Shown here: piece after piece, positions 1 through 44,292 of the stretch
Position numbering within the stretch: the first letter of the stretch is position 1
How the letters are laid out: every line of letters begins with the position of its first letter
Assembly: GCA_027485485.1 (NCBI GenBank)
Contig: JAIXQY010000157.1
Span: forward strand, 1 to 44,292
DNA length: 44,292 bases
Source: Sphingomonadales bacterium
GTDB taxonomy: Bacteria > Pseudomonadota > Alphaproteobacteria > Sphingomonadales > Sphingomonadaceae
Reading direction: 5' to 3'
Position numbers and translations under genes: made by a program
The notes under the pieces: generated by a model
Database searches by the model: none
What the model saw: the letters and a program-made list of their open reading frames with translations, nothing else
What the model was told of the DNA's origin: nothing

Positions 1-60
1 CCTGCAGCAAAATCGTGACAGGCGGTTGCCAAGTGCAGCCGCCTGTTTCACGTTGTGGCC

Positions 61-1695
61 ATGAACGCCCGCGCCGCTGCCGCCCTTTGCACCCTGCTGC
101 TCTGCACATCGGCCGCGCCAGTGGCGCCAGCGGCCAATCTGGCCCTGTCGGCGGCGCTGGCGGCCAATCTGTGCGGGCAATCCGGTGAAGGCACTGGTGC
201 AACAACGACGAGAGCCAGGATCGTGCTGGTGCCCGGCCTCACCCCGGCTCACATGCCAGTGTCGGCCGTGCCGGCGGCGCAGGCCTTTTTCGATCAGGGC
301 CTCGGCCAGCTGTGGGGCTTTGATTATGACGAGGCGCTGGAAAGCTTCCGCGAAGCCCGGCGGCTCGATGCGGCCTGTGCCATGTGCGATTGGGGTGAGG
401 CGCTGGCGCTGGGGCCCTATATCAACAGCGGGCCGATCGATTCCGCCACCATCGCCCAGGCCCGCGCCCTCACCGCCCGCGCGCTGGCCAGCCCAGGACT
501 ATCCGAACGCGACCGTGCGCTGGTGGAGGCCGTCCACGCCCGCCATGTGCCGGGCGGCACCAAGGATGGCGTGCACGGCGATCAATATGCCGATGCGATG
601 ATCGCACTGGCCCAGCGTTGGCCGGACGATGATCTGGTGACCATCTTGGCCGCCGAAGCCATCATGACCAGCCAGCCCTGGGATTATTGGGACGCTGGCG
701 GCAAACAGCCCAAGGCCCGCGCCGGCACGGCGCTGCAGCTGGTGGACCGGGTGCTGGCTCGCACGCCCGCTCATCCGCAGGCGATCCATCTGCTCATCCA
801 CCTCACCGAAGCCAGCGCCAACCCTGCCCGCGCCGCCGGCCCCGCCGCCCGGCTGGGCGCGATTGCGCCGGGGGCACCGCATATGGTGCACATGCCCAGC
901 CACACCTGGTATCGCATCGGCCGCTTTGCCGATGCCATCAGCGCCAACACGGCAGCCATCGCCGCCGATGAAGCCTATGCCCGCGCCGTGGGCGCCGAAC
1001 CGCGTTTTTATGGCTATTTCAACCACCACACGCATTTCCTCGCCTCTTCGGCGGTGCAGATTGGTGACAAGGCAACGGCGCTGGCCGCCGCCGCTGGCCT
1101 GGAAGCGGCGATCACGCCCGAAGCCGTTGCGCGATCACCCTGGCTGGAAATGCGCCTGGTCACTGCGCTGCACACCCGCACGCATTTCCTGTCGCCCGCC
1201 CAAACCCTGGCCCTGCCCCGGCCCGACAAGCGGCTGCGGCGGCTGGCCATCGCCTGGCACGGGGTGCGGGCCGAAGCACTGGCGCTGAGCGGCAATCCGG
1301 CCGGTGCGGAGGGCGAACTGCTGGCCCTGCAACAAGCGCGTGACAGCCTGGAACGACCGAGCACCCGGCGCGGCCGGCGCGGCGGTGGTGACCTGGAATT
1401 TGCCGCCATCGCCGAAGCGGTGGCGCGCGGCCGCATTGCCACGACGCGTGGCGATGTGGCCGGCGCGCTCAAGGCCTATGCCGCCGCCGAAGCGATCGAG
1501 GCCAATCTGCCCTATCAGGAACCGCCGCTGTGGCCGGTGCCGATCTCGATCCTGACTGGCCAGCTGCGCATGGCCCAGGGCGACACGGCGGGCGCCGCGG
1601 ATGATTTCCGTCGCGCGCTGGTGCAGCGCCCCGGCAACAGCAGCGCGCTGGCAGGGCTGGCGCAAGCCGGCGGCCGGGCGCTTCCGGCATCGTGA
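61..1695 (+). CDS. Secreted TPR-repeat protein
   Basis: Long ORF, N-terminal signal-like hydrophobic stretch, TPR-like helices (FFDQGLGQLWGFDYDEALESFREARRLDAACAMCDWGEALALG). ORF-track start at 55 is GTG; ATG at 61 is likelier. Confidence 0.85.
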   Translation: MNARAAAALCTLLLCTSAAPVAPAANLALSAALAANLCGQSGEGTGATTTRARIVLVPGLTPAHMPVSAVPAAQAFFDQGLGQLWGFDYDEALESFREARRLDAACAMCDWGEALALGPYINSGPIDSATIAQARALTARALASPGLSERDRALVEAVHARHVPGGTKDGVHGDQYADAMIALAQRWPDDDLVTILAAEAIMTSQPWDYWDAGGKQPKARAGTALQLVDRVLARTPAHPQAIHLLIHLTEASANPARAAGPAARLGAIAPGAPHMVHMPSHTWYRIGRFADAISANTAAIAADEAYARAVGAEPRFYGYFNHHTHFLASSAVQIGDKATALAAAAGLEAAITPEAVARSPWLEMRLVTALHTRTHFLSPAQTLALPRPDKRLRRLAIAWHGVRAEALALSGNPAGAEGELLALQQARDSLERPSTRRGRRGGGDLEFAAIAEAVARGRIATTRGDVAGALKAYAAAEAIEANLPYQEPPLWPVPISILTGQLRMAQGDTAGAADDFRRALVQRPGNSSALAGLAQAGGRALPAS

Positions 1696-1830
1696 CGGAA
1701 CCCGCCGCTGCGCCGTTCGTTCATTGGGCTGAAACCGGTGATGCTGCAATGCAACGCCGATCCGGCAACCGCCCGCAGCGGGTTGGACGGCGGTTGTGAT
1801 GGATCGCCACGTTGAGGTAGTGATGAGCCG

Positions 1831-2523
1831 ATGACAAAACGTCGCACACTTGCCCTTCCCTTCGTCGCCGCGCTGTTGCTGGCAGCGGCCCCGGCCGATG
1901 ATCTGCGGCTGGAACCGCTGCGCGAAGCCATCATCAGCGATGCGCGCGCTGCCGATCCGGCCGCCATCGCCTTTGAACGCACCACAACCGCCGTGCGGCG
2001 CGGGCCGGGCATCAAGGAAAAAACCGTCACGGTGGAACGCTGGGACGGCGCGCGCTGGACGCTGGTCACCGTCAACGGCAAGGCGCCATCAGCCAACCAG
2101 TTCAAGAGCTTCCGCAAGGCAACCGCCGCCAATCCGGTGCCCGGATATTATCGGCTGGCCACCCTGCTGGCCGCGGCATCGGATGTGCAGGTGGATGGCG
2201 ATGGCCGCCGTGTGCTGAAGATCCCGGTGCTGCCGGCCGGTTCGGTGCGCACCGACAATGGCGACATTTCCAACCACCTGTCGGGCGAAGCGGTGATTGC
2301 CACCAATGATGGCAAGCCGTGGATCGCCCGCCTGAAGGTGAAGGCGCGGGAGAATTTCAAGCTGAACCTGCTGATCAAGGTCACCGGATTCGAACAGGTG
2401 TTCGATTACCGGCTCGGCCCCGATGGCAAGCCCCGCCTGGCCAGCCAGACGGCTGACAGCCGGGGCAGCATGTTCGGCTTTGCCGGCGGCCAGACCGACG
2501 AGGTCATCTACGCCTATCGCTGA
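1831..2523 (+). CDS. Hypothetical secreted/periplasmic protein (230 aa)
   Basis: ATG start, signal peptide-like N-terminus (MTKRRTLALPFVAALLLAAAPA), complete ORF ending 5 bp before a convergent gene. Confidence 0.75.
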   Translation: MTKRRTLALPFVAALLLAAAPADDLRLEPLREAIISDARAADPAAIAFERTTTAVRRGPGIKEKTVTVERWDGARWTLVTVNGKAPSANQFKSFRKATAANPVPGYYRLATLLAAASDVQVDGDGRRVLKIPVLPAGSVRTDNGDISNHLSGEAVIATNDGKPWIARLKVKARENFKLNLLIKVTGFEQVFDYRLGPDGKPRLASQTADSRGSMFGFAGGQTDEVIYAYR

Positions 2524-2528
2524 TGCCG

Positions 2529-4055
2529 TTATTTCTGCGGCACTGGCGCGCGATACTGGGCACCCAGCGCGGCTTCGATATCCGCCACCTTCACGGCGCG
2601 GCCGGCTTGCGCTGCAAACAGCGCATCGGCCGGGGTGACGAAATCGAAGATGGTGAAGCTGCTGGCGATGCCGGCGCGGGTGCCACGGTTCGAACCGAAA
2701 TTGAACAGCACGGCAAAGCGATCCTGCCCCTTGGCCGCCGCCGCGCGGGCGGCTGCCACCATCAACGCCTCATTCACTGTATCCAGCGCCGCCGAACGGG
2801 CCGAAACGATGCTGGTCGCCGCGCCTTCGCGGGTGGGCTTGGGCTGCATCGTCTTGGATGTCGGCGCGATCAGCTTGCCGAATTGCTGCGGCTCGTCCGC
2901 ATCCTCCCAGCGCGGCAGCGCCACCACCAGATTGTTCAAAATGCCCTTGCCGGTCAGCGCGTCGCGCGCGACCTTGGTGGCATCGGCGCGGATCTTGGCC
3001 GGATCGATGCCGGGCGCGGTGCCGGGGCCGCCCTTGGCCTGCACATTGGCGATGATCTGCGCCGTCAGGCTGGCAGGGGACAGCCAGCGCGGCCGGCCGG
3101 CCAGAAAGCCCTTGGCCTCCTCGATCTTGCCCTGGTTCAGCGCCAGTTGCGCCTTTGCCAGCTGCACCATCTCATCGGCGCGGGCCACCTGCTGCGCGGC
3201 GGTCTGGGCGTTCTGATCGGTGCCACCGGCCTTGGCGGCCAGCTCGTCAATATCCTGCGTCACCCGCGCCAGCGTTTCCTCGGTGCCCTTGCTGTCACCG
3301 GCCAGCGCCTGCAGGGCGGCCTGGTGCGCCAGCACGACCACGCCCGGCTTGGGGAAGGTTGCCACCAGCGTCTTGATGGCTGCGGCCGCGCCCACCCAGT
3401 CACCCGCACCGGCCATGGTCAGCACCGGCCGCAGATTGGGCGAAGCAATCCACAACCGGTCCAGCAGGATCTTCTCGTCGGCGGAGATTTCGGGCGACAA
3501 GGCCATGATCCGCACCGCCTCTTCCGCCAGATAGATCCCGGTTGGCCGTGCCTGCGCGGCCTGGAACGCCAGCTTCTCGGCTTCGGCCTGGTTGTTCTGC
3601 GACAGGCGGATGAAGGCATCCAGCATCACGGTCGACGCGCCGATGTTGCGATCGAAATGCGCGCGCACCAGCGGGGTGAGCTCCACGCTGCGCGCGGCCT
3701 TGGCATCGGCCAGGGCATCATCAAAGCGGCCCATTTCAAACTGGCGCACGCCGCGCATCAACAAGACTTCGGCGCGGCGCACCGGGTTGCCGGTGGTGCG
3801 GCTGTCGGTCAGGGCTTCGGTGCAGGCGGTTATGCCCTTTTCGCCGGCCTCGCGGGCACCGGGATTGTCAGCCTCCGCACTGCCGAACAGGCCCAGCGTG
3901 CCGAGCACCAGCAAACCGCGCCCGACCTGCTCGCCCGGCGTCTGCCGCCGGCCATAGCCATCGCAGCGAATCAAGGCCGATGGCGCGGCCAAAGCCGGCG
4001 CGGCGGTGGCGGCAAGCAACAGGCCGGCGATCACCAGCTGCACGTTACGACGCAT
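2529..4055 (-). CDS. Hypothetical secreted protein with TPR-like repeats
   Basis: Signal peptide (MRRNVQLVIAGLLLAATAAPALAA); helical repeat pattern (VLLMRGVRQFEMGRFDDALADAKAA). Confidence 0.8.
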   Translation of the reverse strand: MRRNVQLVIAGLLLAATAAPALAAPSALIRCDGYGRRQTPGEQVGRGLLVLGTLGLFGSAEADNPGAREAGEKGITACTEALTDSRTTGNPVRRAEVLLMRGVRQFEMGRFDDALADAKAARSVELTPLVRAHFDRNIGASTVMLDAFIRLSQNNQAEAEKLAFQAAQARPTGIYLAEEAVRIMALSPEISADEKILLDRLWIASPNLRPVLTMAGAGDWVGAAAAIKTLVATFPKPGVVVLAHQAALQALAGDSKGTEETLARVTQDIDELAAKAGGTDQNAQTAAQQVARADEMVQLAKAQLALNQGKIEEAKGFLAGRPRWLSPASLTAQIIANVQAKGGPGTAPGIDPAKIRADATKVARDALTGKGILNNLVVALPRWEDADEPQQFGKLIAPTSKTMQPKPTREGAATSIVSARSAALDTVNEALMVAAARAAAAKGQDRFAVLFNFGSNRGTRAGIASSFTIFDFVTPADALFAAQAGRAVKVADIEAALGAQYRAPVPQK

Positions 4056-4196
4056 AGAAAATCCCCCCGAAATTGTCGCTGACCCGCGAATCCCTGTGTT
4101 GTCGCCTTATGGCACCGCCCCTCCCCCTCGCACAATGACAGGATTGCAACACCGGCCCGGCTTGCCTAACCATCATGGAAACGAAGGGATTCACAC

Positions 4197-5039
4197 ATGC
4201 GCTTCCAGGGCACCTCCGGTTATGTTGCCACCGATGATCTGAAAGTGGCGGTCAACGCCGCTGTCACGCTGCGCCGGCCGTTGCTGGTGAAGGGCGAACC
4301 CGGCACCGGCAAGACGGTGCTGGCGCATCAGATCGCCCAGGCCTTTTCGGCCCCTCTGATCGAATGGAATGTGAAATCCACCACCAAGGCCCAGCAGGGC
4401 CTGTATGAATATGATGCCGTTTCGCGTCTGCGCGACAGCCAGCTCGGCGATCCCCGCGTTTCAGACATCGCCAATTATATCCGCCGCGGCAAGATGTGGG
4501 AGGCATTCACCAGCCCGCAATTGCCGGTGCTGCTGATCGATGAGATCGACAAGGCCGATATCGAATTTCCCAACGATCTGCTCACCGAACTGGATCGCAT
4601 GGAATTCGACGTTTACGAAACCGGCGAGCGCATCAAGGCCGAACGCCGCCCGATCGTGATCATCACCAGCAACAACGAAAAGGAACTGCCCGATGCGTTC
4701 CTGCGCCGCTGTTTCTTCCACTATATCAAGTTCCCGGATCGCGACACGATGGAAGCCATCGTGCGGGTGCATTATCCGGATATCCAGCGCGCGCTGGTGG
4801 GCGAAGCGCTCAACATCTTCTTCGACATGCGCGAAGTGCCGGGCATGAAGAAGAAGCCCAGCACATCGGAACTGCTCGACTGGCTGAAGCTGTTGATGCA
4901 CGAAGACCTGCCGGTGGACGTGCTCAGGAACCGCGACACCAAGAGCCTGATCCCGCCGCTGCACGGCGCCCTGCTGAAGAACGAAGCCGACGTGATGCTG
5001 TTCGAGCGGCTGGCGTTCATGAGCCGGCGCGGGCAATAG
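4197..5039 (+). CDS. MoxR-family AAA ATPase
   Basis: Walker A GEPGTGKT, Walker B VLLIDEIDKAD, sensor ITSNNEKELPDAFLRRCFF. Confidence 0.95.
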   Translation: MRFQGTSGYVATDDLKVAVNAAVTLRRPLLVKGEPGTGKTVLAHQIAQAFSAPLIEWNVKSTTKAQQGLYEYDAVSRLRDSQLGDPRVSDIANYIRRGKMWEAFTSPQLPVLLIDEIDKADIEFPNDLLTELDRMEFDVYETGERIKAERRPIVIITSNNEKELPDAFLRRCFFHYIKFPDRDTMEAIVRVHYPDIQRALVGEALNIFFDMREVPGMKKKPSTSELLDWLKLLMHEDLPVDVLRNRDTKSLIPPLHGALLKNEADVMLFERLAFMSRRGQ

Positions 5040-5045
5040 GCAGTA

Positions 5046-6920
5046 TCAGCGGGGTTTGAACGTAAGCAGCGTTCGCCCCGTGCCGAGCGGCGCGGCAGCG
5101 GTATAAAGCACCACGGCCAGCCGACCGGCGGCCAGATCGGCCCGGGCCAGCGCATCGAGCACGACATCGGCGCTGGCCTGTTTCTGGCCGCGCAGCCGCA
5201 CCGATTCCAGCACCGGCCCCGGTCCGCCTTCATGGCTGCGGTGCAGGGCCAGAACCATTGGTGCCGCGCCACCGGCAGTGATATCTGCATGCAAGCGGGC
5301 GGTTGTCGGATCATAGGTGAAGCGGATCGCCACCTTGGCGCGGCCGCCACCGGCCAGGCTGGCGGCCGCGCGCTGCGGTGCCGGGATCTTGCCGGCCACC
5401 AGCGGCGGTGTGCTGAACGGTGGCTGGCGCGGCTTGGCCATCTGTTCCCAGCCATAAGCCAAACCGAGCAATTTTTGTTCGGCAAAGGCCTTGCCCAGCA
5501 GCTCCAGGCCCACCGGCAGGCCGCGCGGTGTGAAGCCGGCTGGAATGGCCAGCGCTGGCAGGCCGGTCGCAACGCTCAATGGGCAATTGCTGGGGATATT
5601 CTGCGCGCCGATCACCGGCGGCCGGCCCAGGGCGGTGGGATAGATTACCGCATCAAGACGTTCCCGTTCAAACAGCGCGTCGGCAGCCGCGCGCACGACC
5701 TTGAGCCGGGCCAGCACCACCTGATAGTCCGGCGATTGCCGATCCGATATGCCGGCAGGATCGCGAAAGCGGAAATCCTGTTGATCATGATGCAGGCCGC
5801 GATTGACGATATCGGCCATGGACGTGACAGGCGCGCCGGGATGCGCCGCCAGATATTGCGCAAAATCTTCGCGAAATTCATGTTTCCCGGTGCCGTAATC
5901 CGTCAGCAGGATATCAAGCCCCGGAATCGCCACCTCGACCAGTTCGACCCCGGCCTCGCGCATTGCAGCCAAGGCCTTGTCATATACGGCCTTGCCTTCC
6001 GGATCGGCTGGTTGCACGGCAAACAGGCTGCGCAGCACGCCGATGCGCGCGCCTTTCAGTGCGCCCGGCTTTAGCGCGTCTGCATAGGATTTCGGCTTAT
6101 GCGCATCAGCGCCGGCGGTTATGGCGTCGCGCGGATCGCTGCCCACGGTGGCATCCAGCATGATCGCCAGATCGCTTACAGTGCGTGCCAATGGCCCCGC
6201 CACGTCTGGCGTGTCCGACAAGGGCACAACGCCGCTGCGGCTGGCCAGGCCGCGCGTGGTGCGGAAGCCAAAGAGATTTTGATAGGCGGCCGGAATGCGG
6301 ATCGACCCGCAGGTATCGGTGCCCATGCCAGCGGCGGCAAAACTGGCGGCAAGCGCAGCGCCGGTGCCGCCGCTCGATCCGCCAGGAGTGCGGCGCAGAT
6401 CATAGGGATTGCGCGACTGACCGGTCAGCGAGGAGATGGTGGTGGTGCCTTGCGCCAACTCATGCATGGTCGTCTTGCCCAGAATGATGGCCCCGGCGCT
6501 GCGCAGCCGCGCCACCTGAAAGGCATCGGTGGCCGGCTGCAGCGTCGCCAGGGCAAGCGCACCGGCACTGGTTGGCATATCATCGGTATCGAAATTGTCT
6601 TTCACCAGCACCGGAATGCCGTGCAGCGGGCCGCGCGGGCCCTTGGCAGCGCGTTCCTTGTCCAGCGCATCGGCCTGCGCCAGCGCGGCGGGATTGAGCG
6701 TGACGATGCTGTTCAGCGCTGGCCCGGCCTGATCATAGGCGGCGATGCGGGCCAGATAGGCCTCAACCAGTTGGCGTGACGTGACCTTGCCGCCGGCCAG
6801 CGCCGCCTGCAATTCCGGGATGGAGGCTTCCGTTACCTCGATCGCCCGTGCGGGAGACGCCAACGTCGCTGGTGCCATTGCGGCGATCACCATTGCCACA
6901 CTGCGGCTGCGCGTCATCAT
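5046..6920 (-). CDS. Secreted amidase-signature family protein with C-terminal extension
   Basis: AS-family motifs VLVKDNFDTDDMPTSAGALAL and RTPGGSSGGTGAALAA...GTDTCGSIRIPA; signal peptide after MMTRSRSVAMVIAAM. Confidence 0.92.
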   Translation of the reverse strand: MMTRSRSVAMVIAAMAPATLASPARAIEVTEASIPELQAALAGGKVTSRQLVEAYLARIAAYDQAGPALNSIVTLNPAALAQADALDKERAAKGPRGPLHGIPVLVKDNFDTDDMPTSAGALALATLQPATDAFQVARLRSAGAIILGKTTMHELAQGTTTISSLTGQSRNPYDLRRTPGGSSGGTGAALAASFAAAGMGTDTCGSIRIPAAYQNLFGFRTTRGLASRSGVVPLSDTPDVAGPLARTVSDLAIMLDATVGSDPRDAITAGADAHKPKSYADALKPGALKGARIGVLRSLFAVQPADPEGKAVYDKALAAMREAGVELVEVAIPGLDILLTDYGTGKHEFREDFAQYLAAHPGAPVTSMADIVNRGLHHDQQDFRFRDPAGISDRQSPDYQVVLARLKVVRAAADALFERERLDAVIYPTALGRPPVIGAQNIPSNCPLSVATGLPALAIPAGFTPRGLPVGLELLGKAFAEQKLLGLAYGWEQMAKPRQPPFSTPPLVAGKIPAPQRAAASLAGGGRAKVAIRFTYDPTTARLHADITAGGAAPMVLALHRSHEGGPGPVLESVRLRGQKQASADVVLDALARADLAAGRLAVVLYTAAAPLGTGRTLLTFKPR

Positions 6921-6984
6921 TCGTCCATCCCTTGCCCGGCACCCGCACAGCAAAGGCCAGCACGGCTGCCCCGTCAATGGCCGA

Positions 6985-7701
6985 TCAACGCAACATCAAC
7001 CCGCCATCGATGGCCAGGCTCTGCCCGGTGATATAGCTAGCCGCCGGGCTGGCGAGGAACAGGATGGCGCTGGCAATCTCGTCGGGTTCGCCCCAGCGCT
7101 GCATCGGGATGGCGCGCATCAGTTTCTTCTCGCGTTCCGGGTTGGTGCGGGCGCCTTCGGTCATGCGGGTCGCGATGAAGCCGGGGGCGACCAGGTTCAC
7201 CCGCACGCCATCGGGTGCCCATTTGTCCCCCAGCGCCCGCGTCAGGCCCAGCAGGCCAGCCTTGGACGCGGTATAGGCCGGGGTTTCCTTCAGCGCCAGG
7301 AAACTGGCCAGGCTGCCGACATTGACAATGCTGCCGCGCGTCGCCTTCAGCAACGGGTGCAACCGCACCGACAGATCCATCACCGCGTTCAGGTTGGTGT
7401 CGATCACATGCTCGAACTCTTCCTGCACATATTCATTCGCCGATCCGCGCCCGGCGTTGTTCACCAGCACATCAAGATGATCGATGTGCGCCGCCACTTC
7501 GGCGCGGGCTTCGGGCCAGGTGAGATCGGCCTGCAGATAGGTCACGCCCACAGGCGGATCGTCATAACATTCCACCCTGGTGCGGGTGCCGGTGATCGTC
7601 ACCGCCGCGCCCTGGGCCAGAAACTGCTCGGCCACCGCCTTGCCGATGCCTTGCGTGCCGCCCGTCACCAACACGGACAGGCCCTGCGCCCAGTTCGTCA
7701 T
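6985..7701 (-). CDS. SDR family oxidoreductase
   Basis: TGGTQGIG Rossmann motif, NNAG, YTASK catalytic motif. Confidence 0.93.
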   Translation of the reverse strand: MTNWAQGLSVLVTGGTQGIGKAVAEQFLAQGAAVTITGTRTRVECYDDPPVGVTYLQADLTWPEARAEVAAHIDHLDVLVNNAGRGSANEYVQEEFEHVIDTNLNAVMDLSVRLHPLLKATRGSIVNVGSLASFLALKETPAYTASKAGLLGLTRALGDKWAPDGVRVNLVAPGFIATRMTEGARTNPEREKKLMRAIPMQRWGEPDEIASAILFLASPAASYITGQSLAIDGGLMLR

Positions 7702-8429
7702 GCGCTCAAACCCCCATCGATCACCAGCGACGTGCCGGTGACATAACGCGCCGCATCCGACGCCAGAAACAGGATCGGCCCGGCGATATCATCGGGCTCT
7801 CCAATGCGGCCCAGCGGCACCTGCCGCTCGGTGGCCGCCAGCCGGTCCGGATGCTCCCAGGTGATCGCCGTCATCTTCGATCGCACCAGACCCGGCGCCA
7901 CCAGATTGACCCTGATCCCCTCCCCGCCCAGCGCCTGCCCCAGCGTGCGGGTGAGCGTGAGCAGGCCGCCCTTGCTGGCGGAATAGGCCGGCTGGCCAAT
8001 GGTGCCCTTGAAGCTGGCGACGCTGCCGACAAAGATGATCGAGCCCTTTGCGGCGGCCAGTGCACTGCGAAATTTCATCGCCAGCGCCATTGGCCCAGTC
8101 AGGTTGGTGGCCAGCACATCGGCAAAGGTTTCGGGGATGAACTCGGCGCGCTTGTAGGCGACCTTGGCGCCAGAGACGACCAGCGCATCCAGCCGGTCCA
8201 CGCCCGGATCAAAGGCCGCCACCGCCGCCAGATCGCCCTGATCAAGCCGGTGATACGCCATGCCCGCCAGATCACCATCGGTGCCGGCATAATCCGCGGC
8301 ATTGGCCCGCGTACCGGTGACGATCACGCGCGCGCCGGCGGCCAGGAACCCGCGCGCGGCAGCGTTGCCGATGCCGGTCGATCCCCCTGTCACTAGCACG
8401 GTCTTGCCGGCAAAGGCGCCCACGCCCAC
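7698..8429 (-). CDS. SDR family oxidoreductase
   Basis: TGGSTGIG, YSASK motif, C-terminal VIDGG; 4-bp overlap with the next SDR. Start is GTG. Confidence 0.92.
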   Translation of the reverse strand: MGVGAFAGKTVLVTGGSTGIGNAAARGFLAAGARVIVTGTRANAADYAGTDGDLAGMAYHRLDQGDLAAVAAFDPGVDRLDALVVSGAKVAYKRAEFIPETFADVLATNLTGPMALAMKFRSALAAAKGSIIFVGSVASFKGTIGQPAYSASKGGLLTLTRTLGQALGGEGIRVNLVAPGLVRSKMTAITWEHPDRLAATERQVPLGRIGEPDDIAGPILFLASDAARYVTGTSLVIDGGLSA

Positions 8430-8462
8430 TCTCCCCCAAATCGTTACAGAGAGGTTTCAACC

Positions 8463-9416
8463 ATGGTGCTTCTATCCGGCAAGGTCGCGATTGTGACAGG
8501 CGGCGGGCGGGGATTGGGCCGCTGCCACGCGCTGGCACTCGCCGCCCACGGTGCAGCGGTGGTAGTGAACGATCTGGGCGGCTCCGTCACCGGTGCTTCC
8601 CCTGACGAAAAGCAGGGGAGCACCGCGGCCGACGTGGTGGCCGAAATCATCGCGATGGGCGGCCAGGCGGTGGCCAACAGCGCCAGCGTCGCCGATTGGT
8701 CCGGGGCCAGAAGCATCATCGATGATGCAGTCGCGGCCTTTGGCGGGCTGGATATCGTCGTCAACAACGCTGGCATCAACCGGCCGGCCAGCCTGATTGA
8801 TCTCACCGAAGCCGATTATGATCTGGAAACCGGCGTCCACCTGAAAGGCACCACCGCCGTGTGCCACCACGCCGCCGCGCTGTGGGCGCGCGAAGGCCGA
8901 AAAGAAGGCCGCGCGATCATCAACACCACATCGCCAGTGGGGGTGCACCCGATGGTGAATGGCGGCCCCTATTGCGCCGCCAAGGCCGGCATCGCCGCGC
9001 TCACCGTGGTGGCAGCGCAGGAGCTGGCAGCCTTGGGCGTGCGCGCCAACGCCATCGCGCCGGCCGCGCGCACCCGCATGGTGATGGCCAGCCCCAGCGT
9101 TGATCAGCTGATGCCAAGATCGGACGGTTTCGATCGCCACCTGCCAGATCATGTCTCGCCGCTGGTGGTCTATCTTGCTTCGTCGCTCAACCGCTTCACC
9201 GGCCGCATCTTTGGCGTCGAAGGCCCGGATGTGGCGCTCTATCAACCGTGGAGCGCCGATTGGCTGGTCACCGGCGATGGCCAGTGGGAGGTGCCTGCAC
9301 TTGCCGACGCGCTCGCCGCCCTGCCCGAACAGGCCCCGATCCGCGCTTTCTATCCCGGCGGGCGCATCGACACGGTGATCCCGCCCAATCGCACGCTGAA
9401 AGCGCTGCGGGGATGA
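8463..9416 (+). CDS. SDR family oxidoreductase with ~70-aa C-terminal extension
   Basis: TGGGRGLG, NNAG, Ser 13 residues before YCAAK. Confidence 0.92.
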   Translation: MVLLSGKVAIVTGGGRGLGRCHALALAAHGAAVVVNDLGGSVTGASPDEKQGSTAADVVAEIIAMGGQAVANSASVADWSGARSIIDDAVAAFGGLDIVVNNAGINRPASLIDLTEADYDLETGVHLKGTTAVCHHAAALWAREGRKEGRAIINTTSPVGVHPMVNGGPYCAAKAGIAALTVVAAQELAALGVRANAIAPAARTRMVMASPSVDQLMPRSDGFDRHLPDHVSPLVVYLASSLNRFTGRIFGVEGPDVALYQPWSADWLVTGDGQWEVPALADALAALPEQAPIRAFYPGGRIDTVIPPNRTLKALRG

Positions 9417-10069
9417 CGCCGATCGTCTCGGTGTTTGCCGCGTCCCCGGATGGTGGGCGCGGCCTGGCGCGCGATATGGCGGTGCGCTGGGCGCTGATCG
9501 AGGCCGGGGTGGCCCATGATCTGCGGCCATTGTCGTTCGCCGAACTGAAGACGCCGGAGCACAAGGCCCGCCAACCGTTCGGGCAGATCCCCACCTATGA
9601 AACCGATGGCCAGACCCTGTTCGAATCGGGTGCCATCGTGCTGCACATTGCCGAAGCGCACGACGGCCTGCTGCCCGCCGATCCCGCCGCCCGTGCCCGC
9701 GCCATTGCCTGGATGTTTGCTGCCGTCAGCACCCTGGAGCCGGTGATCGTGGAGCGTGAGGTGGCGGTGCTGGTGGAAGGCGACCGGCCATGGACGCCCG
9801 AGCGCCTGCCACTCATCGCCGCCCGCCTCAAGGCGCGGCTGGCCGATCTTGCCGATGCGTTGGGCGACAAGCCCTGGCTGGAAGATGATTTCAGTGCGGC
9901 CGACATCCTGATGATATGTGCACTGCGCAGACCGGCGGCGATGCTGTTGATGCCCGAATTTCCGGCACTGGCCGCCTATGTTGCGCGCGGCGAGGCCCGC
10001 CCGGCCTTCCTCCGTGCCTTCGCCGATCAGAAGGCGCGCTGGCAGGCCGATCAGGCCCGCCGGGCTTGA
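9413..10069 (+). CDS. Glutathione S-transferase family protein
   Basis: MTPIVSVFAASPDGGRGLARDMAVRWALIEAGVAHDLRP...FGQIPTYETDGQTLFESGAIVLHIAE thioredoxin-like N-domain. ATGA overlap with the upstream SDR; ORF track start (9248) is over-extended. Confidence 0.9.
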   Translation: MTPIVSVFAASPDGGRGLARDMAVRWALIEAGVAHDLRPLSFAELKTPEHKARQPFGQIPTYETDGQTLFESGAIVLHIAEAHDGLLPADPAARARAIAWMFAAVSTLEPVIVEREVAVLVEGDRPWTPERLPLIAARLKARLADLADALGDKPWLEDDFSAADILMICALRRPAAMLLMPEFPALAAYVARGEARPAFLRAFADQKARWQADQARRA

Positions 10070-11139
10070 CGCTTGCGCAGGGCGAGTACGGGCGCTTCGA
10101 TCAGATGCCACGAGGCGGCCGCCAGCAGGGTGACCGGCAGGAAGCCGACCAGCAGCAGTTGCCACCACTGATCAAAGCCAAGAAAATGCTGGATCGTCTG
10201 CAGCACCGGGAAATGCCAGAGATAGACGCCATAGCTGTAATCACCGCCACGATACAGGCGCGGCACCGGCAATTTCTGCAGCCCGGCCCAGGCCACGAGA
10301 TAGGCCGATGGCACGATCATCAGCAGGATCTTCAGCGGAGCCTCGTGCCAGTGGCGACCATCCAGCAGCAGTGAACCGGCCATGATCAGCAGCACACAGG
10401 CGGCGGCGATGCCACCGTGCCAGGGAAGGCGGTGGCGGAACATCCAGATGGTCGCGCCGCCCAGGAAATAGGGATAGAGCAGGCCACCCGCGCCAAAGAT
10501 CTGGCCAACCAGCTTGCCGGCACACCCGGGCAGCGACAGATCCATCGCAGCCAGCACCACCCAGGCCCCGGCCCACCCCAGCGCCAGCACCGGCACCATC
10601 CAGGCGCGCCGGGCAATGCCGCAGGCGACCATGATCGCCATCATCACATAACAGCCGATTTCCCAGCGCACCGTCCACAACGACCCATTGACGACATCGG
10701 GATAGACATTGCCCGCAAACACGCCGGGAAGCCGATATTCCACCAGCGCCGCCAGGTTGCGGGCATGCCGCCAAAAGCCCGGATCGCTGAAATAGTCAGC
10801 CAGCGGCAGGCTGGTGGCGAGCGGCCCGGCCACCAGCATGGCAAAGGCCGTGACCGCAAACAGCGCCGGCAGGATGCGCGCGCCGCGGTTGAGCAGATAA
10901 TCCTTCAACGGCAGGCGCAGCGCCGACGCCGTCACCAGAAAGCCCGACAGGGTGAAGAACATCGGCACCATCAGGCTGAACGGCAGCCACACCGGGCTGG
11001 CCAAGCCGGCTTCGATGCCGCCGGTGGTGAGCGCGATGCAGTGCCAGACCATCACCTCATAGCACAGAACCAGCCGGACCAGATCAAAGCCCGGCCCAAA
11101 GCCGCCGACGGCATCGAGCCGATCCTGAAATGTCTGCAT
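10051..11139 (-). CDS. Acyltransferase 3 family membrane protein
   Basis: FDLVRLVLCYEVMVWHC N-terminal motif, about ten hydrophobic segments. Confidence 0.88.
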   Translation of the reverse strand: MQTFQDRLDAVGGFGPGFDLVRLVLCYEVMVWHCIALTTGGIEAGLASPVWLPFSLMVPMFFTLSGFLVTASALRLPLKDYLLNRGARILPALFAVTAFAMLVAGPLATSLPLADYFSDPGFWRHARNLAALVEYRLPGVFAGNVYPDVVNGSLWTVRWEIGCYVMMAIMVACGIARRAWMVPVLALGWAGAWVVLAAMDLSLPGCAGKLVGQIFGAGGLLYPYFLGGATIWMFRHRLPWHGGIAAACVLLIMAGSLLLDGRHWHEAPLKILLMIVPSAYLVAWAGLQKLPVPRLYRGGDYSYGVYLWHFPVLQTIQHFLGFDQWWQLLLVGFLPVTLLAAASWHLIEAPVLALRKRQARRA

Positions 11140-11266
11140 GCCATGCTGCCCCTGAAACCCCGGCCGGTATAGAAATGGCTCTTCACGCTGTCCAGCGCGG
11201 CACCCCTTATTTCCCCTGTCAACATCACCTACTGGCGGCCGCAGCCGGCGCTGCTATGATGGAGGC

Positions 11267-12445
11267 ATGTTTCTGACCTTCCTTGAAGAGCTTCGCGCCG
11301 CGAAAATCCCGGCTTCCATGAAGGAGCATCTGATCCTGCTGGAAGCGCTGAAGAGTGACGCGATCGATTTTTCGATCACCGATTTCTATTATCTGGCGCG
11401 CGCCACCTATGTGAAGGACGAAGGCCTGCTCGACCGGTTCGACATGGTGTTTGGCAAGGTCTTCAAGGGCTTGGAGCCAACGCTTGAGACCGGCGAGACG
11501 GAGATTCCGGCCGAGTGGCTCAAGGCGCTGGCCGAGATGAACCTGACCGAGGAAGAGCGCGCCGAGCTGGAAAAAATGGGCTGGGACAAGCTCATGGAAA
11601 CACTCCAGAAACGGCTGGAGGAACAGAAGAAGCGCCATGAAGGCGGGAACAAGTGGATCGGCACGGCGGGCAAATCGCCGTTCGGAGCCCAGGGCGACAA
11701 TCCCGAAGGCGTGCGCATCGGCCAGAAGGATGGCCGCAAGCAGAGCGCGGTGAAAGTCTGGGACAAGCGCGAGTTCAAGAATCTCGATGGCACCGTCGAA
11801 CTGGGCACCCGCAACATCAAGGTGGCGCTGCGCCGCTTGCGCCGCTTTGCCCGCGAAGGCGCGGCCGATGAGCTTGATCTGGATTCCACCATCCGCGGCA
11901 CCGCCAAGCAGGGCTGGCTCGATATCGTCATGCGCCCGGAACGGCACAATGCGGTGAAGCTGCTGCTGATGCTGGATGTCGGCGGTTCGATGGACCCCTA
12001 TATCAAGCTGTGCGAGGAGCTGTTCTCGGCGGCGAAATCCGAATTCAAGCATCTGGAATTCTTCTATTTCCACAACTGCCCCTATGAGGCGGTGTGGAAA
12101 GACAACAAGCGCCGCTGGACCGAGCGCACCCCGATGATGGATGTGCTCCACAAATTCCCGCATGATTACAAGCTGGTGTTCGTTGGCGACGCATCGATGA
12201 GCCCTTATGAGATCACCTATGCCGGCGGCAGCACCGAACATTGGAACGAGGAACCCGGTGAGGCCTGGCTGCGCCGGATGACCGATGTGTATCACAGCTC
12301 GGTCTGGCTCAACCCGATCCCCGAGAAGCATTGGGACAATGGCCAGTCGATCCGCATGATCCGGGAGATCATGAACAACCGCATGTTCCCGCTCACCCTC
12401 GATGGTCTGGATCGCGGGATGCGCGAGTTGAGCCGCAAGAAATGA
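11267..12445 (+). CDS. CoxE-like VWA domain protein
   Basis: LLLMLDVGGSMDPY MIDAS-like motif; MFLTFLEELRAAKIPASMKEHLILLEAL N-terminus typical of MoxR-associated VWA proteins. Confidence 0.92.
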   Translation: MFLTFLEELRAAKIPASMKEHLILLEALKSDAIDFSITDFYYLARATYVKDEGLLDRFDMVFGKVFKGLEPTLETGETEIPAEWLKALAEMNLTEEERAELEKMGWDKLMETLQKRLEEQKKRHEGGNKWIGTAGKSPFGAQGDNPEGVRIGQKDGRKQSAVKVWDKREFKNLDGTVELGTRNIKVALRRLRRFAREGAADELDLDSTIRGTAKQGWLDIVMRPERHNAVKLLLMLDVGGSMDPYIKLCEELFSAAKSEFKHLEFFYFHNCPYEAVWKDNKRRWTERTPMMDVLHKFPHDYKLVFVGDASMSPYEITYAGGSTEHWNEEPGEAWLRRMTDVYHSSVWLNPIPEKHWDNGQSIRMIREIMNNRMFPLTLDGLDRGMRELSRKK

Positions 12446-12502
12446 GCCGCTGAAAGCTGGTCAGGCCAAGCCGCCGCATTCAGCATCCTCTCGCGCAACA
12501 AA

Positions 12503-12528
12503 AAAGGGCGGCCCTCAGGCCGCCCTTT
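12503..12528. terminator. Bidirectional intrinsic terminator
   Basis: Perfect 11-bp stem AAAGGGCGGCC-CTCA-GGCCGCCCTTT between two convergent genes (ends 12445 and 12559), A/T runs at the stem base. Confidence 0.85.
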
Positions 12529-12558
12529 CCCGTTTGCCGTCTGGCGCTTTCGCGCGGA

Positions 12559-14001
12559 TCAGTGCCCGCCGCCGTTCAGCGCCTTGACGATATTTTCCAC
12601 CATCTTCTTGGCATCCGCCAGCAACATCATGGTGTTGTCGGCATAGAACACTGGGTTGTCGACGCCGGCATAGCCCACGCCGCCCATCGAGCGCTTGATG
12701 AACAGCACGGTCTTGGCCTTTTCCACGTCCAGGATCGGCATGCCATAGATGGGCGAGGTCTTGTCGGTCTTGGCGAGCGGGTTGGTCACGTCGTTGGCCC
12801 CGATGACGAAGGCCACGTCGCATTGGCCGAACTCGCTGTTGATGTCTTCCAGTTCGAACACTTCGTCATAAGGCACATTGGCTTCGGCCAGCAGCACGTT
12901 CATGTGGCCGGGCATGCGGCCAGCCACCGGGTGGATGGCATATTTGACGCTCACGCCTTCCTTCTTCAGCAGCTCACCCATTTCGCGCAGCGCGTGCTGG
13001 GCTTGGGACACCGCCATGCCGTAACCCGGCACGATGATGACGCTTTCGGCATTTTGCATGATGAAGGCCGCATCGTCGGCCGAACCGGCCTTGTAGCTCT
13101 TGGCCGGGCCAGAGGCCTTGGCACCACCAGCATCAGCCTCGGCGCCAAAGCCGCCGGCGATCACGCTGATGAAGCTGCGGTTCATGGCGCGGCACATGAT
13201 GTACGAAAGGATGGCGCCCGAAGAGCCTACCAGCGCGCCGGTGATGATCATCGCAGTGTTCTGCAGGGTGAAGCCCATCGCCGCGGCCGCCCAACCCGAA
13301 TAGCTGTTGAGCATCGAGATGACGACCGGCATGTCCGCCCCGCCGATCGGGATGATCAGCGTGACACCGATCAGGAACGACAGGCCCAGGATGATCCACA
13401 GCAGCGGGCCCTGGCCGGCAGCAGCGGTTGCATCGATGGCGAAAAAGGCGGTTAGGCCGAGAATGCCGGCCAGCACGCCCAGGTTCAGCACATGGCGGCC
13501 CGGCAGCAGGATCGGGGAGCCTGACATGCGGCCCGACAATTTCAGGAAGGCGATGATCGAGCCCGAGAAGGTGATGGCGCCGATGGCGATGCCCAGGCCC
13601 ATTTCGACGCGGGACACGGCAAGGATCGAGCCTTCGGCATCCACAATGCCAAAGGCGGCCGGGTTGAGATAGGCGGCGCAACCGACGAGCACGGCGGCCA
13701 TGCCAACCAGGCTGTGGAAGCCGGCGACCAGTTCGGGCATCGCCGTCATCTGGATGCGCTGGGCAATCACCCAGCCAATGCCGCCGCCGATGGCGATGGC
13801 ACCGATGATCAGCGGCAAGCCGGTTGGGTGCAGCACCAGCGTGGTGCCAACCGCCAGCGCCATGCCGATCATGCCATTGCGGTTGCCCGCCTGGGACGAT
13901 TCTGGCGAGGACAGCCCACGCAGGGCGAGGATGAAGAGAACGCCAGCGGCGAGATAGGCCAGAACGGCCCAGGCCGGGGTGGCAGCGACTGCATGTTCCA
14001 T
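12559..14001 (-). CDS. pntB: NAD(P)(+) transhydrogenase beta subunit
   Basis: Characteristic membrane segments and C-terminal NADP domain (VIIVPGYGMAVSQAQHALREM...ANVPYDEVFELEDINSEF). ORF-track start at 14139 overlaps pntAB; ATG at 14001 preferred. Confidence 0.96.
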   Translation of the reverse strand: MEHAVAATPAWAVLAYLAAGVLFILALRGLSSPESSQAGNRNGMIGMALAVGTTLVLHPTGLPLIIGAIAIGGGIGWVIAQRIQMTAMPELVAGFHSLVGMAAVLVGCAAYLNPAAFGIVDAEGSILAVSRVEMGLGIAIGAITFSGSIIAFLKLSGRMSGSPILLPGRHVLNLGVLAGILGLTAFFAIDATAAAGQGPLLWIILGLSFLIGVTLIIPIGGADMPVVISMLNSYSGWAAAAMGFTLQNTAMIITGALVGSSGAILSYIMCRAMNRSFISVIAGGFGAEADAGGAKASGPAKSYKAGSADDAAFIMQNAESVIIVPGYGMAVSQAQHALREMGELLKKEGVSVKYAIHPVAGRMPGHMNVLLAEANVPYDEVFELEDINSEFGQCDVAFVIGANDVTNPLAKTDKTSPIYGMPILDVEKAKTVLFIKRSMGGVGYAGVDNPVFYADNTMMLLADAKKMVENIVKALNGGGH

Positions 14002-14018
14002 GGATTCTGCCCCTGCCC

Positions 14019-14330
14019 TTACTTCGAAGCCGCCGGCTTCTTTTCTTTTTTCTTGTACATGGCGAGCATGCGGCGCGTGACGGCGAAGCCGCCAAAGATG
14101 TTCACGCTGGCCAGCACGACGCCGAGCAGGCCCAGCCACATCGACAGGCCACCGCCTTCAGTGATGGCACCCGCCGCGGCCGCGATCAGCGCGCCGACGA
14201 TGATCACCGATGAAATGGCGTTGGTGACGGCCATCAACGGCGTGTGCAGCGCCGGGGTGACCGACCACACGACATAATAGCCGACGAACACCGCCAGCAC
14301 GAAAATCGACAGGATCGACAGGAAATCCAT
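14019..14330 (-). CDS. pntAB: NAD(P) transhydrogenase alpha subunit part 2 (membrane)
   Basis: 103 aa, VVWSVTPALHTPLMAVTNAISSVIIVGAL transmembrane signature. Confidence 0.95.
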   Translation of the reverse strand: MDFLSILSIFVLAVFVGYYVVWSVTPALHTPLMAVTNAISSVIIVGALIAAAAGAITEGGGLSMWLGLLGVVLASVNIFGGFAVTRRMLAMYKKKEKKPAASK

Positions 14331-14342
14331 CTGACTTGCCCC

Positions 14343-15470
14343 TTAACCCAGCAGCCGTTCGTGGACGATCTTGCCGCCCTCGGTCAGCTTGATGCCCTTC
14401 ACGATATCATCATCGGCGGGCCATTCGGCAGACTTGGCCTCCTTGTTCCAGAAGGCCGAGATCATGTTGAAGAAATTGCGGCTGAACAGGGCCGACGCAT
14501 CGGGCGCGACGCGGCTGGCCGGGTTCGAATGCCCGATGATCTTCACGCCATGACGCTCGACAATCTGGCCGGCCACGGCACCTTCGACGTTGCCGCCGCT
14601 GTCCACCGCCAGATCGACCACAACGCTGCCCGGCCGCATGGAGGCAAGCTGCGCATCGGTGATCAGGCGCGGTGCTGGCCGGCCCGGGATCAACGCGGTG
14701 GTGATGACGATATCCTGCTTGGCGATATGGGCCGACACCAGCTCGGCCTGCGCCGCCTTGTACTCGTCGCTCATCTCGGTGGCATAACCGCCAGCGCCTT
14801 CGCCGGAAATCCCGGCAACCTTCTCGACGAAGATCGCCTTGGCGCCCAGCGATTCAATCTGTTCCTTGGTGGCCGAGCGCACATCGGTGGCCGACACGAT
14901 CGCCCCCAGGCGGCGGGCGGTGGCAATGGCCTGCAGGCCGGCGACACCCACACCCATGATGAAGGCGCGGGCGGCCGAAATGGTGCCCGCCGCCGTCATC
15001 ATCATCGGAAAGGCGCGGCCATAGGCTTCGCCGGCGTCGATCACCGCCTTGTATCCGGCCAGGTTGGACTGGCTGGACAGCACGTCCATCGATTGGGCGC
15101 GCGTGGTGCGCGGCATGAATTCCATGGCATAGGTGATCAAGCCAGCCCCGGCATAGGCCTCGATCTTGGCGCGATCGTTGAACGGGGACATGATGGCCGC
15201 CACGATGGTGCCGCTGGCAATGCCGGGCAGATCGGCCAGCTGCGGCGCCTGGATGCCCAGCACCATCTGCGCACCGGCAATCACTTCGGCGCGGCCGTCC
15301 ACGATCGCGCCGGCCGCTTCATAATCGGCATCGGCGATGCGCGCACCGGCACCGGCGCCGCGCTCCACCGCGACACTGGCGCCCAGCGCGATCAGCTTCT
15401 TCACCGTTTCCGGCGTTGCCCCGACACGGCTTTCGTTGGCCGCAATTTCCTTCAGCACCGCAAATTTCAT
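14343..15470 (-). CDS. pntAA: NAD(P) transhydrogenase alpha subunit part 1
   Basis: MKFAVLKEIAANESRVGATPETVKKLIALGA; alanine dehydrogenase/PNT domains. Confidence 0.96.
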   Translation of the reverse strand: MKFAVLKEIAANESRVGATPETVKKLIALGASVAVERGAGAGARIADADYEAAGAIVDGRAEVIAGAQMVLGIQAPQLADLPGIASGTIVAAIMSPFNDRAKIEAYAGAGLITYAMEFMPRTTRAQSMDVLSSQSNLAGYKAVIDAGEAYGRAFPMMMTAAGTISAARAFIMGVGVAGLQAIATARRLGAIVSATDVRSATKEQIESLGAKAIFVEKVAGISGEGAGGYATEMSDEYKAAQAELVSAHIAKQDIVITTALIPGRPAPRLITDAQLASMRPGSVVVDLAVDSGGNVEGAVAGQIVERHGVKIIGHSNPASRVAPDASALFSRNFFNMISAFWNKEAKSAEWPADDDIVKGIKLTEGGKIVHERLLG

Positions 15471-15492
15471 GGCCGCCCCCTGCCTACGTCAA

Positions 15493-15618
15493 TCAGACCA
15501 GGAACACATACAGCGCCAGCACCACGGCAACGACAAAGATCGTTCCCCACTTGGTGGCGGCGGTGAAGCCCGAATAGGTCGACTTGTGACCGTCCATCGG
15601 ATGATTGTTGCTGGCCAT
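15493..15618 (-). CDS. aa3-type cytochrome c oxidase subunit IV (41 aa)
   Basis: Manually translated: MASNNHPMDGHKSTYSGFTAATKWGTIFVVAVVLALYVFLV*. Single TM helix with the family's N-terminal pattern; absent from ORF track (below cutoff); 22 bp before pntAA. Confidence 0.88.
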   Translation of the reverse strand: MASNNHPMDGHKSTYSGFTAATKWGTIFVVAVVLALYVFLV

Positions 15619-15723
15619 GGCTGGCGTAACCCTCAAAAATTGCGTTTCCACGTTGCACTGCCGCAAAGGCTGTGGCTCGCCTGTTAGCAGAGTATTCGGC
15701 GCTGTGAAGGGGCTGCGGCCCTG

Positions 15724-16716
15724 TCAGGGCAGACAGGGATGCGCCGCGGCCCAGAGTTTCAGGGCCTGAACGGTTTCGGGCACATCATGCACGCGCAGCA
15801 TCTGCACCCCGGCATTGGCCCCGGCCAACGCAATGGCGAGGCTGCCGGGCAGGCGCGCTTCCACCGGTTCATCGGCAGAGACCTTGCCAATCAACGACTT
15901 GCGGCTGGCACCCAGCAGGATGGGCACACCCAGCCCGTGCAGCAGCGCCAGCCCCTTCAGCAGGGCCAGATTGTGCACCAGCCCCTTGCCAAAGCCGATG
16001 CCGGGATCGGCGATGATGGCGTCCAGCGCCACGCCGCCGGCCTGAACTGCGGCAATCCGTCCCTCCAGCCAGTCGAACACATCCAGCAGCGCATCATCAT
16101 AGTGCGGGGCCTGCTGCATGGTTTCCGGCGTGCCCTGGTGGTGCATCAACACCACCGGCGCACCGCTGCCCGCCACCAGCGCCAGCGCGGCCGGATCATG
16201 GCCAAGCGCGCTGACATCGTTGACCAGCATCGCACCGGCCGCCAGGGCTTCGCGCATCACCCCAGCCTTGCGCGTGTCGATCGACCAAGCCAGACCGGCA
16301 AGCGCCGGAAACAGGCCAGCCAAACGGGCCAATTCGTCACCCACACTCAGTTCGGCGGCACCGGGGCGGGTGGATTCGCCACCAACATCGATCAAATGGG
16401 CACCATCGGCCAGCATCTGCCGCGCCGCCGCACCGGCCGTGGCGCTGTCCGCATGACGCCCGCCGTCCGAAAAACTGTCAGGCGTGACGTTCAATATGCC
16501 CATCACCAGCGGCATCTGGCCCGCGCCCAGACGCCCCAGCAGCCGCCGTGGCCGGATGAGCCGCTCCAGCCAGTCCGCCGGCACTGCGTCAGCCGCGATC
16601 ACGCCTTCGCTGCCGGCCCTGGTGAGCACTTCGGCGCGCGCAAAGGAAAAGGGGCCGCCGGCCAGCGGCAGCCCCTCTCCTTGCGTGATTATCGGGCGAT
16701 AATAACGTCTTACCAC
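15724..16716 (-). CDS. folP: Dihydropteroate synthase
   Basis: MGILNVTPDSFSDGGRH, VGGESTRPGA, NDVSALG, DPGIGFGKG. GTG start overlapping the upstream stop. Confidence 0.95.
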   Translation of the reverse strand: MVRRYYRPIITQGEGLPLAGGPFSFARAEVLTRAGSEGVIAADAVPADWLERLIRPRRLLGRLGAGQMPLVMGILNVTPDSFSDGGRHADSATAGAAARQMLADGAHLIDVGGESTRPGAAELSVGDELARLAGLFPALAGLAWSIDTRKAGVMREALAAGAMLVNDVSALGHDPAALALVAGSGAPVVLMHHQGTPETMQQAPHYDDALLDVFDWLEGRIAAVQAGGVALDAIIADPGIGFGKGLVHNLALLKGLALLHGLGVPILLGASRKSLIGKVSADEPVEARLPGSLAIALAGANAGVQMLRVHDVPETVQALKLWAAAHPCLP

Positions 16717-18740
16717 ACCTTGATCCGCTGTTCCGGCGCCAGATACAGCTTCTCGCCCGGCTTAACATCGAAGGCCTTGTACCAGGCGTCAAGGTTGCGC
16801 ACGACATAGGGCCGGAAGTGGCTGGCGGTGTGCGGATCGGTGATCAACTGCTGTTGCAGGGCCGCATCGCGATACTTGGTGCGCCAGCTTTGCGCAAAGC
16901 CCAGGAAGAAGCGCTGATCGCCGGTGTAGCCGTTGATCTTCTTGGCTTTCTTGCCCTTCAGGCTGCGCTGGTAGGCATCATAGGCGATGGTCACACCAGC
17001 CAGATCGGCCATATTCTCGCCCAGGGTCAGCTCGCCGTTGATCTTCTTGCCCGGCAACGGTTCATAGGCGGCATATTGCGCCACCACCTTGTCGGTGCCG
17101 GCCTTGAAGCGGGTCACGTCCTCCGCGGTCCACCATTCGGCAAGCCGGCCGGTCTTGTCATATTTGCGGCCCTGATCGTCGAAATGGTGTGTGATTTCAT
17201 GGCCAATCACCCCGCCGATCGCGCCATAATTGATGGCATCATCGGCATTGGGATCGAAGAACGGCGCCTGCAGGATGGCCGCCGGGAACACGATTTCGTT
17301 CCAGGTCGGGTTGGCATACGCGTTCACCGTCATCGGCGTCATGAACCACTCGCTGCGGTCAACTGGCTTGCTGAGCTTGGACACCGCATCCTTGAACTGG
17401 AATTCGGCGACGCGGCGCATGTTGCCGCCCAGATCGCCGCGCACGATGGTGAGCGCGCTGTAATCCTTCCACTTGTCAGGATAGCCGATCTTGGGCGTGA
17501 ACGCGGCCAGCTTTTCGCGGGCGGCAGCGCGGGTCTTCGGGTCCATCCACGCCAGCTTGTCGAGCCGGGCATCGAGCGCGGCGATGATGTTGGTCACCAG
17601 TTCGTCGATCTTGGCCTTGGCTGCCGGCGGGAAATACTCGGTGACATAAAGCTTGCCGATCGCCTCGCCGAGAACGCCCGAGGTCATGTCCACCCCGCGC
17701 TTCCAGCGCGGTGCCTGCTGCGGCTGGCCGCCCAGCGTCTTGCTGTACATTTCGAAATTGGCATCAACGAAGGCCTTGGGCAGGCCGGGCGCCGCGTCCC
17801 TGATGGCGAGGAAGGTCAGATAATCCTTCAACACCGTCAGATCGGTGGCACCAATGATCTTGGTGATGCCTTCCAGCGCGCTGGGGGTGGAGATGATTAC
17901 TTCGCCCTGCACCGGAATGGTGGAACCGGCGATGAAACGGCCCCAATCGAGGCCCGGGAAACGGGTGGCCATGTCGGCCACCGGAACCGGGTTATAGGTC
18001 TTCTCAGCCTGGCGGCGCTCAACCCGGGTCCAATGGGTGCGGGCGATTTCGGTTTCCAGCGCGAAGATCGCATCGGCCCGCGCGGCGGCATTGTCGTAAC
18101 CGGCGAGAGTGAACAGCGTGGCGATATAGGCCTTGTACTTGGCGCGGGCGGCAACGAAGTTCGGGTTCTTGTCGTCAAGGTAATAATCCCGGTCCGGCAG
18201 GCCCAGGCCACCCTGCCCGCCTTGCACGATGAAACGATCCGGGTTCTTGCGATCCGGGCCAACGCCCATGCCGATCGGCCCGCCTACACCCAGGCGCAGA
18301 TTGCGGCCCATGGCTTCGGCCAGATCGGCCTTGGTCTGGATGGCGGCGATGGCATCAAGGTCGGGCTTCAGCGGGGCGATGCCCTTGGCCTCGATGGCGG
18401 CTTCGTCCATGAAGCTGGCGAAGAAATCGCCGACCTTCTGGGCTTCGCTGCCCGGTGCACCGCCGCTGGCGGCGGCCTTTTCGATAATGGTGCGGGTGCG
18501 TTCGCGGCTGAGATCAGACAGGCCGCTCGCCATACCAAAGGCCGTCTTGTCAGCCGGGATTTCAAGCGTGGCGAAATATTTGCCGTTGGCATAGGCGACA
18601 AAATCATCGCCCGGCTTCACGCTGGTATCCATGCCGGCCATATCAAAGCCGAACGTGCCGATCTTGGGTGCAACATCGGCTGCAAAGGCCGGGGCAGCCA
18701 GCGCCAACAGGCTGGCCGAAATCAGAAACGCACGCATCAT
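16710..18740 (-). CDS. M13 family (neprilysin-like) metallopeptidase
   Basis: GHEITHHFDDQGRKYD zinc motif, ENMADLAG, signal peptide. Confidence 0.95.
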   Translation of the reverse strand: MMRAFLISASLLALAAPAFAADVAPKIGTFGFDMAGMDTSVKPGDDFVAYANGKYFATLEIPADKTAFGMASGLSDLSRERTRTIIEKAAASGGAPGSEAQKVGDFFASFMDEAAIEAKGIAPLKPDLDAIAAIQTKADLAEAMGRNLRLGVGGPIGMGVGPDRKNPDRFIVQGGQGGLGLPDRDYYLDDKNPNFVAARAKYKAYIATLFTLAGYDNAAARADAIFALETEIARTHWTRVERRQAEKTYNPVPVADMATRFPGLDWGRFIAGSTIPVQGEVIISTPSALEGITKIIGATDLTVLKDYLTFLAIRDAAPGLPKAFVDANFEMYSKTLGGQPQQAPRWKRGVDMTSGVLGEAIGKLYVTEYFPPAAKAKIDELVTNIIAALDARLDKLAWMDPKTRAAAREKLAAFTPKIGYPDKWKDYSALTIVRGDLGGNMRRVAEFQFKDAVSKLSKPVDRSEWFMTPMTVNAYANPTWNEIVFPAAILQAPFFDPNADDAINYGAIGGVIGHEITHHFDDQGRKYDKTGRLAEWWTAEDVTRFKAGTDKVVAQYAAYEPLPGKKINGELTLGENMADLAGVTIAYDAYQRSLKGKKAKKINGYTGDQRFFLGFAQSWRTKYRDAALQQQLITDPHTASHFRPYVVRNLDAWYKAFDVKPGEKLYLAPEQRIKVW

Positions 18741-18822
18741 TCACTCCCATCAATGCGGAATGGGCAGTGACCTATCGGGTTGACACAGGCCCGGCAAGGC
18801 CCGTGACAAGATTGCAAGAAGA

Positions 18823-20001
<1,179 letters not shown>

Positions 20002-20018
20002 TCAGATGAAGCAACCAT

Positions 20019-20169
20019 GATTCAAGCCCGAATCCCGGTCAAGAATCATTGTGAATCAATCAGATTCGCCGATTCGCTGCAGAACCGAATCAAACCGGGA
20101 ACGGCACCATATCTTGAGTCCCCGGCCCCCAAGCGGACTCAACCCCTTGTGGTGTGACCAAAAGGACTC
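20019..20169. promoter_or_regulatory. Cluster of ten GANTC (CcrM target) sites upstream of ccrM
   Basis: GANTC at 20019, 20030, 20043, 20053, 20063, 20071, 20087, 20116, 20136 and 20165, all between the rnhB stop and ccrM start. Confidence 0.9.
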
Positions 20170-20177
20170 ACCCGCCA

Positions 20178-20744
20178 TTATTGCGCAATCAGGCCCTTCA
20201 TCGGCTGAAAACTGCGGCGGTGGTGCGGTGTGATCCCCAAATGAAGCAGCGCGGCACGATGGCTGGCGGTGCCATAACCCTGGTTGATGGCCCAGCCATA
20301 GCCGGGGTGTTGCTGGTCCAGTTCGGCCATGATGCGATCGCGCGTCACCTTGGCCACGATGGAGGCCGCCGAGATCGCCGGTTCCAGCGCATCGCCGCCC
20401 ACGATCGCCCGCGCCGGCCAGCGCCACGGCGGTAGACGGTTGCCATCAACCAGGACCAGATCGAGCGCGAGGCCAAGCTGCTCCACGGCGCGGGTCATGG
20501 CCAGATGATTGGCCTGCAGGATATTGAGCGCATCAATCTCGGCAACGCTGGCCTGGCCAACCCCGATCAGCGCGTCACTGGCCATAAGTGCGGCGAACAG
20601 TTGCTCGCGGCGCCTGGGCGAGAGTTTCTTGCTGTCGTTGAGCCCGGGCGGAATCACATCACGCAGGACAACGGCCGCCGCCACCACAGGGCCCGCCCAA
20701 GGGCCACGCCCGGCCTCGTCAACCCCGGCAATCAGACCCGCCAT
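20178..20744 (-). CDS. rnhB: Ribonuclease HII
   Basis: IAGVDEAGRGPWAGPVVAAAV, NDSKKLSPRRRE, AASIVAKVTRD. Confidence 0.96.
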   Translation of the reverse strand: MAGLIAGVDEAGRGPWAGPVVAAAVVLRDVIPPGLNDSKKLSPRRREQLFAALMASDALIGVGQASVAEIDALNILQANHLAMTRAVEQLGLALDLVLVDGNRLPPWRWPARAIVGGDALEPAISAASIVAKVTRDRIMAELDQQHPGYGWAINQGYGTASHRAALLHLGITPHHRRSFQPMKGLIAQ

Positions 20745-21901
20745 GGCGGAAAGCGCCGATCATCACCGGCGTGATAGAGGCAAACCCGATTGCCGGCGGG
20801 ATCGCGCAGCCGGGCTTCGCGCCAGCGCCAATCCTCATCGCGCGGCAGGGTTTCAAACACCACACCCGTCGCTTCCAGCTGCTTGACCCAGGCATCGAGC
20901 GCCAGCGCCTCCAGATAGATGGTCGCGCCGCCGGCCACGCCATCACCAACATGGATCGACAGCGTCACGCCATTGCCCGCCTCGAACCTGGCATAGCCAT
21001 CGGCCGGGCTGTCAACGATCAGCTTAAGCCCAAGCAGGCGATAAAAGCCCACGGACGCTGCATAATCCAGCGCCGGCAATGTGACCTGGTTGAACACGGG
21101 CGCCGGCGCCGTCACATCATTCCAAACGGTCTGTTGCCCCATTGGGCCATGGCCCTGGCCCAGGCCAGGCGCCGACAACATCGCCAGCCGCACAAAGGCT
21201 CGCGCCCGCACCACCGCTTCGGCCACTGGCAGCCCCTGCCCCAGCGAACACGCCAGCGCGGCGGCCAAGGTGCAGCCGGTGCCGTGCGTGTGCCGCGTGT
21301 CGATCCGCGCTGACACAAAGGCCTGATGGCCATGACGGGTGACCAGCCAATCGGTGAGCTGATCGCCATCCAGATGCCCGCCTTTGGCCAGCACGGCCCT
21401 CGGCCCGGCATTAAGCAGCTCCTGCGCCGCCAGCAGCATGTCGGCCGCATCGGCGACGTCGGTTTCGGTCAAGGCTTCCAGTTCCGGCGCATTGGGCGTG
21501 ATCACGCTGGCCATCGGCAACAGCCGTTGCATCAGCGCCCACACCGCCTCCTCCTCGATCAGGGCAGCACCGCCCTTGGCGATCATCACCGGATCAAGCA
21601 CGATCGGCACCTTCACGCCTTCGAGCGCGTCGGCCACGGCATTGATGATGGCCTCGTTGCCCAGCATGCCGATCTTGATCGCATCCACGCCGATATCATC
21701 GATGCAGGCGCGGATCTGGCCGGCCACGATCTCCGGCGGCACCGGGTGCACGGCGCTCACGCCTTGGGTGTTCTGCACGGTGATCGCCGTCACTGCCGTC
21801 ATGGCATAGCCGCCAAGCGCGGTAATCGTCTTGATATCGGCCTGGATGCCGGCACCGCCGCCCGAATCAGATCCCGCAATGGTCAGGATTCTAGCGACCA
21901 T
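20732..21901 (-). CDS. thiD: HMP/HMP-P kinase (ThiD) fused to C-terminal VOC/glyoxalase-like domain
   Basis: MVARILTIAGSDSGGGAGIQADIKT...DTRHTHGTGCTLAAA...GQGHGPMGQ (ThiD), continuing in frame with FNQVTLPALDYAASVGFYRLLGLKLIV...LRDPAGNRVCLYHAG (VOC). Confidence 0.92.
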   Translation of the reverse strand: MVARILTIAGSDSGGGAGIQADIKTITALGGYAMTAVTAITVQNTQGVSAVHPVPPEIVAGQIRACIDDIGVDAIKIGMLGNEAIINAVADALEGVKVPIVLDPVMIAKGGAALIEEEAVWALMQRLLPMASVITPNAPELEALTETDVADAADMLLAAQELLNAGPRAVLAKGGHLDGDQLTDWLVTRHGHQAFVSARIDTRHTHGTGCTLAAALACSLGQGLPVAEAVVRARAFVRLAMLSAPGLGQGHGPMGQQTVWNDVTAPAPVFNQVTLPALDYAASVGFYRLLGLKLIVDSPADGYARFEAGNGVTLSIHVGDGVAGGATIYLEALALDAWVKQLEATGVVFETLPRDEDWRWREARLRDPAGNRVCLYHAGDDRRFPPWRV

Positions 21902-22118
21902 GTTTGCGTTCCGTGCCGGCCGGAAAGCGCGCCAGCGCTGCGCCCACCCGCAGCGGCCGTGGCTGCAGATTCCCGCCGCAATTCGGACAAACACCGGCCA
22001 GCGGGCCGGTGGTGCAACCGGCGCAGAAGGTGCATTCGAACGAACATATATGCGCACCAGCCACATCGGCCGGCAAATCAATGCCGCAGCGTTCGCAATC
22101 AGGCCGCAGTTCCAGCAT
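21891..22118 (-). CDS. DUF1272 family small Cys-rich protein
   Basis: [55 protein letters not shown]; overlaps flanking genes on both sides. Confidence 0.9.
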   Translation of the reverse strand: MLELRPDCERCGIDLPADVAGAHICSFECTFCAGCTTGPLAGVCPNCGGNLQPRPLRVGAALARFPAGTERKHGR

Positions 22119-23464
22119 CAGGCCGCCGCCACCGCAGCACACACATCGTCCACAACGCGGGTCACCAGCGCCTTGTCCTCGCCTTCGGCCATCACGCGGA
22201 TCAGCGGTTCGGTGCCGCTCTTGCGGATCAACAGCCGGCCCTTGCCGGCCAAAGCCGCCTCTGCCGCAGCAATTGCGGCCTGCACACCGGCGGTGTCCAG
22301 CGGTGCGCCGCCCTTGAAGCGGACATTCTTCAGCAGCTGCGGCAGCGGATCAAACAGATGCAGCAATTCACTGGCCGGCTTGCCGGTGGCCACCAGCGCC
22401 GCCAGCACCTGCAAGGCCGCCACCAGCCCATCGCCAGTGGTCGCATGATCGGACAGGATGATGTGGCCCGATTGTTCGCCACCCACATTGCAACCGCTCG
22501 TCCGCATCAGTTCCAGCACATGGCGATCGCCCACGGCGGCACGGTGCATGGCGATACCGCGCCCGGCCAGGAAGCGCTCCAGCCCAAGATTCGACATCAC
22601 CGTGGCCACCAGCGCCCCGCCCTTCAATGTCCCGGCTTCGGCGGCCTGGGCGGCGATCAGCGCCATCAACTGGTCCCCATCCACCACCTGGCCGCGCTCA
22701 TCCACCACGATCAGCCGATCGGCATCGCCATCCAGCGCGATGCCGATATCGGCGCCCGATTCCAGCACCTTCAATTGCAGCGCCTTTGGATGGGTGGAGC
22801 CCACCTTGTCGTTCACATTGAACCCATCGGGCGTCACGCCAATGGCAATCACTTCGGCGCCCAGTTCCCACAACGCCTTGGGCGCCACCTTGTAGGCCGC
22901 GCCATGGGCGCAATCGATCACGATCTTCAACCGGTCGAGCCGCAGATGCTCGGGAAAGGTCGCCTTGGCGAAATGGATATAGCGGCCTTGCGCATCCTCG
23001 ATCCGACGGGCCCGGCCGATGCCGCGCGGCTCCGCCAGCGGGATGTCCTCTTCCAGCAAGGCCTCGATCGCGGCCTCGTCCTCGTCCGACAATTTATAGC
23101 CATCGGGGCCAAACAGCTTGATGCCATTGTCGTGAAACGGGTTGTGGCTGGCCGAAATCATCACGCCCAGATCGGCCCGCATCGACCGGGTGAGCATGGC
23201 CACCGCCGGCGTGGGCATCGGGCCCAGCAGGGTGACATCCATGCCGACACTGGTGAAACCGGCCACCAGCGCCGATTCCATCATATAGCCTGAAAGCCGC
23301 GTATCCTTTCCGATCACCACCCGGTGGGTGTGATGGCCGCGCAGAAAATGCCGGCCGGCCGCCTGGCCCACCTTCATGGCGATGGCGGCCGTCATCGGCG
23401 GCGTGTTGGTGAGGCCGCGGATGCCATCGGTGCCGAAGTAACGGCGCTGCTGCTTGCTGGTCAT
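22118..23464 (-). CDS. glmM: Phosphoglucosamine mutase
   Basis: [48 protein letters not shown]. Confidence 0.97.
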
Positions 23465-23644
23465 GGGGACAAGCCTTAGCGTGGCGCGAACGGCTTTGGA
23501 AGGATTGCGCGTGCAAAGCAGCCGGATCGGCCGGCGCTGCGTTTCCACCTTGTGGCCGGCCGTGACCGCACGACCAGCGGAAATCGGCTATCGTCTTCAC
23601 GCACTGGCTGGCATGCGGCGCGGGGTGGGATTAACCTTCCCATC

Positions 23645-24250
23645 ATGCACGCGCCCGTTGCCCCAGCTGTCCATGGCCTCGATTTCGAGACGATGAATGC
23701 CGCACGTTTTGTCCGCGATGCGACCTATGACGGGGTGTTTTTCATCGCGGTGAAAACCACCGGCATCTATTGCCGCCCAGTCTGCCGGGTGCGCCAACCG
23801 CTCACCCGCAATATCAGTTTCTATCCCAGCGCGGCGGCGTGCGAGAAGGCGGGGTATCGGCCCTGCCTCAAATGCCGGCCGGAATCGGCGCCCTTCTGCC
23901 CGGCCTGGAACGGCACCCGCACCACGGTGGAACGCGCCTGCCGGTTGATCGACGATGGCGCCCTCGATGGCGACGGCACGGTGGAGGCGCTCGCCAGCCG
24001 GTGCGGCGTTGGCGCCCGCCATCTGGCCCGCTTGTTTCAGCAGCATCTGGGCGCATCCCCCGTTGCCGTGGCGCAAACCCGCCGGGTGCAGCGGGCGATG
24101 AAGATGATCGCCCACACGCAAATGCCGATGACCGACATTGCCCACCAGGCCGGCTTTGCCTCCTTGCGGCGTTTCAACGAAGTGATTGCCGCCCGCTATG
24201 GCCGCAGCCCCACCGCCCTGCGCAAGCTGCGGCCGCACAGTGTGACTTGA
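23645..24250 (+). CDS. Ada N-terminal metal-binding domain + AraC-type HTH regulator
   Basis: FFIAVKTTGIYCRPVCRVRQP...GYRPCLKCRPE (four Cys ligands), AraC HTH MTDIAHQAGFASLRRFNEVIAARYGRSPTALR; no C-terminal repair domain. Confidence 0.92.
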   Translation: MHAPVAPAVHGLDFETMNAARFVRDATYDGVFFIAVKTTGIYCRPVCRVRQPLTRNISFYPSAAACEKAGYRPCLKCRPESAPFCPAWNGTRTTVERACRLIDDGALDGDGTVEALASRCGVGARHLARLFQQHLGASPVAVAQTRRVQRAMKMIAHTQMPMTDIAHQAGFASLRRFNEVIAARYGRSPTALRKLRPHSVT

Positions 24251-24283
24251 CCAAAGCCCACCCAAGCCACTAGGCCGGGCATT

Positions 24284-24373
24284 GGACAGATGGCCGAGTG
24301 GTTTAAGGCAGCGGTCTTGAAAACCGCCGTGGGTGAAAGCTCACCGTGGGTTCGAATCCCACTCTGTCCGCCA
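24284..24373 (+). tRNA. tRNA-Ser (anticodon UGA), CCA encoded
   Basis: Acceptor GGACAGA/TCTGTCC, anticodon loop CTTGAAA, long variable arm, GGTTCGAATCC T-arm, 3' CCA. Confidence 0.96.
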
Positions 24374-24407
24374 AGAACTCGGCCGCGAGGATGAATTGGC
24401 TGCGCCG

Positions 24408-25427
24408 ATGACGTTCGACCCCACCCTGCACCCACATCGCCGCGCCGATCCGCTCAGCGGCCGGCATGTGCTGGTGTCGCCGCACCGGGCATTGCGGCCG
24501 TGGCTGGGGCAGCAGGATGCGCCCGAAACGGCGGATCTGCCGGCCCATGATCCGGATTGTTATCTGTGTGCGGGCAATCTTCGGGTCGGCGGGGTGAGAA
24601 ACCCGGATTACACCGGGCCCTATGTGTTCGAAAATGATTTCCCGGCGTTGTTGCCGCAAACACCTGCCATCGGGTCAGCGGACGACCCGCTGTTCGTGAT
24701 GGAGACCGCACGCGGCACCAGCCGGGTCATCTGTTTTTCGCCGGACCATTCGGCCACCCTGCCCCGCCTGAGCCCCGCCGCCATGCGCGCGGTGGTGGAT
24801 ATCTGGTGCGAACAGACCGCGGAACTGGGCCGCGATTATGCCTGGGTGCAGCTGTTCGAGAACAAGGGCGCCATGATGGGCTGTTCCAACCCGCACCCGC
24901 ATGGCCAATTATGGGCGGTGAATTATCTGCCTGATGATGTGCAGCGGGAGGATGATCGGCAGCGCGCCTATTTCGCGCGCCACGGCCGGGCGATGTTGCT
25001 GGATGTGGTGGAGCGCGAGTTGGCCGCCCAGGAACGCCTGGTGGTGAGCAATGCCGACTGGCTGGCCATCGTGCCGTTCTGGGCGGGCTGGCCGTTTGAA
25101 ACCCTGCTTCTGCCGCGCTTTGCGGTTGCCCGACTGCCCGATCTGACCGACGATCAGCGGCAATCGCTGGCAGAGATCATCCAACAGCTTACCCGCACTT
25201 ATGATGCGCTGTTCAACACCAGTTTTCCCTATTCCATGGGTTGGCACGGGGCGCCGTTTGATGGGCGTGGCAGCGATGGCTGGCAGCTTCACGCGCATTT
25301 CTATCCCCCGCTGCTCCGGTCGGCGTCGATCCGCAAGTTCATGGTCGGCTATGAGATGCTCACCGAAGCGCAGCGCGACCTGACGCCCGAGCAGGCCGCC
25401 GCCCGGTTGCGCGCCGTGGTGCCCTGA
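24408..25427 (+). CDS. galT: Galactose-1-phosphate uridylyltransferase
   Basis: [15 protein letters not shown] active site; [20 protein letters not shown]. Track start 24333 lies inside the tRNA, so ATG 24408 is used. Confidence 0.95.
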
Positions 25428-25439
25428 AGGAGCATTGCC

Positions 25440-26591
25440 ATGATGCAGACCGCCAAAGCGCGTGCCGTTGCGGCCTTTCGCCGGCATTTCGGCACGGAAC
25501 CGGCGATGCTGTTCCGCGCGCCGGGCCGGGTGAATCTGATTGGCGAGCACACGGACTATAATGACGGCTTCGTGCTGCCCTGCGCGATAGACCGTGATGC
25601 GGTGGTGGCCATCGGGCCATCAAATGACGCCGATATCAGCGTCGTTGCCTGCGATGTTGACGATGCGCGGGACCAGTTTGCGTTTGGCGACACGATTGTT
25701 CCGGTGGCGGCCGGATGGGCCAATTATGTGCGTGGGATCGTCAAGATCATGCAAGACGATGGCATCGCGCTGGTGCCGGCCCAATTGACCATCGCCGCTG
25801 ATGTCCCGCTCGGCTCGGGCCTGTCGTCGTCGGCTGCGCTCACCATAGCGGTGGGCAACGCCCTGGCCGGGATTGCCGGCCAGGCCATCGATCCAACCCG
25901 GATGGCCCTTCTGGCGCAGCGCACCGAGAATCTGTTCGTTGGCTGTGCCTGCGGGATCATGGATCAGCTGATCTCGGCCCGGGCTGCCGCCGGGCAGGCG
26001 CTGCTGATCGATTGCCGATCGTTGGACTGTGCGCCGGTGGCGATCCCCGATGATGTGGCCATCATCATTGCCCACTCCGGCATCCGTCATGCCAATACCG
26101 ATGGGGCTTATAATGAACGGCGCCGCCAGTGCGAGGCCGCCGCGCGCCATTATGGGGTGGCCGCCCTGCGCGACCTCGCCGAGGAGCAACTGCTCGCTGG
26201 CCGCGCCGGATTGGACGAGACCAGCTTTCGCCGCGCCCGCCATGTTGTCACCGAGAATGCCCGCACGCTGGCGGCGGCTCAGGCCCTGGAAACCGGCGAT
26301 ATGGCCCGGCTGGGCCAACTGATGGCGCAATCCCACGCCTCCATGCGCGATGATTTCGAAATCACCGTGCCGGCGATCGATCAGTTGGCGGCGATCATGG
26401 CCACGCCGCTGGACGCTATTGGTGGCGCGCGGATGACCGGCGGCGGCTTTGGCGGCTGCGTGGTGGCGGTTGCGCCGGCCAGCAAGGTGCCGGCCGTGCT
26501 CGACGCCATTGCCCGCGATTATCGCACCCCGGCCGGTTTGCCGGCAGACGTGTTCGTTTGCCGCCCAAGCGCCGGAGCCGGGCTGGCCTGA
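25440..26591 (+). CDS. galK: Galactokinase
   Basis: FRAPGRVNLIGEHTDYNDGFVLPCAID; PLGSGLSSSAAL; MTGGGFGGCVVAV. Confidence 0.97.
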   Translation: MMQTAKARAVAAFRRHFGTEPAMLFRAPGRVNLIGEHTDYNDGFVLPCAIDRDAVVAIGPSNDADISVVACDVDDARDQFAFGDTIVPVAAGWANYVRGIVKIMQDDGIALVPAQLTIAADVPLGSGLSSSAALTIAVGNALAGIAGQAIDPTRMALLAQRTENLFVGCACGIMDQLISARAAAGQALLIDCRSLDCAPVAIPDDVAIIIAHSGIRHANTDGAYNERRRQCEAAARHYGVAALRDLAEEQLLAGRAGLDETSFRRARHVVTENARTLAAAQALETGDMARLGQLMAQSHASMRDDFEITVPAIDQLAAIMATPLDAIGGARMTGGGFGGCVVAVAPASKVPAVLDAIARDYRTPAGLPADVFVCRPSAGAGLA

Positions 26592-29500
26592 ATCGTGCCA
26601 GCCGGCATGGACATCAGCGGCTTGGACGCGTCACCGATGATGGCAAAGCCCGACCAGTAATAAGGATGTGACGTTTCCAGCACGTCCATCATCCGCAATT
26701 GCGACTGGCGCAGCGCTTCGCCCACACTGATGCGGCCCACATCGGCAAACAGGCCGGTGATCAGGGTTTTTGTCGCGTCAAAAGCATCGGGCACCGGCCA
26801 ATGGCTGGCAATCACCGCCCGCGCTCCGGCCCCCACAAAGGCACGCACCAGGCCATCCAGCGCGAAATTGCCGCCGGTGGTGATGCCGGCTTCGCGTGTG
26901 GCCGATGCCGTGGCGGCGCCAGCGGTGTCGCACGCCGAAAGAATGATGGTATCGGCATCCAGGGAGAGATCGAAAATCTCCTTGAAGCTGAGCAGGCCAT
27001 CGGTGCCAGCCTTGCCAAAGCTGGTGAGCAGCGCCGGGCGGGCCGGGCATTCCGGGCGCGGCGCCGTCACCAGGCCGTGGGTGGCGAAATGCAGCACGCG
27101 ATAATTTCTCAGGTCGCGCCGCTCCATCATGTTGGTGTCGGTAAAGCCGGTCTGGATTTCCACCGCCGAACCGGCGTTCTTCAGCAGATCGGCGGCCAAC
27201 TTCAATTCGGCTGACGAGATCGGGTGGGCCCATTCCGAAATCGGCCAATCACATTCGGTGCGCGGCGGCACCGTGCTGGCGATCACCGGCGGCGGGCTGG
27301 CTGGGGCCACGGCCAAAACCACGGGCGGCGGGGCAGCCTTGTTGCCCTTGCTGCCCTTGCCACGCGCGGCTGGCAGCGGGGTCGGGGCTGGCGGTGGCGG
27401 CAACACCGGCGGGCGGGCTTCCACCGGAATGTCGTTCTCGCCCATGCCCAGATAGGCCCGCTGGGCCCGGCTGCCAGCCAGGGTACGCACATCGATGAAG
27501 GCCTTGGGGCTGGTGGCGGTGGAAACAATATGATCCCGGCCAATCCAGGCCAGGCCGCGCGTGTCAAAGGCATCGGCGTTGGCATCATCCTGCCGCGCCT
27601 GATAGGCGGCCAGCCCATCATCCTTGGCCAGCAACAGGTTGAACGGCAGCTGTAGCAACGGGCCATCCGGCTCCACGATCAGGTGGCGGCTGGCCAGCAC
27701 GTTCTTGTTGCCCGGCGCATCGGCAGGGCCCATCAGCAGCGTGTAAAGCTTGCGCGCCGCGGCCGCATCAAAGGGATAGGTGGTGGGCCGGCCGGCTTCG
27801 AAAATCACCACGCTGTCGCGGATGGTCTTCACCAGCTTGCCCAGTTCGGCCGAATCCGCGGCCACCTTGTGCACACTGGCGCTTTCACGACCGACGATCA
27901 GCACATAGGATTGATCGGCCAGGATGATCTGCTTGAAATAGGCCTCATCCGCCTTCAACGCCGCCTGCAGATCGGCAAGCCGCACCGTGCCACCCGAAAT
28001 CGACCGGAAGCGCGGAAACTCCGCCAGCTTGGCCAGCACCGCGGTCTGGTCGCGGCCCAGGCCATTCAAACGGTCCCGCAAGGCAACCATCTGTTCCTGT
28101 TCCAGCGCATTGGGCGCTTCCACCTGTTGCAGACGTTCCAGATCGGCCTGCACCCGCACCAGATCGCGCGACAGGGTGATGGACTGGCGGAACAGGCCCG
28201 ACGCTTCATCGCTGCCGCCCGACAATTCGCGCGCCAGCACCGCCTGGGTTTGCGCCACACCGGGCCGCACCAGGATCTGCGCCGCATCAAACATGTCGGC
28301 CGCGGCCGTGGCATCGCCGCGCGTGGCCAGCAGTGCCAGCCAGGGTTCCAGCAACGGGCCCAGCACCTGCCCGGCGCCCGGAGTTTCCGGCGCCGCCTTG
28401 ATCACGGAACGATACATGGTTGCAGCAGCATCCGGCTGGCCAAGGCGGGAGAGCATGGCCGCCTGCCGCGCCTGCAGGGCCAGCAAGGCCGCCGATTGTG
28501 GGAACTGCGCACTGGTGAGCGTGACGGCTTCGGTCATCGCCGCCAGCGCCGGTGCGCTCTGGCCGTTGCGTTCGGCCACGCGGGCAAGCTCGCTGGCCAC
28601 GGCCGCCCGCAGCCACAGGATGGACAGCACCCGCCCCCCGCGCACGCCAGACAAATCGCGCTGAGCCTGCAACAAGGACGTCTGGGCCGTGGCCAGTTCC
28701 CCGGTGGCCGCCAGGGCAGCCCCGCGCAGATACAGCGCCTGCCCATCAAGGATGGTGGCGCGCTCTTCGGGTGACAATGTCGCGCTGCCGGATCCCAGTG
28801 CCCGCAAGGCCGCATCATCGGTGTTCAGCCGCTGGGCCAAGGGAATGTCGATATAACCTTGCGACAGCCGGCTGGTGTCGATGGTGCCGCCGTTCCCCGA
28901 AACGGCGCGTTGCAGCGCTGTCAATGCAGCCGCCGGTTGGCGCTGATTGAGTGCATGCTGGGCCAACGCGTTGCGCACCAGACGGCCAGCCACCGGATCA
29001 CTGCCATCCAGCGCCTGCGTGGCGCGGGCAAACAGCCGTGTCGCCTCGGCAAAACGGCCAAGATTGGATTGTTGCAGGCCCTGGTTTACCAGATATTCGG
29101 TGCTGCGGGTGAACCCGGCTGTGCCCTGGCGACTGCGTTCGACCAGCAGATCGAAAAACTCGGCGGATTCGGCAAAGCTGGCAGCGTTGTTGCGCAGATA
29201 GGCTTCGGCCAAGGCCTGCCCCGGTTCCAGATTGCCGGCCTGGATGCGCGCAAACGCGGCCGGATCGCCGGCTTCGGTGGCGGCAACCTCCACGGTGCCC
29301 ACCACTGGCGCATCGGCGATCAATGTTTTCAGCCCCAACTCCAGCGCGGAGGCATAGCCTGCCAGACCATCGGCAACATACAAGGTCTTGCCGATCTGCC
29401 GCTGCAACCGCACCCGGGTCAGCCCGTCCACCGTGCAGCGGCTGCTCACCACGCCGGGCAAACCGGCCAGATTGGCCGGCGCGGGGGCCGGGCAGCCACC

Positions 29501-29746
29501 TGGCAAGGCCGGCGCCGTGCCGCGCAGCGCCAGCAGCCGGCCCACCGGCATGGCCGCATCCCGGCACACCAGCTGATAGGCTCTGTCAAACAGGCCCTTC
29601 AGCGCCGGATCGGCCACCTGCACCTGGGCCGTGCACAACACCCCGGCGTTGCCAATGCGGAAACTGTCCGCCAGGGCCAGGCTTTCGGCGGCTGCCGGAT
29701 GGGGGATGGCCAGCGCCAACAGCGCAATCGGCAATAGGCGGCGCAT
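26519..29746 (-). CDS. Secreted CHAT-domain (caspase-like) protein with TPR-rich N-terminus
   Basis: Signal peptide MRRLLPIALLALAIPHPAAA; CHAT motifs VLHFATHG (His codon 27077-27079) and IILSACDTAG (Cys codon 26930-26932), ASHWPV, HPYYWSGFAIIGD. Confidence 0.93.
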   Translation of the reverse strand: MRRLLPIALLALAIPHPAAAESLALADSFRIGNAGVLCTAQVQVADPALKGLFDRAYQLVCRDAAMPVGRLLALRGTAPALPGGCPAPAPANLAGLPGVVSSRCTVDGLTRVRLQRQIGKTLYVADGLAGYASALELGLKTLIADAPVVGTVEVAATEAGDPAAFARIQAGNLEPGQALAEAYLRNNAASFAESAEFFDLLVERSRQGTAGFTRSTEYLVNQGLQQSNLGRFAEATRLFARATQALDGSDPVAGRLVRNALAQHALNQRQPAAALTALQRAVSGNGGTIDTSRLSQGYIDIPLAQRLNTDDAALRALGSGSATLSPEERATILDGQALYLRGAALAATGELATAQTSLLQAQRDLSGVRGGRVLSILWLRAAVASELARVAERNGQSAPALAAMTEAVTLTSAQFPQSAALLALQARQAAMLSRLGQPDAAATMYRSVIKAAPETPGAGQVLGPLLEPWLALLATRGDATAAADMFDAAQILVRPGVAQTQAVLARELSGGSDEASGLFRQSITLSRDLVRVQADLERLQQVEAPNALEQEQMVALRDRLNGLGRDQTAVLAKLAEFPRFRSISGGTVRLADLQAALKADEAYFKQIILADQSYVLIVGRESASVHKVAADSAELGKLVKTIRDSVVIFEAGRPTTYPFDAAAARKLYTLLMGPADAPGNKNVLASRHLIVEPDGPLLQLPFNLLLAKDDGLAAYQARQDDANADAFDTRGLAWIGRDHIVSTATSPKAFIDVRTLAGSRAQRAYLGMGENDIPVEARPPVLPPPPAPTPLPAARGKGSKGNKAAPPPVVLAVAPASPPPVIASTVPPRTECDWPISEWAHPISSAELKLAADLLKNAGSAVEIQTGFTDTNMMERRDLRNYRVLHFATHGLVTAPRPECPARPALLTSFGKAGTDGLLSFKEIFDLSLDADTIILSACDTAGAATASATREAGITTGGNFALDGLVRAFVGAGARAVIASHWPVPDAFDATKTLITGLFADVGRISVGEALRQSQLRMMDVLETSHPYYWSGFAIIGDASKPLMSMPAGTIQASPAPALGRQTNTSAGKPAGVR

Positions 29747-32700
29747 CACTTCAACCCTCCCGGACGGCGAATGCCGGTTGGCATTGCCTCCTGCCACAGC
29801 GACGGGTTGCCGCCGCTGGTAACCGGATCATTGCTGTCTGGCGCGGAGAACAGCGGGCTGAAATCGATCAGGCGCTGCAGCAGGATGATCGGCAGTTTTT
29901 CTGCCACCTCCTGCGCCTCTTCGCGCTCCGCCTCCGCCTCCGGCGTCAGCGCAGCGACATTGTTGACGATGCTCACCACCGGCTGTTCCGTGCCTTCGGG
30001 CAGGACGCCCGGGCAGATCCCGCCGATGATGCAACCATTCACCGAAGACGTGCTGGTAAGAATGCTGGTCCCCGGCGTGAACTGCACCAGTTCCCGCGTG
30101 TCGGCATTGGTGGCAAATGTTCCGTCGCTGCGGCGGATGCGGCCGTTGGTCACCACGTCGATTGCGGCCGTGTTGCCCTGCTGGGCATCACCGCCGCGCG
30201 AAATGCTGATCGTGCCGGCGGTGAACCCGGCACGTTCGCTCTCGGTGCCGCCATTCTGCTGCAGATACTGGTTGGTCACGGCGATGTTGATGGTGCCGGC
30301 GGCCAGGCTGCTGCCGGTCGCCGTGGTGGGCGCCAGATTCAGGGCATCATCGCGCGCCGTGCCGCTCAGGCTGCCGGCGGCCAGCGCCTCAAGCGTGGTG
30401 CTGTCTGCCACCCAGATGCGCGGCGCCGTCAACGCCAGCGTTCCGGCCGGATTGGCCGCATCGCCGCCCAGCACCACACTGCCCGTGCCGCGCACAACTT
30501 CGATGCGGCCATTGGATTGCAGGTTCAGGCGGTTGCCGCTGGCAGCCTGCGCCATGGCGACAGCGCCCGTCACCCGCAGATTGCCGCTGGCGGCCAGCGT
30601 GATGCTGCTGCTGGCAGTGCTGGCTGGCAGCACCAGCGTGTCCAGCGTCATGCCGCCGCTGTTCATCCGCACCGAAATGCTGCTGGCCCTGAGCGTGCCG
30701 AACTCGGCATTGCTCAGGCTGTAGGTGCCCTGCGCCATGCTGCCCGTGCCGCCCAGCATAGCGGCAGTTGCGGTGCTGTCCACCGTCAGCGCCACGCTGC
30801 TGGCGTTCGCTCCACCGATGGTAACGCCGTTGGCAATGGCAATGTTGGACGATCGGATCGAAACATCGTTGCTGCCCACCGAACCGCCAAGGCTGGCATT
30901 GCCAGCCACATTCACCAAAACGCTGGTGGGCGCCGAGATGGCCTGGGCAGCGAAATTGCCGGTGGCCGCCGCGAAGAAGCGCCCGGTGCTGGCCGCGCCG
31001 GTGAGGGTCACATCGCCGATCAACCGCACCGGGGTGCTGGCCAACAGCGTCGCAAACTGCGGATTACCCGCCTGATCAAAGCTGATCAGCGGCAGCATGT
31101 CGTGCGCGGCAATATAGACAAAGCCGCTGGCCGACGTGGTCAACGCTCCGCTGTTGATTCCGCCCGTATCCAGCAGCACGATGCCACCCGGCGCCATGAT
31201 ATTGCCGGTGGTGACGCCCAGCGTGCCCGACAAGGTGGCGCTGCCTGATACGTTGATATTGCCGGTGCGGATCACATCGGGCGACACAACGAACACGACG
31301 CCGGCCGCGCCGGCAAGTGGCCGCAGAGTGCCGGCATCAATGCCGCCGGTGGTGATGCTGCCAGCGGCATTCAGGAACACCGAATCGGCAGCCGAAAGAC
31401 GGCCGGTCGCAATCAGGCCTTCGGCGTTCAGGCGGATATCATCCTCTGCCCGCACATCGCCCAGGCGGATGTTGCCGCCCTGCCCGGCCCGGCGCCGCGC
31501 CGTGAAGTTGAGCGTGCCACCAACATTCACGGTGCCGGCGCTGATATCGCCCTCGGTGCTGAGCGTCAGGCCGCCTTCGGCGCTGATGTCACCCAATGCC
31601 AGATCGGCGGTGGCCGCGATATCCAGGAAGCCCAGGCTGGTGGCGTTGACCACATCCACCCGGCTGCCGCGCACCCGCGCACCACTGATCACATCGATGC
31701 CGTCGCGGGCGCGGAACAGGCCGGCCGTGCTGGCTTCGAACAGGCCGGTCCGGATATTGCCGCCGATGATCACATCGCCGGGAACAATGCCGGTGGCGGC
31801 CGCAAACAGCGCGCTGTAATTGGGCACGCCGGCATTGAAGCTGATCAGGCTGGATTGGCCGAAATTGCCGAAGCGCGTGCGGCCGGTGGCCGGCGTGACG
31901 ATCGCCGCGGTGGTGATCGTGCCGCCCGACAGCAGCACCAGATCGCGCCCGCTGGTGAGCGCGCCGCTGGCCAGATTGCCGCTGGCGACAAGGCCGATAT
32001 CACCGGCCGCCTGCATCTGACCGGTCGTGACATTGGCACCCGCCACATAGGCATCACCACGCGCGCCGGCTGGCGGCTGGCTGGTCGCCACCGATATGGC
32101 ACCAGTGGTGACATTGCCGCCCGCCACGAGGCTGACCCGGTCACCAACCGCAAGACTGGCGACGTCAAGGCTGCCGACCGTGGTGATGCGCAGTTCGCCG
32201 CCCACGCTGGTCGCCGCCAGACGCGCGGTGCCGGCATCAATGCCAACGCGGCCCGTTGCCGAGAAGGCGCCTGCGGTGTCGAACAGGCCGCTGGTGGCGA
32301 TGCGTGCATCGCCCACCGTGGCCGAAGCCAGGCCCACCCGGCCCGTGAACGGCTGCGCCGCTGCGGCCAGCAGCGCCGCATAGTTGGGCGCGCCGCCGGC
32401 AAAATCGATCAGACTGCGCTGTGCCGCATTGCCGATGAACAGCGTGCCGGTGGCAGTCACATCGCCCAAGCTGATTGGGCCAGTGCCAAGCAAAACGGCA
32501 TCACGGCCGGCAACAAGGCTGGTGGCGGTGATGTCGCTCAGACCGACAAGGCCGATATCGCTGGCGCTGGCAACGGCACCAAGCTGGAGATTGCCGTTGG
32601 CCCGGATGAAGATATCAGACGGCTGCCCACGAGCCGGCGCGACAACGCCAGCATCCAACGCACCCAGCGTGGCGGTGCCATCCGCCGTCACCTGCAACCG

Positions 32701-35700
32701 GCCACCCGCACTGATGCCGCCGCCGCTCACATTGCCCAGCGCCACAATTCCGGTGGCCCCGCCCGAGCGCAGGCTGCCATAGCCAATGGTTTGGCCCGAT
32801 AGGCTGATGCGGCCGCTGGCCGCAGCATTGGCCAGCAGCAGGTTGCCGGTCGCGCTGAGGGCGAGATCAGCACCAACTGTCGCAACACCCAGCGCCAGAT
32901 CGGTGGCGGCAAAGATGGTCAAGCTGCCCGCGCTGATCACATCGGCGATATCAACGCTGTTGCCGCCGATGGTGCCACCAATACCCAGGTTGACGCCATT
33001 GCTGGCCTGGAGCCGGCCAGCGGCGTTCACATCAAGCCGTCCGGTGGTAACGCTGCCGTTCAGCGTGACATTGCCCGCAAACACCCCAACGGCCGCTGCA
33101 AACAAATCGCCATAGCCCGGCACACCGGCCGTGAACCCGATCAGGCTGGACTGGCCAACACCACCAAAGCGCGTGCGGCCTGTGCCCGGCGTTACGATGG
33201 CGCCCGTTGTGATGGCACCACCCGACAGCAGCGCCACATCCCGCCCGCTGCTGAGCACACCACTGGTCAGTGTGCCGCTGGCCACCAGGCCGATATCGCT
33301 GGCAGCGGCAATCGTGCCCACCGCAACGTTGGTGCCCGCAACAAATATGTCGCCGCGTGCGCCGGCGATCGGATTGCTGATCGCCGCCGTGAGCCCGCCA
33401 ACTGTCACCGCACCGCCAGCAATCAGGCTGAGGCGATCGGCGCTGGTGGCGCTGCTCAGGCTGAGCGCACCATCGGTGGCGATGGCAAGCTCGCCCCCGG
33501 CGCTCACGGCGCCGAGACCGGCACTGCCGGTGGCAATACCAATGCTGCCCTGCGCAGTTATCGCCTGGCCGGTGAAACGCCCGGTTGCCGCTGCAATGAA
33601 GCGGCCGGTGCTGGCCGGGCCAGTGAGCGTGATATCGCCAATCAGCCGCACCGGCGTGCTGGCCAGCAGAGCCGCGAACTGCGGATTGCCGGCCTGATCA
33701 AAGCTGATCTGCGGCAACAGATCGTGCGCGGCGATATAGATGAACCCATTGGGCGAGGTGGTGAGTGCGCCTGCCGAGACACCGCCGCTGTCCAGCAGCA
33801 CAATGCCGCCGGGGGCCGTGACCGAACCGGTGGCGACACCCAATGTGCCCGAGACGATGGCGCTGCCCGCCACCACGATATCACCGGTGCGCACCAGATC
33901 CGGTGAAGTGATCATCACCGTGGCCGCAGCCCCCGCCAGTGGCTGCACCGTGCCAGCATCGATCGCGCCGGTGGTGATGGCACCATTGGCCGAAAGATTG
34001 ATGGAATCGGCGGCCGACAGGCTGCCCGTGCTGATCTGGCCGGCCGCCGTGAGACGGATGTCATCATCGGCCCGCACGTCGGCCAGACTGATGTTGCCGC
34101 CCAATCCGCCCTGCTGGCCGCCACCCTGCCGCGCCGTGAGCGCCAGGGTTCCGCCAACATCGACCGCGGATATGCTGATATTGCCATCGGCGACCAGCGT
34201 CAGACCAGCCTGGGTGGTGATGTTGCCCAGTGCCAGACTGGAACCAGTGGTGATCTCCAGGAAGCCCTGGCTTGCGACACTGACGATATCGACCGTGCCG
34301 CCAACCAGGCGGGCGCCGGAAGCCACCGTGATGCCATCGCGGGCGCGCAGCACCCCTGTGGCGCTGGCGTCGAACAGACCGGTGGCAATGCTGCCATTGA
34401 TGATGCTGCTGCCGGCCAGGCGGCTGTTCGCCATGGCCAGCAGGGCGGCATAATCCGGCACGCCGGCCGTGAAACCGATCTGGCTGGACTGGGCAACATC
34501 ACCCAGGCGGATGCGACCGGTGCCCGGCGTGGTGAGCGCGCCGGTGGTGATGCCGCTGCCCGCCAGCAGCACCAGGTCGCGCCCGCTGGTCAGGCTGCCG
34601 GCCGACAGGCTGGCACTGGCGATGATCCCGATATCGCCTGCGCTGTTGACATTGCCCAGGCTGACATCGCTGCCCGCAACATAGGCATCGCCGCGCGCGC
34701 CGGCCTGCGGATTGGTGATCGCGACATTGATCGCACCAGCCGTGACGCTGCCGCCGGCCTCAAGGCTGATCCGGTCGCCGCTGGTGACGCTGGTGGCAGC
34801 AAGGCTGCCCAGCGTGGTGATGCGCAATTCGCCCCCGGCGCTGACGCTGCCCAGCGCCGCGCTGTCGGCCATGATGCTGGCACGGCCAAGCGCAACAAAC
34901 GCACCAGACAGTTCGAACAGGCCGGCCGTGCCGATCTTGGCGGCACCAACACCCACCGCTGCAGCCGACACCCGGCCAGTGAACGGCTGTGCCGACGCGG
35001 CCAGCAGCGCCGCATAGTTGGGTGCGCCGCCGGCAAAATCGATCAGATTGCGCTGCGCCGCATTGCCGATGAACAGCGTGCCGGTGGCGCTCACCGCGCC
35101 AAGCGTAACCGCACCATTGGCCAGCACGACAGCATCACGGCCGGCCTGCAGATCACCCGCCGTGGTTCTGGCCAGGCTGACCAGACCGATGTCGCTGGCG
35201 CTGCGCACGCCTTGCACGGCAAGGCTGCCATTGGCGCGCACAAAGATATCCGTGGGGCCAGCGGCCGCCGGAGCGACAACGCCAGCATCCAGCGCGCCCA
35301 ATGTCGCCGTGCCATCCGCCGTGACCTGCAACCGGCCACCCGCACTGATGCCGCCGCCGCTCACATTGCCCAGCGCCGCAACACCCGTGGCCCCGCCCGA
35401 GCGCAGGCTGCCATAGCCGATATCCTGGCCTGCAAGGCTGATGCGGCCGCTGGCGACCACATTGGTCAGCGTGATGCTGCCGGTTGGCCCGGCGTTCATT
35501 TCAATTTCTTTGGTGCCAGTGGTGGCGCTGTTCAGGTTGATGGCGCTGCTGCTGGTCACCTGCAACAGATTTGCCGTCACGGTGCCGGCCGGGCCGACGG
35601 ATGGCGCGGCGTTGAAGCCCGTGACCACCGGGCCCGCCGCGCTGATCAGCAGCGTGCCGCCCACCGTGATGGCGCCGCCATCGTTCAAGGCCAGACTGTC

Positions 35701-38700
35701 CCGCGAGAGCATGCGGGCGTTGCCGGCGATTTCCACCCGCGAACCGGCAGTTGCCACCAGGCCGCCGCGTGGCAGCGTGTTGGTGGCGGTCGTGCCAGTG
35801 GCTTCGCTGTCCAGCGCGCCCATTTGCAACAGGCCGCCATCCTGAGCGAACAGCATCGCCCGGCCCGGCTGGCCGGTGCCGCCATTGGGTGCCAACCCAT
35901 TGGCTTGCGTGGTCACCGTGCCGCCGATGGCCAATTGGCCCGCCGACGTGCCGATCCGCAGCAACCCGCCCGTGCCGGTTGCTGCCGTGCCGCCATTGCC
36001 ATTGGCCACTGCCACCACATCGCCGGCAACCGTGCCGCTGGCATTGTTGACCACCAGGGCAATACTGCCGCCAAAGCCGGCGCCATTCGGGCCGGCAGGC
36101 TGACCGCCGGCCGCGCCGCCGTTGCCATTGGCCGCCAGATCGGCGCTGGCCAGGCTGAACTGGCCCGCCGTGGCCGCCAGTTGATCGGCCTGCATGCCAA
36201 GGCTGATGTCCCCGCCCTGCCCGCGCCCGCCGGCTTGGCCATTGCCGCCCGTGGCATTCGCCGTGGCCGCCAGTGCGCCGAGGGCCACCGAACCGCCATT
36301 GTCATTCGATCCCAGCCGGATGCTGGCACCAACGGCATTGCCGCCGGCAAAGTCCGTCCCGCCGTTGCCACCCTGGGCTGTGCCGATCAGCGTCACGCTC
36401 GATCCGACAGAAAGCGACAGATTGCCGGGGGCAAGGCCTGCATTGGTGAGCAGGCTGATCTGCCCATTGCCGGCAAAGCCGCCCAACCCGAACTCGCTGG
36501 CGCCGCCGATGGTGGTGACATCGATAAGGGTGTTGCCGGCAACCGCCAGAGACCCGCCCGCCACTGTAAACTCGATCCGGGCACCGCTGCCATCGCCGCC
36601 GGCACTGCCGTCGCCGCCCAGGCTTTGCGCTTGCACGGAAAGCCCGCTGCCGCCGATGCTGATCAGGCCGGCCATTTCGCCGTTGATGCGCCCGCCGGCC
36701 GCGGTGCCGCCCGCCGCATTGCTGCCGTTCCCGGCCACCACATCCAGATCAACACTGGCACCGCCGCTCAGCACGATGCGGCCATCGCCCAGCGCCCGCA
36801 GTTCGAGCAGGCTGCCCGTGGCGGTGCCGCCGGTGCCAACTGCAACGGCGTTTACCGTGCCGCCGCGCACGCCGGCGTTGATGCTGGTTTCGCCGTCCAC
36901 CAACAGCGCGCCGCCCGCGCCCGCGCTGGTGGGATCGGCCTGCAAGCGGATGGTGCCGCCAGCCGCGCTGCCGCCATTGCCAGTGCCAGAGCCCAGCCAG
37001 TTGCCGCCGCCGCGCTGCGCTTCGATGCCTAGATCGCCGCGCACCCGGATGGTGCCGGTGGCGATCAGCTGCACGCCATCGCCGCTGGCCATTCCGGCAC
37101 TGGCCTGGCCCTGAGCAGGGCCCCGGCCGCCTTCGCCGCCGTTGGCGTCTGCCGTGATGGACAAGGCATCAAGATCAATCCGCGATTGCGCGGCTTCGGC
37201 CGCCACCAGTACGGTGCCGGCCACCACAGCGCCGCCGTTCACCCCGGCCCCGCCGGTGGTGCTGGCAAGCAGATCGGTGTTGCCGATGATGCGCATGGTT
37301 TCACTGCCAGCCGTGCGCAACGTGATCACGCCGCCATTGGCCCGGCCGCCATTGTCAAACAGCGCCGCATCCCCGCCAACGCTATCAGCCGAACCGAGCA
37401 AGCCACCCTGCAGCGATATCGGCCCGGCCAGGCTGATCCGCCCGCCGGTCGCATCACCGCCGCCAGCGCCATCACCGCCCCGCACGCCGGCATCCAGGCT
37501 GGCAAGCCCGGTGGCCGTGACGGTGCCCAACATCTCGATCAGGCCGCCATTGGCCGCCCCACCCAGGCCGGAGGGGGCATCGCCGCCGCGCGCCGTGACA
37601 GACCAGCCAGCCGTGCCGTTGATCTGGCTGCTGCCGCTCCGGCTGTCGAGGCTGATCAGGCCGCCGCGGCCCAGGCCGCCATTGCCGCCGATGCCACCTT
37701 CTCCATTGGCCGAAATCTGCTGGCCGCCGCTTTCAAAACGGCCAAGCTGGCCGCCGGCCAGAGCATTGGCACCGGTGCCAAGCTGCACCATGCCGCCAGT
37801 GCCGCGGCCGCCGCTGCCCTGCGAAAGGCCAAGCCCGCCGGTGCCGCCAACGCCGTTGGCTGCAACCACCAATGCCGGATTGCCGGTGAGCGTGGGGGCG
37901 ATCTGCACCGTGCCACCATTGGCCAACAGATCAACACTGCCGCCGATGCCAATGCCGCCACTGCCGCCGCCGCCATCGGCGCGGTCGCCATCAGCACCCG
38001 CGCCGCCAGATCCGCCGGCCTGCACATTCAGTCGGCCCAGCGACACGGACCCGCCGTTGGCTCCGCCAGCATCCAGCGCCTGCGTGCCCAGACGGAACGC
38101 GCCGGCAACACCATCGCCGCCGCTGCCGCTGCTGCCCGTATTGCGGACGCCGCCGGCTCCGCCGATCGCATCCAGCACCACCGAGACATTGCCGGTGGTG
38201 ATCGAGCCCAAATTGCTGGTTGAACCCAGGATGATGCCCACGCCGCTGCCATTGCGGGTGCCATCACCATCGCCGCCGCGGCCTCCCTTGCCACCGGCAC
38301 CGCCGGTGGAGGTTGCCGACAGGGCCAGTTGCCCGGTGGTGATGGTGGTGAGGGCCGTGCCCTCCTGAATCTGCACCCGCACGCTGCCGGCAAGGCCATC
38401 GCCGCCCGCGCCATCAAGTGCCGAACCGCCAGCCGCATCGGCAGCCAATTGGGCATTGCCCAGCAGGGCGAGGTCACTGTCACCCCTGGCGGTGATGCGC
38501 AATTGCCCGCCAAAGCCATCGCCGCCGCTGTTGCCATCGCCGCCTTGCCCAAACGCGGAAAGGTTGATGGGCGAGTTGATGGCCGCGCGGCCATCGATGA
38601 TCAGGCTGCTGCCACCAACAGACACGATGTCGATCGTGCCGCCGCGGCCACGGCCACCGGCAAGCAGATCAGACGCGCCGCCAAAGCCGGTGGCGGCAAT

Positions 38701-41700
38701 GGCGAAACCATCGCTGCCGCCGGTGGCGATGATCTGTACCAGGCCGCCCTGCACGGCGCTGATCTCGGCGCTGCCGCCCGTGCCATTGCCGCCAGCTGCC
38801 ACAGCTCCGCCGGCGCCGCCACGCCCGTTCAACACCAGGCCATCGATACCGGCCACGCTCACGCTGCCGCCATCGGCAACAATCTCAAAACTGCCCCCGA
38901 TGCCGGAACCGGCATTGCCGGCAAAAGCATCGCCGCCGGCGGCATTGGCCAAGGCATCGATGATCGTGCCGACAACCAGACGCCCGGCCGCTTCGGCGCG
39001 GAGCACCAGCGATCCGCCCTCACCATTGCCGCTCAATACATTGCCCAGGCCACCGGCAGCATTCAGGCGCAAGCCAGAAAGATTGCCCAGCGTGATGTCA
39101 CCACCAAGGGCTTCAACACCAATGCCCGAGGCCGTGGCATCACCGCCAAAGGTCCCGGTACCGCCAGTCGCGGTGCCGATCATCGTGATGTCACCCACCG
39201 TGACACCGCCGGCGAAGTTGGCAGCATTGGGCTCTGTGGCGATGGCCAGGCCCATCTTGTTGCCCACTGCGTTGCCGCCGTTGCCGCGTTGCGAACCGGT
39301 GCCGGCATTGCCGCCCGCAGTGGTGATATCGAGCAACAGCCCGTTCGACTGGCCAGCGGCCACCGAAATGCCGCCGCCCGATGCCTGCAGCGTAAGCCCA
39401 CCGGCAGTTGCAGAGCCACCAGCGCCGGAAACATCGCCCGCGCCGCCATCGCCACCCGTGGCGGTCAACACCACAGCCAGCGGGCCCGTCAGCAATGCCG
39501 GGCCGGAGCCCGCCACCGGGCTGGAAACGCTGAAGCCGGCAAATTGTGTCCGCGCATTGCCGCCAGCCCCAGCCGAGAGGCCGCCGTTCGAATTGCCGCC
39601 GGCGCCGCCAATGGCACTGCCATCAATGTTGATCGCGCCCGTGCTGAAAAAGCCGTTGCTGCCCGTTGCCGCGATGCGGACAATGCCGCCGAGGGCATCG
39701 CCGCCGCTGCCGCTATCGGTGCCGCCGGCGCCTCCGATTGCGCCCGTGGCCAGATCCAGATCGTTGCTGATCAACACGGTGCCCTGGCCACCTGCCAACA
39801 GGAAGTCGATCTGCCCGCCCGCGGCGGTCCCACCAAAGCTCGACAGGCCGTCCCCGGCCGTGGCCGTGGTGGCAAGCCGGGCCGTGCCCTGCAGGTCGAT
39901 GCGGGCATCGCCGTCGCTTTGCACCAGAATCGCGCCGCCATCGGCATTGCCGCCGATGGAACCAATCCCGCCGGTGCCACTGGCGCGCAGCAGGATCGCG
40001 GTTTCGGTGGCGTTCAAGCCATCGGCAGCGATACGCGCACCATTGTCGCCGGCAAACACGTCGATCTGGCCGCCACGGCCGTTGCCGCCGGTGCCGTCGG
40101 CGCTGTTGCCACCGGTGCCATTGGCATAAAGGCCAATGCCGATGGGGCTGCCGTTCGCCGTCAGGGTGAGGTTGCCGCCGGTAAAGGCCAGCAACTGGGC
40201 AAAACCGCCGAAACCGTCGCCACCATTGCCGGTGCCCAGGGCAGCACCGCCCTGGCCATTGGCCTGCAGGCCGATCACGGATCGCACCGCCAGGCTGCCG
40301 CCAGCCGATGCCTCAAGGCTGAAACTGCCGCCCCGGCCGTCGCCGCCGCCACCTGGCCCGCTGGCCGAGCCGCCCACACCATTGGCCCGGCTGATCAGGA
40401 TATCGCCCAGCACCAGCGTGCCACCATTGTCGGCGCGGATATTGGCATTGCCGCCACTGCCCACGCCGCCATCGCCCGTGCCATCGCTGGCGTTGCCGCC
40501 AAAGCCTTCCACACTGGCAAGCATCAGATCAACGCCGCCAATCAATTCGCCATCGCTGTCAGCCACCAGGCTCAATTGGCCACCCTGGCCAAAGCCGCCA
40601 CTCACGCCGCTGCCGGCACGGCCGACGGACGAAAGCGAGATCGGCTGCTGCAGGCTGATGATGGCACTGTTGTTGGCGCGAATGGTCAGATTGCCGGCAA
40701 AGGCATCGCCGCCAAAGCCGCCCTGGCTGTTGCCGCCCGTCGCATCGGCCGAAAGGCTGGTGGCACCCAAGGTGATTGTGGAACCTGGGCCATCGGTGAT
40801 CACCCCGATCGAACCACCCGAACCGCGGCCGCCATCGCCGTCAACCGATGCCTTGCCTTCGCCATTTGCAATCAGGGTCAGGCCAGCGGTGGCCTGCAAG
40901 GAACCGCCGCTGTCGGCCCGCAGATTGAGAATGCCGGCACTGCCATCGCCGCCGATCTGATTGGCGCTGCCGCCTTCACCGCTCACCGACAGTTGGGTAG
41001 CACCCAGCAGCTGAATCTGCCCGGATTCCGAAGCCAGCAGATTCATGACGCCGCCACTGCCGCGTCCACCGGTTTCGCCAAGGCCACCAAAGCCTTGCGC
41101 CGATGCCGTGAGCTGGCCAAGCGTCAGCACACCGGCTTCGGCCAAAAGCTGGACCGTGCCGGCGGCGCCGCGCCCGCCGAGTTCGATGGTGGCACTCTGG
41201 AGCCCGCCACCATTGCCGCTGGCATCAAGTTGGATGCTGCCAGCGATGGTGATGCGACCGCTGTCCGTATCGGCGGGGCGCGATTGTTGCCGCTGCACCA
41301 CCAGTTGCACGCTGCCGCCGGTGCCAAGACCGCCATTGGCACCAATTCCGCCACTGCCAGTCGCGTTGCCAATCAGGCTGGCCAGCGTGATCTGGCCGGG
41401 GGTGCCATTGGCGCTGTTGGGCCGACTGCGCACCAGCACGCTGCCGGCCTGGCCGACACCACCGTCGGCCACGGCGTTGGAGGAGTTGGAGCCGCCATTG
41501 CCACCGCGCGCGCTGGCGTTGATCACCACCGCCGCTGCGGCAAACAGGCCACCATCGCTGGCCAGCGTGACCGAACCAGCCTCGGCACGGCCGCCCACAC
41601 CGGGGGTGCTGGCGGCAACACCGCCATTGCCACCCTCGGCATTGGCGCTGATACCGATGCTGCCAAAGCTCATGCTGCCCTGGCCACTGCCGGCCGCACT

Positions 41701-44292
41701 GATCAGGCCCAGATCGATGGCACCACCAAGGGCATTGCCGCCGGCCCCGGCCGCACTGGCCCCGCCAGCCCCATTGCCGGCCAGAAGATTGGCATTGATG
41801 CTGAGATTGCCGCTGGTGAGCGTTGCCGTGGATGCGCTGCCCAGGAATTCGATGGTACCGCCCGTGGCGTTGCCGCCGGCAGCGCCGGTCGGGCCCTGGC
41901 TGAGATTGCTGGACGAGCCGCCCGTTGCCTGTGCCAGCACCGCAATGGAGCCGGCCGAAACCGATCCTGGCAGGGTTTGTCCGCCGGTGTTGATCGCCAG
42001 ACGAGCCGTGCCGGCCGTGCCATTGCCACCAGCGCCGGCGAGTCCATTACCGGCAAGGCCGGTCACGTCAAAAGAGAGCTGACCGGTGATCGCCGCTGTG
42101 CCGGCGGCCACCAACAGTTCGATCGTTCCGCCGGTGGCATTGCCACCGATGGCGCTGTCCAGTCCGGTGCCGCTGGCAAACAGATCCAGCTCGCCGCCCA
42201 CGCTGAAGCTGCCACCATTGTTGGTGATGCGTGCCGTGCCGCCCAAGGCGTTGCCGCCCTCGGCTGTGGCCCCGGCAAAGATATAGGTGTCGCCGCTGGT
42301 GAAGCTGGTGCCGCTGCTCAGCGTGATGGCGGCGGTGCCGGCCGTGGCACCGCTGCCGCTCGCATCCACATACAGTTCCAGGCCGGCCATGCTCAGACTG
42401 GTGCCGGAACCGGCAAGAGTGAGTTGGGTGTTGCCGCCGGTGCCAACGCCATCGGAGGAACCGACCCCGCCGAAGGCCGTCGTGCCGAGCGAGGCAAAAC
42501 CGCTGATCTCCATCTGGCTGCCACCAGACAGGCTGACCAGAACCGTGCCGCCGGTGCCGTTGCTGCCCGCAAGGCTGCCGCCCTCGCCGCCATAGCCGCC
42601 CGCATTGACGTTGAGCAGGCCCGAGGTGATCTGCCCGCCGGTCTGGATCAGTTCGGCCGTGCCGCCGGTGGCCGGGCCGCCACGGCCCACCACCTGAGCG
42701 GTTGCGCTGAGCTGCACGATGGTGACGGCAGAGATGGTGCCAGCCGATTGAAGTCGTGCGGTGCCGCCAAAGATGGTGCCCCCGGGCGTTATGTTGCCGT
42801 TCTCAAATGCCACGGCGCTGACATCGAGGTTCAGGAAATTGCCAACCGTGGCGGTGGCGCCGCTGGCCACCAACAGCTCGGCAGTGCCACCGCCGGTTTG
42901 ATTGGTGCCGGCCGCCAGACCACGCGTGCCGGCATTGACGCCGAGCGTGCCGCTGACATCGAGCGTGCCTGCATTGAGCGTGGCGCGCGCGAGGCCGCCG
43001 CGGGCGGCACCGTTGAAGCCCCAGGCAGCGAGATCAAGAATGCCCCCGACGCTGAGTGTGCCGCCATTGGTGGTCAGGCCAACTGTGCCGCCCAGGCCGG
43101 CGCCCTGAAGATGGGTCGTGCTGGTGGTGCCGCCGATGCCCTGGGCCCCGGCAGTGAGGCCACTGGTGATGGAGAACAGATTCTGGTTGGCAATGCTGAC
43201 CGTGCCGCCAGTGCCGATGCCGCCCGCCTGTGTGGTGCTGGCGCCGCCCTGGCCATCGGCATCCAACCGCATTTCGGCGTTGGCTGGGCTGATGATCGAC
43301 AAACTGCCGGACGCGCCGGTGCTTTCCAGGATGATGGTGCCGCCGGTGCCGGTGCCGCCCGCGCCGCCGCTGGCAGTGCCGCCAATCGCCTCGGTCAGCA
43401 TCGAGGGGCTGACGGTGCCCGTGTTGATGGTGGCGCTGCCAGCCACCGAAAGCCTGGCCGTGCCGCCCTGGGCCGCCCCACCAGTGAGGCCATTGCCGCC
43501 GGACGCCGTTGCCGTGAGGATGAACTGGTTGTTGATGGTGGCCGTGCCGCCAGCCGCCACCAGCAACGATGATTGGCCGCCGGTGGCGGAACCGCCCACC
43601 GTGCTGCCGCTACCGCCCGAAGCATTGGCGTTCAGGCTGGTAGGACCATTGATCGTGGCGATGGCACCACCCATGGCAGAAAGGATGGCGGTACCGCCCG
43701 TGGCGCTGCCGCCAGCGCCGCCAAGGCCGTTGCCAGCCGTGGCTTTCGCATCGAGCAGGGTTTCGCTTGCAACCGTCATCTGACCAGCGGCGATCAACAC
43801 GCGGGCGTTGCCGCCCGTGGCAGCCCCACCTGTGCTGCCATTCTGGCCAGTCGCGCTGGCCAAAAGATTGAGATTGCCGCCGACGGTGAACATGCCGCCG
43901 CTGTTGTCAATCTGCGCTGTCCCGCCGATGGCGTTGCCGCCATTGGTGCTCAGGCCGCCGCGGGCAAACAACTGCACATTCTGCGCCGACGTGATGCTGC
44001 CGCCAAAGCCGCCAGCATCGGGCGTGAAGCGGATTTCGGCCAGGCCACCGGTCGCGGGGTTGCCAAAGCCTTCGGCTTCCATGTCCAATCGGCCGACGGA
44101 CAGCGTGCTGCCCTGTCCGGTGGAATTCAGGCGCGCAATTCCACCGGTGCCAACGCCGCGCACGGCACCCATGCCGCCGCTGCCGCTGCCATAGAGGAAC
44201 AGCCTGTCGCTGACGGTGACCTGGGCACCGCCGGCCAGGCTGAAAACCGCCTCGCCACCTTTGCCAAGACCGCCCGTGCCCGTGGCATTGTC
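29746..44292 (-). CDS. Giant Gly-rich repetitive FHA-like exoprotein (partial; continues beyond right edge)
   Basis: Uninterrupted reading frame. Manual translation of 44173-44292 is open (DNATGTGGLGKGGEAVFSLAGGAQVTVSDRLFLYGSGSGG) to the window edge. Repeats of GGxAxGGTxxL and long beta-helix-like repeats. Confidence 0.92.
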   Translation of the reverse strand, partial: DNATGTGGLGKGGEAVFSLAGGAQVTVSDRLFLYGSGSGGMGAVRGVGTGGIARLNSTGQGSTLSVGRLDMEAEGFGNPATGGLAEIRFTPDAGGFGGSITSAQNVQLFARGGLSTNGGNAIGGTAQIDNSGGMFTVGGNLNLLASATGQNGSTGGAATGGNARVLIAAGQMTVASETLLDAKATAGNGLGGAGGSATGGTAILSAMGGAIATINGPTSLNANASGGSGSTVGGSATGGQSSLLVAAGGTATINNQFILTATASGGNGLTGGAAQGGTARLSVAGSATINTGTVSPSMLTEAIGGTASGGAGGTGTGGTIILESTGASGSLSIISPANAEMRLDADGQGGASTTQAGGIGTGGTVSIANQNLFSITSGLTAGAQGIGGTTSTTHLQGAGLGGTVGLTTNGGTLSVGGILDLAAWGFNGAARGGLARATLNAGTLDVSGTLGVNAGTRGLAAGTNQTGGGTAELLVASGATATVGNFLNLDVSAVAFENGNITPGGTIFGGTARLQSAGTISAVTIVQLSATAQVVGRGGPATGGTAELIQTGGQITSGLLNVNAGGYGGEGGSLAGSNGTGGTVLVSLSGGSQMEISGFASLGTTAFGGVGSSDGVGTGGNTQLTLAGSGTSLSMAGLELYVDASGSGATAGTAAITLSSGTSFTSGDTYIFAGATAEGGNALGGTARITNNGGSFSVGGELDLFASGTGLDSAIGGNATGGTIELLVAAGTAAITGQLSFDVTGLAGNGLAGAGGNGTAGTARLAINTGGQTLPGSVSAGSIAVLAQATGGSSSNLSQGPTGAAGGNATGGTIEFLGSASTATLTSGNLSINANLLAGNGAGGASAAGAGGNALGGAIDLGLISAAGSGQGSMSFGSIGISANAEGGNGGVAASTPGVGGRAEAGSVTLASDGGLFAAAAVVINASARGGNGGSNSSNAVADGGVGQAGSVLVRSRPNSANGTPGQITLASLIGNATGSGGIGANGGLGTGGSVQLVVQRQQSRPADTDSGRITIAGSIQLDASGNGGGLQSATIELGGRGAAGTVQLLAEAGVLTLGQLTASAQGFGGLGETGGRGSGGVMNLLASESGQIQLLGATQLSVSGEGGSANQIGGDGSAGILNLRADSGGSLQATAGLTLIANGEGKASVDGDGGRGSGGSIGVITDGPGSTITLGATSLSADATGGNSQGGFGGDAFAGNLTIRANNSAIISLQQPISLSSVGRAGSGVSGGFGQGGQLSLVADSDGELIGGVDLMLASVEGFGGNASDGTGDGGVGSGGNANIRADNGGTLVLGDILISRANGVGGSASGPGGGGDGRGGSFSLEASAGGSLAVRSVIGLQANGQGGAALGTGNGGDGFGGFAQLLAFTGGNLTLTANGSPIGIGLYANGTGGNSADGTGGNGRGGQIDVFAGDNGARIAADGLNATETAILLRASGTGGIGSIGGNADGGAILVQSDGDARIDLQGTARLATTATAGDGLSSFGGTAAGGQIDFLLAGGQGTVLISNDLDLATGAIGGAGGTDSGSGGDALGGIVRIAATGSNGFFSTGAINIDGSAIGGAGGNSNGGLSAGAGGNARTQFAGFSVSSPVAGSGPALLTGPLAVVLTATGGDGGAGDVSGAGGSATAGGLTLQASGGGISVAAGQSNGLLLDITTAGGNAGTGSQRGNGGNAVGNKMGLAIATEPNAANFAGGVTVGDITMIGTATGGTGTFGGDATASGIGVEALGGDITLGNLSGLRLNAAGGLGNVLSGNGEGGSLVLRAEAAGRLVVGTIIDALANAAGGDAFAGNAGSGIGGSFEIVADGGSVSVAGIDGLVLNGRGGAGGAVAAGGNGTGGSAEISAVQGGLVQIIATGGSDGFAIAATGFGGASDLLAGGRGRGGTIDIVSVGGSSLIIDGRAAINSPINLSAFGQGGDGNSGGDGFGGQLRITARGDSDLALLGNAQLAADAAGGSALDGAGGDGLAGSVRVQIQEGTALTTITTGQLALSATSTGGAGGKGGRGGDGDGTRNGSGVGIILGSTSNLGSITTGNVSVVLDAIGGAGGVRNTGSSGSGGDGVAGAFRLGTQALDAGGANGGSVSLGRLNVQAGGSGGAGADGDRADGGGGSGGIGIGGSVDLLANGGTVQIAPTLTGNPALVVAANGVGGTGGLGLSQGSGGRGTGGMVQLGTGANALAGGQLGRFESGGQQISANGEGGIGGNGGLGRGGLISLDSRSGSSQINGTAGWSVTARGGDAPSGLGGAANGGLIEMLGTVTATGLASLDAGVRGGDGAGGGDATGGRISLAGPISLQGGLLGSADSVGGDAALFDNGGRANGGVITLRTAGSETMRIIGNTDLLASTTGGAGVNGGAVVAGTVLVAAEAAQSRIDLDALSITADANGGEGGRGPAQGQASAGMASGDGVQLIATGTIRVRGDLGIEAQRGGGNWLGSGTGNGGSAAGGTIRLQADPTSAGAGGALLVDGETSINAGVRGGTVNAVAVGTGGTATGSLLELRALGDGRIVLSGGASVDLDVVAGNGSNAAGGTAAGGRINGEMAGLISIGGSGLSVQAQSLGGDGSAGGDGSGARIEFTVAGGSLAVAGNTLIDVTTIGGASEFGLGGFAGNGQISLLTNAGLAPGNLSLSVGSSVTLIGTAQGGNGGTDFAGGNAVGASIRLGSNDNGGSVALGALAATANATGGNGQAGGRGQGGDISLGMQADQLAATAGQFSLASADLAANGNGGAAGGQPAGPNGAGFGGSIALVVNNASGTVAGDVVAVANGNGGTAATGTGGLLRIGTSAGQLAIGGTVTTQANGLAPNGGTGQPGRAMLFAQDGGLLQMGALDSEATGTTATNTLPRGGLVATAGSRVEIAGNARMLSRDSLALNDGGAITVGGTLLISAAGPVVTGFNAAPSVGPAGTVTANLLQVTSSSAINLNSATTGTKEIEMNAGPTGSITLTNVVASGRISLAGQDIGYGSLRSGGATGVAALGNVSGGGISAGGRLQVTADGTATLGALDAGVVAPAAAGPTDIFVRANGSLAVQGVRSASDIGLVSLARTTAGDLQAGRDAVVLANGAVTLGAVSATGTLFIGNAAQRNLIDFAGGAPNYAALLAASAQPFTGRVSAAAVGVGAAKIGTAGLFELSGAFVALGRASIMADSAALGSVSAGGELRITTLGSLAATSVTSGDRISLEAGGSVTAGAINVAITNPQAGARGDAYVAGSDVSLGNVNSAGDIGIIASASLSAGSLTSGRDLVLLAGSGITTGALTTPGTGRIRLGDVAQSSQIGFTAGVPDYAALLAMANSRLAGSSIINGSIATGLFDASATGVLRARDGITVASGARLVGGTVDIVSVASQGFLEITTGSSLALGNITTQAGLTLVADGNISISAVDVGGTLALTARQGGGQQGGLGGNISLADVRADDDIRLTAAGQISTGSLSAADSINLSANGAITTGAIDAGTVQPLAGAAATVMITSPDLVRTGDIVVAGSAIVSGTLGVATGSVTAPGGIVLLDSGGVSAGALTTSPNGFIYIAAHDLLPQISFDQAGNPQFAALLASTPVRLIGDITLTGPASTGRFIAAATGRFTGQAITAQGSIGIATGSAGLGAVSAGGELAIATDGALSLSSATSADRLSLIAGGAVTVGGLTAAISNPIAGARGDIFVAGTNVAVGTIAAASDIGLVASGTLTSGVLSSGRDVALLSGGAITTGAIVTPGTGRTRFGGVGQSSLIGFTAGVPGYGDLFAAAVGVFAGNVTLNGSVTTGRLDVNAAGRLQASNGVNLGIGGTIGGNSVDIADVISAGSLTIFAATDLALGVATVGADLALSATGNLLLANAAASGRISLSGQTIGYGSLRSGGATGIVALGNVSGGGISAGGRLQVTADGTATLGALDAGVVAPARGQPSDIFIRANGNLQLGAVASASDIGLVGLSDITATSLVAGRDAVLLGTGPISLGDVTATGTLFIGNAAQRSLIDFAGGAPNYAALLAAAAQPFTGRVGLASATVGDARIATSGLFDTAGAFSATGRVGIDAGTARLAATSVGGELRITTVGSLDVASLAVGDRVSLVAGGNVTTGAISVATSQPPAGARGDAYVAGANVTTGQMQAAGDIGLVASGNLASGALTSGRDLVLLSGGTITTAAIVTPATGRTRFGNFGQSSLISFNAGVPNYSALFAAATGIVPGDVIIGGNIRTGLFEASTAGLFRARDGIDVISGARVRGSRVDVVNATSLGFLDIAATADLALGDISAEGGLTLSTEGDISAGTVNVGGTLNFTARRRAGQGGNIRLGDVRAEDDIRLNAEGLIATGRLSAADSVFLNAAGSITTGGIDAGTLRPLAGAAGVVFVVSPDVIRTGNINVSGSATLSGTLGVTTGNIMAPGGIVLLDTGGINSGALTTSASGFVYIAAHDMLPLISFDQAGNPQFATLLASTPVRLIGDVTLTGAASTGRFFAAATGNFAAQAISAPTSVLVNVAGNASLGGSVGSNDVSIRSSNIAIANGVTIGGANASSVALTVDSTATAAMLGGTGSMAQGTYSLSNAEFGTLRASSISVRMNSGGMTLDTLVLPASTASSSITLAASGNLRVTGAVAMAQAASGNRLNLQSNGRIEVVRGTGSVVLGGDAANPAGTLALTAPRIWVADSTTLEALAAGSLSGTARDDALNLAPTTATGSSLAAGTINIAVTNQYLQQNGGTESERAGFTAGTISISRGGDAQQGNTAAIDVVTNGRIRRSDGTFATNADTRELVQFTPGTSILTSTSSVNGCIIGGICPGVLPEGTEQPVVSIVNNVAALTPEAEAEREEAQEVAEKLPIILLQRLIDFSPLFSAPDSNDPVTSGGNPSLWQEAMPTGIRRPGGLK
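30960..32800 (-). repeat. Long intragenic repeat, copy 1 (~2.63 kb offset from copy 2)
   Basis: Shares GYGSLRSGGATG..ALGNVSGGGISAGGRLQVTADGTATLGALDAGVVAP, LIDFAGGAPNYAALLAA and HD[LM]LPxISFDQAGNPQFA with copy 2; boundaries approximate. Confidence 0.85.
33590..35440 (-). repeat. Long intragenic repeat, copy 2
   Basis: Offsets measured at landmarks: 32409 vs 35043 (2634 bp), 31845 vs 34479 (2634 bp), 31086 vs 33708 (2622 bp). Confidence 0.85.
36200..44292 (-). repeat. Gly-rich short repeats (~45-60 aa) in giant exoprotein
   Basis: Recurrent A-GGxGxxGGxAxGGxIxLxxxxG blocks throughout the translation; boundaries approximate. Confidence 0.85.

Follow-up and report, generated by a model that had tools for sequence, protein, structure and literature searches.

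A clustered GANTC array upstream of ccrM in a sphingomonad: a putative methylation-read promoter with related arrangements across Alphaproteobacteria

The rnhB-ccrM gap and its GANTC sites

The window, a stretch of 44,292 nucleotides from a Sphingomonadales bacterium, carries the gene of the DNA methyltransferase CcrM, preceded in the same direction by rnhB (Table 1). The rnhB stop codon is located at 20178 and the ccrM ATG at 19986, and the gap between them is filled by ten GANTC sites, which start at 20019, 20030, 20043, 20053, 20063, 20071, 20087, 20116, 20136 and 20165. All ten had been listed in the original prediction and were recovered at the same positions. Their placement between the two genes is borne out by the gene coordinates, although the last site ends only 8 bp short of the rnhB stop codon.

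Table 1. Features at the ccrM locus, in window positions
Feature	Position	Strand	Basis or remark
ccrM, GANTC-specific N6-adenine DNA methyltransferase, 387 aa, N6_N4_Mtase and RAMA domains	18823-19986	-	NF050803 E=2.4e-180; PF01555, PF18755
Shine-Dalgarno-like GGAG, 6 bp before ATG	19993-19996	-	direct reading; function inferred
Predicted -10 hexamer CATGGT (form CAnnnT); first base is last base of site 2	20014-20019	-	position inferred
GANTC site 2 (core), GAATC, starts 19 bp after -35	20019-20023		offset-19 recurrence; predicted -16 to -12
GANTC site 1 (core), GATTC, between -35 and -10 at 11 bp from site 2	20030-20034		offset-8-9 recurrence
-35 element TTGAC	20038-20042	-	fixed GANTC offsets
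Five upstream GATTC/GAATC sites (20043, 20053, 20063, 20071, 20087), 8-16 bp apart	20043-20091		positions kept in congeners, spacers diverged; helical spacing
Distal conserved Sphingomonadales element, palindromic around two GANTC arms	20082-20171	-	93-position model R1, E=3.2e-17
rnhB, ribonuclease HII, upstream neighbour, same direction as ccrM	20178-20744	-	PRK00015 E=3e-72

In the whole window, 52 GANTC were observed against 118 expected from dinucleotide shuffles; hence, the motif is depleted overall. The original prediction had set the ten sites against an expectation of about 0.6 per 151 bp. This background is too high, since it amounts to only 0.14 per 151 bp outside the cluster, and the ten sites are indeed far above expectation. 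With the lower background, the Poisson probability of at least ten sites is about 1e-15. Moreover, when the gap region (195 bp) was dinucleotide-shuffled 5000 times, the count never exceeded six GANTC, and the cluster is therefore far beyond chance.

A pattern search of the 3.32-Mb assembly for GANTC triplets, with 2-25 bp between neighbours, returned 22 places, compared to three for the control; eight of the 22 belong to the ccrM cluster. The next longest closely spaced run contains four sites; equally dense windows elsewhere in the genome, which would have counted against the original prediction, were not found.

This second densest run, with four GANTC in 60 bp, is located just 3' of an ispE-like gene (G000:C25:29254-29313; L003 1501-1560). 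In the window, the sole other triple is found at 41013-41044, with three GANTC in 32 bp.

Conservation within the genus and across the class

CcrM is encoded in all 24 genomes of the genus. The best upstream 151-bp window of the 24 rnhB-type ccrM loci, two of which are without rnhB on the retrieved stretch, contains 5-11 GANTC (median, nine). The twelve nearest congeners, with a CcrM identity of 83-100%, possess 9-11 sites each. The cluster is kept wherever the rnhB-ccrM locus is present in the genus, and its loss in relatives, which would also have counted against the original prediction, was not seen. In an alignment of four congeners, 38 of the 40 specified site bases show no variation, versus 56 of 113 bases in between. 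The array is thus non-random and conserved, the sites being more constrained than their spacers. Across the genus, the N base, the number of sites and the flanks vary while GA-TC is kept.

Three genomes of the genus (G620, G635 and G616) also possess accessory CcrM-type genes (L323-L325), which have only one or two GANTC. Their products are 67-70% identical, and no rnhB lies alongside. These copies without the array constitute a natural control, which indicates that the array belongs to the rnhB-type locus and not to every CcrM copy. At L325, the start of the accessory gene overlaps the terminal part of a small ORF, 3' of a DUF6437 gene.

For the wider comparison, ccrM upstream regions were taken from 80 named contigs, from the family and from approximately one genome per family across Alphaproteobacteria; the contig scan mainly covered sphingomonads, with some rhodobacters and others. 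Over 199 loci, GANTC occurs upstream of ccrM at 14.8/kb versus 1.8-4.3/kb for seven palindromes of the same composition, and is wholly absent in ten. In 72 of 79 loci of ~7 kb, no other stretch is as dense in GANTC as the ccrM upstream region, and six loci show a tie; none of the 2834 background windows contains at least five sites. Rhodobacter-type loci mostly have exactly three GANTC, and sphingomonads 2-11. Culturable sphingomonads with the array include Novosphingobium taihuense (L057) and Sphingopyxis granuli (L086). The density had been called unusual in the original prediction, which is correct for a genome but not for ccrM genes, because similar arrays, with 3-11 sites, occur widely in the class.

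These counts also bear on the idea that the array has no function and reflects an accident of composition or a general tolerance of GANTC in intergenic DNA. GANTC is over-represented in alphaproteobacterial intergenic DNA (PMC3973325), but this excess is about 1.5-fold, compared to a more than tenfold and conserved one at ccrM. The idea is already contradicted by the conservation of sites versus spacers in the four congeners and is extremely improbable.

Core promoter geometry and candidate inputs

The sites at 20030 and 20019 start 8 and 19 bp after the start of the -35 element TTGAC, and these distances recur at other ccrM loci. In an unconditioned test, in which TTGAC alone was required (some of the other core statistics are preconditioned on the two-GANTC pattern), 121 of the 224 TTGACs are followed by a GANTC at offset 19 and 117 by one at offset 8-9, where control palindromes average 0.3-0.6. 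With TTGC also allowed, the exact offset 19 was found in 137 of 219 loci (~60%) and the two-site arrangement in 136 of 219; the exact core geometry is missing in ~40% of these loci. Among 104 aligned cores, the total length is identical in 94, though values of 22-26 were seen. The base following site 2 is an A in 96% of the 104 loci, and the fifth base is a T in 62%.

A 17-bp spacer would give a -10 element of the form CAnnnT, in which the two most important -10 bases would be kept. Numbered from the transcription start predicted in this way, which falls near 20007 on the minus strand of the window, site 2 would span about -16 to -12, and site 1 about -27 to -23. The leader in the window runs for ~21 nt up to the ccrM ATG and contains the GGAG. 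Site 2 is directional, with C as its N base in 106 cases, A in 26, T in 12 and G in none (n = 144).

In the genome of the window, the two-site core was found only at ccrM, plus one sequence present on two contigs. The latter (G000:C48:4025-4050 and C221:11650-11675) reads identically as TTGAC-GACTC-GATTC and is the only other similar two-site spacing in the genome. A general promoter class of this type was rejected, as TTGAC with GANTC within 0-30 bp was barely more frequent than in the reversed control (85/88 vs. 69/75).

The likeliest candidate for the reader of the GANTC sites in the array is GcrA, named as an example in the original prediction. A gcrA gene is encoded in the genome of the window (PF07750, G000:C43:4062-4562, E=1.3e-43). 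The extended motif reported for GcrA-activated promoters is YGAKTCG. It is matched by the upstream sites 20071 and 20087, and by neither core site of the window; across loci, it is found at 30% of sites 1 and 10% of sites 2. Promoter geometry and GcrA detection were compared across genomes (22/39 vs. 16/40; Fisher p = 0.18), and their co-occurrence, not being significant, was discarded as proof of the reader. Of the 11 genomes in which GcrA was not detected, seven have the core geometry, but the missing hits could be explained by divergence of GcrA. The proposal gains from the presence of gcrA and is weakened by core sites without YGAKTCG and perhaps by the geometry in genomes without detectable GcrA.

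As the two sites lie inside a predicted core sigma70 promoter, m6A at these positions may act directly on polymerase engagement and melting. It is conceivable that no dedicated reader is involved: m6A at -15/-13 and at about -25 would change sigma70 contacts or melting, CcrM would repress or tune its own promoter without GcrA, and the upstream sites would serve other factors. Site 2 overlaps -12 and is orientation-biased as a polymerase contact would be, and the geometry persists where GcrA is not detected. This bias, however, fits GcrA-sigma contacts equally well, and a direct effect leaves the phased upstream sites and the distal element unexplained; it is considered unlikely. Alternatively, the CcrM protein itself might bind its array, either as an autorepressor or by being titrated there. 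Every site is a CcrM substrate, the array would raise the local affinity, and the accessory CcrM copies without an array tie the latter to a regulated locus. On the contrary, substrate binding needs neither a fixed -35 offset nor the orientation bias of site 2, and this possibility is judged very unlikely.

Other inputs differ between lineages. CtrA is the main activator of ccrM in Caulobacter. The rnhB-ccrM gap of the window, on the contrary, contains no CtrA half-site TTAA on direct reading and has ten GANTC sites, which distinguishes it from the Caulobacter promoter as described. In 27 of 126 other core-bearing loci, TTAACC is located around -39 and -28 relative to the -35, compared to 1-8 for permuted hexamers. 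In four loci of one family (L126, L250, L251 and L267; f10), a canonical CtrA box TTAA-N7-TTAA replaces the -35 TTGAC, with GACTC near the same place before the -10. In several Erythrobacteraceae loci (L070, L078, L084, L095, L111, L116, L120-L122 and L125), a DnaA-box-like TGTGGATAA follows closely after site 2, as in GACTCACCCTGTGGATAAC, and overlaps the predicted -10/+1. Through this box, ccrM may be linked to DnaA in Erythrobacteraceae.

Upstream sites, distal element and proposed mechanism

Several neighbouring sites had been noted in the original prediction to lie near one helical turn apart, and this spacing holds statistically. Pairwise GANTC distances in sphingomonads peak at 9-11, 19-20, 29 and 38-41. 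For the class sample, the helical phasing at 10.5 bp is R = 0.19 versus 0.05 in randomised arrays, a value inflated by shared ancestry.

Such an array brings to mind the clustered GATC arrays of the Dam system, bound by SeqA in gammaproteobacteria. By analogy, a protein preferring hemimethylated GANTC would coat the region after passage of the fork and delay ccrM transcription to late in the cycle. The window sites are, as in SeqA arrays, clustered, helically phased and made for an orphan adenine methyltransferase. They differ in motif and bacterial class, and in the location of the array at the methyltransferase's own promoter. To our knowledge, no SeqA-like binder of hemimethylated GANTC is known in Alphaproteobacteria, and a role as promoter parts accounts better for the two core sites. 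Sequestration is hence distinctly unlikely. SeqA itself is presented as a silencer acting on hemimethylated DNA in one account (PMC2865523).

The distal element contains the sites 20116, 20136 and 20165 and overlaps 20087. Neither this element nor the promoter placement of the two core sites had been part of the original prediction. In Sphingomonadales, it consists of GAGTCnTTnnnGCCACACCACnAGATGTTGAGTCC, followed after ~14 bp by GGACTCAACATnTTGTGG, often with an additional GGACTCnTTTCGTTC. Its flanks are constrained beyond GANTC itself (CACACCAC and TTGTGG). Model R1, applied to 21 relatives, identified a single place per genome in 15 of them. All strong matches correspond to the ccrM upstream region, and the weakest fall in two other families. 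Most matches also score on the opposite strand, as expected of a palindrome. No covariation was found in the distal element, and Rfam returned only a single sub-threshold match; an RNA element was therefore dropped. This match, SAM_alpha at 19760-19789 on the minus strand (25.4 bits; gathering threshold, 36), lies in the ccrM coding sequence and is probably due to chance. Given the lack of covariation and of an RNA family, the element is read as a DNA operator. A second promoter within it was also rejected: GACTCAACAT is similar to the proximal GANTC-A-n-n-n-T, yet it is not preceded by a TTGAC at 19 bp.

A conserved palindrome with constrained flanks, together with the bias of the N base, might also be expected of ordinary protein operators in which GANTC occurs by coincidence (for example, a TTGAGTC...GACTCAA palindrome together with a -10 variant TGACTCA), methylation being incidental. 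Within the genus, however, N base, number and flanks vary around a preserved GA-TC, and across species, GANTC is enriched rather than one fixed heptamer. This explanation is quite improbable.

The preferred reading, held with a confidence only slightly above even, is that the array is the control region of ccrM: a self-targeting sigma70 promoter, read by its methylation state. The layout is conserved in much of Alphaproteobacteria, which suggests that CcrM's own marks time its synthesis. The methylation-sensor or timer role suggested in the original prediction is likewise hypothetical. The sites are presumably methylated in this organism: CcrM would mark its own promoter, and the marks would be read by a protein. 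At the two core sites, m6A could directly affect promoter engagement and melting by RNA polymerase or by a sigma70 partner. The upstream sites, on approximately one face of the helix, would let molecules of a GANTC reader, with GcrA as the likeliest candidate, bind next to one another. Replication would render the region hemimethylated, and later CcrM synthesis would lead to full methylation. Transcription would be permitted in the hemimethylated state and lowered when many sites are fully methylated, resulting in a sharp replication-coupled pulse of ccrM with negative feedback. The sign of the methylation effect is the least certain step and could be the opposite, since full methylation activates ftsZ in Caulobacter (PMC3708114).

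A more elaborate version, possible though doubtful, is a multi-site methylation counter. The phased array would be read cooperatively by one protein, and ccrM expression would depend steeply on the number of hemi- or fully methylated sites. Such a counter would combine a class-wide core (TTGAC, GANTC, GANTC, -10) with a distal operator specific to Sphingomonadales, bound by a further factor.

Expression governed by a few promoter methylation sites is known from agn43/OxyR and pap/Lrp, which are heritable phase switches with competing repressors. Unlike these, nothing at the ccrM array shows bistability. Methylated promoters dependent on GcrA and sigma70 include those of mipZ, ctrA P1 and podJ. 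The promoter proposed here resembles these, and the CcrM-activated ftsZ promoter, in its GANTC within or beside the -35/-10, with gcrA present in the genome. It differs by having two spacer sites and eight more, and core sites without YGAKTCG. In Caulobacter ftsZ, the GANTC in the spacer between -35 and -10 confers the response to CcrM: full methylation gives the highest level and lack of methylation the lowest (PMC3708114). GcrA associates with RNA polymerase and with promoters that carry methylated GANTC, and one footprint is far larger on fully methylated DNA (PMC3667746). In the Caulobacter cycle, promoters with a GANTC in this spacer reach their peak at 40-60 min (PMC4287350).

For Caulobacter ccrM itself, a modelling study citing the original work treats transcription as confined to hemimethylated DNA (PMC2217572), and expression has been described as 'most probably' affected by methylation (PMC3973325). 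The window shares with it the presence of GANTC in the ccrM promoter, the methylation dependence in Caulobacter being taken as these two sources state it. In a Sphingomonas, the main motif carrying m6A is GANTC (PMC8067484). A survey of 37 genomes from 2010 counted GANTC upstream of cell-cycle genes and concluded that control could not be derived from it (PMC2877005), and a later count for ctrA gave at most five or six GANTC (PMC8116508).

The occurrence of GANTC in alphaproteobacterial promoters, control by CcrM and GcrA and the methylation sensitivity of Caulobacter ccrM are thus already known. In the open-access literature, to which the search was confined, no report was found of the ccrM array, the fixed -35 offset, the class-wide geometry or the distal element. 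The single occurrence of the Sphingomonadales distal element in each genome, at ccrM alone, points to another GANTC-reading factor, which may be new. CcrM is conserved in most of the class, and the timing of its synthesis is of interest beyond Caulobacter. The fixed spacing of a -35, a -10 and two methylation sites, shared by many families, provides a concrete object that can be mutated. With the ccrM promoter, it can be asked whether an orphan methyltransferase controls itself via its own marks, through which reader and with which sign.
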